A stretch of 64,000 bases of DNA from Deltaproteobacteria bacterium (GTDB taxonomy: Bacteria > Desulfobacterota > Binatia > DP-6), in assembly GCA_005888095.1 (NCBI GenBank), contig VBKF01000091.1, positions 1 through 64,000 on the forward strand. The letters run 5' to 3'. Under the pieces are notes generated by a model. That model searched no databases, had not been told where the DNA came from, and worked only from the letters and a program-made list of their open reading frames with translations. Both the position numbers and the translations under genes were made by a program. Below, piece after piece: positions 1 to 64,000 of this stretch (position 1 is its first letter; the number at the start of each line of letters is the position of its first letter).

Positions 1-572
1 AGCACCGCCCCGTGCAGGTGCCGGTAGCCCGGCGTCTCGGGCGTCAGCTCGAAGCTCGCCTGCACCGCGGCGGCCGAGCCGTCGGCCGAGACGAGCGTGC
101 CGACGTACGCCTCGTTCGAGAATGCGCGCCGCCGGACCTCCTCGGCGTCCGCCATGTCCGCGGGCGGGGTCTCCATGACGCGCTCCACCTCCATGCCGTC
201 GGCGGTGCCGCGGATGGCCTTCACCTGCGGCGCCGCCAGGCTCTGGAGGAGCGCCTGGTTCGCGCCCGGGATGCGCCGGATGCGCTCCGTGACCTCGGCG
301 AGCTTGGTCAGGAAGGCCGGCGTGAAGACGTGGCCGTCATGCGGGAAGAGGCCAACGACGACCAGGTTCTTGTCGCCGAAGATGCGGTGGACGTCGTTCA
401 GCGTCTGGATGAAGGGATGATCCTGGGGAAGCTGGCGGTCCGGGTCGACCTCGACCCGGAGGTGGGTCGCCGCCCGCCCGAGGAGGACCGTCGTTGCGAG
501 GACGGCGGCGAGCACCGTCCAGCGATGCCGAACCACCCAGCGTCCGTAGGCTGCGAGCAGGTTGGTGAGCAT
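1..572 (-). CDS. MMPL/RND-family exporter, N-terminal part (cut by window edge)
   Basis: The first 190 residues of an RND-superfamily permease of the MMPL/HAE3 type (proton-driven export of lipids or other hydrophobic molecules across the inner membrane). The sequence shows a short cytoplasmic start, one membrane helix at about residues 18-38 (WTVLAAVLATTVLLG), and then the beginning of the large periplasmic domain. The passage around DPDRQLPQDHPFIQTLNDV is typical of this family. The start is the ATG at 572, preceded by a strong GGAAAGGAG ribosome site. It follows the ferritin-like gene by 18 bases, so it is very probably the third gene of that operon. The rest lies outside the window, so the substrate cannot be judged from this gene alone. 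Confidence 0.85.
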   Translation of the reverse strand, partial: MLTNLLAAYGRWVVRHRWTVLAAVLATTVLLGRAATHLRVEVDPDRQLPQDHPFIQTLNDVHRIFGDKNLVVVGLFPHDGHVFTPAFLTKLAEVTERIRRIPGANQALLQSLAAPQVKAIRGTADGMEVERVMETPPADMADAEEVRRRAFSNEAYVGTLVSADGSAAAVQASFELTPETPGYRHLHGAV

Positions 573-590
573 GTGCGCTGTCTCCTTTCC

Positions 591-1235
591 TCACGCTGCC
601 GCGCGCTCGAGATACTCGTGGAAGGCGCCGTAGAACGCGGCATCGAGCTGGTCGAAGGCGTCCTGGAGACGCTCGAGCGTGGCCGCTACGAACCGAGGCG
701 AGAGACGGCGCTCGAAACGCTGGAGCCAGCTCCCCAGGTACTCGACGTGCCGCTCCTCGTCGCGGAGGATGCTGGCGATCACGGTCTGCGTGCCGGGATC
801 GCCGGTCAGCGCATCGTAGTTGGCGCAGATCTTGGCGGCCCCGTCCTTCTCCGGGATGTAGGCGAGCGCCACGCATTCCATGAGCTCGGCATCGCCCATC
901 GAGCCTCGTGCCATGTAGACCTGCTTCGGGTCGCGTGCCCGGCTCTGCTCGACGATCCGTTCCACGCGGTCGAGCTCTGGCGGGAGGCGACGGCAGGAGA
1001 AGCCGATCTCATTCATGCGCCGCAGGAGGAGGTAGGAGTGACGCGCCTCGTCCATCGCGTGCCTCGCCAGGTCCATCTTGAGCTGCGGGTCGGAGACGAG
1101 GTCCGTGAGCGTGAGAAGGTCCGCTCCACCTCTCACCTCCGACGCGCGGATCAGGTTCAGGATGGCTCCCGTGCCCCCGGCGCGGGCATGAACCATGCGG
1201 AGGAAGTCGACCATCTGCTCGTGCGTCGCTTGCAT
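591..1235 (-). CDS. ferritin-like di-iron protein
   Basis: A 214-residue, all-helical protein with the metal ligands of a ferritin-like di-iron four-helix bundle. Candidate ligands are E33, the D62-E-A-R-H66 motif, E120 and the E160-E-R-H163 motif, giving two EXXH-type half sites. Such proteins are oxygenases, oxidases or iron-storage proteins. The closest general resemblance is to rubrerythrin or di-iron oxygenase types, not 24-mer ferritin, but the subfamily is not certain. The ATG at 1235 lies 2 bases after the stop of the upstream acyltransferase, with an AGGAG site inside that gene, so the two are translationally coupled. Inference: it oxidises or desaturates the acyl product of the upstream enzyme, which the exporter then removes. 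Confidence 0.8.
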   Translation of the reverse strand: MQATHEQMVDFLRMVHARAGGTGAILNLIRASEVRGGADLLTLTDLVSDPQLKMDLARHAMDEARHSYLLLRRMNEIGFSCRRLPPELDRVERIVEQSRARDPKQVYMARGSMGDAELMECVALAYIPEKDGAAKICANYDALTGDPGTQTVIASILRDEERHVEYLGSWLQRFERRLSPRFVAATLERLQDAFDQLDAAFYGAFHEYLERAAA

Positions 1236-1237
1236 GC

Positions 1238-1969
1238 TCAGGCACTCCTCTTGAGCGGCTGGAACGCCGCCTGATTACCGAGGCCGGGCTCCGGCAGCCG
1301 TGCCGGCAGCACCACTTCGGGGTGGTCGATCTCGAAGAAGAAGGCCCAGTAGCGGTGGTCACTGTGCATGCCGACACCGCTGCGCAGATCGCAGGTGAGC
1401 AGCTCGTGCTCGCAGCCGCCGAGCTTCGTGTAGCGCGCGACGATCCCCGTGCGCCTGAACCTCATCCACTCGTAGCTCCAGATCCGCTCGGCCTTCGAGC
1501 ACACGATGGCGTGCTCGGCGCCGGTGGCCGCCACCACGAAGTGGGAGACGAGCTTGAAGAGGCCGAGCGCCACCACCGGCAGGAAGCGCTTGCTGTTCCG
1601 GTGCATCGGGAGGACCGCGAACCGGGTGATCTCGACGGCGCTGGCGGAGCGGAGCGCGGGCGGGAGGACGAGATACTCCTCGCACTCGAGTGGGCCCGCC
1701 GCGCGGGGCGTGACCCTCATAGACCCGACCGCCTCGCCCGTGCGCATGTCCTCGGCGAGCAGGAGCCAGGAACGGCCGTCGTACTCGTCGGGCACGGGCA
1801 CCTCGTAGCCGCAGGCGCCGCGATAGACCTGCCGGCGGACGTCGAGGGCGCGGGCGACGGATGCCGCATCCTCGCAGACGCTGAACCGGTAGCCGCGCAG
1901 CAGCCGGGTGAAGATCGATCGCTCCTTCGCGGGCCGATCGGGGAGCTGGGGAATTTCGGTGCTTTGCAT
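1238..1969 (-). CDS. autoinducer-synthase-fold N-acyltransferase (FeeM/LuxI-like GNAT)
   Basis: A 243-residue protein with the conserved pattern of the acyl-homoserine-lactone synthase and N-acyl-amino-acid synthase (FeeM) superfamily. It has a DEYD motif, then WLLL, a G-S-M-R motif, and E-I-T-R-F-A-V. These correspond to the Asp/Glu/Arg set that binds the amino substrate and the acyl-ACP in LuxI-type enzymes. Length fits FeeM-like proteins (LuxI is about 200). An in-frame extension reaches 2089, but the ATG at 1969 has an AGGAGG site 10 bases upstream and was chosen. First gene of an operon with a ferritin-like protein and an MMPL exporter. The product could be an N-acyl amino acid, an AHL-like signal or a surfactant. 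No LuxR-type receptor is in the window. Confidence 0.75.
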   Translation of the reverse strand: MQSTEIPQLPDRPAKERSIFTRLLRGYRFSVCEDAASVARALDVRRQVYRGACGYEVPVPDEYDGRSWLLLAEDMRTGEAVGSMRVTPRAAGPLECEEYLVLPPALRSASAVEITRFAVLPMHRNSKRFLPVVALGLFKLVSHFVVAATGAEHAIVCSKAERIWSYEWMRFRRTGIVARYTKLGGCEHELLTCDLRSGVGMHSDHRYWAFFFEIDHPEVVLPARLPEPGLGNQAAFQPLKRSA

Positions 1970-2073
1970 TGTGTGCGCCTCCTGGGCGGGTTCCGAAGCA
2001 ACCGCTGTGCCCGGTGCCGTAGGCGAAACAGCGCTGCAAATCCGGGGGCTTAGCGGCCGGGGCAGAGTGAACT

Positions 2074-2096
2074 CGGGTTCCTGTCCCATGAACCCG
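2074..2096. promoter_or_regulatory. inverted repeat upstream of the acyltransferase operon
   Basis: CGGGTTC and GAACCCG arms separated by 9 bases, 105 bases upstream of the start at 1969. The surrounding 160-base leader has no gene. Possible operator for a dimeric regulator, or a leader hairpin. Confidence 0.35.
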
Positions 2097-2131
2097 GTCC
2101 CTGGCCGTTCCCGGCCCGGGGAGGGCCTCCC

Positions 2132-2494
2132 TCAGCAGGACGCGAGCTGCTCGGCGAAGCCGCGGCCGAGGAGGTCGAGCGTCTGGCGGGGAAAGGCGCG
2201 AGAGAGGACCCGGGCCTTCTGGCCGGGGGAGCGCACGACGGCCGTCACCTCGACGTGGCTCTTGCCCGGGAGGTCCAGGACAGCGAGCTTCACGAGGCCG
2301 CGTCGAGCCGTCTCGCGCGCCTCGCGGAGCAGGCCGCGGAGCTCGCGATAGAGCCGCCCGCCCTCGACCGGCAGCCAGGTCGCCTCCGAGCACCGCAGCG
2401 TGAGCACGAGCTCACCGTCGGGGAACGCGGCGGACTCGGCGCGCAACGCGCGCCCGAGCGCGCAGTGGAGGCAGGTCCTCGTCACGTCGTCCAT
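2132..2494 (-). CDS. hypothetical protein with a possible kinase ATPase-like pattern
   Basis: A 120-residue protein I do not recognise. It starts MDDVTRTCLHCALGR, with Cys residues early and at the very end. The stretch YRELRGLLREARETA followed by VKLAVLDLPGKSHVEVTAVV vaguely resembles the N-box and following strands of a histidine-kinase ATPase (HATPase_c) domain, but key residues are not conserved, so this is only a hint. The ATG at 2494 was preferred over an upstream in-frame start at 2542 because the longer N-terminus is Arg-rich translated intergenic sequence. It is transcribed away from the kinase gene beginning at 2669. Confidence 0.5.
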   Translation of the reverse strand: MDDVTRTCLHCALGRALRAESAAFPDGELVLTLRCSEATWLPVEGGRLYRELRGLLREARETARRGLVKLAVLDLPGKSHVEVTAVVRSPGQKARVLSRAFPRQTLDLLGRGFAEQLASC

Positions 2495-2626
2495 TCCCTG
2501 CACACGCCGTGCCGAGCGCCGTGTGCCACCGCATGGTAGCAAGCATGAGGCTCACCACGGCGAAGACGCAGGAACCCCCGTTCCTGTCGCGTCACGCCGG
2601 TTCGCGCGAGTTCACGTCGCTGTGGC

Positions 2627-2655
2627 TTGAGACTCGGCACTCGCGACCGGAAAAT
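2627..2655 (+). promoter_or_regulatory. possible sigma-70 promoter of the kinase gene
   Basis: TTGAGA, 17 bases, GAAAAT, ending 14 bases before the chosen ATG at 2669. Weak by itself; supported only by position in a divergent intergenic gap. Confidence 0.25.
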
Positions 2656-2668
2656 CCACGTCAGACCC

Positions 2669-4753
2669 ATGCATCCTCACGCCCTCGTCCCGCTCGTCGC
2701 GGCGGTGGCGAATGCGATCATCTTCGCGCTCGTCCTGCGGGGCGGGATGAACGCCATCCGCCGCGTCTTCGCCTGGATGACGCTCACCGTCATCTCGTGG
2801 AACCTCGACATCTTCTCGCTCTACTACTTCCCCGACGTGCCCTCGGCGCTGTGGTGGAGCATGGTCTTCCGGACCGGCGTCTGCCTGGTCCCGGCGGCGG
2901 TCTTGCATTCCGTCTGCGTGCTGACGGGCGCCAAGGGACGCATCTGGTCGTCCCTGCTCGCGGCCGGTTACGCCACCGGCGCCTTCCTGGTGATCGCGAA
3001 CTTCCGGGGCGCGCTCGTCAGCCGGCTCACCCCGCACCCCTGGGGCTGGTACATCGAACCGGCGCCGCTCTACTCGATCATGACAGCGTTGATCCTGATC
3101 TACTTTTCGCTGTCGATCGGTCGCGTGGCGCATACCTATCGCCACCCGTCCGACGCCCGGCAGCGGACGCAGGCCAAGTTCTGGCTCCTCGCGATCGGCG
3201 TCTCGGGCCCCTTCGACCTCACCAATCTGCTCCCGCTCTACGGAATCAACGTCTACCCGCTGGGTAGCTTCGGAAACGTCGTCTACCTCGGGATCGTCGC
3301 CTACGCGATCGCCCGTCATCGGCTGATGGACGTCGACTACGTCGTCCGCAAGGCCGTCAGCTTCTCGCTCGCCGCCTCGGCCGTCCTCATTCCCGGCGGC
3401 ATGGCGCTCTTCGCCCTGAGTCGGGAGGTCGGCGGCGAGGGGCCCGTGATCGTCGCCTGCGCGGCGGTCGGACTGGCCCTCCTCTCCGTGATCCTGATCC
3501 CGACCTTCCAGGAGGCGCTCGAGACGCGCGTGCACCGCGCGTTCTTCCCGCAGCTCTACGACTATCGCCGGCGCCTGCAGGAGCTGCCCGCCGCGCTCGT
3601 TCATCTCGTCGACCGGAGCCAGCTGGTCAGGCGGCTCGGCGAGTCGCTCGCCGCCATCCTCGACGTCGAGACCTGTGAGATCTTCCTCCCGGACGAGAAC
3701 GGGCGCCGGCTGGCGCTCGCCTACCCGAGCCCGGGAGTCCCCGAGCCGCTCGCCGAAGCGATCGCTCGCGACCTCGAGCAGCTCGCCGAGCCCGTCCTCG
3801 CGAGCGAAGTCGAAACGCTCAGTCCGGTCGGGGCGAGCCTCTTCCGCACCCGCCGCTGGGAGGTGGGCATCCCCCTCCGCGTCAACGACCGCCTGAACGG
3901 CTTCATCGGCCTCGGACAGAAGAAGGACTTCCGCATCTTCTCGAGCGAGGACCTCCAGCTCCTGTCGGCGGTGGCGAGCGGCGCCACCGTCGCGCTCGAG
4001 AACGCGAGCCTCTCCCGCCAGCTCCGCCGCTCCGAGGCGGTGCTCGAGCGCGCCAACCGTCTCTCCTCGCTCGGCACGCTGGCCGCCGGCCTGGCGCACG
4101 AGATCCGCAACCCGCTCGTCGCGGTGAAGACCTTCCTCGACCTGCTGCCCCAGCGCCTGGACGACCGGCAGTTCCTGAGCGAGTTCCGCGAGCTCAGCCT
4201 GAGCGAGCTCAGGCGGGTGACCGACCTGATCGCCGACCTGCTGACGCTCGGCAAGTCGCGCACCACGGAGCGGCGGCCGGTGGATCTGCCCGTCACGCTC
4301 GAGCCGGTGATCAGGCTGATGGACACGACGGCCCGCAAGCGACAGGTGGAGCTCCACTCGCACTGGAAGCCCGACCTGCCGGCCGTGTCGGCGGATCCGG
4401 ACCAGCTGAAGCAGATCGTGCTGAACCTGCTCCTCAACGCCATCGAAACGAGCCCGGCCGGCGGGCGCGTGATGCTCGACGTCCGCGATGGCGCGGTCCT
4501 CGGGACGACGGCCGCCGTCGTGATGGAGGTCCGCGACCACGGCGCGGGCATCCCGGCGGATCAGCTGGAGCACATCTTCCATCCCTTCTTCACCACCAAG
4601 GAGACGGGCACGGGCCTCGGGCTGGCGCTCGTGCACCAGATGGTAGTGGACCACGGCGGGGAGATCGCCGTCGAGAGCACCGTCGGTCAGGGGACGGTCT
4701 TCCGCGTGACGCTGCCGGCGGCGCAGCTCGAGCTCAGGCGAACCGGGACCTGA
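2669..4753 (+). CDS. membrane sensor histidine kinase (7TM-GAF-HisKA-HATPase)
   Basis: A 694-residue sensor kinase. The first 220 or so residues form about seven membrane helices of the HisKA_7TM type. A GAF-like domain follows at about 310-445, then the dimerisation helix with the phospho-acceptor H477 in GLAHEIRNPL. The ATPase domain has N-box LLLNAIETS, DHGAGIP and GTGLGLAL. The ATG at 2669 was chosen; an in-frame TTG at 2627 would add 14 residues and overlaps the putative -35 element. It ends 3 bases from the convergent NtrC-type regulator gene. Its cognate regulator is not fixed by the sequence, though that neighbour is a fair guess. The sensed signal is unknown. Confidence 0.9.
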   Translation: MHPHALVPLVAAVANAIIFALVLRGGMNAIRRVFAWMTLTVISWNLDIFSLYYFPDVPSALWWSMVFRTGVCLVPAAVLHSVCVLTGAKGRIWSSLLAAGYATGAFLVIANFRGALVSRLTPHPWGWYIEPAPLYSIMTALILIYFSLSIGRVAHTYRHPSDARQRTQAKFWLLAIGVSGPFDLTNLLPLYGINVYPLGSFGNVVYLGIVAYAIARHRLMDVDYVVRKAVSFSLAASAVLIPGGMALFALSREVGGEGPVIVACAAVGLALLSVILIPTFQEALETRVHRAFFPQLYDYRRRLQELPAALVHLVDRSQLVRRLGESLAAILDVETCEIFLPDENGRRLALAYPSPGVPEPLAEAIARDLEQLAEPVLASEVETLSPVGASLFRTRRWEVGIPLRVNDRLNGFIGLGQKKDFRIFSSEDLQLLSAVASGATVALENASLSRQLRRSEAVLERANRLSSLGTLAAGLAHEIRNPLVAVKTFLDLLPQRLDDRQFLSEFRELSLSELRRVTDLIADLLTLGKSRTTERRPVDLPVTLEPVIRLMDTTARKRQVELHSHWKPDLPAVSADPDQLKQIVLNLLLNAIETSPAGGRVMLDVRDGAVLGTTAAVVMEVRDHGAGIPADQLEHIFHPFFTTKETGTGLGLALVHQMVVDHGGEIAVESTVGQGTVFRVTLPAAQLELRRTGT

Positions 4754-4756
4754 GCG

Positions 4757-6160
4757 TCACATCCCGAGCCGGCGCATCTTCTTCAGGAGCCCGCGGTACG
4801 TGATCCCGAGCTCCTCGGCGGCGCGCGTCTTGACGCCGCCCGCGCGGGCGAGGGCCGCCTCCACCTGCTCGCGCTCGAACGCCTCGGTGCGGCTTTGCAG
4901 GAGGCCGGGCGCCGCGCCGTCGGCAGCCCCTTCCTGCAGACGCTCGGAGAAGAGGTCCTCGGTGAGCGGCGCGCCGGGGTCGGCGAGCAGCACCGCGCGC
5001 TCGATCTCGTTGGCGAGCTCGCGCACGTTGCCCGGAAACGCGTAGCGGGAGAGCAGCGCGAGCGTCTCGTCGCTGGGCTCGCCGACGGGCTTCTTCAGCT
5101 GCGCCGCGAGCCGTCGCGCCAGATGCCGGGCGAGGGCCGGGATGTCCTCCCGCCGGTCGCGCAGCGGCGGCAGGCGGATCGGAAAGACGCGCAGGCGGTA
5201 GTACAGGTCCTCGCGGAAGCGGCCCGCCTTCACCTCGTCCTCGAGGCGACGGTTGGTGGCCGTGATCACCCGTACGTCGACCGTGCGGGCCCGGGTCTCG
5301 CCGACGGGGCGTATCTCGCCCTCCTGGAGCACCCGCAGGAGCTTCGCCTGGAGCGCCCCGCTGGTCTCGGAGATCTCGTCGAGGAAGAGCGTGCCGCCGT
5401 CGGCCACCTCGAAGAGCCCCTTCCGATCGGCGACGGCGCCGGTGAACGCGCCGCGCCGGTGGCCGAAGAGCTCGCTCTCGAGGATGCCCTCCGAGAAGGA
5501 CGCGCAGTTGACCGCCACGAAGAGGCGGTCCCGCCGGTCGCTCGCGGCGTGGATGGCGCGCGCGACCAGCTCCTTCCCGGTGCCGGTCTCGCCCTCGATC
5601 AGGACGGTGGTGGGCGACGGCGCCACCCGCGCCACCAGCGCCAGCACGTCGCGGATCGCGGCGCTCTCGCCGACGATCTCGTCCGGCGCCGCCGTCTCCT
5701 TGAGGTAGGTGTTCTCGGCGGCGAGGCGCTGGTTGGCGCGGCTGAGCTCCTGCAGCAGACGCGCGTTCTCGCGCGCCAGGTGGAACGCCTCGATGGCGCG
5801 GCGGAGTGTGAGCCTGAGCTCCTCGCTCTCCCACGGCTTGGTGACGTACCGATAGATGCGGCTCGTGTTGATCGCCCGCACGATCGCGTCGACGTCGGTG
5901 TAGCCGGTGAGCACGATGCGGTTGGCGTCCGGCCGGATCTCCATGGAGCGGGCGAGGAACTCCACGCCGCTCATCACCGGCATGCGCTGGTCGGCGACGA
6001 TGACGGCCGGGTCGTGCGCCTGGAGGAGCTGGAGCCCGCCGGCGCCGCTCTCGGCCGTCAGCAGCGCGAACTCGTCGCCGTAGTTGAACGTGAAGGCGCG
6101 GAGGATGTCCGGCTCGTCGTCGACCACGACCACCGGAAAGCGCCGGTAATCGAACTCCAC
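4757..6160 (-). CDS. sigma-54-dependent response regulator (NtrC family)
   Basis: A 467-residue regulator with the standard order of domains. The receiver is at 8-125, with DDE and phospho-acceptor D57 in VADQRM and a conserved Lys in VTKPW. An AAA+ sigma-54 activation domain follows at about 165-395: Walker [15 protein letters not shown] loop, Walker [11 protein letters not shown] Fis-type helix-turn-helix ends the protein ([23 protein letters not shown]). It should activate sigma-54 promoters after phosphorylation. The start at 6160 follows the PDZ-containing kinase by 8 bases, so the two form a two-component operon. The convergent kinase at 2669-4753 could be a second input. Confidence 0.95.
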
Positions 6161-6168
6161 CGGTCCCC

Positions 6169-8724
6169 CTATCCGTTGCCGCTCGCCGCCCTGTCAAGGG
6201 AAACGGCGGAGGCCTCGGTCGGCAGCACGATGCGGAACGTGGCGCCGGCGCGGGGCGCGCTCTCCACCTCGATCCGCCCGCCGTGGGCGGCGACGATGCC
6301 GTGCGCGATCGCGAGCCCGAGCCCGGTGCCGCCGCCGACGTCCTTGGTGGTGAAGAACGGGTCGAAGATCCGCCCGAGCACGTCGGCCGCGATGCCATGG
6401 CCGTCGTCGCGCACGGTCACGGTCACGACGTCGCCGTCGTGCCGCGTCCCGATCCAGACGTTCCCCGCTCCCTCGATCGCATCGCAGGCGTTGGCGAGCA
6501 CGTTCATGAAGACCTGGTTCACCTGGCCCGGGTCGCACTCGACGAGCGGCAGCGTGCCGTAGTCGCGGTGGATCGTGATGCGGTCGCGCCAGCGCGGCTC
6601 GAGGAGCCGGAGCGTCACCTCGAGCCCCTCGTGCAGGTCGACGAGCTTGCGGCTCGCCTCGTCGAGTCGGGAGAAGCTCCGCAGGTCCTTGACGATCGCC
6701 ACCGTCCGCTCCGCGCCGCGCGCCATGATGTCCGCGATGTCCTCGGCCTCGCGCAGCATCGACGCCACCTCGGGCGGTGCGCCCGCGGCCGCCTGTGCGA
6801 GCCGGCGGCGGAGCGGCGCCACGCTGGTGGCGATGAAGCTCACGGGGTTGTTGATCTCGTGCGCGACGCCGGCCACGAGCCGGCCGAGCGACGCCATCTT
6901 CTCGGAATGCACGAGCTTCGTCTCGGCGTTCTTGAGCTCGGTATAGGCGTCGGCCAGCTCGCGGTTCGCGTCCTGGAGCTGCGCCGTCCGCTCGCGCACG
7001 CGGTCCTCGAGCCGGAGGTTCAGCTCGGCGAGCGCCTCGTACGAGCTGGCGTTCTCGAGCGCGATCGCGGTGGAGTTGGCGAGCGCCCGCAGGAACTCGG
7101 CGTCGGCCGCGGTGTAGAAGAGACCCGAGCGCTTGGGCCCGGCCGTGAGGACGCCGACCACCTCCTCGCGCCGGCGGAGCGGCACGGCGACCTCGGCCCC
7201 GAGCGCCGCCATCGCCGCCCGCGCGGCGTCGTGGGCCTCCGGGGCCGGGTAGAGCTCGGCCGGATCGAGGCTGGTGAGCACGCGCCCGGCGCCCAGATGT
7301 CGGGCGAGCGACGGTGGGATCGTCGCCCCGCCGCCCACCTCGGCGAGCCGCCCGCCGTTCGCCACGAAGAGGCGCGTGCCGGTGTTCGGGATCGTCTCGT
7401 CGACGCAGTCCCGGACGAGCTCCCCGATGCGGTCGCGCTGCAGGGTCGCCGCGAGCTGGGCCCCGAGCGCGGCGAGCACACGCGGGCCGTCGTAGCGGGT
7501 GCCGAAGAAGACGAGGTCGACGAGCGCCTGGAGCCGGGTGCGCAGCGGGTTGAAGAGGAGCAGCACGGCGAGCGTGAAGACCACCGGGAAGGCAGGCGAC
7601 TCCGTCACCGCCCCCGCCTGCAGGATCAGGTTGAGCACCACGACGGCCGCGACGTACGCGGAGCCGACGGCCCCCGTGAGGACCAGGTAGTAGGCGCCGC
7701 GCTTCACCATCGCGTCGATCTCGAGGAGGTCGTGCTGCACGATCGCGTAGGCGACGGAGAGCGCGAAGAGAAAGGGCGTGAAGGCGGCGGTGTTCATGGC
7801 GACCCCGCCGCCGAGCAGCGCCGAGATCACCACGATCGATCCGGGAATGCCGAGCCCGAAGAGCACGCCGAGCGTGACCACCCGCACGCGCTGCCGGGCG
7901 AGCTGCGACCCCCCGCGCCAGTAGACCCAGACCAGGCGCGCGGTCAGCACCACGACCACGACGCCGAGGTAGATCATGTTGGCCGCGAGGAGGCTGGAGT
8001 ACGTCGAGGGCCGGTAGAGAAACGCCTCGTAGAGCACGAGGATCGCGAGCGAGAGCCCGTACCCCGCGTGCCTCCAGCGGGCGAAGCGATGTGTCTGCGG
8101 GAAGAGGAGCGCGAACTGCAACACCGCGGCCGGGAAGAACGTCTCCCCGACGACGTGGAGCCGGAAGAACGACGCGGGACCGTAGAGGTCCATGGCGGTG
8201 AGCAGGAAGAGGCTCATCGCCACCCCGACCATGAGGAACGCCCGCACGACCGGCGCCCGCGGCCGGAGCACCCACGCCACCAGGCCCGAGGCGAGGTACA
8301 TGGCGCCGTTCAGCAGGAAGGCGCCGAAGAGCAGCATCCAGTCGCGCAGCGTGAAGCGCTCGGCCGCGACGGTCACCTCGCGCTCGACGCCGCGGCGGGC
8401 GAGCCGATAGCGCACGGGCGTCCCCGGCGCCAGCGCGGCCACCCGCGCGTAGGCCTCCGCCGCCGAGCCCACCGCGACACCGTTCACGGCGACCACCTGG
8501 CTCTGGTAGAGCCCGGGGACCGAGGTGCCCGACCAGTTGGCCAGGCCGACGGAGGCGATCACGCGGTTGTCGAGGAGGACGAAGCCGGGGAACACGCGGC
8601 CCACCCAGGCGCTGCTCGTGATCGTCGTCCGGGTGGCGAGGACGATCGCCGCGAGGCCGATCGCGATCGCGCCCAGCCGCACGGCGGCCGACGCTCGCGG
8701 GGTAGTAAGGAAGCTCTCCGGCAT
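6169..8724 (-). CDS. PDZ-containing membrane histidine kinase, NtrB-like output
   Basis: An 851-residue kinase. One membrane helix (about 14-32) is followed by an extracytoplasmic PDZ-like segment (about 60-115, [10 protein letters not shown]). Several further helices run to about residue 370, then a GAF domain, a coiled coil ([17 protein letters not shown]), a HisKA region with H in GVAHEINNP, and a HATPase domain ([26 protein letters not shown]). It is the first gene of an operon with the NtrC-type regulator. The ATG at 8724 replaces an in-frame TTG at 8775 that would add only intergenic-like residues. The PDZ module suggests it senses peptides or misfolded envelope proteins; that is inference. 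Confidence 0.92.
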
Positions 8725-8805
8725 TCCCGTCCGCTTCGGGGGCGCAATCTTACGCAGCCGGCCCCCTGGCGCCAACCGCCGCCCAGACGACGCCCAGACG
8801 GCGGT

Positions 8806-9999
8806 TTAGACGCGGTGCGGGGTGCGAGATCGCCCTCGTGTCCCCGCGCTGAACACCATGAACGCCGCCGCCACGACGGCCGCGGCGGTGACGAACATCG
8901 TCCGGTGACCGAAGGCCTCGGCCACATGCCCGAGCGCGAGGGAGCCGGTCGTGGTGCCGAGGTTGAAGGCGCCGTTGAAGAATGCCTGGGCGCGGCCGAG
9001 CTCGTCGGCGTGGGCCCGGTCGACCGTGAACGCGTTGAGCGTCGGGTAGGCGATCCCCTGGGCCACGCCGAACAGCAACCCCGCCCCGGCGAGGCCGGCC
9101 GGCGACCGCGCGGCCGCCAGGGCAATGACCGACACGGCGAAGAGCGCGAGCGCGGCAACGATCACCGGCCGATGCCCGCGCGTGTCGCCGAGCCCGCCGC
9201 CGAGCACGCGGCTCATCACCGCCGCGGCGGTGTAGACGAGGAAGAACAGCGCCACCGGCCCGAGCCGTGCGTCGCGCGTGAAGGTCGGCACGTACGTGAC
9301 CACGGCCCCGAACGCCACCCCGCAGCCGCACACGGTGCCGAGGGCCGAGAGGACCTCGCGGGTCGGCGCGAGCCGTTCCCCCGCGTCTGCGGCCGCCTCC
9401 GGCGGCGACGCCTCCGGCACGGTCCACGCAATGGCGAAGGCGATCACCGAGAAGCCCGCCGCGAGCGCGAACAGCGCCGGAAAGCCGGCCACGGCGATCA
9501 GCAGCTCGCCAAGCGCCGGGGCGAGCGCGTGCGTGGTGAGCGTCGAGACGCCGAAGAGGCCCAGCGCGGCGGCCCGGCGCGTGGCCGGCGCGAAGGCGAC
9601 GGCCAGCGTCGAGGCCGCGTTGAAGGCGGCGGCGAAGGCGACGCCTTGCAGGATGCGCAGCGCGTAGAGCGCGGGACCGATGGCGTGCACGAAGAGGAAG
9701 GCCCCCGACGCGACGGCCATGGTCGCCACGCCGCCGAGCAGGAAGCGCCGGCGCCCGACGCGGTCGAGCACGGCGGCGATGACGAGGACGGCCGCCAGGC
9801 CCGCGACACCGCTCGTCCCCATCACGAGCCCGATCGTCCGCTCCGAGCCGCCGAGCGCCCGCACGTGCAGCGGCAGGAGGAAGAAGGAGGCGAACGTCAG
9901 GAAGAAGAAGAAGTTCGCCGCCGTGACGCGTACGAAGCGCGGCGTGAGCAGCCGAGCATCCGCGGCCGGCGCGCCGGCCTGTGCGAGAGGGGCTTCCAT
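8806..9999 (-). CDS. MFS transporter
   Basis: A 397-residue permease with 12 predicted membrane segments. The family loop DRVGRRRFLLGG lies between helices 2 and 3, and the related GDTRGHRPV lies after helix 8. The pattern is that of drug or small-solute efflux members (SetA/AraJ-like). Substrate unknown. The ATG at 9999 is used; the long upstream in-frame extension is Ala/Arg-rich and covers the start of an oppositely oriented small gene. No clear operon partner. Confidence 0.9.
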   Translation of the reverse strand: MEAPLAQAGAPAADARLLTPRFVRVTAANFFFFLTFASFFLLPLHVRALGGSERTIGLVMGTSGVAGLAAVLVIAAVLDRVGRRRFLLGGVATMAVASGAFLFVHAIGPALYALRILQGVAFAAAFNAASTLAVAFAPATRRAAALGLFGVSTLTTHALAPALGELLIAVAGFPALFALAAGFSVIAFAIAWTVPEASPPEAAADAGERLAPTREVLSALGTVCGCGVAFGAVVTYVPTFTRDARLGPVALFFLVYTAAAVMSRVLGGGLGDTRGHRPVIVAALALFAVSVIALAAARSPAGLAGAGLLFGVAQGIAYPTLNAFTVDRAHADELGRAQAFFNGAFNLGTTTGSLALGHVAEAFGHRTMFVTAAAVVAAAFMVFSAGTRGRSRTPHRV

Positions 10000-10049
10000 C
10001 GGCGACGCCACGCCTTGCCGCGCCAGGCGCCGCATTATACATGCCGCGC

Positions 10050-10169
10050 ATGGCGACCGAACGACGACGCGAGCTGCGGCGCCGGCGCAAGCGCCGCCGC
10101 GAGCGGCTGAAGCAGCGACGCCGCGACCAGGCGCGCGAGCGCCGCCGCCAGCGCGCGAAGACGGCGTAG
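10050..10169 (+). CDS. very small, highly basic protein
   Basis: A 39-residue reading frame of almost only Arg, Lys, Glu and Gln (MATERRRELRRRRKRRRER...). Tiny Arg-rich proteins of this look occur in many GC-rich genomes and are sometimes ribosome-associated, but the family is not certain here. It lies in the gap between the MFS gene and a lipoprotein gene. Random GC-rich DNA can also produce Arg-rich frames, so this is tentative. Confidence 0.4.
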   Translation: MATERRRELRRRRKRRRERLKQRRRDQARERRRQRAKTA

Positions 10170-10186
10170 GTCGGCCGAAAGCCGGA

Positions 10187-10214
10187 TTGACACTCCCGGC
10201 CGGGAGGCTAGGCT
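10187..10214 (+). promoter_or_regulatory. putative promoter with embedded palindrome
   Basis: A perfect -35 TTGACA, 16 bases, TAGGCT. The spacer contains the 14-base perfect palindrome CTCCCGGCCGGGAG (10193-10206), a good position for a repressor site, or a small terminator-like hairpin after the preceding gene. It lies 10 bases before the start of the lipoprotein gene. Confidence 0.4.
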
Positions 10215-10223
10215 CCACCCGGG

Positions 10224-10523
10224 TTGCTTACGGGTCGCCTCGCAGCGGTTTTGGCGTTCGTGACCGTCCTCGCCGCCTGCGGTGAGCAGGCCGAGAGACG
10301 GGCGACTCGCCCCCCCATCCGTGGACGCGTGCTCGAGCAGATGAGCTTCGGACAGTCCACGCCCGCCGATGTCGAGCGCGTCTTCGGCGCTGCCGACGAG
10401 CGGCCCCCGGACGGCTCACTCGTCTACCGCACCGAAGACCGGCGCCGCAGGGAGACGGAGTCCGTGACGTTCCGCTTCGAGGGCGGGGTCCTGAGCAGGA
10501 TCTGCCGCAGCCGGCCCCAATGA
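10224..10523 (+). CDS. small lipoprotein, BamE/SmpA-like
   Basis: A 99-residue protein with an N-terminal lipoprotein signal (hydrophobic LAAVLAFVTVLAAC, acylated Cys at 19). The body, QMSFGQSTPADVERVFGAADE then VTFRFEGGVLSRI, has the pattern of the BamE/SmpA-OmlA fold: 'G.s..eV...lG.P' followed by a strand-rich end. BamE proteins belong to the outer-membrane assembly machine. Whether this is BamE itself or one of many look-alikes is not decided. The start is a TTG, the only one that leaves a full signal sequence. It converges with the PDZ-protein gene. Confidence 0.65.
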   Translation: MLTGRLAAVLAFVTVLAACGEQAERRATRPPIRGRVLEQMSFGQSTPADVERVFGAADERPPDGSLVYRTEDRRRRETESVTFRFEGGVLSRICRSRPQ

Positions 10524-10529
10524 GGCCGG

Positions 10530-11438
10530 CTACCGACCCGCTCGCCCGAGCCACGACGTGAGCCGCTCGAGCTCCTCGCGCCCGTGCGCCCAGAGCAGCG
10601 CGCGCGCCTGCAGGGGGCGCCAGAGGCCGCTCGACTCGCCGATCAGCCCCGGGCGGGGGTCGCGCGACACCGCGTCGCGCAGGAACGGGAATTCCTCGAT
10701 AGTGGCGGCGGCCTCGGAGTCGGCGAAGAACGGCGCCGGCTCCGCCTCGCTCGACGGCACGTGGCGGGGCCGGCGCTCGCGCTCGCGCAGCGACTCGTCC
10801 GCAGCCCACGCGACCTCCGCGGCGTCGAAGTAGCGGAGCACCGTGCGCAGGCCGTCGACGACGCCGGCCCCCGTGACATGACGCGCAGCCAGCGCCTCGA
10901 CCTGCCGGTGCAGGCGGAGGAGGCGGTGGCTGTAGTCGGCGAGCTGGCCGGGCGTGCGGTCCGCCGGGGCGAGGGCACGCAGCTCGCCCTCGAGCTCGTC
11001 GAGCGACGCGTGCGCCTCCGGCGCGACGGGCGCGGGCGCCGGCGTGGCGACCAATGCGCGCACGCTCGGCGCCTCGGGAGGAGGCGGGGGCGGAGCCGTC
11101 GCCACCGCGCGCTCCCACGTCGCCGGACCGAGCGCGAGCGGCACCGTCCCGGTGGACCGACGGACGAGGAGGAGAAGCGCCTTCTTTCCCTCACGCGCGT
11201 CGCGCACGGCGCGCGCGTAATCGGCGCAGCTCCGCGGTAGCGCGGCGTTCACCTGCACGAGCGTGTCGCCCGCATGCAGGCCCGACTCGGCCGCGGCCGA
11301 GCCCGCGTCGACCGCCGCGATCTCGAGGCCGCCCTCGCGGGCGGCGAGCGCGAGACCGGTCTGCGCGCGACCCTCCTCGCAGGGACTCGCGCCCCACGCC
11401 GCGCGCGCCGCGAGCGCGGCCGCGAGCACCAGCCTCAC
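10530..11438 (-). CDS. exported PDZ-domain protein of unknown function
   Basis: A 302-residue protein. It has a signal sequence (MRLVLAAALAARAAWGAS), then one PDZ domain at about 25-105 (LEIAAVDAGSAAAESGLHAGDTLVQVN). A Pro-rich linker (PPPPPPEAPS) leads to a helical C-terminal region with no motif I recognise. No protease catalytic residues are visible, so it is a binding or scaffold protein, not a DegP-type enzyme. The GTG start at 11438 overlaps the stop of coaE (GTGA), showing translational coupling; the longer in-frame version would lie inside coaE. Confidence 0.75.
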   Translation of the reverse strand: MRLVLAAALAARAAWGASPCEEGRAQTGLALAAREGGLEIAAVDAGSAAAESGLHAGDTLVQVNAALPRSCADYARAVRDAREGKKALLLLVRRSTGTVPLALGPATWERAVATAPPPPPPEAPSVRALVATPAPAPVAPEAHASLDELEGELRALAPADRTPGQLADYSHRLLRLHRQVEALAARHVTGAGVVDGLRTVLRYFDAAEVAWAADESLRERERRPRHVPSSEAEPAPFFADSEAAATIEEFPFLRDAVSRDPRPGLIGESSGLWRPLQARALLWAHGREELERLTSWLGRAGR

Positions 11439-12034
11439 CGTCCGAGGGTCTGCCACGCCGCCTCCACGCGCCTGCGCAGCTCGGCGCGCGTACCGCCGTT
11501 GTCGATCACCACGTGGGCCACGCGGCGCCGCTCCTCGTCGGTCGTCTGGACCGCCATCCGGCGCTCGACCTCCGCGTGCGACAGACCCCGCTCCTCCATG
11601 ACCCGGGCGATGGCCGCCTCGCGCGGCGCGGTCACGGCCCAGATGCGATCGAAGAAACGCCACCCCGCCTCGATGAGGATCGCCGCCTCGATGACGATCG
11701 GCGGTGCGCCCGGCTCGGCGCGCGCCGCCACCACCCGGCGCTGGACCTCCGCGGCGATCAGCGGATGCACGAGGGCGTTCAGCCGCGCCAGGGCTTCCGG
11801 GTCGCGGAAGACGATCGAGCCGAGCGCGCGGCGGTCGATCGTGCCGTCGGGCGCCACGACGCCGGGCCCGAACGCGGCGACGACGCTCGCGTGGCCCTCG
11901 GTACCGGGACGGTAGACCTCGTGCCCGATCCGGTCGGCGTCGATCACGCGCGCCCCGAGCTCGGCGAGCATGTCCGCGACCGTGCTCTTGCCCGAGCCGA
12001 TCCCGCCGGTGAGCCCGATCACGGGAGCCGCCAT
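11435..12034 (-). CDS. coaE: dephospho-CoA kinase
   Basis: Phosphorylates the 3'-hydroxyl of dephospho-CoA, the last step of coenzyme A synthesis, in the cytoplasm. The 199 residues are standard length. P-loop GLTGGIGSGKST at 7-18, the substrate-binding DADRIGHEV, and the lid region with EERRRVAHVVIDN are all present. The ATG at 12034 sits right before MAAPVIGLTGG. Cotranscribed with the downstream PDZ protein; divergent from the DUF421 gene. Confidence 0.96.
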   Translation of the reverse strand: MAAPVIGLTGGIGSGKSTVADMLAELGARVIDADRIGHEVYRPGTEGHASVVAAFGPGVVAPDGTIDRRALGSIVFRDPEALARLNALVHPLIAAEVQRRVVAARAEPGAPPIVIEAAILIEAGWRFFDRIWAVTAPREAAIARVMEERGLSHAEVERRMAVQTTDEERRRVAHVVIDNGGTRAELRRRVEAAWQTLGR

Positions 12035-12130
12035 TGCGGGGCCCGCTATCGCAATCGGCGCGCCAAGTCGAGGCGCGCGCGCTCGCCCGCCCGGCGCTGG
12101 CCCGCTATAAGGCCAGCGGGAGGGCGAGCC

Positions 12131-12598
12131 ATGTGGCTGCCGGAAGTCGGGGTGGTGGAGAAGGTGATCCGCTCGTCCATCGTCTACACCTTCCTGCTGG
12201 TCGTGTTCCGCCTGACCGGGAAGCGGCAGGTCGGCGCGCTCACGCCGTTCGATCTGATCGTCCTGCTCATCGTGAGCAACGTCCTGCAGAACGCGATGAT
12301 CGGCCCCGACAACTCCGTGCTCGGCGGCCTCCTCGGCGCCTGCACCATCTTCGCCGCCAACGCAGTGGTCGCCCGGCTGACGTTTTACGACCGCCGCCTC
12401 GAGAAGCTGATCGACGGCACCCCGACCCGGCTCGTGCACGACGGCCAGGTGGACGAGGAGGCGATGCGCCGGGAGCTCGTGACACGGGCCGAGCTCCACG
12501 CGGCGCTGCGCGAGGCGGGCCTGTTCGAGATCTCGCAGGCGCGCTTCGCCATGCTCGAGGCGACGGGGAAGATCACCGCTGGAGCAAAGCGGCCGTGA
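12131..12598 (+). CDS. DUF421 (YetF-type) membrane protein
   Basis: A 155-residue protein with three N-terminal membrane helices (about 12-80). The family core is FRLTGKRQVGALTPFDLIVLLIVSN, followed by a cytoplasmic YetF-like domain (LIDGTPTRLVHDGQVDEEAMRRELVTRAELHAALREAG). Function of the family is unknown. The gene overlaps the next one by a GTGA, so the alpha/beta hydrolase is translationally coupled. Confidence 0.9.
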   Translation: MWLPEVGVVEKVIRSSIVYTFLLVVFRLTGKRQVGALTPFDLIVLLIVSNVLQNAMIGPDNSVLGGLLGACTIFAANAVVARLTFYDRRLEKLIDGTPTRLVHDGQVDEEAMRRELVTRAELHAALREAGLFEISQARFAMLEATGKITAGAKRP

Positions 12599-13284
12599 AG
12601 CTCGCGGCCCGGCGCCGGCGCATCAAGCTCCCGGGGGCCGGCGCCGTGTCGGCGGTGATCGCCCTGCCCCAGCGGTTCCGGCCCGGCCGCACGCCCGCCG
12701 TGCTGCTCGCCCACGGCGCCGGCGCCGGCATGTCGAGCCCCTTCGTGTCGTTCGTGCACGCCGAGCTGGCGCGCGCGGGCTACGTCGCCGTCAAGTTCAA
12801 CTTCCCGTACACCGAGGCGCGCCGGCGGACTCCCGACCCGCGGCCCGTGCTGGAGCGCTGCCATCGCGCCGTGCTCGATGCCGTCGCCGCGGACCGCGCG
12901 CTCCTGCCGCCCTGGATCGCCATCGGCGGCAAGTCGCTCGGCGGGCGGATCGCCTCCTACCTCGCCGCGGCCGGCGCACCCGTTCGCGGCGTCTTCTTCC
13001 TCGGCTACCCGCTGCACCCGGCCGGCAAGCCGGACCAGCTCCGCGCCGACCATCTGCCCTCGGTGCCGGTGCCCATGCTCTTCGTCCAGGGCACACGAGA
13101 CGCGCTCTGCGACTTCGAACGCCTGCGCGAGGTGCTGCGCGGCATGCCCCGGGCGACGCTGCACGTCGTGGAGGGCGGCGACCACTCCTTCCGGCTGCCG
13201 CGCCGCAACGGGAAGCCCGAGCAGGCCGTGTGGGCCGATGTCGTCGGCGCCGTCGTCGCCTGGCTCGCGGGGCTCGGCGCGTGA
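12595..13284 (+). CDS. alpha/beta hydrolase (dienelactone-hydrolase-like)
   Basis: A 229-residue serine hydrolase of the short 'KANL/abhydrolase_11' type. Oxyanion region LLAHGAGAGMSSPF, nucleophile elbow GGKSLGGR, acid in GTRDALC and the His in GGDHSF complete a catalytic triad. The GTG start overlaps the DUF421 stop; no later start keeps the first strand. Substrate unknown; the family acts on small esters. It may share a membrane or stress role with DUF421 only by co-expression. Confidence 0.85.
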   Translation: MKLAARRRRIKLPGAGAVSAVIALPQRFRPGRTPAVLLAHGAGAGMSSPFVSFVHAELARAGYVAVKFNFPYTEARRRTPDPRPVLERCHRAVLDAVAADRALLPPWIAIGGKSLGGRIASYLAAAGAPVRGVFFLGYPLHPAGKPDQLRADHLPSVPVPMLFVQGTRDALCDFERLREVLRGMPRATLHVVEGGDHSFRLPRRNGKPEQAVWADVVGAVVAWLAGLGA

Positions 13285-13306
13285 GACGATGCCGGCGACG
13301 GCGCCC

Positions 13307-13597
13307 TCATTCCCGGGGTCGCCGCCGCTCCTCCGTCAGCTCCTCGTACACGGTCCGCCGGTGGCCCACGGCCAGCACTTGGACGACCCTGCTCGCGCGG
13401 TCGATGGCGTAGACGATCCGAAATCGTCGCACCCGGTACTTCCAGAGCCCTTCGAGGTCCCGCCGGAGCGGCTCGCCGGTCGAGGGCTCGGCGCTCAGCG
13501 CCCGAAGGGCGTTCTTCACGCTCCGCTTCAGGTCAGGATGGAGCGCGCGAATGACGCCGGCCACCTGGGGTGCAATGGCCACCCGATACGGGCGCAC
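13307..13597 (-). CDS. RelE/ParE-type toxin
   Basis: A 96-residue toxin of the RelE/ParE superfamily. Typical parts are the N-terminal helix pair (IRALHPDLKRSVKNALRALSAEP), GEPLRRDLEGLWKYRVRRFRIVYAID, and the C-terminal VQVLAVGHRRTVYEEL. Members cleave ribosome-bound mRNA or poison gyrase; the conserved RRFRIVY and VGHR favour the RelE ribonuclease group. GTG start overlaps the antitoxin stop by one base (TAGTG), so it is made only with its antidote. Confidence 0.9.
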   Translation of the reverse strand: MRPYRVAIAPQVAGVIRALHPDLKRSVKNALRALSAEPSTGEPLRRDLEGLWKYRVRRFRIVYAIDRASRVVQVLAVGHRRTVYEELTEERRRPRE

Positions 13598-13890
13598 TAC
13601 CGGGGGCGCTTTTTTTCCGGCCGCAGGGGCTCGCCAAAAACCTCCTCGAAGCTCACCCCCTTCGCGCCTGCCGCGAAGTACCGTCGGCTCCGGCGGATCT
13701 GCCGCATGAGCGCGGGATCACCGAGCACGTCCAGCGTGGCCTTCAGGCGCTCGTACTCGGCAAAGTTCACGAGGACTGCGGCCGGTCTTCCCTTGCGGGT
13801 CACGACGATCTCCTCCTCGCGCTCCTCGACGCCGGCGACTAGCTCCGGCAAGCGTGTCTTCACCTCGGATACAGGAAGTGTTCGCGCCAC
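13597..13890 (-). CDS. Phd/YefM-type antitoxin
   Basis: A 97-residue antitoxin: MARTLPVSEVKTRLPELVAGVEEREEEIVVTRKGRPAAVLVNFAEYE is the N-terminal Phd/YefM DNA-binding fold. The C-terminal tail (RRYFAAGAKGVSFEEVFGE) wraps the toxin. The GTG start at 13890 has a GGAGGAGG ribosome site; a longer frame to 13995 would run through the palindromic operator and was rejected. It should repress its own promoter at the adjacent palindrome. Confidence 0.9.
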   Translation of the reverse strand: MARTLPVSEVKTRLPELVAGVEEREEEIVVTRKGRPAAVLVNFAEYERLKATLDVLGDPALMRQIRRSRRYFAAGAKGVSFEEVFGEPLRPEKKRPR

Positions 13891-13905
13891 CGGCGCCTCC
13901 TCCTT

Positions 13906-13955
13906 GTCGACCAGAATTCTGGTCGACCATACCGGGGAGAATCCGTGCCGATCAA
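13906..13955 (-). promoter_or_regulatory. toxin-antitoxin promoter with 22-bp palindromic operator
   Basis: Positions 13906-13927 are a perfect palindrome of two 11-base arms, GTCGACCAGAA and TTCTGGTCGAC. On the minus strand TTGATC (13955-13950), 18 bases and TATGGT (13931-13926) form a promoter whose -10 box overlaps the palindrome edge. This is the usual autorepression layout of Phd/YefM systems. Confidence 0.7.
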
Positions 13956-14001
13956 GGGACGGGGATCCCCACGACGGCCGCACCAGGCGGCGCATGGGCT
14001 C

Positions 14002-14463
14002 TCAGCCGCGCAGCGAGGCGTGGTAGGCCCGCAGCCACGCCACGGTTGCGCCCTCGCCCTCGGCCACCAGGCGGAGGAGCTCGCGCGTCTCGAGGTCCGG
14101 GTCCAGCAGCTCGAGCACATGCGCGATCGGCCGCCGCACGCTGCCTTCCTCCGGATAGCGCGCGAGCACGAGCCCGAGCTTCTCCTCGTCCGGCACCTCG
14201 GACGATCCGAAGCGTGCGACGGCGGCCGCCCGCATCGCGTCGGGGACCGCGGCGTCACACGTGCCCCCGAGCTCGCGCAGCCGCTCCTCGAGGAGCGCCG
14301 CATGCCCGGCCTCCCGTTCGGCGATGGTCCGGAGCCCGCCGCGCAGGCTCGGCAGCGGACACACGGCGACCCACGCGTCGACCACCGCCGCGCCCGCCGC
14401 TTCGGCGGCGCGGAGGGCGTCCAGGAAGCGCAGCACCAGGCTCGAGCCGGGCGCGCCGTTCAC
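14002..14463 (-). CDS. ferritin-like helical protein, paralogue B
   Basis: A 153-residue, probably all-helical protein. Its core LDALRAAEAAGAAVVDAWVAVC...LRGGLRTIAEREAGHAALLEERLRELGG matches the gene just upstream nearly position by position, so the pair arose by tandem duplication. The E-x-x-x-H spacing (EREAGHA) and long amphipathic helices resemble ferritin-like domains, but not all iron ligands are evident. The GTG start overlaps the upstream stop (GTGA). Function unknown; a stress or metal role is a guess. Confidence 0.65.
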   Translation of the reverse strand: MNGAPGSSLVLRFLDALRAAEAAGAAVVDAWVAVCPLPSLRGGLRTIAEREAGHAALLEERLRELGGTCDAAVPDAMRAAAVARFGSSEVPDEEKLGLVLARYPEEGSVRRPIAHVLELLDPDLETRELLRLVAEGEGATVAWLRAYHASLRG

Positions 14464-14930
14464 TCGCGCTCGTGCTCCAGCGTGTCGCTCATCCGGCGCA
14501 GCCACGCGAGGCTCGTGCGCTCGTCGTCGGCGATCGTCTCGAGCAACGAGCGGGTCTCGTCGTCCTGGTCGATCCGGTGGACCACCTCCGCAAGCGGATC
14601 CTCGAGCTGGCCCGGAAAGCGCGCCAGCAGAGCGGCGAGCTTCGCGCGGTCCGTCACGTCCGGGGAGGCGAGCATGGCGAGCAGCGCGGCGAGCTCGCGG
14701 CCGGCTCGCGCCGAGGGCATGCCACCGAGCGCTCGCAGGCGGGCCTCGGCGAGCGAGGCGTGGCCGCGGTCGCGAGTCCGGATCACCTTGAGCCCGCCCC
14801 GCAGGCGGGCGTCGCGACACACGGCGACCCACTGGTCCACCGCGTCTGCTCCGGCACGCTCAGCCGCCTGGAACTCGTCGAGCAGGCCGACGATCTCGGG
14901 CGTCTGATCGTCCAACTCATGCCGGAGCAT
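14460..14930 (-). CDS. ferritin-like helical protein, paralogue A
   Basis: A 156-residue relative of the downstream gene: LLDEFQAAERAGADAVDQWVAVC, then LRGGLKVIRTRDRGHASLAEARLRALGG. In this copy the E of the E-x-x-x-H motif is replaced (TRDRGHA), so any metal site differs from that of its partner. The ATG at 14930 is preferred over an in-frame TTG at 14969, because that TTG is the -35 box of a well-spaced promoter. Confidence 0.65.
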   Translation of the reverse strand: MLRHELDDQTPEIVGLLDEFQAAERAGADAVDQWVAVCRDARLRGGLKVIRTRDRGHASLAEARLRALGGMPSARAGRELAALLAMLASPDVTDRAKLAALLARFPGQLEDPLAEVVHRIDQDDETRSLLETIADDERTSLAWLRRMSDTLEHERE

Positions 14931-14940
14931 CTGGCGCCGC

Positions 14941-14969
14941 ACCCTACGGCTCGGATTTGAATCTGTCAA
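14941..14969 (-). promoter_or_regulatory. sigma-70-like promoter of the ferritin-like pair
   Basis: On the minus strand: TTGACA, 17 bases, TAGGGT, ending 11 bases before the ATG at 14930. Consensus -35 and ideal spacing. Confidence 0.5.
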
Positions 14970-14996
14970 ATCGACGTTTTATGTTACGAAAAGGGA

Positions 14997-15026
14997 TTGA
15001 CCGGCTGAGCACCCCTAGCGTAAAGA
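14997..15026 (+). promoter_or_regulatory. possible promoter of the hybrid kinase
   Basis: TTGACC, 18 bases, TAAAGA, 27 bases before the ATG at 15054. The AT-rich segment 14955-14995 lies between the two divergent promoters, which is unusual for this GC-rich window. Confidence 0.4.
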
Positions 15027-15053
15027 CGTGATATCGACCACCAATGTGACGTG

Positions 15054-16937
15054 ATGCCCCTCCCTCTGCACGACGCAGCCGATCTGTTCGCCGAACCCGC
15101 ATGGGTAGTGGACCGGGAGGCGCGGGTGATCGCGTGCAATGACGCCGCGGTCGCCGCCCTCGCCATGGAGCGCCACGAGGTGACGGGCCGGAGCCTTGCC
15201 GAGCTCGTCCAGGACGGCGCGACGATCGGCGAGCTGGTCGCGGAGGCCTCGGCGAGCGGCGCCGCGGGCCCCGTCGCCACGAAGCTCGCGCGAGGTGGGG
15301 GTGGTCGCGGCTGCAGCCTGACGGCGCTCGCACTGGGGGGTGGCGCGAGCCACCACTTCCTCGTCGTCGGCGCGCTCGAGCCGATCGACGACGCCGGGCT
15401 CCTCGCCGGCGTGCGCTGCGCCTTCGAGGAGCTCGGGCAACGGCTCGCTCGGCTCGGCGTGCGCGACGTCCCGGCCGAGCAGGGCCTCCTCCTGGTCGAT
15501 CCGGAAGGCCGGATCGAGTACGCCTCGTCGCGCATGGAGCTGCTCCTCGGCGCGGCGGCCGGGGGCCTGACCGGCCTCCGGCTGCCGGCACTGGCGGACC
15601 GCCTGCGCCCGGTCGACCTCATGGCCGAGCCGGGGACACCCCAGGTGGACCGTTGGGAGCTCCACACGCCGGGCGCCCCGCCGCGCACCCTCCAGCACCG
15701 CATCGTGGCGCTGGCGGACGAGACGGGCACGCCGGCCGGCGCACTGCATGCCTTCCGCGACGTCACCGCGTCTGCCGAGCGGGCGCGGCAACTCGACGAG
15801 CGGGATCGCGAGCTCGAGGACGCGCGCTCCGTCCTCAGCCAGTCGCAGCACCTGACCGCTCTCGGCGAGCTCGCCGGCGAGGTGGCCCACGAGTTCGGCA
15901 ACATCCTGCAGGCCATCGGCCTGCACGTCGCGGCGCTCCGCCGCCAGCCCGGCGTGCCCGAGGCGGTCGGCCGCTCGCTCGGCGCGATCAAGCAGGCGGT
16001 CGACACCGGCCACGGGTTCACCCGGCGGCTGCTCACCTTCGCGCGCGACGACAGCGGGCGCATGGAGCGGCTCGACGTCGGTCCGGTGCTGCGCGACGTC
16101 GTGCAGCTCTTCGAGCCCCGCATCCTCCACGAAGGCCGACCCGTGCGCCTGCAGGTCTCGATCGACCCGCTGCCGGAGATCGTGGGCAACCGCGCCAAGC
16201 TGAGCGAGACGTTCCTCAACGTGCTCCTGAACGCGCTCGACGCGATGCCGGAGGGCGGGACGATCGAGGTGTCGGCGCTCGAGAGCGGCGGTGAGATCCG
16301 CATCGCGATCCGGGACAGCGGCCGGGGCATGACCGCCGAGGAGCGGCAGCGGGCGTTCGACCCCTTCTTCACCACCCACCGGGGCAGCTCCGGGCTCGGT
16401 CTCAGCACCGTCTACGGCATCGTCCGGGCGCACGGTGGCTCGGTCTTCATCGAGTCCGAGGCCGGGCGCGGCACCGCCGTCTGTCTCTCCTTCCCGACCG
16501 CGGAGCCCCCGGTGCTCGCCTGGCGGGCGACCGACGAACCCGCCCCACGCCGGCTGGGCCGCGCGCTCGTGGTCGACGACCACTCGACGGTGCGCGAGGC
16601 CACCGCCGAGCTGCTCGCCCGGCAGGGCTACGACGTCGCCCGCGCCAGCACGGTGACCGAGGCGCTCGCGGCGCTCTCCACCGAGTGCTTCGCGCTCGTC
16701 GTCACCGACGTCGGCCTCCCCGACCGGTCCGGCTGGGAGATCACGCGAGCCATCAAGGAGCGATCGCCCGAGACGCTCGTCGTCCTCGTCTCGGGTTGGG
16801 GATCCCAGCTGAGCGCGGGTGAGGCCCGGGCACGCGGCGCCGACCTCGTGTTCGAGAAGCCGGTCGATCCCGAGGAGCTGATCGCGGCGATCCGCAGGTC
16901 ACCCGGGGCACCGCCCGGGGCGCGGGCCGCAGGCTGA
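15054..16937 (+). CDS. soluble hybrid histidine kinase (PAS-HisKA-HATPase-REC)
   Basis: A 627-residue cytoplasmic kinase without membrane helices. Two PAS-like regions are at about 5-110 and 145-240. HisKA carries H279 in EVAHEFGNILQ, where the usual Arg-Asn is Gly-Asn. The ATPase has NVLLNALDAMPEGG and DSGRGM. A C-terminal receiver carries D552 in VVTDVGLP and Lys in FEKPVD. The type resembles NtrB-like kinases fused to a receiver. The ATG at 15054 is used (a GTG one codon earlier is also possible). Convergent with the GAF/coiled-coil/receiver gene, 13 bases apart. Confidence 0.9.
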   Translation: MPLPLHDAADLFAEPAWVVDREARVIACNDAAVAALAMERHEVTGRSLAELVQDGATIGELVAEASASGAAGPVATKLARGGGGRGCSLTALALGGGASHHFLVVGALEPIDDAGLLAGVRCAFEELGQRLARLGVRDVPAEQGLLLVDPEGRIEYASSRMELLLGAAAGGLTGLRLPALADRLRPVDLMAEPGTPQVDRWELHTPGAPPRTLQHRIVALADETGTPAGALHAFRDVTASAERARQLDERDRELEDARSVLSQSQHLTALGELAGEVAHEFGNILQAIGLHVAALRRQPGVPEAVGRSLGAIKQAVDTGHGFTRRLLTFARDDSGRMERLDVGPVLRDVVQLFEPRILHEGRPVRLQVSIDPLPEIVGNRAKLSETFLNVLLNALDAMPEGGTIEVSALESGGEIRIAIRDSGRGMTAEERQRAFDPFFTTHRGSSGLGLSTVYGIVRAHGGSVFIESEAGRGTAVCLSFPTAEPPVLAWRATDEPAPRRLGRALVVDDHSTVREATAELLARQGYDVARASTVTEALAALSTECFALVVTDVGLPDRSGWEITRAIKERSPETLVVLVSGWGSQLSAGEARARGADLVFEKPVDPEELIAAIRRSPGAPPGARAAG

Positions 16938-16950
16938 GACCACCGCCCGC

Positions 16951-19671
16951 CTACTTCCGGGTCAGCCCGACGGCGCGGATGCGCGGGCGACGCTGGTGTG
17001 CGGGCTCGGGCTCGTGACGCGTCAGTAGCTCCGCGAGCACCCGGTCGAGCGGCTTCGCGCGACCCGCGACGCTCGGGTCGGCGAGCACCGCGGCGAAGCC
17101 CTCCGCCGCATCGTCGGCGCACTCGACGAGGACGGCGTGGGGCGCGGCCTCGAGGCCGCCGAGGCGGGCCGCGATCAGGTAGCCGTCGCGGCGCGTGAGA
17201 CCGAGGTCCACCACCACCACCTCCGGCTGGACGACGGTGAGCAGGTCGCCGGCCTGCTTGCCGTCCCACGCCATCGACACGGAGGCGCCGAGCCGCGCGA
17301 GCGCCTGGCGCAGGCTCATGAGGGCATCCACATCGGTGCCCGCGGTGAGCACGCGGGTCCCGCGCCCGACGTGGCTGCCGAGCGTCGCGACGATCGCTTC
17401 GGGGTCGAGCGGGCAGCGCGACGCCTCGATCGTGCCGAGCGCGACGCCCCGGTCGGCGGCGGGCGTAGCCACGCAACCCCAGAAGCTCGCCGTGCAGCCG
17501 CTCGCCCTGAGGCTGTGGAGCGCTCCCAGGGCCCCGCGCGCCGCGAGGTTCACGACGACGCGCGCCGGCGCGATCTCGGTCACGCGGGCGGCGAGGTTCT
17601 CGCCCGGCGCGAGGACGACGACGTCGTTTCCGGCCGTGCCGCCCGACTCCCAGGCGGCGTCGCCATCGAGCACGACGACGCGCAGCGCTCCGCTGCCGGG
17701 CCGCGGCCGTCCCCCCGCCCCCGGTCCGGCGCCCACGGTGACGACCTGCATCGGTGCGCCGTCCGTCTCGCCTCGCGCCTCCTCGACCGGCGTCTCGACC
17801 GGCGGCCGCGCCGTCGCGAGGTGCTCGAGCTCGCGCTCGAGCGTCGCCACGCGTGCCGCCGCCTCCGCCGCCTGGCGTGCGTGTGCCGCCTCGAGCGCCC
17901 CGCGCGCCGCTTCCGCCTCGGCGAGCGCGGCCGCCAGACGTCCCCGCTCGGCCCGCTCCCGGGCGAGCGCCTCGTCGAGGCCGGCGCGCGCGGCGGCCTC
18001 GGCGGCCTGGCGATCGCGTTCGGCCTCGAGCCCGGCGACCGTCTCCCGCAGGCGGTCGCGCTCCGCCGCGAGGCTCTCGAGCTGCGCACCCAGCCCGGCG
18101 CTCTCCGCCACGCGTTCGCGGCCGACGGCCGCCGTCTGGTCGAGCTCGCGGCGCAGACGGGCGATCTCACGCTCGAGCCGTCCGTCCCGCTCGCGGGCCT
18201 CGTCCACCCGCGCGCGTGCCTCCGCGAGGGTGTCCTCGAGGCGCGTGCGCTCGCCGGCGGCGCCTGTCAGCTCGGCTTCGAGGCGCAGGATCTCGCTCTG
18301 CGCGCGGGCCGCCTCGTCCTCCAGCGCCTCGATCACGTGGGTGGTCTGCGCCAGCGCGATCCGCGTCGCCTCGACGTCCGCGTTCGCCGCCGCGTGCGCG
18401 CGCGCCGCCTCGTCCGCGGCCGCGTGCGCCCGCTCGAGTTCGGCCCGGCCGTCGCTCGCGCTGCGCTCCGCCGCCTCGCGCTCCTCGCGCAGGCGCCGCT
18501 CGTGCGCCAGCGTCGCGCGCAGCTCCTCCGCCGCCCGCTGGTGCGCCCGCTCCCGCTCGCGCGCAGCTTCCACGCGCCGGGCCGCGGCCGCCTCGCCGTC
18601 GGCCAGGCGCGCCTCCAGACGCTCAACCTGCCGCCGCTGCTCGGCCAGACTGGCGGCGGCCGCAGCCGCGGCCTCGGCGGCCACCTGGCGCGCGGCAGCG
18701 AGCTCGGCGCGCGCGCCCTCGCTCTGCTGCTGGGCCTCGGTCCGCGCGGCCTCGAGCGCCGCCACCCCGCGCGCCTGCTCGCTGCGCTCGGCGGCGGCGC
18801 CCCCGAGCGCCTCGGCCAGCCGCGCCCGCGCCCGCTCCGCCTCGGCAAGGGCGGCGGTGAGGGGCGTCACCTGGTCCGCGACACGGCGCGCCCCCTCGAG
18901 CTCGGCCGTCAAACGGGCCCGGTCGGCGGCGGCGGCATCGAGCGCGCTCCCGAGGCGCTCGACCTCGCCGGTGCGCGCCGCGAGCTCGGCGGCGAGTCGC
19001 TCGTGCTCGGCGAGCAACCGATCCCGCGCCGCGACGAGCCCGGCCGTCGCGGCGCTCGCGGCCGGCGATCCGGGCGGCGATCCTGCCGACGTCTCCGTCG
19101 CCAGCGGCCGGCGACGGGTCGCCTCGATCATGCGCGCGAGGTCGCCGAGCACCGGCTCCAGCGCCCGGACGTCGCGCTCGCCGAGGGCGCGCGGGGCGAC
19201 GGCGACCAGGATCAGGCTCCCGACCGGGGCCGGCCCCGCATTGAGCGGCAGGCAGGCGACCGTCCGGACCGAGGCCGCCGCCTCGATCAGTCGCGGCACG
19301 TAGCGGTTGCGGGCCGCGCTCTCGATCAGATACGCGCGGCCGTTCATGAGGCCGTGCAGCGGCATGTCCCACCCGGCCGGATCGCCTCGGCGGACCGTTC
19401 TCAGGCGGCGGCAACCCTCGTCCGAGAGCCCGCTCTCGGCGGCGAGCCTGAGCACCCCCTGGCGCGGGTCGAAGAGGCAGAGCGCGCCGGCGTGCACGCC
19501 GCTCTCCTCGAGGACTGCCTGCAGCGCCGGTTCGAGGGCCTCCTCGGGCGCCGCCTCGGCCGCGATGCGCGCCAGGCGCTCGGCCAGGCCGGGCGGGCGC
19601 GGACGGACGGGCTTGGGCGCGTCGGCCGGCGACCCGCCGGCTCGCGCGCGGCGCTTGCGGAACACGGGCAT
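16951..19671 (-). CDS. GAF, long coiled coil and receiver-like protein
   Basis: A 906-residue protein in three parts. A GAF domain lies at about 28-185 (GVHAGALCLFDPRQGVLRLAAESGL, TVACLPLNAG). About 450 residues of Ala/Glu/Arg-rich coiled coil with clear heptads follow. The C-terminal ~250 residues end in a receiver-like domain (VVVVDLGLTRRDGY with a possible phospho-Asp). The segment before it (VVVLDGDAAWESGG, about 640-770) may be a second degenerate receiver. The layout recalls polarity and cytoskeletal scaffold proteins such as FrzS or AglZ, which pair receivers and coiled coils, but with the order reversed. Role unknown; a signal-dependent scaffold is a reasonable guess. Confidence 0.8.
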   Translation of the reverse strand: MPVFRKRRARAGGSPADAPKPVRPRPPGLAERLARIAAEAAPEEALEPALQAVLEESGVHAGALCLFDPRQGVLRLAAESGLSDEGCRRLRTVRRGDPAGWDMPLHGLMNGRAYLIESAARNRYVPRLIEAAASVRTVACLPLNAGPAPVGSLILVAVAPRALGERDVRALEPVLGDLARMIEATRRRPLATETSAGSPPGSPAASAATAGLVAARDRLLAEHERLAAELAARTGEVERLGSALDAAAADRARLTAELEGARRVADQVTPLTAALAEAERARARLAEALGGAAAERSEQARGVAALEAARTEAQQQSEGARAELAAARQVAAEAAAAAAASLAEQRRQVERLEARLADGEAAAARRVEAARERERAHQRAAEELRATLAHERRLREEREAAERSASDGRAELERAHAAADEAARAHAAANADVEATRIALAQTTHVIEALEDEAARAQSEILRLEAELTGAAGERTRLEDTLAEARARVDEARERDGRLEREIARLRRELDQTAAVGRERVAESAGLGAQLESLAAERDRLRETVAGLEAERDRQAAEAAARAGLDEALARERAERGRLAAALAEAEAARGALEAAHARQAAEAAARVATLERELEHLATARPPVETPVEEARGETDGAPMQVVTVGAGPGAGGRPRPGSGALRVVVLDGDAAWESGGTAGNDVVVLAPGENLAARVTEIAPARVVVNLAARGALGALHSLRASGCTASFWGCVATPAADRGVALGTIEASRCPLDPEAIVATLGSHVGRGTRVLTAGTDVDALMSLRQALARLGASVSMAWDGKQAGDLLTVVQPEVVVVDLGLTRRDGYLIAARLGGLEAAPHAVLVECADDAAEGFAAVLADPSVAGRAKPLDRVLAELLTRHEPEPAHQRRPRIRAVGLTRK

Positions 19672-19794
19672 GGTCGTGGACCTCGGGAGCCTCGCTGCAA
19701 CCGACGTGCCGCCGCCAGGGCCGGCCGCGGAGGGCCCGGGCGGTCGGGACTCCCCGCCGAGCGTCCAGAAATGGACGCCGACGACGGGCAGGCG

Positions 19795-20730
19795 TCAGCG
19801 AAAGGCGGGCAGCACCTGCTCGGCGAAGAGACGCGTGCCGCGGAGATCCTCCACGCGCCCGAAGAGGCCGATGAAGTGCGTGACGCCCACCGCGACGTAC
19901 TCGCGAACGCGCTCGACGACGCGCTCCGGCGTGCCCACCAGCGCGCGGCTCTCCATCTGGGCGGGCGTCATACCCCAGGCGGTGGCCGCGCGCTCGAGCC
20001 GGGCCTGCGCGCGGGCCGGGTCCGGGTCGACGATGACGTTGCCGAACCACGACTTCTCGACCGCCTCGTAGTCGCGTCCCTCCGCGGCGCAGTGCCGGCA
20101 CAGCACCCCGAGCTTGTGCTCGAGCTCGGCGACGTCTCCGCCGTGGTTCCAGACGTCGGCGTGCCGCGCGACGAGCCGGAGAAGCACGCGCTCGCCGCCC
20201 CCGCCGATCAGGATGGGCGGGTGCGGGCGCTGGACGGGCTTCGGCAGGCAGCAGGCCTCGCTCAGCCGGTAGTACCTGCCCGCGAAGGAAGCGCGCTCCT
20301 CGCTCCAGAGGAGCTTCTGCACCCGGAGCGCCTCGTCGAGCTGGGCGAGACGCACGCCCACGGGCGGGAAGTCGTAGCCGTAGCCCTCGTACTCGCTCTG
20401 GTACCAGCCACTCCCGATGCCGTGGACCAGACGGCCTCCCGACAGCACGTCGACCGTCGCCGCCATCTTCGCCACCAGCGCCGGCGAGCGGTAGGAGTTG
20501 CAGGTGACGAGGATGCCGATCCGGATGCGCGACGTCTCGCGCGCGAGCGCCCCGAGCACCGTCCAGGCCTCGAGCTGCGGCTCCGTCCGCGGCCGCACGA
20601 CCGGGTAGAAATGGTCGTTCAGCCAGATCGAGTCGAAGCCGAGCGCGTCGGCCTCGCGCCAGTGCGTGGCGAGCGTCTCGTAGGTCGCCCCTTCCTGGGG
20701 CGTCTGGATGCCGAAGCGGATGGTTTGCAT
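19795..20730 (-). CDS. LLM-class F420-dependent oxidoreductase
   Basis: A 311-residue TIM-barrel flavin/F420 enzyme of the luciferase-like monooxygenase class. Signature parts: GFDSIWLNDHF, the cis-peptide region RIRIGILVTCNSYRSPALVAKMAATVDVLSGGRLVHGIGSGWYQSEYEGYG, and PHPPILIGGGGER. Close to F420-dependent members (TIGR03560 group). These oxidise or reduce alcohols, imines or F420-linked substrates; the substrate here is unknown. Separate from neighbours; it is divergent from sthA with an 86-base gap. Confidence 0.88.
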   Translation of the reverse strand: MQTIRFGIQTPQEGATYETLATHWREADALGFDSIWLNDHFYPVVRPRTEPQLEAWTVLGALARETSRIRIGILVTCNSYRSPALVAKMAATVDVLSGGRLVHGIGSGWYQSEYEGYGYDFPPVGVRLAQLDEALRVQKLLWSEERASFAGRYYRLSEACCLPKPVQRPHPPILIGGGGERVLLRLVARHADVWNHGGDVAELEHKLGVLCRHCAAEGRDYEAVEKSWFGNVIVDPDPARAQARLERAATAWGMTPAQMESRALVGTPERVVERVREYVAVGVTHFIGLFGRVEDLRGTRLFAEQVLPAFR

Positions 20731-20816
20731 GGCGCGGGCAGTACCGGATTCGCCCGCGAGCAGGCAAGGCGGCCCCTCAAGGGCGTCAGCCTCGAGGCCG
20801 ATACTCCACGGGAGCC

Positions 20817-22202
20817 ATGTCCTCGGAGTTCGACGTCGTCGTCATCGGCTCGGGGCCGGCCGGCGAGAAGGCCGCGATGCAGGCGGCCAAGCTGCGCCGC
20901 CGCGTCGCGGTGATCGAGCGGCCCGGCCGGCTCGGCGGCAACTGCCTCCACACCGCCACCATCCCGAGCAAGACGCTGCGCGAGACCATCCTCTACATCG
21001 CCGGCGTCAAGCAGCGCTCGCTCTACGGCATCCAGACGACGCTCCGCAAGGACCTGTCGGTGGACGACCTCATGCGGCGGAAGGAGGCCGTGATCGGCGG
21101 GCAGCTCGAGGTGCTCGAGCACAAGCTCGACCGCAATGCGGTGACGGCGGTGGCCGGCACGGCGCGCTTCCTCGATCCGCACCGCGTCGAGGTGCTCGAC
21201 GGCGACGGCGCGCGGCGCGAGCTCACCGGCCGTTTCATCGTGATCGCCACCGGCTCGCGGCCCGCACGCGACCCGGCGATCCCGTTCGACGACGAGCGGG
21301 TCTACGACAGCGACTCGATCCTGCGGCTCGACCGCGTGCCGCGCACGCTCACCATCGTCGGCGCGGGCGTGATCGGCTGCGAGTACGCCTGCATGTTCGC
21401 CATGCTCGGCACCAAGGTGACGCTCGTGGACGCCCGCGCTCGCGTGCTCGACTTCGCCGACGCCGAGATCGCCGAGCTGCTGGTCGCCCGCATGCGCGAG
21501 CACGGCATCACGCTGCGCCTCGGGGAGGAGGTGGCCGAGGTGCGACGGGAGACGACGGACCGCATCGTCGCCGAGACGCGCAGCGGCAAGGCCGTGGTCG
21601 GCGAGAAGCTCCTCTACGCGGTCGGGCGCGAGGGCAACACGGCCGACCTGGCGCTCGAGCGTGCCGGGCTCCGGGCGGGGCGGCGCGGCCTCATCGAGGT
21701 GAATGCGCAATTCCAGACGGCGGTGGCGCACGTGTACGCCGTCGGGGACGTGATCGGCTTCCCGAGCCTCGCCGCCACGTCGATGCACCAGGGACGGCTC
21801 GCGATGGCGCATGCCTTCGGTCTGCCCGTGAACGGCGAGGGCACGCGGCTCCCGTACGGCATCTTCACCATCCCCGAGATCTCGATGGTGGGCGAGACCG
21901 AGGAGCAGCTGACCCGCGCGCGCGTGCCCTACGAGGCGGGACAGGCCTTCTTTCGCGAGATCGCGCGCGGCGAGATCATCGGCGATCGGGCGGGCATGCT
22001 GAAGCTGCTCTTCGAGCGCGCCTCGCACCGGCTCCGAGGCGTGCACATCATCGGCGAGAAGGCCTCCGAGCTCGTGCACATCGGCCAGGCCGTGCTCGCC
22101 TTCGGGGGGCCGATCGACTACTTCGTCGACACCGTCTTCAACTACCCGACGCTCTCGGAAGCCTACAAGGTGGCGGCCTTGAACGGGCTCAACCGGCTGT
22201 AG
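20817..22202 (+). CDS. sthA: soluble pyridine nucleotide transhydrogenase
   Basis: A 461-residue flavoprotein (FAD motif GSGPAGEKAA, NAD motif GAGVIGCEYACMF, dimerisation domain from about 340). It belongs to the disulfide-reductase fold but lacks the redox Cys pair: the site reads GGNCLHTATIPSKTLRE, with one Cys where lipoamide dehydrogenase has CxxxxC. That is the mark of SthA, which moves hydride between NADPH and NAD. ATG at 20817. Cytoplasmic; balances NADPH from catabolism. Confidence 0.92.
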   Translation: MSSEFDVVVIGSGPAGEKAAMQAAKLRRRVAVIERPGRLGGNCLHTATIPSKTLRETILYIAGVKQRSLYGIQTTLRKDLSVDDLMRRKEAVIGGQLEVLEHKLDRNAVTAVAGTARFLDPHRVEVLDGDGARRELTGRFIVIATGSRPARDPAIPFDDERVYDSDSILRLDRVPRTLTIVGAGVIGCEYACMFAMLGTKVTLVDARARVLDFADAEIAELLVARMREHGITLRLGEEVAEVRRETTDRIVAETRSGKAVVGEKLLYAVGREGNTADLALERAGLRAGRRGLIEVNAQFQTAVAHVYAVGDVIGFPSLAATSMHQGRLAMAHAFGLPVNGEGTRLPYGIFTIPEISMVGETEEQLTRARVPYEAGQAFFREIARGEIIGDRAGMLKLLFERASHRLRGVHIIGEKASELVHIGQAVLAFGGPIDYFVDTVFNYPTLSEAYKVAALNGLNRL

Positions 22203-22216
22203 AGAATGCCGCGGAC

Positions 22217-22306
22217 ATGCAGGGCTGGGAGAGGCTGACCTGGATAGCGTGGGTGATGTTCATTCCAGCCGTCGCTTGGCTCGTTTCGCTGCTGCTCCCC
22301 AGATAG
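22217..22306 (+). CDS. possible 29-residue membrane microprotein
   Basis: MQGWERLTWIAWVMFIPAV... predicts one membrane helix with a short charged start. It begins 14 bases after the sthA stop. No strong ribosome site is seen, so it may be chance, but the hydrophobicity and codon pattern differ from random frames of this GC-rich DNA. Confidence 0.3.
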   Translation: MQGWERLTWIAWVMFIPAVAWLVSLLLPR

Positions 22307-22323
22307 TGTCGCCGCGCGTGACC

Positions 22324-22692
22324 ATGGAGCGGGCGGAGTTCGAGCGGCTGGTTGTCGACGCGCTCGACGAGATCCCGGCCGATTTTTCCTCCTTTCTTCA
22401 GAACGTCGCGGTGGTGATCGAGGACGAGCCGGCGCCGGCGCTGCTGCGCAGCCTCGGCCTCGACCCGCGACGCGCCACGCTCTTCGGCCTCTATCAAGGC
22501 GTGCCGCTCGCGGCCCGACCGCACGACTTCGCGGGCCATCTGCCGGACCGGATCACGATCTTCGCCGGCCCGCTGCTGCGCCACTTTCGGACTCCGGCCG
22601 AGCTCCGGCGCCAGGTTCAAACCACCGTAGTACACGAGATTGCACACTTTTTTGGTCTCGACGACGCGCATATCCGTCGCTTGGGCTACTGA
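22324..22692 (+). CDS. minimal zincin metalloprotease-like protein (PF06262)
   Basis: A 122-residue protein with VVHEIAHFFGLDDAHIRRLGY at the C-terminus: the HExxH zinc site plus a downstream Asp/His, as in the bacterial 'minimal metalloprotease' family (metallopeptidase family M-like, PF06262). The N-terminal part (FERLVVDALDEIPADFSSFLQNVAVVIEDEP) is typical of that family. Activity of members is often unproven. Start ATG at 22324 (a GTG at 22318 is possible). Confidence 0.85.
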   Translation: MERAEFERLVVDALDEIPADFSSFLQNVAVVIEDEPAPALLRSLGLDPRRATLFGLYQGVPLAARPHDFAGHLPDRITIFAGPLLRHFRTPAELRRQVQTTVVHEIAHFFGLDDAHIRRLGY

Positions 22693-22695
22693 GAA

Positions 22696-22724
22696 TTGAC
22701 ACTCAAAACGGGCTCCGGCATCAT
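22696..22724 (+). promoter_or_regulatory. possible promoter of the TPR-glpD operon
   Basis: Consensus TTGACA just after the previous stop, 17 bases, then CATCAT, a weak -10. Plausible by position only. Confidence 0.3.
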
Positions 22725-22735
22725 CCGGAATTCGC

Positions 22736-23371
22736 GTGCCCGTCCCTCGGTTCATGATCGCCGCCGCGGCGGTGCTTCTCGGATCCGCTCCGCAGCCGGC
22801 GGGCGCCGCGGAGTCCACGGCCCTCGAGCTCGCCAGGCGCGGTCTCGCCGAATGCGAGCAGGGTCGCCGTTCGACGGGGCGCGACGAGCGTCAGGCGCAC
22901 TTCCAGATCGGCCAGGCCCTCGGTGACCGGGCCGTGGCGCTGGACGGCCAGTCGGCCGAGGCGCATTTCGCGGTGTTCTGCAACATGGGCGAGCTCATGC
23001 GGCTCGACGGCGAGACGCTCTCCTCGGTGTTCCAGCTCCGGCACCTGACGGCCGAGATCGACCGGACCCTCGAGCTGAATCCGGACTACACGGAGGCCAT
23101 GGCGGCCAAGGGCATCCTGCTCATCCGCCTGCCTCGCATGCTGGGCGGCGATGCGCAGCGGGGCGAGACGCTGCTGCGGCGCGTGCTGCAGAAGGACCCG
23201 GACGCCGTCGAGTCGCGGCTGATGCTCGCCAAGACGTGCGAGTCGCGCGGCGACCGCGACGAGGCGCTCGCCTTCGCCACCCGCGCGCTGCAGATCGCGC
23301 GCGAACAGGGCCGCGCCGACAAGGTGGCCGAAGCGCAGGCCACCCTGGCCGAGCTCCACGCCGAGCGCTGA
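22736..23371 (+). CDS. exported TPR-repeat protein
   Basis: A 211-residue protein with a signal sequence (RFMIAAAAVLLGSAPQPAGAAES) and at least four tetratricopeptide-like helix pairs (IDRTLELNPDYTEAMAAKGILLIRLPR, LLRRVLQKDPDAVESRLMLAKTCESRGDRDEALAFATRAL). Probably a periplasmic protein-interaction module. The GTG at 22736 is used because it retains an Arg in the n-region. It ends 12 bases before glpD, so it may share its transcript. Confidence 0.7.
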   Translation: MPVPRFMIAAAAVLLGSAPQPAGAAESTALELARRGLAECEQGRRSTGRDERQAHFQIGQALGDRAVALDGQSAEAHFAVFCNMGELMRLDGETLSSVFQLRHLTAEIDRTLELNPDYTEAMAAKGILLIRLPRMLGGDAQRGETLLRRVLQKDPDAVESRLMLAKTCESRGDRDEALAFATRALQIAREQGRADKVAEAQATLAELHAER

Positions 23372-23383
23372 TCGGGCGCGGCG

Positions 23384-24973
23384 ATGGCCCCGCCGCTCTC
23401 GCCCGAGACGCGCGCGGCCACGCTCGCGCGGCTGCCGGCCGAGCGGCTCGACCTGCTCGTCGTCGGCGGTGGCATCACCGGCGCCGGGATCGCGCGCGAC
23501 GCGGCGCTCCGCGGCCTCGTGGTCGCGCTCATCGAGCGCACCGACTTCGCCGCCGGGACGAGCAGCCGAAGCTCGAAGCTCATCCACGGCGGCGTCCGCT
23601 ACCTCGAGCAGGGTGACGTCGCGCTGGTGCGCGAGTCGGCGACCGAACGTCAGGTCCTGCGAAGGCTCGCGCCCCATCTCACGGCCCCGCTGCGCATGGT
23701 GATGCCGACCTACGGCCGCGCGATGCACGCGAAGCTCGCCGTCGGGCTCTGGACCTTCGAGAAGATCGCGAGCGTGCCGGCCGACGAGCGGCACGCGATG
23801 TGGAGCCGAGAGGAGACCCTCCATCACGAGCCCACGCTCGACGGACGGCACCTCTTCGGCGCCGCCACCTTCACCGAGTACCTGACCGACGACGCGCGAC
23901 TCGTGCTCGCCACGGTGAAGGGCGCGCATGCGGCCGGCGCACGCTGCGTGAATCACGTGGCGGTCACCGCGCTCGACCCGGGGTCGGCCGAGACGGTCCT
24001 CCGGCTGCACGACGGGCTCGGCGGCGCCGACTACCGCGTGTCGGCGCGCGTGGTGGTCAACGCCGCCGGCCCCTGGGTGGACGAGGTGCGGGCGCTCGCG
24101 GGCGCGCGCGGGGGCCCCCGCCTCCACCTGACCAAGGGCATCCACCTGGTCGTCCCGCACGCCCGGCTGCCCGTCCGCCATGCCGTCGTGATGCAGGCGC
24201 GCGACCGTCGCTCGGTGTTCGCCGTGCCGCGCGACGGTGCGACCTACATCGGCACGACCGACACCGACCACGGTCCGCCCGTCGACCATCCCGAGGTGAC
24301 CGCGGGGGACGTCGACTACCTGCTCGACGCCGCCAACCGCTGCTTCACGGGCCCGCCGCTCGCCCCGACCGACGTGACCGGCACGTGGGCCGGTCTTCGT
24401 CCGCTGCTGCACGAGGAGGGAAAGCGGCCGTCGGAGATCTCGCGCAAGGACGAGATCATGGTTGACGCGGCGACCGGCCTCGTCTCGATCGCGGGCGGCA
24501 AGCTCACCACCTATCGCCGGATGGCGGAGCGGGTCGTCGACCTCGTGTGCGAGCGCCTGGGTCACCGCGCGCCCTGCCGGACGGACGGCGTGCCGCTCCC
24601 GGGCGGCGAGCGCCTCCCCGAGGAGGTCGCGCGGCAGCTCCCGGCCCTGCCCGCCGGAGCAGCCGAGCGGCTCGTGCGGCTCTACGGAGCCGAGGCGGAA
24701 ACGATCGCCGCGCGCGGCGGCGAGACGGTCCCGGGGCTGCCCATCGTGCTCCGCGGCGAGGTGGAGCACGTCCTCGACGCGGAGATGACGCTCACGCTCG
24801 AGGACCTCCTCGAGCGCCGCACCCGCCTGCTGCTCTTCGATCCCCACCAGGGCCTCGATGGGCTGGAGACGGTGGCGAGCATGGCGGCGGCACGACTCGG
24901 GTGGACGTCCGCCCGGACCGCCGCGGAGATCGACGCGTATCGCGCCCTGGCGGCCAGCTGGAGGATGTCATGA
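23384..24973 (+). CDS. glpD: FAD-dependent glycerol-3-phosphate dehydrogenase
   Basis: Oxidises glycerol-3-phosphate to dihydroxyacetone phosphate at the inner membrane and feeds electrons to quinone. The 529 residues are standard. FAD fingerprint VVGGGITGAGIARDAALRG at 26-44; GTSSRSSKLIHGGVRYLEQ; substrate region around THVNAAGPWVD-like VVNAAGPWVDEV; YIGTTDTDH; C-terminal helical domain. It overlaps the next gene by ATGA and follows the TPR gene, forming a three-gene operon. With glpK 4 kb away it gives a complete glycerol-to-DHAP route. Confidence 0.96.
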   Translation: MAPPLSPETRAATLARLPAERLDLLVVGGGITGAGIARDAALRGLVVALIERTDFAAGTSSRSSKLIHGGVRYLEQGDVALVRESATERQVLRRLAPHLTAPLRMVMPTYGRAMHAKLAVGLWTFEKIASVPADERHAMWSREETLHHEPTLDGRHLFGAATFTEYLTDDARLVLATVKGAHAAGARCVNHVAVTALDPGSAETVLRLHDGLGGADYRVSARVVVNAAGPWVDEVRALAGARGGPRLHLTKGIHLVVPHARLPVRHAVVMQARDRRSVFAVPRDGATYIGTTDTDHGPPVDHPEVTAGDVDYLLDAANRCFTGPPLAPTDVTGTWAGLRPLLHEEGKRPSEISRKDEIMVDAATGLVSIAGGKLTTYRRMAERVVDLVCERLGHRAPCRTDGVPLPGGERLPEEVARQLPALPAGAAERLVRLYGAEAETIAARGGETVPGLPIVLRGEVEHVLDAEMTLTLEDLLERRTRLLLFDPHQGLDGLETVASMAAARLGWTSARTAAEIDAYRALAASWRMS

Positions 24974-26364
24974 CCGAGATCGGCCGGGCCCTCGTCCGCG
25001 AGCTCGGCGCCGACCGCGTCGCGGAGGACGCCGCGACGCTCGCCGCCCATCGCACGGACTACTGGATCCTCGCCCATCTGCGTGCGCGCCAGGGCCGGCT
25101 CGCGGGCGGACCCGCGTGCGTCGTCCGGCCGCACAGCACGGCCGAGGTGGCGGCGGCAGTCCGCACGGCGCAGCGCCTCGGGGTGGCGGTGGTCCCGTAC
25201 GGCGCCGGCTCGGGCGTGGTGGGCGGCGCCACGCCGCCCGACCGCTCGCTGGTGATCGACCTCTCGGCGATGAACGCGCTCCTCGAGGTGCACGACACCG
25301 CGCTGTACGCGTGCGCCCAGGCCGGCATGCTCGGCGGCGCCTACGAGGCGGCCGTCGGGGCGCGCGGCTACACGAGCGGTCACTACCCGCAGTCGATCGA
25401 CCGCTCGACGGTCGGCGGCTGGGTGGCGACCCGGGCAGCGGGGCAGTTCTCCACGCGCTACGGCAACATCGAGGACCTCTGCCTCGGCCTCGAGGCGGTC
25501 CTGCCGAGCGGCGACATCGTCCGCACGGCACCGGTCCCGCGCGCGTCCGCCGGCCCGAGCGTGCGCGAGATCTTCCTCGGCAGCGAGGGGACGCTCGGCG
25601 TGATCACCGAGGTGACGCTGCGCCTCCACCCGCTCCCCGAGCGCCGTGAGCTTGCGAGCTTCGCCTTCTCGACCTTCCACGACGGCCTCGAGGCGATGCG
25701 CCGCATCGTCCGTGTCGGCTGGCGGCCGGCGGTGCTCCGCCTCTACGATGCGCCGGAAGCGGCACGGAACTTCTCCGCCTGGGCGGCGGCCGACGCCTGT
25801 CTGCTGCTCGTCGTGTCGGAGGGGCCGGCGGGCCTCGTCGACGGCGAGCTCGCCGCCAGCGCGGCCACCGCCACGGCCCTCGGCGGGTCGGCCGTGGGGC
25901 CGGAGCCGGTGGCGCACTGGCTCGAGCACCGCAACGTCGTCCCGTCGTGGGACTTCTTCCTCGATCGCGAGATGGTGGCCGACACGATCGAGGTGGCCGC
26001 CACCTGGGACCGTCTGGGCGCCCTCTACACCGCGGTGACGACCGTGCTCGGCGGGGTCGACGGAGCGCTCGTCGCCAGCGGCCACAGCTCGCACTGCTAC
26101 GCGCAAGGCGCGAACATCTACTTCACCTTCGTGCTGAAGCCCGCCGACTTCGCCGACGCCGAGCGCCTCTACCTCGAGTCGTGGTCGCGCGCGCTGCGGG
26201 CGACGCTCGACGGCGGCGGGACCATCTCACATCACCACGGGATCGGGAGGCTGCGCGCCTCGTGGCTGGCCGAGGAGCTCGGCAGCGCCTACCCGGTGCT
26301 CCTGGCGCTCAAGCGCGCGCTCGATCCGGCCGGGATGATGAACCCGGGCGCGCTGATCGCCTGA
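24970..26364 (+). CDS. FAD oxidase, alkyl-DHAP synthase-like
   Basis: A 464-residue flavoprotein of the vanillyl-alcohol-oxidase fold. An FAD_binding_4 domain (VRPHSTAEVAAAVRTAQRLGVAVVPYGAGSG, GHYPQSIDRSTVGGWVATRAAGQFSTRYG, GSEGTLGVITEVTLRLHP) is followed by an AGPS-type C-terminal part with GHSSHCYAQGANIYFTF and ISHHHGIGRLR. The last His-rich motif is characteristic of alkyldihydroxyacetonephosphate synthase, which swaps the acyl of acyl-DHAP for a fatty alcohol to begin ether-lipid synthesis. Overlap with glpD, which makes DHAP, fits. It could still oxidise another hydroxy acid; the acyl-DHAP step is not in the window. Confidence 0.8.
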   Translation: MTEIGRALVRELGADRVAEDAATLAAHRTDYWILAHLRARQGRLAGGPACVVRPHSTAEVAAAVRTAQRLGVAVVPYGAGSGVVGGATPPDRSLVIDLSAMNALLEVHDTALYACAQAGMLGGAYEAAVGARGYTSGHYPQSIDRSTVGGWVATRAAGQFSTRYGNIEDLCLGLEAVLPSGDIVRTAPVPRASAGPSVREIFLGSEGTLGVITEVTLRLHPLPERRELASFAFSTFHDGLEAMRRIVRVGWRPAVLRLYDAPEAARNFSAWAAADACLLLVVSEGPAGLVDGELAASAATATALGGSAVGPEPVAHWLEHRNVVPSWDFFLDREMVADTIEVAATWDRLGALYTAVTTVLGGVDGALVASGHSSHCYAQGANIYFTFVLKPADFADAERLYLESWSRALRATLDGGGTISHHHGIGRLRASWLAEELGSAYPVLLALKRALDPAGMMNPGALIA

Positions 26365-26385
26365 GGCCGCCCGGCCGCGTGCGTC

Positions 26386-26847
26386 TCACCTGAGCTCCGG
26401 CCCGGCGAGGACGGGCGGCGGCCGCAGCACCGTGCAGAGGACTGGCAGCGGGCCTGCCCGGTCGTCGTCGATCGTCGCGCGCGGCGTGCCCGCGACCAGG
26501 GCGTAGTGCACGCGGTAGCGGTGCCCCGGCTCGGCGTTGAAGGTGACGGCGCACGGGGTCTGGCTGCCGCGGCGGCTGGCCCGCTGTGGGTCACGCTGGA
26601 CGATGAAGGTGTGCATCCCCGGCAGCACCTCGACGGTGTCGGCCCGACACGGCCGTCCGTCCACGCCCGTGACCCAGCCGTACGCGGGCACGAGCGGGAC
26701 GAGCCCGTGTCGCCAGGTGCGCGTCGTGACGATCGCGACGCGGTCCTTCGAGACGCTGCCGCTGTGATGGGCCGAGACCGTATGCGTGCAGGCGCACGCA
26801 AGCGCGACGAGGGCTAGGAGCACGCTCCCGGCGGCGTGCCGCGACAT
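26386..26847 (-). CDS. small exported (possibly lipo-) protein
   Basis: A 153-residue protein with an N-terminal hydrophobic signal (SVLLALVALACACTHT) containing two Cys residues, one of which may be lipidated though the lipobox is not ideal. The mature part is beta-rich with Cys pairs (GRPCRADTVEVLPGMHTFIVQ, CAVTFNAEPGHRYRVHYAL), resembling periplasmic PEGA-like or carboxypeptidase-regulatory domains. Function unknown. Confidence 0.65.
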   Translation of the reverse strand: MSRHAAGSVLLALVALACACTHTVSAHHSGSVSKDRVAIVTTRTWRHGLVPLVPAYGWVTGVDGRPCRADTVEVLPGMHTFIVQRDPQRASRRGSQTPCAVTFNAEPGHRYRVHYALVAGTPRATIDDDRAGPLPVLCTVLRPPPVLAGPELR

Positions 26848-26896
26848 GGCGCAACGCTTATGGCGCGGGGAGGGGTCGCGCGCAAACGATCGGCGC

Positions 26897-27523
26897 TCAG
26901 GCGGGCTCGGTCGACACCTGCAGGAAGAGCTCCTCGACCAGCGGCTCGAGACCGGGCAGGCGGGGGTCGGACGGCAGTCGCTCGCCCATTCGATGCCGAC
27001 TCTCGCCCGTGCGTGTCACGACGACGACCTCACGCTCCTTCGGAAAGAGGAGCCATACGACCGCGACGCCCCGCTCGAGGTACCAGCGCGCCTTGTCGCG
27101 GAGCGCTGCCCTACCTTCGTAGCGCCCCGCCACCTCGGCAGCCAGGATGGGGGTGCCGCGCCCCAGCCCCGGGTCGCGAACGTCCACGTCGGCGCGGCGC
27201 CAGACTGCGGCGTCCGCGCCCCGCGTGTCCTCTCCCAGCCGCACGCCGGCCTCGTTCGTCCCGACCACGAACCCTGGATGGGAGCGGACCCATATCCCCA
27301 GCGTGGTGACCAGGTCGGCGACCGTGTGCTGCTGCATCTTCCCGCACGGTGGCATGTAGAGGAGCCTCCCCTCGACCCACTCGAGCCGGCCCTCGACGCG
27401 CGGCCACGTCTCGAGCCGCGCAGGGTCGAAGCCGTCGGGTGGTGTGAGCTCGACGGGGAAGCGCACGCTGGCGGGGACCTGGATGGTCTCCTCGTCGACC
27501 TCTCTGGGGGCGGGCCTCGCCAT
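26897..27523 (-). CDS. Uma2/DUF820 PD-(D/E)XK-fold protein
   Basis: A 208-residue Uma2-family protein. The pattern VEGRLEWVEGRLLYMPP, H-TVADLVTTLGIWV, then ADVDVRDPGLGRGTPILAAEV and DKARWYLERGVAVVWLLFPKEREVVV is the family's PD-(D/E)XK endonuclease fold. Members are abundant in cyanobacteria and other large genomes; their role is unsettled. Start at the ATG 27523; an earlier in-frame start only adds Gly/Thr residues. Single gene. Confidence 0.88.
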   Translation of the reverse strand: MARPAPREVDEETIQVPASVRFPVELTPPDGFDPARLETWPRVEGRLEWVEGRLLYMPPCGKMQQHTVADLVTTLGIWVRSHPGFVVGTNEAGVRLGEDTRGADAAVWRRADVDVRDPGLGRGTPILAAEVAGRYEGRAALRDKARWYLERGVAVVWLLFPKEREVVVVTRTGESRHRMGERLPSDPRLPGLEPLVEELFLQVSTEPA

Positions 27524-27577
27524 GGGGGCCACGCTAGTCCCGCCCCCAGCGTGGGTCAACGCATCGGACCGGAATGC

Positions 27578-28711
27578 CTACGACTTGAAGAGCCGCTCGC
27601 GGTCCGTCTGCATCCGCGCCATGTAGTCGCGCTCGAGGACGGCGGAGGGCTGGTACTCGCGGTCGAGCCGGCGGCGGAGCGTCCAGGTCTCCCGCGCCGC
27701 CCGCACGAGCGCCCGCAGCTGCTCGGGGAAGAGGCCCTGGAAGCCGTCGGACTTGGCGATCAGCGGGTTCGGATGGGCCTCGACCAGGACGATCGAGGCG
27801 CCCGCCATGATGCCGGCGAGCGTCGCGGGGTGCACGAGATCGCGGATGCCGGTGCCATGCGACGCGTCGACCGCGACCGGCAGGCCCGAGAGCTGGTAGT
27901 GAAAGGCCGCGACCGACCCGACGTCGAGGGTGTTGCGCGTGTAGCGGGTGGCACTCGTGATCCCCCGCTCGCAGAGGATCACGTTCTCCTTGCCGCCGCT
28001 CATGATGCGCTCGACCCACAGCAGGTAGGCCTCCGTGTCGAGCGAGTTGCCGCGCTTGTGGATGACCGGCAGCGCCGTCGTCCTGAGGCGGTTCAGCAGC
28101 GCCTGGTTCTTGCTGTTCGGCTCACCCACCTGGAAGCAGTCGACGCCGGCGTCCTCGTAGACCGGCACGTCGCCCGGATCGAGGATCTCGACCACCGTCG
28201 GCAGCCCGAACTCGCGACCGGCCTTGACGATGAGCGCGAGCCCCCGCTTGAGGGACTCGGTGTCCGTCGAGCCGAGCCCTTCCCAGCCGCTGTAGGGGCT
28301 CGACCGGTACTTGACGACCCCGCCGCGCAGGCACTGGCCGCCCGCCTCCTTCACCATGCGGGCCGCCTCGATGATCTGCGTCTCGCTCTCGACCGAGCAC
28401 GGGCCGGCGATGACGACGAGCTCGTCCCCGCCGCAGACGACGGGGCCGATCGCGACGGTCTGGTAGATGGGTTGGTCGGGCGACCCCTTCTGCGCCGCGC
28501 GCTTGTACGCCTTGGAGATGGGGATGAGCTGCTCGACGCCCGCGAGCTCCTCGATCTCGCCCTCCGGCAGGCGCGAGATGTCGCCGTAGACGCCGATCAG
28601 GGTGATCTCGGTGCCGACGAGCTTCCCGGTCTTGTAGCCCAGACCGTGAAGCTTCCTCTCGACCGCGGCGACCTCGTCCTTGGTCGCGTCCGGCCGCATC
28701 TTGACGAGCAT
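27578..28711 (-). CDS. aroF: 3-deoxy-7-phosphoheptulonate synthase, type I-beta
   Basis: Condenses phosphoenolpyruvate and erythrose-4-phosphate in the first step of the shikimate pathway. A ferredoxin-like/ACT-like regulatory domain occupies about 1-70 (MLVKMRPDATKDEVAAVERKL). The TIM barrel follows with VIAGPCSVES, FQVGEPNSKNQALL, VIHKRG, VILCERGI and VDASHGTG, which supply metal and PEP ligands. This N-domain type is usually inhibited by tyrosine or phenylalanine. Single gene; no other aro gene nearby. Confidence 0.95.
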   Translation of the reverse strand: MLVKMRPDATKDEVAAVERKLHGLGYKTGKLVGTEITLIGVYGDISRLPEGEIEELAGVEQLIPISKAYKRAAQKGSPDQPIYQTVAIGPVVCGGDELVVIAGPCSVESETQIIEAARMVKEAGGQCLRGGVVKYRSSPYSGWEGLGSTDTESLKRGLALIVKAGREFGLPTVVEILDPGDVPVYEDAGVDCFQVGEPNSKNQALLNRLRTTALPVIHKRGNSLDTEAYLLWVERIMSGGKENVILCERGITSATRYTRNTLDVGSVAAFHYQLSGLPVAVDASHGTGIRDLVHPATLAGIMAGASIVLVEAHPNPLIAKSDGFQGLFPEQLRALVRAARETWTLRRRLDREYQPSAVLERDYMARMQTDRERLFKS

Positions 28712-28773
28712 GGCTTGCTGGTCTCCTTCGCGACCTTTGTCGGCGGCGCCCTATTGCAATAGAAGGCGGGGCG

Positions 28774-30240
28774 GTGCGTCAAGAGGCCCCGAACTCGTTC
28801 GTGCTGGCGCTCGACGCGGGCACGACCGGCGTGCGCGCGCTGCTGCTGGACGGCTCGGGCGCGCCGCACGCCGAGGCGTACCGCGAGGTGCTGCCGGCCT
28901 GCCCCGCGCCCGGGCTCGTCGAGCACGACACCGAGACGCTCTTCCGCGCCACGCTGGACGTCCTCGGCCAGGCGCTCGCGCACGCCCCGCGCGACGGCGT
29001 GCGCGGCCTCGGGATCACCACGCAGCGAGGCACCGCCGTCGTGTGGGAGGCGGGCTCGGGCCGCGCCGTACATCCGGCCATCTCGTGGCAGGACGGCCGG
29101 ACCGTTCAACGCTGCACCAGCCTGCTCGCGGACGGCGTGTTCGTGAGTCCGCTCGCGGCCGCCACCAAGGTCGAGTGGATCCTCGACCGTGTCGATCCGA
29201 GCCGCGAGGGGGTGCGGGGCGGGCGGCTCCGCTGCGGCACCCTCGACGCCTGGCTCGCCTGGCGGCTGTCCGGCGGCGCCGTGGCCGCGACCGACGCCTC
29301 CAACGCCTCGTGCAGCGGCTTCTTCGACCTCCTCGCCCGCCAGTGGAGCGCCGCCATCCTCGACGCGCTCCGCGTGCCGGCCACGGCGCTGCCCGAGATC
29401 GTCGACTCCGAGGGCGTCCTCGGGGCGATCGACCCGGCGCTCGGTCTTCCCGCGGTCCCCATCGCGGCGCTCATCGGCGACCAGCAGGCCGCGATGATGG
29501 GGGAGCTCCGGCTCACGCCCGGCGAGGTGAAGATCACCTACGGAACCTCCGCCATGCTCGACCTGAACGCCGGCCCGGACCCGCTCTGGTCCATGCAGGG
29601 CGCCTACCCTCTCGTCCTATGGCGCCGCGCCGGACGCCTCACCTTCTGCCTGGAGGGCACCGCCATCACGGCGGGCGCGGCGATCACCTGGCTCCGGGAC
29701 GGGCTCGGCGTCATCGCCACGCCGGCAGAGAGTGGGACCCTCGCGGCGTCGGTGCCCGATGCGGGCGGCGCCTGGGCGATCCCGGCCTTCCAGGGCCTCG
29801 GCACGCCGCACATGGACGCCGGCGCGCGCGCCGTGCTCGGCGGCATCTCGCGCGCGACCACCCGCGCGCACGTGGTCCGCGCGATGCTCGAGGGCATCGC
29901 GTGGCGCTGCCGGGAGGTCTACGACGCGCTCCGCGCCGACTGTCCCTTCCCGCCGCCCGCGGCCCTGCGGGCCGACGGGGGCGCGGCGCGCAACGATCTC
30001 CTCCTCCAGCTCCAGGCGGACGCGCTCGGGCTCCCGGTCGAGCGGCCGGCCGTCCTGCAGGCGGCGGCGCTCGGCGCCGGCTATCTCGCCGGTCTCGCGA
30101 CCGGCGTCTGGGCGTCCACCGACGAGCTCCAGGGTGCCTGGCGGCGCGAGCGCCTGTTCGAACCGTCGATCGGCGCCGACGAGCGCGCGGCTCGCTTCGC
30201 CGCCTGGCAGCGCCACGTCGCCGCCGCGCGCGACGCCTGA
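28774..30240 (+). CDS. glpK: FGGY-family kinase, probable glycerol kinase
   Basis: Probably phosphorylates glycerol to glycerol-3-phosphate, the substrate of glpD 4 kb upstream. The 488 residues show the FGGY hexokinase/actin fold. ATP loop ALDAGTTGVRALLLDG; substrate region GLGITTQRGTAVVWEAGSGRAVHPAISWQDGRT; second phosphate loop EVKITYGTSAMLDLNAG; and the ADENOSINE region LRADGGAARNDLLLQLQAD. Glycerol is favoured over xylulose or gluconate by TTQRGT and ISWQDGRT, though GlpK's Arg/Glu pair is only partly kept. GTG start at 28774. Confidence 0.75.
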   Translation: MRQEAPNSFVLALDAGTTGVRALLLDGSGAPHAEAYREVLPACPAPGLVEHDTETLFRATLDVLGQALAHAPRDGVRGLGITTQRGTAVVWEAGSGRAVHPAISWQDGRTVQRCTSLLADGVFVSPLAAATKVEWILDRVDPSREGVRGGRLRCGTLDAWLAWRLSGGAVAATDASNASCSGFFDLLARQWSAAILDALRVPATALPEIVDSEGVLGAIDPALGLPAVPIAALIGDQQAAMMGELRLTPGEVKITYGTSAMLDLNAGPDPLWSMQGAYPLVLWRRAGRLTFCLEGTAITAGAAITWLRDGLGVIATPAESGTLAASVPDAGGAWAIPAFQGLGTPHMDAGARAVLGGISRATTRAHVVRAMLEGIAWRCREVYDALRADCPFPPPAALRADGGAARNDLLLQLQADALGLPVERPAVLQAAALGAGYLAGLATGVWASTDELQGAWRRERLFEPSIGADERAARFAAWQRHVAAARDA

Positions 30241-30282
30241 GCGGCTTTCCGCCGGCGCGCCCGATCGAGTAAGGTACCCTCC

Positions 30283-31056
30283 ATGGCGACCATGCTCCGC
30301 CTCGAGCGGCAGGGGCCGCTCGCGGTCCTCACGCTCGACCGCCCACCCGCCAACGCGCTCAATCGGGAGTTCTTCGTCGCGCTCTGCACGACCCTTCCGG
30401 CGCTCCGAGCGTCGGACGTGCACGGCGTCGTGGTGACCGGCACCGGGCGCTTCTTCTCCGCCGGCCTCGACCTGTTCGAGATCCTGACCTACCAGGGCGC
30501 CGAGGCGAGCGCGTTCATGGCCCGCTTCGACGACGGCTTCACCGGCCTCTTCGCGCTCGAGAAGCCGGTGGTGGCGGCGGTGAACGGCCATGCGATCGCG
30601 GGCGGCGCCGTACTCGCGGCGACGGCGGACTTCCGCCTCGCGGCCGAGGGTGACGGCCGCATCGGCCTCACCGAGATCCAGGTCGGCGTCCCCTTCCCCA
30701 CCTCGGCGCTCGAGGTCGTCCGCTTCTCGTGCGCGGGACCGTACCTCCCCGAGCTGCTGTTCCACGGCCGGACGTACGCACCCGAGGAAGCCCGCGTCCG
30801 CCGGCTGGTGGACGACGTCGTGCCCGCGGCCGAGCTCCTGCCACGCGCGCTCGCGCTGGCCGGCGAGCTCGCCGCGCGGTCGCTCGTCTCCTTCGCCGCG
30901 AGCAAGCGGGCGCTGCGGGCCGACGGGCTCGCGCGCATCGCGGCGGCCCGCGCCGGGGGCGAAGACCCGATCTGGGCCGTGTGGCGAGCGCCGGAGACCC
31001 GCGCCGCGATCGAGGCGTTCGCGGCGCGCGCCATCGGCAGGCGGAGCCGCCCGTGA
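30283..31056 (+). CDS. enoyl-CoA hydratase/isomerase
   Basis: A 257-residue crotonase-fold enzyme: LTLDRPPANALN, oxyanion-hole loop GRFFSAGLDL and VNGHAIAGGAVLAATADFRLAA. The first catalytic Glu position reads GLTEIQVGVPFP with E retained, but the second is not obvious, so isomerase or hydratase activity is open. Overlaps the MmgE/PrpD gene by GTGA. Cytoplasmic; fatty-acid or branched-acid metabolism. Confidence 0.88.
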   Translation: MATMLRLERQGPLAVLTLDRPPANALNREFFVALCTTLPALRASDVHGVVVTGTGRFFSAGLDLFEILTYQGAEASAFMARFDDGFTGLFALEKPVVAAVNGHAIAGGAVLAATADFRLAAEGDGRIGLTEIQVGVPFPTSALEVVRFSCAGPYLPELLFHGRTYAPEEARVRRLVDDVVPAAELLPRALALAGELAARSLVSFAASKRALRADGLARIAAARAGGEDPIWAVWRAPETRAAIEAFAARAIGRRSRP

Positions 31057-32435
31057 GCGACACGCCGCTCGCCGAGCGCCTCGCGGACGAGGTCGCGGCG
31101 ATCGGCCGGGCGAAGCTGCCGCGCGCCGTCCTCGAGCGGGCGCGCGATCTCCTCCGCGACTACCTCGGGGTGGCGCTCGGCGGCGCGGGCGAGGAGTCGA
31201 GCGTCGTGCTGCGGCGAGGCCTCTCCGGGCTCGGCGCCGGCGGGAGCGCGACCGTGCTCGGCGCCGCCGAGCGTCTCTCGGTGCCGCACGCGGCGCTCGC
31301 CAACGGCGCCGCCGCGCACGCGCTCGAGATGGACGACACCCACCAGGGCGGCTCGATCCACCTCGGCGCGACCGTCTTCTCGGCCGCGCTCGCCGCCGCG
31401 GAGCTCGCGGCCGCCGGGGGACGGACGGTCCTCCACGCGGCGGTGGCGGGCTACGAGGTGGCCGCGCGGCTCGCGATGGCGCTCGGCCCCGCCTCCCATT
31501 ACCGTCGCGGCTTTCATCCGACCGGCACCTGCGGCGCGTTCGGCGCGGCGGCGGCCGCCGGGCTCGTCCTCGGGCTCGACGCGCCGTGCCTCGCCGCCGC
31601 GCTCGGGATCGCGGGCAGCCAGGCCGCCGGCTCGATGGAGTTCCTCGCCAACGGCGCGTGGACCAAGCGGCTCCATCCCGGCTGGGCCGCGCTCGCGGGC
31701 CTCCACGCCGCGACCCTCGCCCGCGCCGGGTTCCGCGCGCCGACCACGATCCTCGAGGGCCGCTCCGGGTTCCTGCACGCCTACTCGGACGGCGCCGACC
31801 CGGCCGCGCTCGAGGGAAGCGGCGACTACGAGCTGCTGCGGACGAGCGTGAAGCCGCACGCCTGCTGCCGGTACATGCAGGGTCCCATCGACGGCGCGCT
31901 CGCGTTGCGCGCCCGCCATCACCTCGACCCCGCCGACGTCGAGCGCATCGAGGTCGGCATGCTCGCCGCCGGCCACCCGATCGTGTGCGAGCCGCTGGAC
32001 GCGAAGCGCCGGCCCGCCTCGGTGGTCGACGCGCAGTTCAGCCTCCCCTTCGGGATGGCCGTCGCCCTCGTGTGCGGCGCCGCTTCACCCGCGGAGTTCG
32101 CGCCACCGCGGCTCGCGGACGCGACGGTGCTCCGGCTTGCGGCATGCGTGGTGGGCGTGCGGGACAGCCGGCTCGACGCCGTCTTTCCGCGCGAATGGCC
32201 GTCCTGGGTGCGCATCACGCTGCGTGACGGCCGCGTCCACGAGGCGTCCGTGTCGCATCCGCGCGGCGACCCCGAGAACTTTCCCGCGCCCGCCGAGCTC
32301 GACGCGAAGTTCCGGACGCTCGCCGCGCGCGCCCTCCCGGAAGCGGCCGTCGCCCGCCTCGCCGCGGCCGTGGATGCCTTCGGCGAGACGCCGAGCGTCG
32401 CCCCGCTGCTGGCCGCCGCGGTCCCGCCGGTTTAA
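31053..32435 (+). CDS. MmgE/PrpD-family protein
   Basis: A 460-residue member of the PrpD (2-methylcitrate dehydratase)/MmgE/cis-aconitate decarboxylase/Ids-epimerase family. Recognisable parts: ALANGAAAHALEMDDTHQGGSIHLG, FHPTGTCGAFGAAAAAG, MEFLANGAWTKRLHPGWAA and VKPHACCRYMQG. It could act in the methylcitrate cycle, but no prpB or prpC is near; partnered only with an enoyl-CoA hydratase, so the substrate is unclear. Its stop TAA is the first three bases of repeat copy 1. Confidence 0.9.
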   Translation: MSDTPLAERLADEVAAIGRAKLPRAVLERARDLLRDYLGVALGGAGEESSVVLRRGLSGLGAGGSATVLGAAERLSVPHAALANGAAAHALEMDDTHQGGSIHLGATVFSAALAAAELAAAGGRTVLHAAVAGYEVAARLAMALGPASHYRRGFHPTGTCGAFGAAAAAGLVLGLDAPCLAAALGIAGSQAAGSMEFLANGAWTKRLHPGWAALAGLHAATLARAGFRAPTTILEGRSGFLHAYSDGADPAALEGSGDYELLRTSVKPHACCRYMQGPIDGALALRARHHLDPADVERIEVGMLAAGHPIVCEPLDAKRRPASVVDAQFSLPFGMAVALVCGAASPAEFAPPRLADATVLRLAACVVGVRDSRLDAVFPREWPSWVRITLRDGRVHEASVSHPRGDPENFPAPAELDAKFRTLAARALPEAAVARLAAAVDAFGETPSVAPLLAAAVPPV

Positions 32436-32555
32436 ATCAGCGAGGGGCTCCCGCCCCTCGCCCCGGCGGGCGAAGCCCGCCGGGTCCCCACTCCCCGCTC
32501 GCTTCGCTCGGCCGCGCGCGCGGCGCGCGCGGAGATTCCAGCTCGAGTCGAACTC
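32433..32555 (+). repeat. stop-codon-anchored repeat, copy 1
   Basis: A 123-base element starting exactly at the TAA of the MmgE/PrpD gene. Sense orientation: TAAATCAGCGAGGGGC, then a 9-bp hairpin (GCGAGGGGC/GCCCCTCGC), a 10-bp hairpin (CCCGGCGGGC-GAA-GCCCGCCGGG), a CGCTCGCTTCGCTCGG stretch and a GC-alternating palindrome, ending GGAGATTCCAGCTCGAGTCG. Differs from copies 2 and 3 by a handful of bases and one extra C in the first loop. Confidence 0.92.
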
Positions 32556-32690
32556 CAGCGTCACCGAAATGGCGGTCGTCACGCGGCGGCCCGCGCCCGC
32601 CCTGCGCCGCGCCTTGGCCCAGCGCAAGCAAGCGCGCGAATTCGTTTCGGTTCGCGACCCGTCCGCTCCTGGCACCCCGGTTGCACAACG

Positions 32691-32712
32691 GCACAGCGCT
32701 CGCGCGCTGTGC
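32691..32712. promoter_or_regulatory. leader hairpin before the matrixin gene
   Basis: Perfect inverted repeat GCACAGCGC / GCGCTGTGC with a 4-base loop, ending 19 bases before the GTG start. Operator or mRNA hairpin. The rest of 32556-32690 holds nothing recognisable. Confidence 0.4.
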
Positions 32713-32731
32713 GGCGCACCGAGGAGAGGAC

Positions 32732-34507
32732 GTGCGGACCATCAAGACGCTCACCATCGCCGCTGCACTCGCGACGATCGCGACCGGGGCGCGCGCCACC
32801 ACGTTCGTCGCCATGACGGAGCGGGCGCTCGCCCGCGCCGCCGATGCCATCGTGGTCGGCACGGTCCGCTACATCGAGACGGTCGCCGCCGCGGACGGCA
32901 CGATCAACACGCTCGTGACGGTCGAGGTGGAGCAGGAGGCGAAGGGCCACGTCGGCCGTCTCGTTACGCTCAAGCAACCAGGCGGCCGCGTGAGCGGCCG
33001 CCAGCTATGGATCGCCGGCTCGCCGACCTTCACGGTCGGTGATCGCGAGCTGCTGTTCCTGAGCGCGTACCGCGACGGCACCGCACGCACGACCGCGCTC
33101 GGCATGGGGCAGTTCCATCTCTCGACCAACCCGCTCACGGGCGTGACGCACGCCGAGCGGTCGCTCGACGGGCTCGTCGTCGGCGCCCGCAGCCCCCGCC
33201 GGCGCGTGCTGCTCTCGAGCCTGCTCAGGACCATCAGGCGAGCCGTCGGCGATGAGGAGGCGCGCGCGGCGGCGCCGCTCGTGACCGTGCCGCCGGAGGT
33301 TACCGACCCCGGTCTCGAGCGCGAGACCCTGGACGCCTTCACGCTGATGTCGGGCGCTCACGCGCGGTGGTTCGAGGCCGACGGCGGCCAGGCGGTCGTC
33401 TACCGCATGGACCCGGCCGGCGACAACGCGCTCGGCACCGTTGCCACGCTGGCGGCGGTCGACGGGGCGCTCGCCGCCTGGACGAACGTCACGGGCGCCA
33501 GCATCCGGCTCGAGCGCGGCAGCACGGCCGCGCCGGCGCCGCTCCGCTGCGACGGTGTGTCGCAGCTCGTCTTCAACGATCCGTTCCGCGAGATCCCCGA
33601 TCCGGTCTCCTGCAGCGGCGTGCTGGCGCTCGGCGGGTTCTGCACCACGTCGGAGACCGACGTCGTCAACGGCACGACCTTCTACCGCATCACCGAGGGC
33701 AACGTCACCTTCAACAACGGCTTCGGCGCCTGCTCTTTCTGGAACCAGACCAACCTGGCGGAGGTCGCGACGCACGAGATCGGTCACACCATCGGCCTCG
33801 GCCACTCCTCGGAGAACGACAACGAGCCGGACCCGGTCCTGAAGGACGCGACGATGTACTACCGCGCGCACTTCGACGGCCGCGGCGCGGCGGTCCACGC
33901 CGACGACATGGCCGGCGTGCGGTTCATCTATCCGGGCGCGACGGACCCCGGGGTGCCGGATCAGGATGGCGACGGCGTCGCGGATGCCCAGGACAACTGT
34001 CCGGGCATGGCCAATGCCTCACAGACCGACACCGACGGGGACGGCGAGGGCGACCTCTGCGACCCATGCCCGCTCATCGCCGGCCCGGCCGGCGACACGG
34101 CCTGCGCACCGATCTTCGTGAGCCGCCTCACGGTGACGCTCGGCAAGCGAAGCCGCCTCGTCTGGCAGGGGTCGATCGCGCTGCCGGACGGCGCGGCGAC
34201 GACGGCGGCGCATGCGCTCCTGGTGAATGCCGGCGGCGTCGTCATCGACACCGCAATGGGCGGAGCGCTCGGCGCCGGCGGGCGCCTGCCGGGCCGGCTG
34301 CGCTACCGCAGCGACCAGGGGCTGATCACGCTCCGCCGCACGCGCGGCGGCACGTACCAGGCGCGCGTCGTCGTCCGCCACCCGCATCTCTCGATGGCGG
34401 GCGCCCCGGTGATGAGCGCGAGCCTCGAGGTCGGCGCGACCGCCTTCACGTCGTCCCTGAGCTGTGCCGAGATGCGCGGCGGCCGCCGCGTGCGCTGCCG
34501 CGGCTGA
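32732..34507 (+). CDS. secreted matrixin-type metalloprotease
   Basis: A 591-residue exported protein. Signal sequence at 1-22 (IKTLTIAAALATIATGARA). A domain of unknown fold up to about 200 is followed by a matrixin-type catalytic domain at about 215-415 with the zinc motif H348-E-I-G-H352-T-I-G-L-G-H358. A thrombospondin type-3-like calcium segment (DQDGDGVADAQDNCPG, DTDGDGEGDLCDPCP) follows, and a beta-rich C-terminal domain with two Cys. Such proteins digest extracellular or host proteins. GTG start preceded by GAGGAGAGG. No inhibitory propeptide is obvious. It lies just downstream of repeat copy 1. Confidence 0.88.
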   Translation: MRTIKTLTIAAALATIATGARATTFVAMTERALARAADAIVVGTVRYIETVAAADGTINTLVTVEVEQEAKGHVGRLVTLKQPGGRVSGRQLWIAGSPTFTVGDRELLFLSAYRDGTARTTALGMGQFHLSTNPLTGVTHAERSLDGLVVGARSPRRRVLLSSLLRTIRRAVGDEEARAAAPLVTVPPEVTDPGLERETLDAFTLMSGAHARWFEADGGQAVVYRMDPAGDNALGTVATLAAVDGALAAWTNVTGASIRLERGSTAAPAPLRCDGVSQLVFNDPFREIPDPVSCSGVLALGGFCTTSETDVVNGTTFYRITEGNVTFNNGFGACSFWNQTNLAEVATHEIGHTIGLGHSSENDNEPDPVLKDATMYYRAHFDGRGAAVHADDMAGVRFIYPGATDPGVPDQDGDGVADAQDNCPGMANASQTDTDGDGEGDLCDPCPLIAGPAGDTACAPIFVSRLTVTLGKRSRLVWQGSIALPDGAATTAAHALLVNAGGVVIDTAMGGALGAGGRLPGRLRYRSDQGLITLRRTRGGTYQARVVVRHPHLSMAGAPVMSASLEVGATAFTSSLSCAEMRGGRRVRCRG

Positions 34508-34598
34508 CGCCCCTCCGGGGTGTCTCGTCGTTGCGGCGCCCCCGTCCCCGCAGTACAAGGCCGCCCATGGCGGCCGGGATGCGCGGCGAGACCTCGGG

Positions 34599-35309
34599 GT
34601 GACCGCGGCCGCGGGGCCGCTTCGCCGCGCCGCAGCCTGGGCGGTCCACCTGCTGACCGCGAGCAGCGCTGCGGCCGGCGTCCTGGCCGTGCTCGCCGCC
34701 GAGCGCGGCGCCGCGCGCCCGGCGCTGGCCTGGATGGCGTACACCGTCGCCGTCGACTCGATCGACGGCACGCTCGCGCGCGCGCTCGAGGTGAAGCGGG
34801 TCCTGCCGATCGTCGACGGGACCCGGCTCGACGACATCGTCGACTACTTCACGTACGTCATCGTGCCCGCCCTCTTCCTGCTCCACGCGGACCTCCTCCC
34901 CGCAGGGGCCGCGGTGCCGGTGGCGCTCTGCCCCGTGCTCGCGAGCGCCGTCGGCTTCTCGCGCATCGACGCCAAGACCCCCGACCACTTCTTCACCGGG
35001 TTCCCGTCCTACTGGAACATCGTGGCGTTCTACCTCTGGGGGCTCGGCTGGCCACGCCTCGCGAACGCCGCGGTCGTCGTCGCGTTCTCGATCGCGGTGT
35101 TCGTGCCGATCCGCTACGTGTACCCGTCGCGGACGCGGGCGCTGCGGCCGCTGACGGTCGCGCTCGGGCTCGGCTGGGGCGCAGCGGTCCTCGCCGTGCT
35201 GGCGCGCCCGGGCACGCCGCCGCGCGCCGTCGTCCTGGCCTCGCTCGGCTTCCCCGTGTACTACGCGCTCCTGTCGTTCGCGCTGCACGCCTCGCGCGAG
35301 GCGCGCTAG
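34599..35309 (+). CDS. pcs: phosphatidylcholine synthase-type CDP-alcohol phosphotransferase
   Basis: A 236-residue membrane enzyme with about eight helices and the CDP-alcohol motif in the form DSIDGTLARALEVKRVLPIVDGTRLDDIVDYFTY (D..DG..AR...G..D..D). The spacing and following VIVPALFLL match bacterial phosphatidylcholine synthase, which joins CDP-diacylglycerol with choline. GTG start at 34599; earlier frames would lack a family-like N-terminus. One base separates it from the DUF4838 gene. Choline uptake genes are not in the window. Confidence 0.82.
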   Translation: MTAAAGPLRRAAAWAVHLLTASSAAAGVLAVLAAERGAARPALAWMAYTVAVDSIDGTLARALEVKRVLPIVDGTRLDDIVDYFTYVIVPALFLLHADLLPAGAAVPVALCPVLASAVGFSRIDAKTPDHFFTGFPSYWNIVAFYLWGLGWPRLANAAVVVAFSIAVFVPIRYVYPSRTRALRPLTVALGLGWGAAVLAVLARPGTPPRAVVLASLGFPVYYALLSFALHASREAR

Positions 35310-35310
35310 G

Positions 35311-37116
35311 ATGGACCTCGCCCGCCTCGCCGCCGGCGCGCTCTATCGTCCCGATCCTGCGCCGGATCCGGTCGCGTTCGCCGCCGCCGAGCTCGCCGCC
35401 TACCTGGCGCGCCTGTTCGGTGACGCGCCGGCGGAGCGCACGCTCCCGGGCGCGACGGGCGCATGGCTCCACCTCGCGCCGTCCCGGGAAGGTCTCTCCG
35501 GGGACGTCGCGGCCACCCCGGCGGAGGCGGAGTACGCGCTCGTCCCGCGCGCCGGCGGCCTGACGCTCGCGGCGGCCACGCCGCGCGCGCTCGTCGCCGC
35601 CGTCTACGCGCTCCTCGCCGCCGCCGGCTGCGAGTGGTCGCCCGACGGCCCGGACGGCGAGCGGCTCCCTCGCCGGCCCGTGCGGACGGTGCCGGCGCTC
35701 GAGGGCCGGCCCGCCTTCGCGCGACGGGCCTATGCGTCGGACCTCGGGACCTGGCACTACAGCGTGCCGGCGCGCCTCGCCGAGCGCCTGCCGTCCGACG
35801 TGGCGTTCGTCGACTGGATGGCCAAGACCGGCGCCACCGGTTTCCTCTTCATCCGCGCCGCCAACGACACGCAGTGGACGGTGCCGGAGCTGGCTCCCGA
35901 GCTCGCGCGCCGCGGCCTCGCGCTCGAGCTCGGCGGCCACGTGCTGACCGAGCTGTTGCCACGCTCGCTCTTCGCCGCCCACCCCGAGTACTTCCCGATG
36001 ACGGCGCGCGGCGAGCGGAGCGATCTCGGCAACCTCTGCCCCTCGAGCCGCGCGCTCACGGTGGTGGCCGACCGGGCCCGCACGGCGTTCGCCGGAGCCG
36101 CCGACGTCCACCTCTGGGGCCTCGACGCCTTCGGCGGCGGCTGGTGTGCCTGCGATCGCTGCCGGGCGCTCGCGCCGAGCGACCAGGCGCTGCTCGTCTG
36201 CAACGCGGTGGCCGAGGCGCTCGGCGGCGACGTCCGGGTCTTCCACCTCGCCTACCACGACACGCTGGTACCCCCCGCATCCGTGCGCCCCGCTCCGAGC
36301 GTCTCGGCCGAGTTCGCACCCCGCGAGCGCTGCTACGCGCACGCGCTCGACGACCCCGCCTGCACGACGAATCACCCGTACCGCGAGGCCTTCGAGCGCC
36401 ACCTCGAACGCTTCGCGGGACGGGTGCACGTGTTCGAGTACTATGCCGACGCGATCTTATTCGGAGGCTGCGCCGTGCCGCTGGTCGAGGTCTGCGGCGC
36501 CGACCTCGAGTACTACCGCCGGGCCGGCGCGCGCGGCGTCTCGTGCCTCACCTTCGGCCGCTACAGCCTGTGGGCGCACGGCGCGAACCTCGAGGCCTTC
36601 GCCCGCGCCGCGATCCGGCCGGCCGACGCGCCCGCCGCGCGACGGGCGCACTGCAGCCGTCGCTTCGGAGCGGCCGCCGGACCGATGACGCGCTACCTCG
36701 CGGCGCTCGAGGCCCTCATGAGACGCGTCGTCACCTACGGCGACGTGAAGCTGCCGCCCGCGCGGGAGGCTGTCCGGACCGCGCTCGACCGGGCGCTCGC
36801 GGCCGCTCCCGCCCTGCGGAGCCTCCTCCACGACGCGACCGCCAGCGGCGCCCCGCCCGCGCAGCTGGCGGCCGAGGCGCGGCTCCTCGACTACACGCTC
36901 GCGACGCTCGCCGCGGTGCGCGGGTGGGTGGGGGCCGCCCTCGACCAGCCGGGCGGCGCGGCCGCCGAGCTCGCCGCGGCCGCGCTCGGCGAGGCGATCG
37001 GCCACCTCGCCGCGGTCCCCGTCGACATCAAGGGAAGCTGGGGCGCCTACGACCTGGAGGTGGCGAACGCCTTCTACGTCGCGGCGCTCAAGTCGCGGGG
37101 GGCGGCCGCGGGCTGA
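35311..37116 (+). CDS. DUF4838-domain protein
   Basis: A 601-residue cytoplasmic-looking protein. An N-terminal GH20-like domain 2 (about 1-110: AAELAAYLARLFGDAPAERTL) precedes the DUF4838 core (about 130-420: RAYASDLGTWHYSVPARLAERL, WCACDRCRAL, EYYADAILFGG). DUF4838 proteins are thought to be glycoside hydrolases, but no catalytic pair can be named here. No signal sequence. The gene begins right after pcs and probably shares its transcript. Confidence 0.75.
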   Translation: MDLARLAAGALYRPDPAPDPVAFAAAELAAYLARLFGDAPAERTLPGATGAWLHLAPSREGLSGDVAATPAEAEYALVPRAGGLTLAAATPRALVAAVYALLAAAGCEWSPDGPDGERLPRRPVRTVPALEGRPAFARRAYASDLGTWHYSVPARLAERLPSDVAFVDWMAKTGATGFLFIRAANDTQWTVPELAPELARRGLALELGGHVLTELLPRSLFAAHPEYFPMTARGERSDLGNLCPSSRALTVVADRARTAFAGAADVHLWGLDAFGGGWCACDRCRALAPSDQALLVCNAVAEALGGDVRVFHLAYHDTLVPPASVRPAPSVSAEFAPRERCYAHALDDPACTTNHPYREAFERHLERFAGRVHVFEYYADAILFGGCAVPLVEVCGADLEYYRRAGARGVSCLTFGRYSLWAHGANLEAFARAAIRPADAPAARRAHCSRRFGAAAGPMTRYLAALEALMRRVVTYGDVKLPPAREAVRTALDRALAAAPALRSLLHDATASGAPPAQLAAEARLLDYTLATLAAVRGWVGAALDQPGGAAAELAAAALGEAIGHLAAVPVDIKGSWGAYDLEVANAFYVAALKSRGAAAG

Positions 37117-37129
37117 CCTACACTGCCTC

Positions 37130-37696
37130 TCAGCCCACCAGCCACTCGAGCAGGCGGCGGGCCTCTTTCTCCCCGAAGGCGGGCAGCGTGGCCTCGCCGT
37201 CGGGCATCTTGCGGACCCACGTCCCGTCCTCGCGCAGGGTGACGTCGAACCAGTCCGCACCCGAGGGATCCGCCGGGTCGTACTGGATGACCGAGGCGGT
37301 CGCCAGGGCCCCGACCGGGGCGGGACGCCCGCCGATGTTGACCAGCGGGCTCACCACCACCTCGAGCCGTCGCTCCAGGAACTTGAGCACGAACCGGGCC
37401 CCGTCGGGCACCTCGATGCCGCCCAGGTTCTTCGGGTTGAGCGTCTTCTCGACCGCGATCAGCGTGGAACGGGCCTCCATGTTGACCGCCGCGGCGAGCG
37501 TCTCGAGCACCCGGAACAGCGTCCGCACGTGCTGCGCGCGGAGCGCGAACAGCTCCTTCTCGCGGTTTCCCCGGCGGCCCCACGCCGGCTGGCGGGCCGC
37601 CCGGTCGAGCGCGCGTTCGGCGACGTTCTTCGCCCAGTCGCCCAAGGCGGGCCGGCCGGGCTCCCGGATCCTCCCGCCCTGCGGCGCCTCGATCAT
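37130..37696 (-). CDS. hypothetical protein
   Basis: A 188-residue protein that I do not recognise: basic N-terminus (GRRGNREKELFALRAQHVRTLF), a helical segment and a beta-rich end (FVLKFLERRLEVVVSPLVNIGG, WFDVTLREDGTWVRK). No signal or membrane helix. ATG at 37696, close behind a good promoter, so probably transcribed with a very short leader. Confidence 0.6.
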   Translation of the reverse strand: MIEAPQGGRIREPGRPALGDWAKNVAERALDRAARQPAWGRRGNREKELFALRAQHVRTLFRVLETLAAAVNMEARSTLIAVEKTLNPKNLGGIEVPDGARFVLKFLERRLEVVVSPLVNIGGRPAPVGALATASVIQYDPADPSGADWFDVTLREDGTWVRKMPDGEATLPAFGEKEARRLLEWLVG

Positions 37697-37702
37697 TTAT
37701 CT

Positions 37703-37732
37703 AGACTATGAGAGCCGGTCGCAGGGTGTCAA
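37703..37732 (-). promoter_or_regulatory. promoter of the hypothetical gene
   Basis: On the minus strand: TTGACA, 18 bases, TAGTCT, with a few more AT bases up to the ATG at 37696 (TCTAGATAA). Confidence 0.45.
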
Positions 37733-38010
37733 ACGCGTGGGTCCGGCGGGCCTGGCGGGGCGGCGCGACGCGCCGGGGCCCCGCCGGCGGCGCCCCTTCC
37801 CGCCTTGCACGCCGCTGACACCCCTCGCCGGCACCGCGGCGACTGGCTTTGCGCGGCGCGCGGCGCGGGAGCGAGGGGGCCGGAACGGCGACCTCCCGAG
37901 CCTCCGCGCGCGCCCCAAGCTACGGGGGGAGGCTTCAGCTCCAAGGCGGGACCGGGAGCCGGGCCGGTCCCCTCGCTCACGCGAACGACAGCACGCGCGC
38001 GGCAAGCTAC
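37733..38010. other. intergenic stretch without recognisable gene
   Basis: About 280 bases of very GC-rich sequence with several short inverted repeats (GGCGCGACGCGCC, GGGACCGGGAGCCGGGCCGGTCCC-like). It borders repeat copy 2. I see no coding or RNA gene. Confidence 0.5.
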
Positions 38011-38132
38011 GAGCGCGACTCGAGATCGAATCTCCGCGCGCGCCGCGCGCGCGGCCGAGCGAAGCGAGCGGGGAGTGAGGACCCGGCGGGCTTCGCCCGC
38101 CGGGGCGAGGGGCGGAGCCCCTCGCTGATCTA
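38011..38132 (-). repeat. stop-codon-anchored repeat, copy 2
   Basis: The 122-base element in minus orientation, beginning at the TAG stop (38132-38130) of the DUF1302 gene. I count 4 differences from copy 3 and about 6 substitutions plus one indel from copy 1. Both main hairpins are intact. Confidence 0.95.
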
Positions 38133-39998
38133 GTTGAGAAGGACGGTCATGCGCGCCGAGACCTGGTCGCGGTCGCGGAAGAAGCCGGTCTGGAAGAAGC
38201 CGCCCGCCAGGATGATGTACTTGAGATCGAAGATCAGCGAGTCCGAGTAGCGGTACGTGAGGCCCAACGGGAAGGCGTAGGTGCCACGCAGGTTGATGAT
38301 CGCCGTCACCCGGGGCGTCAGGCGGCCGTGCAGGTAGTCGGTCTGCAAGGTCGATTGGACGAACGACTCGACGGGCTTCAGATCGACGAAGTCGGTGTCG
38401 ACCGTGTGGAGCTTCGGCAGGTCGGTGATGGCCTTCAGCTGGTTCACGTTGGCGCCCGTCTTCAGCCCCGTGTCGGAGGGCTTTCGCTGGCCGTAGAAGC
38501 GGAAGTCCTCCTCGGTGAACGTCTCGCTCAGGTTCCACGAGCCGACGAGCGCCGTGACGAGCGTGAAGCTGTTCGTGCGGTTCAGCGGGCGGAAGAAGAA
38601 GAAGCGGTCGTAGCCGAGCTCCCAGCGGAGGAAGTCGGCGCGCGGCACGGTACCGGCGATCGGGCCCGCCGGCAGCCGGACGCCGGCGAGGGCGAGGAAC
38701 TTGCGCAGCGCGGCCTGGCGCGCAAGCCGCTCGAAGGGGATGTTCTCCGACGGGATGAAGGCCGGCTCGTCGAGGAAGTACTCGACCTCGCCCCGGATGA
38801 TGCCGTTGACGGGCGCGCTGTAGAAGCTCACGGCGCTCCCGAAGACCGTGGTGAGGCCGTGCACGGTCTCGGTGATGAGCTGCGAGGGCCCCTTGCCGCT
38901 CGGGCCGACGATCAGCGGCGCCCGCGACAGGTCGAGCGGCAGGAAGCGGGGCACCGGCGTCTGCGCGATCGTGCGGTAGAACCAGAGGCTCGTCGTGTAG
39001 TCCCGGTCGACGATCGCCCCCAGCCGGGCCCCGTAGCGGCTGTTGCTCATCGTCCGCGCGGGCAGGTGATCGTACTGGACGAACTGGAGCCCGCCGAGGG
39101 CGGACTTGATCAGGACGTTGCGGACGGCGGGCGGGATGAAGGCCGTGAAGGCGTCGACGAACTGCTGCGGATCGGTCTCGGGCGGCGAGTAGGGGCTCGC
39201 GGTCGGGATGGGCGTCTGGCTCACCGTGGTGTCGATGCTGCCCGGGACGAGGTAGGCGTCCAGGAAGCCGCCCGACAGCGGTCCCCAGTCGTGGAACAGG
39301 CTGTAGGTGCCGCGCAGGGTCCAGAGCGGGATGCGCGCCTCGTCGATGTCCTGGAAGATGCCGGGCAGGCCGAGGGTCAGGTTGAACGGGTTCGACTGGT
39401 CGAGGAGCGCGATCGTGTCCGATTCGCCCCACGAGATCGCCTGGCGCCCGATGCGCAGGAAGAGCGGCCCCCTGGCGAGGTTCACGTACGCTTCGTTGAT
39501 GCGGAGCGGGAGGTCGGCGACGTCGCCCGGGTCGTTGTCGCGGCCGAGCACCGGGTCGGGCTGATAGGTGTATATCTTGCGCGTGTCCCGGAGCTCGTCC
39601 GTCCGCGTGACCGGCGCGGTGTCCGTCCGCCCCTCGGTGAAGCGCGCCTTCAGGCTCTGGCGGGCCCGGTCGTACTGGCCCGTGCCGTAGTCGTAGACGC
39701 CGTCGTAGAACCCCCACAGCGCCAGGCGGAAGGAGACGTCGTCGAGCCCGGGCGGCAGGTAGGGCGCGAGCTTCCCCTCGAGCTCGGGGTTCACGAACGT
39801 GCGGTGCGAGATGAGCTGCAGCGGCGCGCGGCTCGGGACGGTCTGCGGCGCGGAATGCTCGGCCGCCAGCGCGCCCTCGGTGTAGGCACGCGCCCGGAGC
39901 TCGAAGTCCTGGGCGGCATCCAGAAAGAATGCATTCGCCGCACCGGGGAGCGCGGCGCCCAGAGCGAGGACGAGCCGGCATGCGCGGACGGCCCTCAC
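38130..39998 (-). CDS. DUF1302-family outer-membrane protein
   Basis: A 622-residue protein with a signal sequence (MRAVRACRLVLALGAALPGAANA) and long alternating strands typical of an outer-membrane barrel. It matches DUF1302: ARAYTEGAL near the start, INEAYVNLARGPLFLRIGRQAISWGESD, FSVLDQSNPFN-like DQSNPFNLTLGLPGI, and RGEVEYFLDEPAF. DUF1302 proteins are often found with RND exporters and DUF1329 in hydrophobic-compound degraders, and probably move such compounds. GTG start at 39998. A TetR regulator gene lies just upstream in the same direction. The last three bases are also the first of repeat copy 2. Confidence 0.88.
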   Translation of the reverse strand: MRAVRACRLVLALGAALPGAANAFFLDAAQDFELRARAYTEGALAAEHSAPQTVPSRAPLQLISHRTFVNPELEGKLAPYLPPGLDDVSFRLALWGFYDGVYDYGTGQYDRARQSLKARFTEGRTDTAPVTRTDELRDTRKIYTYQPDPVLGRDNDPGDVADLPLRINEAYVNLARGPLFLRIGRQAISWGESDTIALLDQSNPFNLTLGLPGIFQDIDEARIPLWTLRGTYSLFHDWGPLSGGFLDAYLVPGSIDTTVSQTPIPTASPYSPPETDPQQFVDAFTAFIPPAVRNVLIKSALGGLQFVQYDHLPARTMSNSRYGARLGAIVDRDYTTSLWFYRTIAQTPVPRFLPLDLSRAPLIVGPSGKGPSQLITETVHGLTTVFGSAVSFYSAPVNGIIRGEVEYFLDEPAFIPSENIPFERLARQAALRKFLALAGVRLPAGPIAGTVPRADFLRWELGYDRFFFFRPLNRTNSFTLVTALVGSWNLSETFTEEDFRFYGQRKPSDTGLKTGANVNQLKAITDLPKLHTVDTDFVDLKPVESFVQSTLQTDYLHGRLTPRVTAIINLRGTYAFPLGLTYRYSDSLIFDLKYIILAGGFFQTGFFRDRDQVSARMTVLLN

Positions 39999-40035
39999 GG
40001 GCCCCCCGTATCGGGCCCGCCCTTCCCCCTGTCAA
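39998..40035 (-). promoter_or_regulatory. possible DUF1302 promoter with repeated CGGGCCC sites
   Basis: On the minus strand TTGACA (40035-40030), 17 bases, GATACG. Two CGGGCCC sites (39998-40004 and 40012-40018, the second part of the palindrome CGGGCCCG) flank the -10. A plausible operator of the neighbouring TetR protein. Confidence 0.35.
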
Positions 40036-40069
40036 GCCCGCGCGAGCTCCGGCGCCGCGGGAGCGTCGC

Positions 40070-40648
40070 TCAGCGGACCAGGGTGTCGACCAGCGAGGCC
40101 TTCAGGTGCTGGAGCAGGGCCTCGGAGTTCTCGGGGGCGGCGTGGCCCATGAACCCCTGGACGAGGATGCCGTGCAGCGCGGTCATGATGAGCGCCGCGT
40201 CCATTCGCGGGTCGATCCTGGCGCGGAAGATCCCCTTCTGGCGGCCGCTGTCGAGGATGTCGGCGAGCAGGTTGCGATACACGCGGTGCAGCTCGTTCAC
40301 GTGCCCGATGAGGTCGTCGGGATGCTTTTCGTCGCGCAGGAGCAGGCTCACGACGAACTTGACCGAGTAGAGGTTCTCGGAGACGAACGCGTAGTACTGG
40401 TCGATCAGCCGCTTGATCTGGTCGACCTCGGACAGCCCCTCGAGGTCGTCGACGACGTTGATGAAGTAGGGCTCCAGGGTCCGCTGCAGCGCCGTGCGAA
40501 AGAGCTTCTCCTTGTTCTCGAAGTGCCAGAAGATCAGCGCCTTGGAGACCTGGGCCTCCTTGGCGACCTGCGAGAGCGAGGTATTGGCGTAGCCCTGGGT
40601 CGAGAACAGCCGCGTCGCCGTCGCGAGGATCTTTTCGCGCGTGTCCAC
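40070..40648 (-). CDS. TetR-family transcriptional regulator
   Basis: A 192-residue repressor. N-terminal helix-turn-helix: REKILATATRLFSTQGYANTSLSQVAKEAQVSKALIFWHFENKEKLF. The C-terminal ligand-binding region belongs to the TetR_C_6/AcrR-like group (LLADILDSGRQKGIFR). GTG start at 40648. Placed between rhomboid and DUF1302 genes and probably controls the latter's response to a hydrophobic ligand; that link is inference. Confidence 0.92.
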   Translation of the reverse strand: MDTREKILATATRLFSTQGYANTSLSQVAKEAQVSKALIFWHFENKEKLFRTALQRTLEPYFINVVDDLEGLSEVDQIKRLIDQYYAFVSENLYSVKFVVSLLLRDEKHPDDLIGHVNELHRVYRNLLADILDSGRQKGIFRARIDPRMDAALIMTALHGILVQGFMGHAAPENSEALLQHLKASLVDTLVR

Positions 40649-40683
40649 GCCGCACCTACGGTGGCCGGATCCGTCCGCTCCTG

Positions 40684-41319
40684 TCAACCCTCGCGCCGCC
40701 GGCCGAGCGCCGGCCCGACGATCATCCCGGCAATGAATCCGCCCACGTGCGCCCACACGGCGACGCCGCCGTGCGACGCGGCGCCGAGCGTCGCCACGCC
40801 CGAGGCGACCTGCCAGACGAACCAGATGAGGAGGAAGAAGACCGCGGGGATCTCGACGATCTGGATGAAGAGGAAGATGGGAAGGATCGTGACGACGCGA
40901 GACGTCGGAAAGAACAGGAAATAGGCCCCCGAGACGCCCGCGATGGCGCCGCTCGCTCCCACCACGGGGACGCTCGAATGCACCGCGGTGAGCGCATGCG
41001 TCGCGCCGGCCGCCGCGCCGCAGAGGAGATAGAAGACCGCGTAGCGGACGTGCCCGAGCCGGTCCTCGACGTTGTCGCCGAAGATGTAGAGGTAGAGCAT
41101 GTTGCCGAGGATGTGGATCCAACCGGCGTGAACGAACATGCTCGTCACGAGCGTCGTCACCGTGAACTCGCTCGGGACGAGCCCGTAGTCGAAGAGAAAC
41201 CGTTCGACCCGCGGGCCGAGCGTCGCCTCGTGCACGAACACTGCCACGTTGGCCGCGATGATCGTGTAGTTGACCACCGGCACGCGGGACGACGGGATCG
41301 TGTCGCGGAGCGGGATCAC
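40684..41319 (-). CDS. rhomboid intramembrane serine protease
   Basis: A 211-residue, six-helix rhomboid. MIPLRDTIPSSRVPVVNYTII start, HAGWIHILGNMLYLYIFGDNVED (HxxxN), catalytic Ser in VGASGAIAGVSGAYFLFFP, and His in WAHVGGFIAGM. Cleaves membrane helices in the inner membrane. GTG at 41319 gives the usual family N-terminus. An in-frame ATG at 41379 would add a Cys-rich 20 residues containing a repeated CGGTTGTTGCGG DNA motif, and is less likely. Confidence 0.92.
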   Translation of the reverse strand: MIPLRDTIPSSRVPVVNYTIIAANVAVFVHEATLGPRVERFLFDYGLVPSEFTVTTLVTSMFVHAGWIHILGNMLYLYIFGDNVEDRLGHVRYAVFYLLCGAAAGATHALTAVHSSVPVVGASGAIAGVSGAYFLFFPTSRVVTILPIFLFIQIVEIPAVFFLLIWFVWQVASGVATLGAASHGGVAVWAHVGGFIAGMIVGPALGRRREG

Positions 41320-41463
41320 GGGCGCCGCATACACCCGCGGGACCAGCGCAACAACCGCGCCGCAACAACCGCGCCGCATTTGACGGCGGCGCGCGCGCGC
41401 CGCTAGAATCCCCCGATGTCGACCGCCGGCTCCCGCCGTCTCACCGCGCTCGAGTGACGCGTC

Positions 41464-41682
41464 ATGCTGCGGCACACGATGCGCGCCGGCCGGGTGGCGG
41501 TGGGGATAGGACTCGTCGCGGTCGGCGTGGTGCTCGCCCTGCCCGGGGTCCCCGGGCCGGGGCTGCCCGTCATCTTCGGCGGCCTCACGGTCCTCAGCAG
41601 CGAATTCGACTGGGCCCGCCGCCTGCGTGACCAGATGCGCCACGCGGTCACCCGCTGGACGAGGAGAGCAGATGGCGGATGA
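41464..41682 (+). CDS. PGPGW-type small membrane protein
   Basis: A 72-residue protein with two membrane helices around the family core ALPGVPGPGLPVIFGGLTVLSSEFDWAR (PF09656-like). Function unknown. Overlaps the next gene by 11 bases. Confidence 0.8.
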   Translation: MLRHTMRAGRVAVGIGLVAVGVVLALPGVPGPGLPVIFGGLTVLSSEFDWARRLRDQMRHAVTRWTRRADGG

Positions 41683-41974
41683 GAAGGACCGGCTCGGCGA
41701 GAAGCTGTACCAGAAGGAGAAGGCGGAGGAGGACCGCTACTTCGCCGAACGGGACCGCGAGCTGCTCGCGCGCCTGAGGGACCGGCGGGAGGATGCCGAG
41801 CCGCTCGGCTGCCCGCGCTGCGGCAAGGGGCTCGCCCCCGTCGTGTACCAGGGGGTCACCGTCGACCAGTGTCCGGCCTGCCAGGGTGTCTGGCTCGACC
41901 GGGGCGAGCTCGAGACGCTCGCGCCGCGCGAGCGCGAGTCCTGGCTCGGCCGCTTCTTCTACCGTCCCAAGTAG
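41672..41974 (+). CDS. TFIIB-type zinc-ribbon protein
   Basis: A 100-residue protein. A charged N-terminal helix (KLYQKEKAEEDRYFAERDREL) is followed by a zinc ribbon with CPRC and CPAC and the signature GVTVDQCPACQGVWLDRGELE (zf-TFIIB, PF13453). Possibly nucleic-acid or protein binding. ATG at 41672 with GAGGAGAG upstream; coupled to the PGPGW gene and 15 bases before ribE. Confidence 0.88.
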   Translation: MADEKDRLGEKLYQKEKAEEDRYFAERDRELLARLRDRREDAEPLGCPRCGKGLAPVVYQGVTVDQCPACQGVWLDRGELETLAPRERESWLGRFFYRPK

Positions 41975-41989
41975 ATCGTCCAGGGCGCC

Positions 41990-42595
41990 GTGTTCACCGG
42001 CATCATCCAGGCGACGGGCCGTCTCGAGCGGCGCGAGCCGAGCGGTGCCGGGGCGCGTCTCACGATCGCGACGGCGCGTCCGCTCGCGCGGCTCGCCGTC
42101 GGCGAGAGCATCGCCGTGAACGGCGCGTGTCTGACCGTCGTGCGCCGCGCCGGCACGCGGTTCATGGCCGACCTCTCGCCCGAGACGCTCGCCCGCACGA
42201 CGCTCGGCAGGCTGCCCATCGGGCGCCGGCTGAACCTCGAGCGCGCGCTCAAGCTGGGCGATCGCCTGGGCGGCCACGTCGTCCAGGGACACGTCGACGC
42301 CGTCGGCCGCCTGGAGGCGATCACGCCGAACGGCGACTGGCTCGCCTACCGCTTCCGCGCCCCGCGCGCCGTGTGGCCCTACCTGGTGGAGAAGGGCGCG
42401 ATCGCGGTCGACGGGGTGAGCCTGACCGTCTTCGCCTGCCGTCAGGGCTCGTTCACCGTCGCGCTCATCCCCCACACGCTCGCGGCGACGACGCTCGCCG
42501 ACCTGAAGCCGGGCGAGCCCGTGAACCTCGAGACCGACGTGCTCCTCAAGCAGATTCGCACCATGCTTCGCTCCCGCCACCCCGTGGTGGGCTAG
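41990..42595 (+). CDS. ribE: riboflavin synthase
   Basis: Dismutates two 6,7-dimethyl-8-ribityllumazine molecules into riboflavin. The 201 residues contain the two tandem lumazine-binding half-barrels. Half one: MFTGIIQATGRL, ESIAVNGACLTVV, FMADLSPETLARTTLG. Half two: GGHVVQGHVDAVG, IAVDGVSLTV, FTVALIPHTLAATTL. GTG start. No FMN riboswitch precedes it. Converges with the ABC1 kinase; repeat copy 3 fills the space between them. Confidence 0.96.
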   Translation: MFTGIIQATGRLERREPSGAGARLTIATARPLARLAVGESIAVNGACLTVVRRAGTRFMADLSPETLARTTLGRLPIGRRLNLERALKLGDRLGGHVVQGHVDAVGRLEAITPNGDWLAYRFRAPRAVWPYLVEKGAIAVDGVSLTVFACRQGSFTVALIPHTLAATTLADLKPGEPVNLETDVLLKQIRTMLRSRHPVVG

Positions 42596-42599
42596 TCAG

Positions 42600-42721
42600 G
42601 AGCGCGACTCGAGATGGAATCTCCGCGAGCGCCGGGCGCGCGGCCGAGCGAAGCGAGCGGGGAGTGAGGACCCGGCGGGCTTCGCCCGCCGGGGCGAGGG
42701 GTGGAGCCCCTCGCTGATCTA
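42600..42721 (-). repeat. stop-codon-anchored repeat, copy 3
   Basis: The 122-base element in minus orientation, beginning at the TAG stop (42721-42719) of the ABC1-kinase gene and ending 4 bases from the ribE stop. It forms the whole intergenic space of these convergent genes. One of its 4 differences from copy 2 lies at the top of the first hairpin, shortening the stem from 9 to 8 pairs. Confidence 0.95.
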
Positions 42722-44014
42722 GCCCGCGGCGCCGACGAGGTAGGGCAGCAGGATCGCGCCGACGTCCGCCTGCGACCCGAGCTGCTTGCCGATACCCGAG
42801 AGGAGTCCCATGACGCGCCCGACGAGGAGGACGTCGCCGGGGATCTCGACGAGCGGGTTCGTGCCGAGCCGGCGCGGCATCTCGGCGCCGAAGTGCGCGA
42901 GCATCTCGGGGTCGGCGTAGGCGCGGCCGTTGCGGATCGCCCACCCGAGGAACGCCTCGCCGAGCCAGGCGAGGCTCTCGTCGCCATCGTCGCGCGTCCG
43001 AAAGCCGAGCGCGCGGAAGGCGGCCGCCACCGCCGGTGCGTCGCCGGTGACGATCGCGGCGACGAGCCGCAGCATGCCCTCGCGGAAGCCCGGAGGCAGG
43101 TCCTTCACGAGGCCGAAGTCGAGGAGCACGAGGCGTCCGCCGGGCTGCACCAGGATGTTCCCCGGGTGCGGATCGGCGTGGAAGAAGCCGTGCACGAGGA
43201 GCTGCTCGCAGAAGAGCTCGAGCAGCCGGCGCGCCACGTCGGGCGGGTCGAGCCCGAGGGCGCGGAGGCCGGCGACGTCCGTCACGCGCACGCCCGGCGC
43301 GTAGTCCATCACGAGGAGGCGCCGGGTGCTCCACTCGCGCACGACCGGCGGCACGAGGACATCCGGGCGCGCGGCGAGGTGCGCACCCATGCGCTCGGCG
43401 TTGTCCGCCTCGTGGACGAAGTCGAGCTCCAGGGGGACGTACTTGCGGACCTCGTCGAGGACGACCCGGAAGTCGAAGTTGGGCTCGAGCCGGGCGAGCA
43501 GGTCCACGAAGACGGCGAAGTTCTGGAGATCGATCGCCACCAGATCGGCGATCTCCGGATACTGGATCTTGACCGCCACCTCGCGGCCGTCGCGCAGGCG
43601 CCCCCGGTGGACCTGCGCCAGCGACGCCGAGGCGACCGGCGCCGGGTCGAGGGTGGCGAACACCTCGTCGAGCCGTCCGCCGAGCTCGCGCTCCAGGTGG
43701 GGACGGAGCTCGTCGAGCGGACGCGGCGGCACGCGGTCCTGGAGCTGGGAGAGGACCTCGACGTACTCCACGGGCAGGATGTCGGCGCGCGAGCCGAGGA
43801 ACTGGCAGACCTTGATCGGCAGCCCCTCGAGCCGGGTGGCGAGCCGGTAGGCCGCCTCGGCGCTGCGGCGGTGGTGGCGGGCGTAGTGACCGTCGGCGCC
43901 CGCGAGCCCGACGCGCCCGAGCGCCTGGATGAGCTTGTAGCCGCCGTACACCCGCGCGACGAGCGACGCCTGCGCCGCGAAGCGGTACGCCCGCGTGACG
44001 AGCATGGGCTGCAT
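42719..44014 (-). CDS. ABC1/AarF/UbiB-family atypical kinase
   Basis: A 431-residue member of the ABC1 (UbiB/Coq8) family. GLPIKVCQFLGSRADILP corresponds to the KxGQ signature with Val-Cys in place of the usual Gly pattern. Other parts are VASASLAQVHRG (Ala-rich loop), VAVKIQYP, FVHEADNAERM, HGFFHADPHPGNI and LLDFGLVK. These ATPases support ubiquinone and lipid homeostasis. The ATG at 44014 is used; a second ATG at 44005 is as good. Its stop is the start of repeat copy 3. Confidence 0.9.
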   Translation of the reverse strand: MQPMLVTRAYRFAAQASLVARVYGGYKLIQALGRVGLAGADGHYARHHRRSAEAAYRLATRLEGLPIKVCQFLGSRADILPVEYVEVLSQLQDRVPPRPLDELRPHLERELGGRLDEVFATLDPAPVASASLAQVHRGRLRDGREVAVKIQYPEIADLVAIDLQNFAVFVDLLARLEPNFDFRVVLDEVRKYVPLELDFVHEADNAERMGAHLAARPDVLVPPVVREWSTRRLLVMDYAPGVRVTDVAGLRALGLDPPDVARRLLELFCEQLLVHGFFHADPHPGNILVQPGGRLVLLDFGLVKDLPPGFREGMLRLVAAIVTGDAPAVAAAFRALGFRTRDDGDESLAWLGEAFLGWAIRNGRAYADPEMLAHFGAEMPRRLGTNPLVEIPGDVLLVGRVMGLLSGIGKQLGSQADVGAILLPYLVGAAG

Positions 44015-44085
44015 TGTGCGGGCCGGCATCGGCCGAGGCAACGCCTTGCATTCCACCCGGCAGCCCGGCAAGCTCCACGCGCCGC

Positions 44086-44274
44086 ATGGCCGAAGAGAGC
44101 ACGATGCAGGTGGGCGACCGCGTGGTCGGCCTCGACATGCCCGGCATCTTCACCGTCGTCGCGCGGCGTGGCCGGTTCGTCGAGATCGAGAACGACCGCG
44201 GGCTCCGCCGCGTGGTGCACGAGGTGGCGCTCCGGCGGGTGAACGGCACGCCTCCGGGCCCGAAGGAGGGATAG
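44086..44274 (+). CDS. hypothetical 62-residue protein
   Basis: Small beta-rich protein: MQVGDRVVGLDMPGIFTVVARRGRFVEIENDRGLRRVVHEVALRRV resembles an SH3/KOW-like barrel. Start ATG 44086 (44104 possible). A strong hairpin follows. Unknown function. Confidence 0.55.
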   Translation: MAEESTMQVGDRVVGLDMPGIFTVVARRGRFVEIENDRGLRRVVHEVALRRVNGTPPGPKEG

Positions 44275-44296
44275 CCTCCATCCCGCCGCCGACGCG

Positions 44297-44328
44297 AGCC
44301 GGGCCGCGCGTCGGATCGCGGCCCGGCT
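44297..44328. terminator. 12-bp GC stem-loop terminator
   Basis: AGCCGGGCCGCG / CGCGGCCCGGCT with an 8-base loop, 22 bases after the small gene. No long T run on the plus strand, so strength is uncertain. Confidence 0.55.
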
Positions 44329-44389
44329 CTTCCGTCAACAACCGTCCCAGCGTCATCGTGGCGAGCCAACCCGCGTCACGACCCCCCGT

Positions 44390-45079
44390 TTAGAATACGA
44401 AGCTGTTGACGAGCCTGACCGAGTCGACCGTGAGCGAGCCGAGCCCGAACATCGCGTTCGACACGGCCACGCCGCCATTCGTCACGTTCGTCGAATCGCT
44501 GTTCACTCGCGCTTGAACGGTCACCGTGTGCACGCCCGTGCCCACATTCAGGAGGATGAAGTTGAAGGTGTGCGCGCTCGTGGTGTCGAGCACCAGCGTG
44601 ATCTGCTCGGGCGTCAACTCGCAACCGATGCCGCCGGAGGCTATGCACTGCGTGAAGATGAACCCGAGGTTCGCGGTGAGGGTCTGGATCCGCTGGTCGA
44701 AGGTCACGCCGTCACCGCTCGTGTCCGGGTAGGCAAATCCCGGTCGGCCATCGAGCAGCACCCGCACCTGCACGCCACCCATCGACGTCGCCGAGCTGGT
44801 GCTGCCACTGCCGTTCCCCTTGACCTGGGTCGAGGTGAACAGTCCCGTCACGAGAGACGGCGAGACGAAGAGGTCCGCGACGTTGGAGGTCTTGATCTGC
44901 GCGGACATCACATTGACCCATCCCGTCGAGCACGACGTCTTCGTCGTCGTGCTGCTGCTGGGGCAGGAGACCGACACCGCATTGATCGCCGCGACCGCCT
45001 TCGAACTCGGCGTGCTCTGCGCCAGCACGGCCTGGTGACCAAAGAACACCAAGCACGCCGTAGCCAACAAAGTCTTCAT
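44390..45079 (-). CDS. secreted beta-rich protein under riboswitch control
   Basis: A 229-residue exported protein with a clear signal sequence (KTLLATACLVFFGHQAVLA, cleavage before QSTP). The mature part is Ser/Thr/Val/Gly-rich, with four Cys that could pair (SCPSSS, SCSTGW, QCIASGGIGCEL), and looks all-beta. I do not recognise a family. It is the only gene in the window behind a ydaO-type riboswitch and its terminator. Genes under this riboswitch elsewhere are often cell-wall hydrolases or osmotic-stress functions, so a wall or envelope role is inference. The ATG at 45079 has an excellent GGAGGAG site. Confidence 0.82.
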   Translation of the reverse strand: MKTLLATACLVFFGHQAVLAQSTPSSKAVAAINAVSVSCPSSSTTTKTSCSTGWVNVMSAQIKTSNVADLFVSPSLVTGLFTSTQVKGNGSGSTSSATSMGGVQVRVLLDGRPGFAYPDTSGDGVTFDQRIQTLTANLGFIFTQCIASGGIGCELTPEQITLVLDTTSAHTFNFILLNVGTGVHTVTVQARVNSDSTNVTNGGVAVSNAMFGLGSLTVDSVRLVNSFVF

Positions 45080-45288
45080 GGTTTTCTCCTCCGCTTTCTT
45101 TCGAGTGCCTGGCACCGCGCCGGCGCCCAGACGAGCAGGTTTCGTTCCGACTGCCGTCGAACATGCCCTTCCCGGCGCGCGGGGCGGCGGAGGACGAGCT
45201 CGCGTCGCGAGCGCAGGGGACCGTGGGCGGCGTCGCGGGGGCTGCGGGCATCGCCCATTGCCCGGGTGCCACCCGATCGAATGCAAAA

Positions 45289-45316
45289 GGGGCCGGGGGA
45301 TCGCTCCCCCGGCCCC
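45289..45316 (-). terminator. intrinsic terminator of the riboswitch
   Basis: GGGGCCGGGGGA / TCCCCCGGCCCC, a perfect 12-bp stem with a 4-base loop. On the minus strand it is followed by TTTTGC. It lies 33 bases after the aptamer and 210 bases before the coding start, as expected of a ligand-triggered transcription stop. Confidence 0.85.
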
Positions 45317-45348
45317 GCGAGGCACGGTCTGCATGATCCCGCTCCTTG

Positions 45349-45481
45349 AACGCCGGCGAAGTTAGCTGGCGGGTTCGGGCCCAAAGAGCGTTTGGCCGCT
45401 TGGCCCGTCCGGGTCTGCTGAGCAGCCCCGGATTCACCCCGGATGACTGGGTCCTCCGCTCCCCTGCAGGGATTAGGCGCT
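45349..45481 (-). promoter_or_regulatory. ydaO/yuaA-type (cyclic di-AMP) riboswitch aptamer
   Basis: On the minus strand the aptamer runs from AGCGCC to GGCGTT, which pair as stem P1. In order it carries TAATCC, GGAGGACCCA, GGGGTGAATCC, CCCGAACCCG, and CCAGCTAACTTCGCCGGCG, then AAGGAG. These are the conserved blocks of the ydaO class (compare the known GGAGGAACC, GGGGUUAAUC, CACCCGACAGCUAACUCCGGAGGC). Known ligand is c-di-AMP, two molecules per aptamer. An intrinsic terminator lies just downstream, so binding should shut off the secreted-protein gene. No diadenylate cyclase is in the window. Confidence 0.9.
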
Positions 45482-46019
45482 ATGTCACGCTATCTCGACT
45501 CTACATCCGCAGGCAGGGGAACCAAGAAGCGTTCCAGAGCCGGGTCGTCGCAGGAGCGGGAAAAAATCGAGAGCGCGGAGCCTCGCACGCTACTTTCCCA
45601 ACGCCGTCCGTTCACGGTTGTCCGTTCGCGCGAGCCGCTGCACGCCACCGGCGGCGCGCCGCTGGCTAGCCTGCTAGCGGATCCATGCCGGATCCGTACG
45701 GACGGACTCGGCCGCGCTTCCGGACATCGTCGGACGAAGCCGCCTCGCCACGCGAGTGAGCATTCACAGATGACCAGGACTCTTCGGCGCGGCGCGAGGG
45801 CCAGTCGAGGATCAGGTCCACCACGGAGAAGAACGGAAGCGTCAGAGCCGCCAGGAAGTCGTCCATGCCCGACGGTATGTGCAACCGGCGTGCCGACTGC
45901 CGTGGGGAAGCATCCACGCCTCGGGGACGGCAACTACTTCCGCTGGCCGCATTCCTGAAGCTGCGCCCGCGCCTCACACGGTGCAGCGCCGCGACTGCGG
46001 CCGGTCCGGCGATCGCGGC
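45482..46019. other. intergenic stretch upstream of the riboswitch
   Basis: About 540 bases with lower GC than the surroundings. It must hold the promoter of the riboswitch transcript; a weak TTGGTT, 16 bases, TAGAGT on the minus strand ends at about 45498. Inverted repeat GGATCC-ATGCC-GGATCC at about 45679-45695. A 66-codon frame at 45866-45666 (minus) and one at 45443-45958 (plus) lack ribosome sites and family signs. I see no convincing gene here. Confidence 0.5.
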
Positions 46020-46895
46020 TCAGCGCCGCCGGCCCGGCGGCGGCAGGAAGTCCGGCATGTCGGCGCTCGGCCGCATCGACCAGCGCGGCGCCCGCTTCTC
46101 GAGGAAGGCCCGCACGCCCTCCCGGGCGTCGGGCTGGGTCCCGCTCCACCAGAAGGCCCGCGCGTCGAGGTCGTCGGCGCGCCCGAGATCGAGCTCCGCC
46201 TGCATGTGCCAGAGCATCCACTTGGTGATCGCCACCGAGACCGGCGCGGTGTCCCGGGCGATCTCCGACGCCAGGGCGCGAGCCGTCGCGAGCAGCTCGG
46301 CGTCCGGGACCACCCGGCTCACGAGACCCCACTCCAGCGCCTCCCGCGCCGCGAGGATGCGGCCGGTCAGGAGGAGCTCCGCGGCGCGCGCCATGCCGAC
46401 GAGGCGCGGCAGCGTCCAGGTGCTGAGCGCCTCCGGCACGACGCCGCGGCGCACGAAGACGAAGCCGATCCTCGCGCTCTCGGCCGCGATCCGGATGTCC
46501 CACTGCATGGGAAGCGTCGCGCCGACGCCGACGGCGGCGCCGTTGATGGCGGCGATGATCGGCTTGCGCACGTCCCAGGCGGCCACCGCGCGCGGCGGCT
46601 TCCGCCACGGCTGATCCGCCGGCCCGCCGCCGCGCTCGTACTCGGCCTCGGCCGTGCGGTCGAACGCCGCGCCGCCGCGCGCCAGGTCGGCGCCCGCGCA
46701 GAAGCCCCTGCCCGCACCCGTCACGACGATCGCCCGCACCGCGTCGTCGGCATCGCAGACCGCAAACGCCTCGTGCAGCTCGCGCGCCATGGTGGGCGTG
46801 TAAGCGTTCAGCCGCTCGGGGCGGTTCAGCGTGACGGTGGCGACGCCGTCGCTCACGTCGAGGACGATCTCGGAATAGGTCTCGTCGGCTGGCAT
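46020..46895 (-). CDS. enoyl-CoA hydratase/isomerase
   Basis: A 291-residue crotonase-fold enzyme: TLNRPERLNAYTPTMARELHEAF, oxyanion loop GRGFCAGADLARGG, INGAAVGVGATLPMQWDIRIAAE and GFVFVRRGVVPEALSTWTLPRLVG with E retained in the second catalytic position. It contains an insert (AEYERGGGPADQPWRK) common in longer members. It likely hydrates trans-2-enoyl-CoAs. Divergent with DedA; the start ATG overlaps that gene's long-form start. Confidence 0.9.
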   Translation of the reverse strand: MPADETYSEIVLDVSDGVATVTLNRPERLNAYTPTMARELHEAFAVCDADDAVRAIVVTGAGRGFCAGADLARGGAAFDRTAEAEYERGGGPADQPWRKPPRAVAAWDVRKPIIAAINGAAVGVGATLPMQWDIRIAAESARIGFVFVRRGVVPEALSTWTLPRLVGMARAAELLLTGRILAAREALEWGLVSRVVPDAELLATARALASEIARDTAPVSVAITKWMLWHMQAELDLGRADDLDARAFWWSGTQPDAREGVRAFLEKRAPRWSMRPSADMPDFLPPPGRRR

Positions 46896-46935
46896 GCGGG
46901 GGAGGGTACGCTTCGCCGCCCCGCGCTGGCAAGGC

Positions 46936-47646
46936 GTGGCTGCCTTGCCCGGCCGCCGACGCGCCGCTATCAGGGGCGTCCTGATCCCGGCGCGACTCCT
47001 CGGCCTCTTCCTCATCCTCGTCGGCGGCGGCGTCGGCCTGCCCATGCCCGAGGACCTGACGCTGCTCGGCGCCGGCGTGCTCGCGAATCGGCGTATCCTG
47101 CGGTTGCGCGACGTGCTCGTCGTCGGCTTCGCCGGGGTGGTGGTGGCCGACTGGATCATCTACCTCGCCGGCCGCCGGTACGGGCCGGGCTTCGTCGCGC
47201 ATCCCTGGCTCGCGCGACTGTTCGGCGCGGCGCGAATGGACGCCGTCCGTCACGCGGTCGAGCGGCACGGGGCGCGCGCCGTCTTCTTCGCGCGCTTCAT
47301 GCTCGGGTTCCGCATCGCGACCTTCCTCGCCGCCGGCACGTTCGGAGTCTCCGCGCCGCGCTTCGCCGTCGCCGAGGCGGCGGGCGCGGCGATCTTCGTG
47401 CCGGCGATGGCGACGCTCGGCTTCCTGTTCTCCGACCGCGCCGAGCGGGTGGCGCGCAATGTCGGCGCCGTGCAGCACTGGCTCCTGCTCGTCGGACTCG
47501 CGGGCCTCGGGCTCTACCTCGCGCTCCGCGCCTGGGCCCTGCGCAGCGGCCTCGGGGCGGACGATCCGATCACGCGCGCAGGGCGGCCTCCAGATGAGGC
47601 AGCACCGCCGCCCAGTCCGCGACCACCCCGAGATCGGCTGCCTTGA
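46936..47646 (+). CDS. DedA-family membrane protein
   Basis: A 236-residue protein with about five hydrophobic segments. DedA landmarks: GVGLPMPEDLTLLGAGVLA, ADWIIYLAGRRYG and FFARFMLGFRIATFLAAGTFGV with the essential Arg pair. DedA proteins are lipid flippases/undecaprenyl-phosphate or proton-linked transporters. The start is uncertain: GTG 46936 is chosen, ATG 46894 and TTG 46945 are in frame. The 26-residue Pro-rich tail overlaps the 3' end of the opposite ETF gene by 77 bases. Confidence 0.82.
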   Translation: MAALPGRRRAAIRGVLIPARLLGLFLILVGGGVGLPMPEDLTLLGAGVLANRRILRLRDVLVVGFAGVVVADWIIYLAGRRYGPGFVAHPWLARLFGAARMDAVRHAVERHGARAVFFARFMLGFRIATFLAAGTFGVSAPRFAVAEAAGAAIFVPAMATLGFLFSDRAERVARNVGAVQHWLLLVGLAGLGLYLALRAWALRSGLGADDPITRAGRPPDEAAPPPSPRPPRDRLP

Positions 47647-49372
47647 AGATCGGCGCCTTCGGGTTCTTGTTGACCGCCACGATGGTGGCCGCGCGGCGGA
47701 GCCCGACGAGATGCTCCATGGCGCCGCTCACGCCGAGCGCCACGTAGAGCCGCGGCGAGATGGCGCGGCCGGTGAGGCCCACCTGGTACTGCTTCGGCAG
47801 CCAGCCCGCGTCAGTGACCTCGCGGGTGGCCCCGATCGCCGCGCCGAGCCGCTCGGCGACCTGCCCGATGGCCGGCAGCGCCGCGGGGCCGCCGATGCCC
47901 TTGCCAACCCCCAGGACGACGGCCGCGGAGTCGAGTGCGGCCGCGGTGTCGGGGAGGAGCTCCCGGCGTACCACCTCCACCCGGGGTGCGGCAGTCGGCA
48001 CCAGGATCTTCTCCACGACGGCGCGCCGGGCGGCGTCCGGCTCGGCAGACCGCAGCATCCCCGGGCGTACGGTCGCCATCTCGGGACGCGTGCGTGACAG
48101 GATGGGCGCCACGATGGTGCCGCCGAAGGCCGGCTTGTGCTGCCGCACCCGGCCCTCGGCGTCGAGGTCGAGGTCGATCGCATCGCCCGTGAGCCCGAGG
48201 CCGAGGCGCGCCGCAACGCGGGGGGCCAGGTCTCGCCCGAGCGCGGTCGAGCCGAGCAGCACGAGGCGCGGTGCCCGCGCGCGAATGGCCTCGGCCAGCA
48301 CCGCGGCGTGCGCGTCCGTCGTGTAGGGGTCGAGCCCGGGCCCCTCGGCGACCAGCACGCGGTCGGCGCCGGCAGCCGCAAGCGCCGGGGCCTCGGCGGC
48401 GCCGCGGCCGATCACCAGCGCCTCGACGGGCCCCCCGAGGTCCACCGCCAGCACGGCCGCCTTGGCGAGCAGCTCCGCCGTGACCGGACGAACACCCCGC
48501 GGGCCAAACTCGGCCACGACCCACACCGCAGCCCCTGCCCCGGGCGTCCGCACGGGCAGCCGCGGTCGCTTCTCCGGCGCGCCACCGAGGACGCCGAGGT
48601 CGCGCAGGCGCTCGCCGAGAGTCCGCGCGAGCGCCTCGGGCGAGTCGCCGGCCAGCACCTCTCCCCGCCGTGCCACCTCGACGTGCTCGATCGCCGCCAC
48701 CTCGGTCGGCGAGCCCGCGAGCCCGACGTCGCCGGGGGCGAGCCCGAGGTCGGCCACGCCCAGGGTGGCGATCGGCTTGGTGGCCGCGGCCTCGCGCTCG
48801 GCCTTGGTCGGGAAGCGCTCCTCGGCCAGGTCCTCGGCCGCCGTGACGACGGCGGGCAGCTGACCCGCGAGCGTCTCGAAGCCGTCGTCGGCCTCCCGCT
48901 CCGCGGTGAACCGGCGCGTGGCGGGGTCGACGCTCAGGCGGCGCGCGGCGGTCACCTGCGGCCAGCCGAGCAGCTCGGCCACCTCCGGGCCCACCTGCCC
49001 GGTCTCGGCATCCACGCTGGCGCGGCCGAGGAGGACGACGTCGGGCGCCTCGCGCCGGAGCGCCGCCGACAGCGCCCGCGCGGTGGCGAGCGTGTCGGAC
49101 CCCGCGAGCAGAGGGTCGAGCAGGTGAATCGCCCGGTCGGCGCCGAGCGCCAGGCAGTGAACGAGGCCGTCGCGCGCCGCAGGCGGCCCCATGGTGAGCG
49201 CCACCACCTCGCCGCCGTGCGTCCGGCGCAGCGCCAGGGCGGCGCCGAGCGCCCGCACGTCGAACGAGCTCGCCTCTCCCGGCACCCCCTCCCGCACCAG
49301 CCGCCGGGTCCCGGGGTCGAAGCGGAGGGCGGAGAGCACGGGCACGTACTTGACGCAGACGACGATCCGCAT
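47570..49372 (-). CDS. fused electron transfer flavoprotein (EtfB-EtfA)
   Basis: A 600-residue single chain joining both ETF subunits, normally separate. Residues about 1-255 are EtfB: IVVCVKYVP, DVRALGAALALRR, GADRAIHLLD, VDAETGQVGPEVAELLG, LAGSPTEVA. About 275-600 are EtfA: VWVVAEFGPRGVRPVTAELLAKA, the FAD region GGTIVAPILSRTRPEMATVRPGM, and VVLGVGKGIGG, YQVGLTGRAISPRLYVALGVSGAMEHLVG, IVAVNKNPKAPIFKAADLGVVAD. It accepts electrons from flavoprotein dehydrogenases. Twelve bases upstream is a GlcD-type oxidoreductase, its likely partner. It may be a bifurcating type, but the NADH-binding residues cannot be decided by eye. Confidence 0.92.
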   Translation of the reverse strand: MRIVVCVKYVPVLSALRFDPGTRRLVREGVPGEASSFDVRALGAALALRRTHGGEVVALTMGPPAARDGLVHCLALGADRAIHLLDPLLAGSDTLATARALSAALRREAPDVVLLGRASVDAETGQVGPEVAELLGWPQVTAARRLSVDPATRRFTAEREADDGFETLAGQLPAVVTAAEDLAEERFPTKAEREAAATKPIATLGVADLGLAPGDVGLAGSPTEVAAIEHVEVARRGEVLAGDSPEALARTLGERLRDLGVLGGAPEKRPRLPVRTPGAGAAVWVVAEFGPRGVRPVTAELLAKAAVLAVDLGGPVEALVIGRGAAEAPALAAAGADRVLVAEGPGLDPYTTDAHAAVLAEAIRARAPRLVLLGSTALGRDLAPRVAARLGLGLTGDAIDLDLDAEGRVRQHKPAFGGTIVAPILSRTRPEMATVRPGMLRSAEPDAARRAVVEKILVPTAAPRVEVVRRELLPDTAAALDSAAVVLGVGKGIGGPAALPAIGQVAERLGAAIGATREVTDAGWLPKQYQVGLTGRAISPRLYVALGVSGAMEHLVGLRRAATIVAVNKNPKAPIFKAADLGVVADWAAVLPHLEAALRA

Positions 49373-49384
49373 GCGCCCCGCCTT

Positions 49385-50743
49385 TCACCACATCTTGCCC
49401 GGATTGAGAATGCCGCGCGGGTCGAAGACGTCCTTGATCGCCCGCATGAGCTCGAGCGCTTCGCCGTGCTCGCGCGCGGCGTAGCGCCGGTTGCCGATTC
49501 CCATGCCGTGCTCGCCGGAGCACGACCCGCCGAGATCGAGCGCCGCCTCGACGAGCGCGTCGCGCACCGCCTCCGCCTCCGCCCGCTCCGCCTCGGTGGC
49601 ACGGAGGAGGACGTGGATGATGCCGATGCCCACGTGCCCGAAGAGGTGGACCTCGAGACGCCGCGCGCTGGCAACCGCCGCCGCGCGCCCGACGAGCTCC
49701 GGGAGCGCGCCGATGGGGATGGCCAGGTCCGCGCGGACGGTCGCCGCACCCGGTCCGAGCGCCTCGATGGCGCGCGTCGCCTGCTCCCGGATGTCCCAGG
49801 GGCTGCCGCCGGGGAGCGCGAGCGGCGACCCGCCGGCACCGGCCATCACCTCCTCCGCCGCGGCCCAGGTCTCGCCGACGCCCGCCTCGCTGCCGTGCAC
49901 CTCGACCAGCAGGCAAGACGTCTCGGCGAGCCCGAACCCGCCGAGGCGGTTCAGCGCGCGGACCGTGCGCTCGTCGAGGAACTCGACGGCGGCGAGGTCG
50001 ATGCCGAAGCGGATCAGGTCCGCGGTCGCCCGCGCCGCGGCCCGCGCCTCCGGGAAGCCGAACCCGCCCTGCCGGCGGGCGGCGGGCAGCCCGGCCAGCG
50101 CGAGCGTCAGCTCGGTGGCGATCGCCAGCGTCCCCTCGGAGCCGACGAGCAGGCCGAGTAGGTGATAACCCGAAGCGCTCTTGCGGCAGCGGTTGCCGAG
50201 GCGCAGGACCCGCCCCGTGCCGCTGACCACCGTCGCCGCGCGCACGTGGTCCCGCGTCCCGCCGTACCTGACCGAGTAGATGCCGCTCGCGTTGTTGGCG
50301 ACCATGCCGCCGACGGTGGCGAGCTCCGCGCTCCCGCCCGGCGACGGCGGGAAGAAGAGCCCATGCGGGCGGAGCCGGCGGTTGAGCGCGGCGTAGACGA
50401 CGCCCGGCTGCACGTCCACCTGGAGGTCCGCGGGGCGCACGGCAACGACCTCCGCCATGCGCGTGCAGTCGAGCACGATGCCGCCGCGGACGGGGATGGG
50501 GTTTCCCTCGAGGCTCGAGCCCGCGCCGCGCGCCGTCAGCGGGACGGCGTGCTCGTACGCCAGGCGGACGACGGCGGCGACCTCGTCGGTCGAGAGCGGC
50601 CAGACGACCACATCGGGCGGCGCGCCGGGCAGCGACGAGGCGTCGCGCGACGCGGCCTCGAGATCGGCGGGGCGGCTCGAGCATCGCCCCGGCAGAAGCT
50701 CCTCGAGCGCGCGGAGCACGGCCGGGTCGGTGCCGGGCGCCAT
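49385..50743 (-). CDS. FAD-linked 2-hydroxyacid dehydrogenase (GlcD/D-lactate type)
   Basis: A 452-residue flavoprotein of the GlcD family. FAD domain: PLSTDEVAAVVRLAYEHAVPLTARGAGSSLEG, GLFFPPSPGGSAELATVGGMVANNASGIYSVRYGGTRDHV and GSEGTLAIATELTL. C-terminal cap: VHLFGHVGIGIIHVLLRA, GSCSGEHGMGIGNRRYAAREHG and VFDPRGILNPGKMW. The His/Glu pair of the active site is present. Likely oxidises D-lactate, glycolate or another 2-hydroxyacid and passes electrons to the adjacent fused ETF, as in known Ldh-EtfAB complexes. First gene of the pair. Confidence 0.9.
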   Translation of the reverse strand: MAPGTDPAVLRALEELLPGRCSSRPADLEAASRDASSLPGAPPDVVVWPLSTDEVAAVVRLAYEHAVPLTARGAGSSLEGNPIPVRGGIVLDCTRMAEVVAVRPADLQVDVQPGVVYAALNRRLRPHGLFFPPSPGGSAELATVGGMVANNASGIYSVRYGGTRDHVRAATVVSGTGRVLRLGNRCRKSASGYHLLGLLVGSEGTLAIATELTLALAGLPAARRQGGFGFPEARAAARATADLIRFGIDLAAVEFLDERTVRALNRLGGFGLAETSCLLVEVHGSEAGVGETWAAAEEVMAGAGGSPLALPGGSPWDIREQATRAIEALGPGAATVRADLAIPIGALPELVGRAAAVASARRLEVHLFGHVGIGIIHVLLRATEAERAEAEAVRDALVEAALDLGGSCSGEHGMGIGNRRYAAREHGEALELMRAIKDVFDPRGILNPGKMW

Positions 50744-50791
50744 CCGTCCCCCGGCTTACCCCCTGTAACGCCGGGGGAACAAGTGCGCGTT

Positions 50792-51244
50792 TCAGAAATG
50801 GAACTCGACGACGAGACGGAGCACGTCGGCGGTGCCCTTGAACGGGCCGCGCTTCTCCTCGTCGTAGGCCGCGCACGCGGTCCAGCCGCCGCGCGGCCGG
50901 CCGAGGAGGTCGAGGGCGACGATCCGATCCCGGTTGACGGGATCGACGAAGCGCGGCGGGTCGGTGTCGAAGTCGTCGGCATAGCCGTCGGGGATGCTGA
51001 TCCTGTGGGGAAGCAGCGATACCGCGCCAGGCCGCGGTGGGGGCGTAACGGTGAGCGGAGCCACGCTCGCAGACTGCTCGCGCGTCGCTTCGGCCGCCGC
51101 GACGCCGAACGCCATGGCGCTCACGAGTGGCAGGACCAGCTGAGCCTCGTTCTCGGCGAGGACGATCGGCGCGATCAGCGCCTGCGCCGTCAGCAGCGCC
51201 GCGAGGGCGTTGCGCGCTGCGGGATAGCGAGGCGCGGGGCTCAT
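50792..51244 (-). CDS. hypothetical exported protein
   Basis: A 150-residue protein with a hydrophobic segment (AALLTAQALIAPIVLAENEA) that may be a signal sequence, a second one (LVLPLVSAMAFGVAAA), and a C-terminus ending in VVEFHF, which resembles the end of an outer-membrane strand. The ATG at 51244 is used; a much longer upstream frame overlaps the hybrid kinase gene. No family recognised. Confidence 0.5.
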   Translation of the reverse strand: MSPAPRYPAARNALAALLTAQALIAPIVLAENEAQLVLPLVSAMAFGVAAAEATREQSASVAPLTVTPPPRPGAVSLLPHRISIPDGYADDFDTDPPRFVDPVNRDRIVALDLLGRPRGGWTACAAYDEEKRGPFKGTADVLRLVVEFHF

Positions 51245-51399
51245 AAAAGCAAGTGGCGTACCGCGTAGGACCGCGCCGTGCGCGACGGCCGAATTGCAGC
51301 GGCGTCGCATCTTGCAGCGCCACGGCGCCGGTGTGAGGTGCGCGATCGCCGCCGCGTCGAGCGAGGAGCTCGCGACGGCGTCGTCGCGGCCGGACGAGC

Positions 51400-54006
51400 T
51401 CAGACCGCGGTCTTCAAGCGGCCGCTCGCGCGGCGCGCGGTCGCGGTCGACGGCAGCAGCACGGTGAAGGTGCTGCCCACCCCGACCGCCGACGAGAGCT
51501 CGATGCGCCCGCCGATCGCGTCGAGCATCTCGCGGACGAGCGAAAGCCCGAGGCCGACGCCCGGCGTGTGCTTGTAGCGCACGGGTTCCAGCTGCTCGAA
51601 GGGCTCGAAGACGAGATGCTGCCGATCGAGCGGGATGCCGGGGCCGGAGTCCTTCACCACCATGCGGTGCTGGCCGCCGTCGCACCCCACCGACACCTCG
51701 ACGGCGCCACGTTCCGTGAACTTGATCGCGTTCCCGACCAGGTTGACCAGGATCAGGGAGACCAGCCGCCGATCGCCCTCCAGCGGCGTCAGGTCGGGCA
51801 ACACGGACAGCGTCAGCGGGAGCCCCTTGTGCTCGGCCTGCGGCCGCATCTCCGCCACCACTTCGGCGGCGAGCCCGCCGAGGTCCAGGGGCTCCGGGTG
51901 GGTGATCAGCCGGCCACTCTCGATCCGCGTGTGCTCGAGGAGGGACTCGATGAGGCTCATGAGGCGCGCCGTCGAGTTTCCGATCCTCCCGAGCATCTGC
52001 TGGGTCGACGCGGCCGATGCCTCACGCTTGAGCAGGTGGAGGTTCGTCTGGATCACGGTGAGCGGCGTGCGCAGCTCGTGCGAGACGAGGCTCAGGAAGT
52101 TGCTCTTGACCCGGCTCGCCGCCTCGGCGTGGTCGCGCGCGATGCGCGCCGCGTCGAGCGCGGTCTGGAGGTCGCGCTTGCGTGCGGTGATCTCTCCGGC
52201 CAGGGCCTCCAGGTCACGGAGCCGGCTCGCGAGCGCGTGCTGCAGGACGTCCCGCGCCCGCTTCATCGTGACCAGGTTGGCCACCCGCGCGCGGAGCTCC
52301 TCGGCGGAGAACGGCTTCGTGACGTAGTCCTGTGCGCCCGCGCGGAGCAGCTCGACGCGCAGCGCGTCGTCCCCCTTGGCGGTGAGCACGACGATGGGCA
52401 TCTCGTCGAGCTCCGGACGGGCTCGGAGCTCGCGCACTAGGGTTTCCCCGCTCATCTCCGGCATCATCACGTCGCTCAGCACCAGCTCCGGCCGGAGCTC
52501 GAGCACCTTCTCGAGCCCCTCCCTGCCGCCGAACGCCGGCTCCACCCGGTACCGATCCGCCAGCGTCTCGCAGATGAAGGCGTTCATCTCCGGATGGTCC
52601 TCGACGACGACGATCAGGGCACGCCCCTCCTCTCCCGCAGCCATGGGCCGCGCGGCGTTGCGGCCGCGCAGCGCCTCGATCGAGTGACGCGCGGCCTCCG
52701 TGACGACCGCCTCCTCGGCGGCCATCGCCACGACGTGCGCTCCTTCGGGCGCGTGCCGCGGAACCTCGGCACGCAGGAGTGCGCCACCCTCGGGCGCATC
52801 CCCGACGTCGAGCGTTCCGCCGTGGAGCTGGGTGAAATCACCCGCAATGGCCAGCCCGAGACCCGTGCCTCCGAAGCGGCGGGTCGATCCGCCCGCGAGC
52901 TGGCGGAAGCGCTCGAACACGGCCTCACGCTGCTCGGCGGGGATGCCGGGACCGCTGTCGGCGACCTCGAGGACGGCGGTTCCGCGGGCGGCCTCCTCGC
53001 GGAGCGTGCAGCGGACCCGCCCGCCGGCGGGAGTGAACTTGAAGGCGTTCGACAGCAGGTTCAGGAGCAGGCGCTGGAACTTCTCCACGTCCACCTGCGC
53101 GTGCAGCTCGCCGGGGGTTTCAACGCCGTAGGCGATCCGGTTTTCCTCGGCGAGGACGTCGAAATGAGCGGCCACCAGTCGCACGAGGCGCGCCAGATCG
53201 GTGTCGCGGTACTCGAGCCTCATCTTCCCGGCTTCCAGCTTCGAGGCGTCGAGCAGGTCGTTCACGTGCCTGAGCAACGTCCCGGCGTTGCGGACCACCA
53301 CTTCCAGGTCGCGGCGGGCGCCTTCCTCGAGCCCGGCCGTCGCGAGCAGCCTCTCCGTCCGCCCGATGATGAGCGCGAGGGGCGTGCGCAGCTCGTGGCT
53401 GACGTTGGCGAAGAACTGCGTCTTCAGCTCGTCCAGCTCCTTGGTCTTCTCGTAGAGGCTCGCGAGCTCTTCGTTGGCTCGCCGGAGCTGCCGGTTCGCG
53501 TCGTCCAGCTCGCGGGCCCGCAGGTAGATCTCGGACTCCATCTGCTCCGCGCGGCTCCGGAGCTCTTCGGTGAGCTTCGTCTGCTCGGTCCCCTGCTGCT
53601 TGAGGCGGACGAACTCCGTCACGTCTTCGACCCGGTGGATGATGTACGGCATCCGGCCGTCCATGAAGACCGGCGAATTGACGGGGCTCCAGTACCGCTC
53701 CTCGAACCCGCCGCCCTCGGACTCGGGTCGGCGAATGTCGTACTTCTGGACCGGCATGGTGTCGGGGACACGATTCTGGAGCACCCGGTCGAGCGAGGCT
53801 CTCAGGTTTCGGGCCCCGGTGGCGTGCGGGTCGTCGGGGTTGTCCGGGAAGACGTCGAAGAGACCGCGGCCGAGGATCTCCTCCCGCTTGGTCATCGTGG
53901 CGCGCAGATACGCATCGCTCGCTGCCACGATCTTCAGGTCCGCGGTCAGCACGAGATAGAGCCCGGGGGCCGACTCGAAGAGCGCCCGGAAGTCCGGGTT
54001 TGCCAT
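51400..54006 (-). CDS. hybrid histidine kinase with two catalytic cores and a central receiver
   Basis: An 868-residue cytoplasmic protein: PAS (about 1-125, [29 protein letters not shown]), coiled coil, first HisKA with [13 protein letters not shown], first HATPase ([28 protein letters not shown]), receiver (phospho-Asp in [12 protein letters not shown], Lys in YVTKPF), second coiled coil, second HisKA with [13 protein letters not shown] and second HATPase ([28 protein letters not shown]). Two complete kinases bracket one receiver. Start ATG 54006. No cognate regulator is adjacent; the ccm operon ends 57 bases upstream. Confidence 0.92.
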
Positions 54007-54063
54007 CCCGGGCGGCGAACCTAACACGCCGAATCGGTGCGGGCCAACGTTGCGGCCGGCGCG

Positions 54064-54201
54064 CTATCCGCCGAGCCGGTGGCGCAGCTCCCGCACTTCG
54101 TCCTCGAGCTCCTGCGTGCGGCGCGTCAGACGCATCAGATAGACGAAGATCCCGATCCAGACGGCGGTGTAGGCGGCAAACAGGTACGGTAAGAAGCTCA
54201 C
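54064..54201 (-). CDS. ccmD: CcmD-like small heme-exporter subunit
   Basis: A 45-residue protein, MSFLPYLFAAYTAVWIGIFV... followed by YLMRLTRRTQELEDEVRELRHRLGG. One membrane helix and a charged coiled coil, as in CcmD, which releases holo-CcmE from CcmC. GTG start overlaps the ccmC stop (GTGA). Last gene of the ccm operon. Confidence 0.85.
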   Translation of the reverse strand: MSFLPYLFAAYTAVWIGIFVYLMRLTRRTQELEDEVRELRHRLGG

Positions 54202-54887
54202 GCCACCTCCCCCCGGCGGGCGTCGAGCTCGCGTCTGAGCGCCGCCACCTCATCGTCGAGCCGCGCCCCCCGGACCCGGAGGTCGACGAACCAGGCCGCG
54301 AGGAGGATGAGCGCCAGCGCCGACACGAGGAGCCCGACCCGCATCCACGGGTCGACGAGCCCGGTCCCGCCCTCCTGCCGGGTGAGCACGGCGGGATGGA
54401 TGCCGCGCAGGAGCCTCACCGAGACCACGATCAGCGGGATGTCGAGGACGCCGACGATGCCGAGCACGGCCGCGTAGCGGCCGAGCGCCGCGTCGCCGCC
54501 GCCGAACGCACGCAGCATCAGGTAGCTCGCGTAGATCGCCCACAGGACGACCGTCATCGTGAGGCGCGGGTCCCAGGTCCACCACACCCCCCAGATGGGG
54601 CGCGCCCAGATCGGCCCGGTGACCAGGACGAGCGTGCAGAAGAGGACGCCGACCTCCGCCGCCGCGTACGCCAGCCGGTCGGCTGTCGGCGAGCCGTTCC
54701 AGAGGTAGACCGCGCTCGCCCCGGCGACCAGGAAGAAGCCGAGGAACGCCACCCAGGCCGAGGCGACGTGGAAGTAGAAGATGCGCTGCACGATGCCCAT
54801 GTCGGCCTCGGTGGGCACGACGAGGAACACGATGGCGAGGGCGGCAAGCATCACGAGGCCGGTCAGCGGGGGGAGCAGGCGTCGCAT
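54198..54887 (-). CDS. ccmC: cytochrome c maturation protein C
   Basis: A 229-residue, six-helix protein that loads heme onto CcmE. The tryptophan-rich motif is PIWGVWWTWDPRLT, with flanking His residues in FYFHVASAW and IHPAVL. The C-terminal tail adds a helix and a coiled-coil end (RLDDEVAALRRELDARRG) beyond the usual CcmC. ATG at 54887 lies one base after the ccmB stop. Confidence 0.95.
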   Translation of the reverse strand: MRRLLPPLTGLVMLAALAIVFLVVPTEADMGIVQRIFYFHVASAWVAFLGFFLVAGASAVYLWNGSPTADRLAYAAAEVGVLFCTLVLVTGPIWARPIWGVWWTWDPRLTMTVVLWAIYASYLMLRAFGGGDAALGRYAAVLGIVGVLDIPLIVVSVRLLRGIHPAVLTRQEGGTGLVDPWMRVGLLVSALALILLAAWFVDLRVRGARLDDEVAALRRELDARRGEVA

Positions 54888-54888
54888 G

Positions 54889-55554
54889 TCAGTCCCGCAC
54901 AACATACGCGAAGAGGAGCCAGCCGGCCACTGCGAAGATCACGTCGAAGGCGGCGAGCACGCCGAGCCCGCCGCTCGCCCCGGCGAGCCCACCGACGAGC
55001 ACGGCGCGGGTGGCCTCGACGGCGCCGATCAGGAGCGGCACGAGGAGCGGCAGGAGCAGGAGCGGCAGCATCACCTCGCGCGCCCGCACCCGCGTCGCGA
55101 GCGCCCCGAAGAGGGTGGCGAGGGACGCGAAGCCCACGTTCCCGAGCAGGCAGACGAGCAACAGCGCCGGCAGGCGCGGGATGAGGTCCAGGTGGAGGAA
55201 GAGGCCCGTGAGCGGCACGACGACCGTCTGCATGACGGCCAGGAGGACGACGTTGGCGGCGAGCTTGCCGGCGTAGATCGCCGCGGGGTCGACCGGCGCC
55301 GTGAGCAGGCCCGCCAGGCAATCGTTCTCGCGCTCGAGCAGGAAGCCGCGCTGGACGGCGAGGAGCCCGGTCAGGACGAAGGCCGCCCAGAGCACGCCGG
55401 GGGCGAGGGTCGGCGCCGTCTCGGGGGAGGGGTCTTGCGCGACCGTCAGGACGACGAGGAGGAGCACGCCCAGGACGAAGACGCTCGAGATGCCCTCGCG
55501 CGTGCGCCACTCGATACGGAGGTCCTTGGCGAGGATGGCGAGCGCGTCGCGCAT
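54889..55554 (-). CDS. ccmB: heme exporter membrane subunit CcmB
   Basis: A 221-residue ABC permease with six helices: KDLRIEWRTREGISSVFVLGVLLLVV, FLLERENDCLAGLLTAPVDPAAIYAGKL, and LLLLPLLVPLLIGAVEATRAVL, all characteristic of CcmB. With CcmA it drives release of heme-CcmE. ATG 55554, 2 bases after ccmA. Confidence 0.94.
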   Translation of the reverse strand: MRDALAILAKDLRIEWRTREGISSVFVLGVLLLVVLTVAQDPSPETAPTLAPGVLWAAFVLTGLLAVQRGFLLERENDCLAGLLTAPVDPAAIYAGKLAANVVLLAVMQTVVVPLTGLFLHLDLIPRLPALLLVCLLGNVGFASLATLFGALATRVRAREVMLPLLLLPLLVPLLIGAVEATRAVLVGGLAGASGGLGVLAAFDVIFAVAGWLLFAYVVRD

Positions 55555-55556
55555 CG

Positions 55557-56273
55557 TCAGACCCGCTCCGCAACGACGGCGCGGTACGCCGCGACGATCA
55601 CCGCCGCGTCGGCAGCCCGACCGTCGTGCACCCAGGCGATGCGGCCGCGGTGGAGGATCGCCAGGCGGGACGCGATCGGCGCCGCCCTTTCGACGTCGTG
55701 CGTGGCGAGCAGGATCGAGTGGCCGGCCGCACGCAGCTCGAGGAGTTGCTGCTGCAGCCGTTCGACGGCCTCGGGGTCGAGGCCGCTGAAGGGCTCGTCC
55801 AGGAGGAGCAGGTCCGGTTCGTGGAGGAGGGCGCGGGCGAGCGCCAGGCGCTGGCCCATGCCCCGCGAGTAGGCGCGGACCGGCCGGCGGCCCGCGCCGT
55901 CGAGGCCCGCCCAGGTGAGGAGCCGGGCGATACGCGCCGCCGCTTCGCTGACGCCGAACAGCCGCGCGTAGAAGGCCAGGTTCTCCGCCCCGCTCAGGTC
56001 CGGGTAACACGAGATCTCGTGCCCCGCGTAGCCGATCCGGCGGCGCAGCGCGGCCGGCGCGCGCGTCGCGTCGGTGCCGAAGAGGAGGAGGCGGCCGCCC
56101 GTGGGCGCGAGCAGGAGCGCCAGCATGCGCAGGAGGGTCGTCTTGCCGGCGCCGTTCGGCCCGAGCAGCACCACGACCTCGCCGGCGTCGACCGCGAGGT
56201 CCACGCTCGTGAGCACGGGCATGCCGCCGAAGCGCCGGGCGAGGCCCTCGGCGCGGAGCGGGGGGCCGTCCAC
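55557..56273 (-). CDS. ccmA: heme exporter ATPase CcmA
   Basis: A 238-residue ABC ATPase: Walker A LLGPNGAGKTTLLRML, signature YSRGMGQRLALARALL, Walker B LLLLDEPFSGLD and switch His in LLATHDVERA. GTG start overlaps the previous stop by one base (TAGTG). Confidence 0.93.
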   Translation of the reverse strand: MDGPPLRAEGLARRFGGMPVLTSVDLAVDAGEVVVLLGPNGAGKTTLLRMLALLLAPTGGRLLLFGTDATRAPAALRRRIGYAGHEISCYPDLSGAENLAFYARLFGVSEAAARIARLLTWAGLDGAGRRPVRAYSRGMGQRLALARALLHEPDLLLLDEPFSGLDPEAVERLQQQLLELRAAGHSILLATHDVERAAPIASRLAILHRGRIAWVHDGRAADAAVIVAAYRAVVAERV

Positions 56274-56593
56274 TAGCGGACGACGGCGCCGGGCATCACC
56301 GGGTCGTCGGGGCGGAGGAGCACGACCCGGTCGCCGTCGGAGACCGCCAGCACCATGCCCTGGCTCTCGACGCCGCGGAGCTGCGCGGGCTCGAGGTTCG
56401 CGACCACCACCACCTGGCGCCCGACGAGCGCGGCCGGGTCGTAGTGGGCGCGGATGCCTGCGACGAGCTGCCGCTCCTCCGTCCCGAGGTCGACGCGCAG
56501 CAGGAGGAGCCGGTCGGCGTTCGGGTGCGGCTCCGCGGCCCGCACCGTGCCGACGCGCAGGTCGAGCGCTCGGAACTGGTCGATCGTGATCAT
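56273..56593 (-). CDS. stand-alone tRNA-binding domain protein (MetG-beta/CsaA-like)
   Basis: A 106-residue OB-fold tRNA-binding domain: ITIDQFRALDLRVGTVRAAEPHPNADRLLLL, RQLVAGIRAHYDPAALVGRQVVVVANLEPAQLRGVESQGMVLA. This is the C-terminal domain of methionyl-tRNA synthetase as a separate protein, or a CsaA-like chaperone. Placed inside the ccm operon between ccmI-like and ccmA genes and coupled on both sides (ATGA, TAGTG), an unusual location. No metG is in the window. Confidence 0.9.
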   Translation of the reverse strand: MITIDQFRALDLRVGTVRAAEPHPNADRLLLLRVDLGTEERQLVAGIRAHYDPAALVGRQVVVVANLEPAQLRGVESQGMVLAVSDGDRVVLLRPDDPVMPGAVVR

Positions 56594-56883
56594 CCCCGCC
56601 CCTCCTTCTCGAGCATCGCCATCGCCGCCAGCGCCTGCTGCTCGAACCGCCCGCGCAGCACCGCCAGGTCCTCGTCCGAGAGCTTGCCCATCTGGTGGTC
56701 CATCTCCGCCTCGCGGATGGCGGCGAGCGCCTGCCGCTTCTGCCGCTCCCACCGCGCCCGCTCCGAGGCGTCGTCGCCGGAGACTCCGGTGCGCGCCGGC
56801 CGGAACAGGGGGGCCGCGACGAACAGCGAGGCGATCAGGATCAGCAGGAGGCCGACGACGAAGAGGGCGGGGGTGGCAGTCAT
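56590..56883 (-). CDS. short CcmI-like protein
   Basis: A 97-residue protein with one N-terminal membrane helix (ALFVVGLLLILIASLFVAAPLF) and a helical cytoplasmic part (RARWERQKRQALAAIREAEMDHQMGKLSDEDLAVLRGRFEQQALAAM). It matches the N-terminal module of CcmI/CycH but lacks the TPR region, as in many Deltaproteobacteria. ATGA overlaps on both sides. Confidence 0.75.
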   Translation of the reverse strand: MTATPALFVVGLLLILIASLFVAAPLFRPARTGVSGDDASERARWERQKRQALAAIREAEMDHQMGKLSDEDLAVLRGRFEQQALAAMAMLEKEGRG

Positions 56884-57341
56884 TCGGCGTCGAACTCTGC
56901 GAGCTCGCGGGCGAGGCGCTCGCGGAGCGCGCCGTCCGTCTCGGTGGGCGCGGCGGCGACGGGGGCCCCGGCGGCCCGCGCGCCCCAGCGCCGGATCGCC
57001 AGCGCGAGCGCGAGCGCGCCCAGCGTGACGGCGGCGAACGGCGTGACCCACGCGAGCCAGTTGAAGCCGTGGAACGTGGGCGACGACAGCACCTTCTCGC
57101 CGTAGCGGGCCCGGAACGCGTCGAGGATCGCCTCCTTCGTCTCCCCGGCCGCGAGACGCTCGGAGATCTCCTTCTTCATCGGCTCGCCCGAGCCGCACTG
57201 GAGGTGGTTGCAGGCGTGGACCGTGAGGCCGCAACCGCACTGGCAGGTGAGCGACTCCTCGACCTCCTGCTGCGTGGTGGCGAGCGCGGCCGGCGCCGCG
57301 GCGAGCAGCAGGGCCACGGAGAGGAGCGCCGCCGCCCGCAC
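56880..57341 (-). CDS. ccmH: CcmH/NrfF-family protein with Cys-rich variant motif
   Basis: A 153-residue protein: signal (AALLSVALLLAAAPAALA), the redox motif in the variant form SLTCQCGCGLTVHACNHLQCG (the common form is LRCxxCQ), then PMKKEISERLAAGETKEAILDAFRARYGEKVL and a C-terminal membrane helix (WVTPFAAVTLGALALALA). It reduces apocytochrome and binds CcmF. The six-Cys-like variant is seen in Acidobacteria and Deltaproteobacteria. GTG start 2 bases after the ccmF stop. Confidence 0.9.
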   Translation of the reverse strand: MRAAALLSVALLLAAAPAALATTQQEVEESLTCQCGCGLTVHACNHLQCGSGEPMKKEISERLAAGETKEAILDAFRARYGEKVLSSPTFHGFNWLAWVTPFAAVTLGALALALAIRRWGARAAGAPVAAAPTETDGALRERLARELAEFDAE

Positions 57342-57343
57342 GC

Positions 57344-59332
57344 TCAGTCCGCCGTCACCCGCACCCCGCCGAGCGCGTAGGCGGGCGCGCGCCGCTCGGC
57401 GGCGGTCGGCCACATCGCCACCGTCGTACCGAGGGCCATGATGACGCCGCCGATCCAGATCCACGACACGAGCGGGTTCACGTAGGCGAGGATCGTCACC
57501 AGCCCCGACTGCTCGTCGTAGGAGCCGAGGACGAGGTAGAGGTCCTCGGTGAGGGTGGCGCGCATCGCGACTTCCGTGGTCGGCTGCTGGGGCTTCTTGT
57601 AGAAGCGCTTCTCGGGCGTGAGCGTCGTCACCGCCTTGCCGTCGCGCCACACCGAGACGACGGCGGCGAGGCGGGACATGTGGGGGTCGTCCTGCTTCGT
57701 GACGCGCTCGTAGCGGAGCGTGAACTTCCCCGCTGCCGCCTCCTGCCCCGGGGCGAGCGTCTGCTGCACCTCGACGCGGAAGACGCTCGACGCCGCGACC
57801 CCGACGAACACCGCGACCACGCCCACGTGGATGATGTACCCGCCGTAGCGGCGGCGGTTCTTGCCGACCAGCCGGCTGAGGGCGCGCCCCGGGCTCTCGT
57901 GCAGCATCGCCTGCCGCGCCCGCATGCCGCGCCAGAACTCCTGGACGATCGTGCCGAGCACGAAGACGCCGAGGGCGAAGGTCGAGTGCGCGTAGCCGAG
58001 CGGTACGCCGGCGACGGCGAGCGCCGCGGCCGCGACGACTCCCGCCGCCACGGGGCCCGCGAAGGCGCGCCAGAGGTTCGGCGGCGAGGCGCGGCGCCAG
58101 GCGATCACCGGCCCCACGCCCGCCAGGAAGAGGAGCGCGACACCGAGCGGCGCGTTCACGCGGTTGAAGAAGGGCGGCCCGACCGTGATCTTCACGCCCC
58201 GCACCCATTCCGAGACCACGGGGAACACCGTGCCCCAGAAGACCGCGAATGCGATCCCGACCAGGATCAGGTTGTTGAAGAGGAAGGCCGCCTCGCGCGA
58301 CAGGAACGACTCGACGGTCGCCGGCGTTCGGAGCTCGGGCAGCCGGTAGACGACGAGCCCGCCCGAGACCACGAGCACGACGAGCAGGAAGCCGATGAAG
58401 AAGGGGCCGAGCCCCGACTGGGTGAACGAGTGGACGGAGGAGATGACGCCGCTGCGGGTGAGGAACGTGCCGAAGATCGTGAGCGAGAAGGTGAGCAGCA
58501 CGAGGACCATGTTCCACACCCGGAGCATGTCCTTCTTCTCCTGGATCATCACGGAGTGGAGGTACGCGGTCGAGACGAGCCACGGCATGAAGGCGGCGTT
58601 CTCCACCGGATCCCACGCCCAGTACCCGCCCCAGCCGAGCACCTCGTAGGCCCAGCGCGCACCGAAGAGATTGCCGAGCGTCAGGAAGAACCACGAGAAG
58701 AGCGCCCAGCGCCGGACGCTGCGGATCCACTGGTCGCCCAGCCGGCCGGCGGCGAGCGCCGCGATCGCGAACGCGAACGGCACCGAGGCGCTCACGTAAC
58801 CGGTGTAGAGCGACGGGGGGTGGATCGTCATCCAGTAGTTCTGGAGGAGGGGGTTCAGGTCGGCGCCCTCGCGCGCGGGGATCGGGAGGCGCTCGAACGG
58901 ATCGGTCACGAAGGTGAGGAGCCCGAGGAAGAAGGCGGCGATGGTCATGAGCGTGGCGGTGACCCACGGCATGAGCTCACGGTTCCGCTCGCGGTTCTGC
59001 AGCTGCACGATGGTCGTGAAGAGGGTGAGCATGAAGACCCAGAAGAGGAGCGAGCCCTTCTGCCCGCCCCAGAGCGCGGCGACAGTGTAGCGGAGCGGCA
59101 GCGTGCTCGAGGAGTAGGCGGCCACGTACTCGAGCGAGAAGTCGTGCTCGACGAGCGCGTGGAGGAGGATCGCGACCGCGACGACGACGAGTGCGAAGAC
59201 CGCATAGGCGGCATGCGTCCCGGAGCGGACGAGGTGGCGCCTTCGACGGATCGCGCCCAGGATCGAGACGCCGGTCGCGTACGCCGCGAAGAGCAGCGCG
59301 AGACAGATCGCCAGGCGTCCGAGCGCGGCCAT
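57344..59332 (-). CDS. ccmF: cytochrome c heme lyase CcmF
   Basis: A 662-residue, about 15-helix protein that attaches heme to apocytochrome c. WWD-type motif GGYWAWDPVENAAFMPWL, flanking His in HPPSLYTGYV and YIIHVGVV, and a late periplasmic domain (FRVEVQQTLAPGQEAAAGKFTLRYE). Standard length. Confidence 0.96.
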   Translation of the reverse strand: MAALGRLAICLALLFAAYATGVSILGAIRRRRHLVRSGTHAAYAVFALVVVAVAILLHALVEHDFSLEYVAAYSSSTLPLRYTVAALWGGQKGSLLFWVFMLTLFTTIVQLQNRERNRELMPWVTATLMTIAAFFLGLLTFVTDPFERLPIPAREGADLNPLLQNYWMTIHPPSLYTGYVSASVPFAFAIAALAAGRLGDQWIRSVRRWALFSWFFLTLGNLFGARWAYEVLGWGGYWAWDPVENAAFMPWLVSTAYLHSVMIQEKKDMLRVWNMVLVLLTFSLTIFGTFLTRSGVISSVHSFTQSGLGPFFIGFLLVVLVVSGGLVVYRLPELRTPATVESFLSREAAFLFNNLILVGIAFAVFWGTVFPVVSEWVRGVKITVGPPFFNRVNAPLGVALLFLAGVGPVIAWRRASPPNLWRAFAGPVAAGVVAAAALAVAGVPLGYAHSTFALGVFVLGTIVQEFWRGMRARQAMLHESPGRALSRLVGKNRRRYGGYIIHVGVVAVFVGVAASSVFRVEVQQTLAPGQEAAAGKFTLRYERVTKQDDPHMSRLAAVVSVWRDGKAVTTLTPEKRFYKKPQQPTTEVAMRATLTEDLYLVLGSYDEQSGLVTILAYVNPLVSWIWIGGVIMALGTTVAMWPTAAERRAPAYALGGVRVTAD

Positions 59333-59338
59333 CCCGCC

Positions 59339-59740
59339 CTAGGACCCCGCCTTCGCCGGCTCGTACTTGGACGGGCAGCTGGTCATGATCTGGTGCGCGG
59401 CGAGACGACCGGCCGAGTAGCGCCCCTCGATGACGACCTCGCGCCCCTCCGAGAACATGTCGGGCAGAACGCCCCGGTAGGCGACCGGCACGGGGCTGGT
59501 GTCGTCCTGGTGGGCGAGCTCGAAGGCGAGGTCGTTGGTGCGCGGGTCCCAGCGCACGCTCCCGTGCCGGACCCAACCCTTGACGCGCAGGTCTTCGTCG
59601 GCGTGGGCCTCCCGGCTCGAGAGGAACTCGTCGAGGTTGAAGTAGTACATCGACGTGGTGCGCACGCCGGCGTAGATCAGGTAGGAAACCGCGGCGGCGA
59701 TCAGCACGGCGCCGACGATGAAGCGGCGTTTATCGAGCAC
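59339..59740 (-). CDS. ccmE: CcmE heme chaperone, CXXXY variant
   Basis: A 133-residue membrane-anchored OB-fold chaperone: helix at about 7-25 (FIVGAVLIAAAVSYLIYAG), LRVKGWVRHGSV, YRGVLPDMFSEGREVVIEGRY. The heme-attaching motif is CPSKY instead of the HXXXY of enterobacteria; Cys-type CcmE is known from archaea and Desulfovibrio, where it binds heme through Cys. The GTG start at 59740 is chosen; a frame from 59797 includes terminator-side sequence. First gene of the ccm operon. Confidence 0.93.
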   Translation of the reverse strand: MLDKRRFIVGAVLIAAAVSYLIYAGVRTTSMYYFNLDEFLSSREAHADEDLRVKGWVRHGSVRWDPRTNDLAFELAHQDDTSPVPVAYRGVLPDMFSEGREVVIEGRYSAGRLAAHQIMTSCPSKYEPAKAGS

Positions 59741-59805
59741 GGCACGCCTCGTCCACGGCCAAGCTTGAAGCTTACGGGAAGGGTTCCCCACTGGCAAGGC
59801 GAAAA

Positions 59806-59831
59806 CTGCGGGGGGCTCTCGCCCCCCGCAG
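59806..59831 (-). terminator. intrinsic terminator of the collagen-like gene
   Basis: CTGCGGGGGGC / GCCCCCCGCAG, an 11-bp stem with a tight loop, followed on the minus strand by TTTTC. It lies 10 bases after the collagen-like gene and just ahead of ccmE. Confidence 0.85.
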
Positions 59832-59841
59832 CCTGCTGAAC

Positions 59842-61077
59842 TTACTCCGTGACGGGATCGACTGTCACGACCGCCAGCTTGACGTTGAAGACCGACGTGG
59901 AACCTGCGTTGCTGTCGAGCCGCTGGCAGTGGACCGTGACCGCCACGGGAACGCTGAAGCTGTGGGCGACCATGAACGACGCAGCCGCCGCGCCGGAGGC
60001 GCTCCCTGTCCCGCTTGGAACGGAGATCGCGGTCATGTCGGAATCGAGAACAGTGTTACTCGCATCGATCGTATAGAGGGTGCACCTCACGGAGTGAGCC
60101 TTCGAGCTACCGTTCGAGAACAACACCTTGCCGCTGATCAGGTAGGTCCCGGCTTCGAGTGCGTAGCTCCCCAGTGTAACGTCCGACCCATCGTTTGGGA
60201 TGGTCGCGGCGCCGGTGGGCAGCGTCATGGTCTCCACGTGGACGATGCCGGGTTTTCCCTTGTCACCCTTGTCACCCTTGTCACCCTTGTCGCCCTTCGG
60301 CCCCTGCGGTCCGCCGTCCCCCTTCGGGCCTTGCGGACCACGGCAGTCCAGCACCGTGCACGCGCCGTCCTGGTCGGCGTCTTCTTCAGGATCACACTTC
60401 GCGTTGCCGTTCTTGTCCCAACAGTGCGCGCCGTTGGGTCCGGGATCGCCTTTGGGTCCGCGATCGCCTTTGGGACCAGGGGAACCCCCAGGTCCTTGAG
60501 GGCCCCCAGGACCCGGATCACCCGTGTCACCCTTGAGCCCCTGCGGTCCGGCGGGGCCGGGCTTGCCTTGAGGACCAATGGGACCCGCGGGTCCTACGTC
60601 ACCCGTGTCGCCTCGTGGGCCTCGCGGACCGCGAAGTCCCAGGCAAGGGTCATCCGGCAATCCGGGTGTGCACCCCAGTCCCGGGGGACCCGGGGGTCCC
60701 GGCGGCCCCTCCGGTCCCGGAGGTCCCGCCGGCCCCTGCGGTCCCGGCGGCCCCTGCGTTCCCGACGACCCCTGCGTTCCCGACGACCCCTGCGTTCCCG
60801 ACGACCCCTGCGTTCCCGACGACCCCTGCGTTCCCGACGGGTCCTGCGATCCGGGCTGCGTCGACAGGTCGACCTGCACTTCGCCCTTCTTGCAGGTGCT
60901 CCTCAGGAATACCTGGCCGCTGGAGTTGCGGCAGAAGATCGGCTGGGGCTGGGACTTGTGGTGGGCCTGCGCGGCTCCACTCACCGTGAGGAGGAGCGCG
61001 GTCGATCCCGCCACGACGAGTCCCCTCGTCCTGCGTGCGTCTGCCCTGAAACATGCGAGCCGGAGGACGCGTTTCAT
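59842..61077 (-). CDS. secreted collagen-like protein
   Basis: A 411-residue exported protein. Long signal (about 1-40, [20 protein letters not shown]), a short Cys domain ([24 protein letters not shown]), then roughly 190 residues of Gly-X-Y: GSSGTQ repeats, [16 protein letters not shown], and a second block [16 protein letters not shown] Cys-containing, Asp-rich calcium-like insert ([29 protein letters not shown]) separates the blocks. The last ~130 residues are a beta-rich head ([14 protein letters not shown]...), like C1q/TNF heads. ATG at 61077 has AGGAGG. It probably forms extracellular trimers; Pro hydroxylation is not implied. Confidence 0.92.
60758..60847 (-). repeat. 18-bp tandem repeat encoding GSSGTQ
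   Basis: Four identical 18-base units and one diverged unit inside the collagen-like gene (unit on the plus strand: GTTCCCGACGACCCCTGC). A perfect array allows copy-number change in steps of six residues without frameshift. A 9-base unit repeated about four times near 60257-60292 encodes the KGD run. Confidence 0.9.
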
Positions 61078-61514
61078 TTTGATCCCTCCTTCATTCATTC
61101 TGCGTTTCTCCTACGTCATGCGGCGCCGCGGCCCCACGGTCCCGACTCGTCGGCGCTCTCCGCAGGCGGCAACGCAACTTCCGTACCGCGTTCCATGCCG
61201 CGTGACGGAGCGGTCGCCACGCTGCCTGCGGCCGGGTCGCTCCGCGACGCAGCGAACCCGTGGCCGAATCAGCGGTTAGCGGCTACCAAGCTTGCAAGCG
61301 CCGCCGCCGACGCTGTGCGCGCTGCATGCCCACGTGTGCGGGGAGGGACGGCGCTCGCTGCTGAGGACTCCGAGGCATCCTCCTTGTCTGACCCGCAGGC
61401 ACCATCGCCTGTAACTTCGCACGCTTGCACGGCATGGCACCGTCGCACGAGGCTGACGTAGGGTGGCCTACGTCCTGCGGCCTGGCCGACTCCTGGTCTG
61501 AATGCCGCGTCGGC
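61078..61514 (-). other. long leader of the collagen-like gene
   Basis: A 437-base gap before the collagen-like start with several inverted repeats: GACGTAGG/CCTACGTC with a 4-base loop (61455-61474), CAGGC/GCCTG around 61395, and the palindrome GCTTGCAAGC (61290-61299). No coding frame with family signs. It may be a structured mRNA leader, but I could not match it to a known riboswitch. Confidence 0.45.
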
Positions 61515-62318
61515 TCAGGCCTCGTCCCCCGACGCGTCCGTCCCGAGCCGCGGGCCCGTCGCCACGCCCCGCACGGACGCGCGCAGGAAGGCCAGCAGGT
61601 AGTCGACGTCCGGCGAGCGGACCTCGGCCTCCACCCGCGCGATGGCGGCGCGCATGTTGGTGCGCACGCGGAAGAGCACGCGGAACGCCGTGGCGAGCGC
61701 GCGGATGCGGGCCGCGTCGAAGCCCGCGCGGCGGAGCCCGACGCGGTTGAGGCCGCGCACCGTGTGCGTCCCGTCCATGATGGCGAAGGGGGGGACGTCG
61801 CGGCTCGCCCGCGAGAGGCCGCGCATGATCGCGAGCCGCCCGACGCGACAGTGCTGGTGGACGACGCAGTTGCCCGAGATGAAGGCCTGGTCCTCGACCA
61901 CGACGTGACCGCCGAGCAGCGCGCCCGTCGCGACGATCACCCGGTGACCGAGCCGGCAGTTGTGGGCGACGTGCGACTGCGACATCAGGTAGTTGTCGTC
62001 GCCGATCTCGGTCCACGTGTCGGGCTGCGTGGCGCGGTGCACCTCGGTGTGCTCGCGGAAGACGTTGCGGTCGCCGATCCGGAGGCCCGTGGGGGCGTCG
62101 GTATAGGCCAGGTCCTGCGGCTCGTCGCCGAGCACCGCTCCGGGGTGGACGACGTTGTCCGCGCCGAGCTCCGTGCGCCCGGCGAGGTAGACGCCGGCCA
62201 TGACACGGGTCCGCGGCCCGATCCGCACCGGCCCCTCGATGACGACGTAGGGCCCGATCGCCGCCGACGGGTCGATCTCGGCCGCACGGTCGACGACCGC
62301 CGTCGGGTGGATGGGCAC
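61515..62318 (-). CDS. lpxA: UDP-N-acetylglucosamine acyltransferase
   Basis: First acylation of lipid A. The 267 residues contain left-handed beta-helix hexapeptides (IGPRTRVMAGVYLAG, IGDDNYLMSQSHVAHNCRLG) with catalytic H119, the GDEPQDL and NVFREHTEVHRAT substrate loops, and the C-terminal helical cap (RALATAFRVLFR). Shows the organism makes lipopolysaccharide. Not in the usual lpxD-fabZ-lpxA-lpxB block; followed upstream by yacG 4 bases away. Confidence 0.95.
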   Translation of the reverse strand: MPIHPTAVVDRAAEIDPSAAIGPYVVIEGPVRIGPRTRVMAGVYLAGRTELGADNVVHPGAVLGDEPQDLAYTDAPTGLRIGDRNVFREHTEVHRATQPDTWTEIGDDNYLMSQSHVAHNCRLGHRVIVATGALLGGHVVVEDQAFISGNCVVHQHCRVGRLAIMRGLSRASRDVPPFAIMDGTHTVRGLNRVGLRRAGFDAARIRALATAFRVLFRVRTNMRAAIARVEAEVRSPDVDYLLAFLRASVRGVATGPRLGTDASGDEA

Positions 62319-62321
62319 GCG

Positions 62322-62510
62322 CTAGCGCCCGTCGTTCTTCGGACTATCGTCGCCTGCCGCAGTGGGCTCGGCGGGGACGGGCTCACCCGGGATGCGGTAC
62401 CGCTCGTCCGCCCACGCCGCCAGGTCGAGGATGCGGCAGCGCTCGGAGCAGAACGGGCGGCACGGATTGCCCTCCCAGTCGACCTCGCGGCGGCACGTCG
62501 GGCAACGCAC
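62322..62510 (-). CDS. yacG: DNA gyrase inhibitor-type zinc protein YacG
   Basis: A 62-residue zinc protein with four Cys: VRCPTCRREVDWEGNPCRPFCSERCRILDLAAWADERYRIPGE. The CxxC...CxxxC pattern and DLaaW..e.Y.IPge are the family signature. It binds GyrB. GTG at 62510 is used (62519 possible). Confidence 0.9.
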   Translation of the reverse strand: MRCPTCRREVDWEGNPCRPFCSERCRILDLAAWADERYRIPGEPVPAEPTAAGDDSPKNDGR

Positions 62511-62598
62511 ACGGCGCACGGAGCCGAGTCTAGCCGCTCGCGGGTCGCGCCGCCACATCCCTTGAAGGCCGTGCGATCGCACGTCACACTGCCGGCCC

Positions 62599-63423
62599 GT
62601 GGCACCCGGCGCGCTCGACGGTCTCCGCGTCCTCAGCTTCGAAGCGCGACGCGCCGATGAGCTGGCGACCATGCTCGCCCGCCACGGGGCGTCGGTCACG
62701 CGCGCCCCGGCGCTCCGCGAGACGGGCCTGCCCGAGTGCCCCGAGGCGCAGGAGCTCGCCCGCCGGCTCGCCGCGGGCGACGTCCACACGGTCATCCTCC
62801 TCACCGGTGTCGGCACGCGGGCGCTGGCCGCTGCGGTGGCCGACTCGTGCCCGGACTTCCCGCGCGTCCTCGAGCGGTCGACGATCATCGCGCGCGGCCC
62901 GAAGCCGCTGGCGGCGCTGCGCGAGCTCGGCGTCGGCGGTGCGCATCCGGTGCCCGCGCCCCACACCTGGCGCGAAGTCCTGGGTGTCGTCGACGCGCTC
63001 GGCGCGGCGGCGGGGCGGGACGTCGCGGTCCAGGAGTACGGCGTCCCGAACCGCGCGCTCCTCGAGGCGCTCGGCGCGCGTGGCGCCCGCGTGCTCGCCG
63101 TGCCCGTCTACCGGTGGGCGCTGCCGGAGGACACCACGCCGCTCCGCGCGGGAGCCGCAGCCCTGGTCCGCGGCGACGCCGACGTGGCCGTGTTCACCAA
63201 CGGCGCCCAGGTGGAGCACCTCTTCCGGGTCGCGGACGATGCGGGCGCGCTGCGCGCGGGGCTCGGCCGTGCGGTCGTCGCCTCCGTCGGCCCGGTGTGC
63301 AGCGAGGTCCTGGAGGCGCACGGCGTCCACCCCGACCTCGAGGCGTCGCCGCCGAAGATGGGACCGCTCGTCGCGCTCGTCGCCGAGCAGGCGCGGGCAG
63401 TCCTCGTCGAGAAGCGCGCCTGA
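62599..63423 (+). CDS. hemD: uroporphyrinogen-III synthase-like protein
   Basis: A 274-residue two-lobed protein with the loose HemD pattern: LRVLSFEARRADELATMLARHGA, TVILLTGVGTRALAAAV, VQEYGVPNRALLEALGARGARVLAVPVYRW, DVAVFTNGAQVEHLFRVAD, and VVASVGPVCSEVLEAHGVHPDLEA. It would cyclise hydroxymethylbilane for heme and corrin synthesis. Sequence conservation in this family is weak. GTG start. Next to it is the methyltransferase; no hemC nearby. Confidence 0.8.
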   Translation: MAPGALDGLRVLSFEARRADELATMLARHGASVTRAPALRETGLPECPEAQELARRLAAGDVHTVILLTGVGTRALAAAVADSCPDFPRVLERSTIIARGPKPLAALRELGVGGAHPVPAPHTWREVLGVVDALGAAAGRDVAVQEYGVPNRALLEALGARGARVLAVPVYRWALPEDTTPLRAGAAALVRGDADVAVFTNGAQVEHLFRVADDAGALRAGLGRAVVASVGPVCSEVLEAHGVHPDLEASPPKMGPLVALVAEQARAVLVEKRA

Positions 63424-63493
63424 GCCGGCCGCCCGGATCGAGCGCTCACGCGTTGGAGCGCGCCGCCGGAGACGCTATGATCCGTGCCGTTCG

Positions 63494-64000
63494 ATGGGGG
63501 GCGTGGTCATCCACGAGCGGTGGAGCGAAGGGGCGGAGGTCGTGCTCTACCCGGGCGACACGCGGGACCTGCTCCCCAGCCTGCCCGACGAGTGCGCCCG
63601 CCTCGTCATCACCTCGCCGCCGTACAACCTGGCGAAAGCCTACGAGCGCGAACGCCTCGACCTGGAAGCGTATGTTCGGGGCCAGGAGCAGGTCATCGGC
63701 GAGTGCGTCCGCATCCTCCGACCGGGGGGCAGCCTCTGCTGGGAGGTGGGCAACCACGTCGCGGCAGACGAGATCATCCCGCTCGACCTCCTGCTCTACC
63801 CCGTCTTCCGCCGCCACACGGAGCTCAAGCTCCGCAACCGCATCGTCTGGCACTTCGAGCACGGCCTCCACTGCAAGCGCCGGTTTTCGGGCCGCTACGA
63901 GGTGGTCCTCTGGTTCACCAAGGGGCGCGACCACGCGTTCGACCTCGACGCCGTCCGCGTTCCGCAGAAGTATCCCGGCAAGCGCGCCTGGAAGGGACCG
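63494..64000 (+). CDS. site-specific DNA methyltransferase, N-terminal part
   Basis: The first 169 residues of a type II beta-class DNA methyltransferase (N4-cytosine or N6-adenine). Motif IV appears as VITSPPYNLAK, followed by LRPGGSLCWEVGN, VWHFEHGLHCKRRFSGRYEVVLWFTKG, and a start of the target-recognition part. The SAM-binding FxGxG motif should lie after the cut at 64000. ATG at 63494. No restriction endonuclease is visible upstream. Confidence 0.88.
   Translation, partial: MGGVVIHERWSEGAEVVLYPGDTRDLLPSLPDECARLVITSPPYNLAKAYERERLDLEAYVRGQEQVIGECVRILRPGGSLCWEVGNHVAADEIIPLDLLLYPVFRRHTELKLRNRIVWHFEHGLHCKRRFSGRYEVVLWFTKGRDHAFDLDAVRVPQKYPGKRAWKGP

Follow-up and report, generated by a model that had tools for sequence, protein, structure and literature searches.

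Background

What N-acyl amino acid synthases do for the cell is still not clear (PMC4897644); the fact that they are linked to PEP-CTERM/exosortase loci has hinted at a tie with surface proteins (Craig 2011, as cited in PMC4897644). The promoters of PEP-CTERM genes are built from an upstream motif, a spacer with a mean length of 62.8 nt and a -24/-12 site (BMC Biol 2006, PMC1569441). In Stieleria maiorica the stieleriacine cluster encodes, besides its N-acyl amino acid synthase, a fatty-acid desaturase, an oxidoreductase and several proteins that are putative transporters (PMC7293339), and the Tyz cluster of Mycobacterium tuberculosis couples amino acid N-acylation to a subsequent O2-dependent oxidation (PMC10404671).

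The locus described here, from an uncultured soil bacterium, joins a FeeM-type N-acyltransferase gene to two further genes, one encoding a ferritin-like protein and the other an MMPL transporter, next to PrsK/PrsR-like regulators. We conclude, with a probability of roughly 60%, that this operon makes a long-chain N-acyl-amino compound and exports it to the envelope or the outside under control of a sigma-54 switch. Of such compounds, an N-acyl amino acid lipid is the most likely product.

Organization and conservation of the operon

The first base of the window (the whole stretch of DNA analysed, 64 kb) is also the first base of contig C91 in assembly G000 (5.46 Mb). The relevant features are the following.

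3-572, minus strand: MMPL/HAE3-type RND transporter, N-terminal 190 aa, third gene of the operon (assigned from orthologues)
591-1235, minus strand: ferritin-like putative di-iron protein, 214 aa, second gene (ligand pattern)
1238-1969, minus strand: N-acyltransferase of the FeeM type, 243 aa, first gene (Pfam, fold, invariant residues)
1997-2012, minus strand: sigma-54 -24/-12 promoter GGGCACAGCGGTTGCT ahead of the operon (agrees with the consensus at 10 of 12 positions)
2069-2080, no strand: palindrome GAACCCGAGTTC, located about 57 bp ahead of the promoter and a candidate for the upstream activating site of the response regulator
2132-2542, minus strand: open frame of 136 aa between operon and kinase gene, coding status uncertain
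2572-2583, no strand: second GAACN4GTTC palindrome, immediately ahead of the kinase gene; the window contains no others besides these two
2627-4753, plus strand: PrsK-like membrane histidine kinase (7TM-GAF-HisKA-HATPase, from Pfam domains); the coding sequence may in fact begin downstream of 2627
4757-6160, minus strand: PrsR-like, sigma-54-activating response regulator (Response_reg, Sigma54_activat and HTH_8)
6169-8775, minus strand: second histidine kinase, adjoining the response regulator gene in most relatives

The original prediction of three tightly coupled genes was confirmed: the gaps measure 2 nt (acyltransferase to ferritin-like gene) and 18 nt (ferritin-like gene to MMPL gene), and five genomes from three genera (G000, G001, G002, G004 and G006) share the order, which is therefore not due to chance. 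The operon starts at the ATG at 1969 and not at the start of the longer open reading frame at 2089, because a ribosome-binding site and the promoter fall between both. The transporter gene is cut by the contig end, so that only 190 residues are encoded in the window; the C-terminal part is located on contig C55 of the same assembly (positions 1-1509), where it matches residues 298-799 of the G002 orthologue with 92% identity. The gene 3' of the transporter gene on that contig runs in the opposite direction and the operon therefore appears to consist of three genes. For the 136-aa frame no family matches were found, and its homologues were restricted to two loci (L018 and L019), so that it is kept solely within the genus.

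The acyltransferase gene was found in all seven genomes of the family, and one further close copy was found in G036 among 58 near genomes. Conservation of the full gene order, which the original prediction had proposed as a check, held for the five genomes mentioned and failed for the remainder: in G003 the MMPL gene directly follows the acyltransferase gene and the ferritin-like gene is missing, in G005 the acyltransferase gene stands alone on one contig and the MMPL gene lies between the kinase and regulator genes on another, and in G036 the acyltransferase and MMPL genes lie apart.

The ferritin-like protein and its apparent exchange for a desaturase

The putative metal ligands of the ferritin-like protein (E33, E63xxH66, E129 and E160xxH163) share columns with those of wider rubrerythrin/ferritin-like relatives. 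No Pfam family scored above its cut-off (Ferritin 16.6, cut-off 24.5; DUF455 23.6, cut-off 34.3), and FA_desaturase_2, the family of soluble acyl-ACP desaturases, gave no match at E-values up to 1. An AlphaFold model built from the single sequence was set aside (pLDDT 43.6). The complete E..ExxH..E..ExxH set is present in three of the five homologues. One ligand is lost in the G006 protein (L024, E33K), and the G004 gene (L022, 6580-7128, minus strand) lacks the N-terminal helix, through a frameshift, a deletion or an assembly fault; a working di-iron centre is therefore not universal.

The ferritin-like gene appears, from the sequence comparison, to be swapped for a fatty-acid desaturase gene in relatives. 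In a search of nine genomes with the G003 desaturase, orthologues (57-60% identity) were found besides G003 only in G005 and G036, and these three are exactly the genomes that have a close acyltransferase gene and no ferritin-like gene. The five genomes with the ferritin-like gene contain at most paralogues of 31-34% identity. The G036 desaturase gene follows the MMPL gene at about 30 nt in the same direction, and that of G005 lies near its copy of the kinase gene of this locus. For independent genomes a perfect five-to-three split would have a probability of 1 in 56, but these genomes are not independent. The mutual exclusion is based on eight genomes, seven of them from one family and two only 80-82% complete. 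Of all the evidence, this split argues best for an action of the ferritin-like protein on the acyl chain.

On this basis we tentatively propose that the ferritin-like protein may be a new type of soluble di-iron enzyme that desaturates or hydroxylates acyl chains in an exosortase-free, sigma-54-controlled N-acyl lipid pathway, and may be evolutionarily interchangeable with a membrane fatty-acid desaturase, although we consider it more probable that this specific proposal is wrong than that it is right. The strongest rival for the second step is a non-catalytic ferritin-like protein, i.e. a co-transcribed stress or iron-binding protein, with the acyltransferase and the transporter alone forming the unit. 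The direct succession of these two genes in G003, the lost ligand and helix in G006 and G004 and the rubrerythrin/ferritin-like nature of the nearest wider relatives are in line with such a role, which we nevertheless regard as rather doubtful: the gene stands between the other two in five genomes, full-length orthologues were found only in these five among 148 genomes of the class and never outside the operon, and the distribution is complementary to that of the desaturase.

Regulators and promoter

The PrsK-like kinase, the PrsR-like regulator and the second kinase flank the operon in relatives as well, where contigs extend far enough. The kinase matched TIGR02916 (PrsK) over its full length with 139 bits (cut-off 300) and the regulator matched TIGR02915 (PrsR) with its full architecture and 353 bits (cut-off 502.6), scores that rule out strict membership of either family.

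The window contains two GAACN4GTTC palindromes (0.52 expected), both in the region between acyltransferase and kinase. A near-consensus sigma-54 -24/-12 site precedes ten out of ten close acyltransferase genes, and the palindrome is found upstream of that promoter in eight of them, at a spacing of about 48-66 bp (mostly 55-57). In random 200-bp stretches a sigma-54 site was present in about 1.5%, a palindrome in 2% and both in the right order in 0.5%, a conservative background since the pool contained the acyltransferase promoters themselves. The composite pattern of promoter and palindrome yielded 16 matches in eight genomes against none for the reversed control; a scan with shorter spacing brought four more sites and, as before, nothing for the control. 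In a class-wide scan 14 matches against no control matches fell in the seven family genomes and the numbers elsewhere were near background, so that single matches there mean little.

The adjacent PrsK/PrsR-like sigma-54 two-component system thus most likely controls the operon, with the response regulator probably binding at the palindrome. The remark in the original prediction that a LuxR receptor is absent holds for the neighbours examined and overlooks these adjoining regulators.

Further near-consensus sigma-54 sites occur in the window. A strong one without palindrome (32671-32684, plus strand) precedes a gene (32729-34507, plus strand) for a putatively secreted, metalloprotease-like protein that contains thrombospondin type 3-like repeats. 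Two others lie at 19697-19710 and 45881-45894 (both minus strand), the former upstream of a gene for a 906-aa protein with weak SMC-type matches only (16951-19671, minus strand).

Genes sharing the promoter signature

The regulon was sought by the pattern alone and is probably incomplete. In G000 the signature adjoins the operon and an acyltransferase paralogue on contig C165. It was also found next to genes for lipase-like hydrolases (G000, G001 and G004), an ABHD18-type hydrolase (G001), the unlinked MMPL orthologue (G005), and a FabF-like KAS and an FA_desaturase (G003). The theme of the regulon is the supply, modification, hydrolysis and export of acyl chains. Matches before an integrase gene (G000) and a gene for an HTH protein (G003) have no evident link to the pathway and may be due to chance, and one shorter-spaced match in G000 (contig C113) has no clear target gene.

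The transporter

The part of the transporter in the window is 91-95% identical to its orthologues in the genus, and the full-length G002 orthologue matched MMPL (PF03176) with 165 bits (cut-off 20.5). The protein resembles HAE3, ActII and HpnN-type transporters, each below the curated cut-off. Orthologues are widespread in the class without the acyltransferase, and the promoter signature was looked for and found absent at the orthologues in G036, G011, G050 and G056; the transporter was therefore rejected as a marker for the system. In relatives, genes for LolA-like and DUF1302 proteins are found near the MMPL orthologues. In G036 (contig C70, L157, 12435-19098) the MMPL-desaturase pair adjoins genes for a LolA-like protein, a DUF1302 protein and a PqiC-like lipoprotein, possibly a set for outer-membrane lipid export.

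The acyltransferase and the nature of the product

The acyltransferase matched the Pfam family FeeM (PF21926) with 29.8 bits (cut-off 27). Its invariant residues are R45/R46, Y49, D64, R85, E113 and R116. A profile of nine homologues had AHL synthases as its best solved structures, reached only at an E-value of 0.003, and aligned the EITRF stretch of the acyltransferase opposite ELSRF of TofI. An AlphaFold model built from six sequences (pLDDT 78) matched RpaI, BjaI, TofI, LasI and FeeM in a fold search, with query-normalised TM-scores of 0.54-0.59 for RpaI, BjaI and FeeM against about 0.5 for other GNATs; the best E-value went to one unrelated GNAT with a lower query-normalised TM-score. The predicted fold hence groups with FeeM and the AHL synthases and not with unrelated GNATs, in agreement with the FeeM/LuxI-type fold originally proposed for this gene and with the structural check suggested for it.

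G000 encodes a second, solitary FeeM-type acyltransferase (the paralogue on contig C165; L020, 5193-5918, minus strand), which scored 32.8-34.4 bits against PF21926, above the cut-off, has its own sigma-54 site and palindrome, and lies near sulfotransferase-like and amidohydrolase genes. A profile scan of a public contig set returned only five loci; the relatives come from metagenome-assembled genomes that carry the label Deltaproteobacteria and were obtained from 30 cm soil samples and a water-column sample. One of the five loci, with an acyltransferase of 50% identity to that of the window, belongs to a metagenome-assembled genome labelled Chloroflexi (L032, 9914-15828), which suggests transfer or misbinning; its neighbours are ABC transporter genes and a gene resembling KAS III. 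A more distant Fee-like cluster in G032 (contig C30, L026, 2176-10203) comprises genes for an MMPL protein, a KAS, an acyl-CoA dehydrogenase, an ACP, a FeeM homologue and a PrsK-like kinase; that genome does carry exosortase-family genes. The cluster gives distant support for N-acyl lipid synthesis and export, as does the placement of MMPL orthologues elsewhere beside LolA-like and DUF1302 genes.

The strongest rival for the product is an aminolipid of the ornithine-lipid kind, in which an OlsB-like acyltransferase would form a lyso-aminolipid that the transporter places in the outer membrane. The acyltransferase indeed scored above the cut-off of Acetyltransf_5 (PF13444; 25.4 bits, cut-off 22.4), the family of OlsB (PMC11631085). 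However, this score is lower than that for FeeM, and no OlsA/PlsC-type O-acyltransferase turned up in the operon or in the set of regulon targets identified, which makes an aminolipid unlikely.

The original prediction also considered an AHL-like quorum-sensing signal, i.e. an amino acid given an acyl chain, oxidised and secreted by the exporter. Such a signal is possible but unsupported, and we consider it very improbable: the fold and the conserved residues are common to AHL synthases and FeeM-type products can be bioactive (PMC7293339), but Autoind_synth (PF00765, the LuxI family of AHL synthases) gave no match at E-values up to 1, characterised FeeM-type enzymes yield long-chain products, the MMPL/HAE3 exporter and the co-regulated KAS, desaturase and lipase genes indicate lipids, and a LuxR-type gene is absent among the neighbours examined.

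An arm of a PEP-CTERM/exosortase surface-protein system, a setting reported for N-acyl amino acid synthases elsewhere (Craig 2011, as cited in PMC4897644), would fit the PrsK/PrsR-like regulators, the sigma-54 promoter with a motif about 60 bp upstream and the FeeM-type enzyme, but is largely refuted for this family of genomes and is the least probable reading of all, as no exosortase was detected by TIGR02602 in G000 or by PF09721 in G000-G006, and the kinase, the regulator and the acyltransferase all remain under the cut-offs of the corresponding families (for the acyltransferase TIGR03694, the PEP-CTERM/exosortase-associated acyltransferase, 23.5 bits, cut-off 111.95).

Proposed pathway

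In the N-acyl lipid pathway that we propose, the FeeM-type enzyme would move an acyl chain from acyl-ACP onto the amino group of an amino acid or amine, the ferritin-like di-iron protein would desaturate or hydroxylate the acyl chain (a step that the membrane fatty-acid desaturase would take over in relatives), and the MMPL transporter would take the product out of the inner membrane. The PrsK-like kinase would phosphorylate the PrsR-like regulator, which at GAACN4GTTC would activate the sigma-54 promoter. The succession of making, oxidising and exporting, as originally put forward, is the best reading of the operon; the swap with the desaturase lends indirect support to the oxidation step, against which stand the homologues with a lost ligand or helix. 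The proposal draws on family-level identities, the operon and its conservation, the promoter with its palindrome, the common signature and the mutual exclusion in eight genomes, all read from sequence, and from these we infer the substrates, the product, the chemistry of the second step, the direction of transport and the binding of the regulator to its site.

The association of a FeeM-type gene with PrsK/PrsR-like regulators in genomes without a detected exosortase, together with the occurrence of the signature at KAS, desaturase, lipase and MMPL genes, defines a regulon through which an N-acyl lipid pathway can be tested, and yields a candidate for a new oxidative enzyme.

Comparison with known systems

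In a literature search whose coverage left out most subscription papers, we found no description of ferritin-like and MMPL partners for a FeeM-type enzyme, or of such sigma-54 control. With the known N-acyl amino acid synthases (e.g. Nas354; PMC4897644) the acyltransferase has in common the fold and the catalytic-type glutamate and arginines, and the proximity to ACP and KAS genes reported for them is found here in a distant relative; they differ from the present locus with its ferritin-like and MMPL partners under sigma-54 control. The PrsK-PrsR system (PMC1569441) is alike in its membrane kinase and sigma-54 response regulator and in the build of its promoters (upstream motif, spacer of about 60 bp and -24/-12 site), whereas here no exosortase was found, the motif is GAACN4GTTC and the targets are lipid genes instead of PEP-CTERM proteins. 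The transporter is similar to the HpnN/BstA hopanoid and sterol RND transporters of the HAE3 family, though below their cut-offs; by score it is not a member, and its presumed substrate is an N-acyl lipid.

The stieleriacine cluster resembles the locus in its gene content, but leads to N-acylated tyrosine derivatives and has, in the accessible part of its description, neither a ferritin-like protein nor a sigma-54 pair (PMC7293339). The Tyz cluster is similar in the order of its reactions, but uses a flavin enzyme as the oxidase and a ThiF homologue that cyclises the product (PMC10404671). The parts of the locus are thus of known kinds, whereas their combination, the promoter signature and the apparent exchange of the ferritin-like protein for a desaturase look new.
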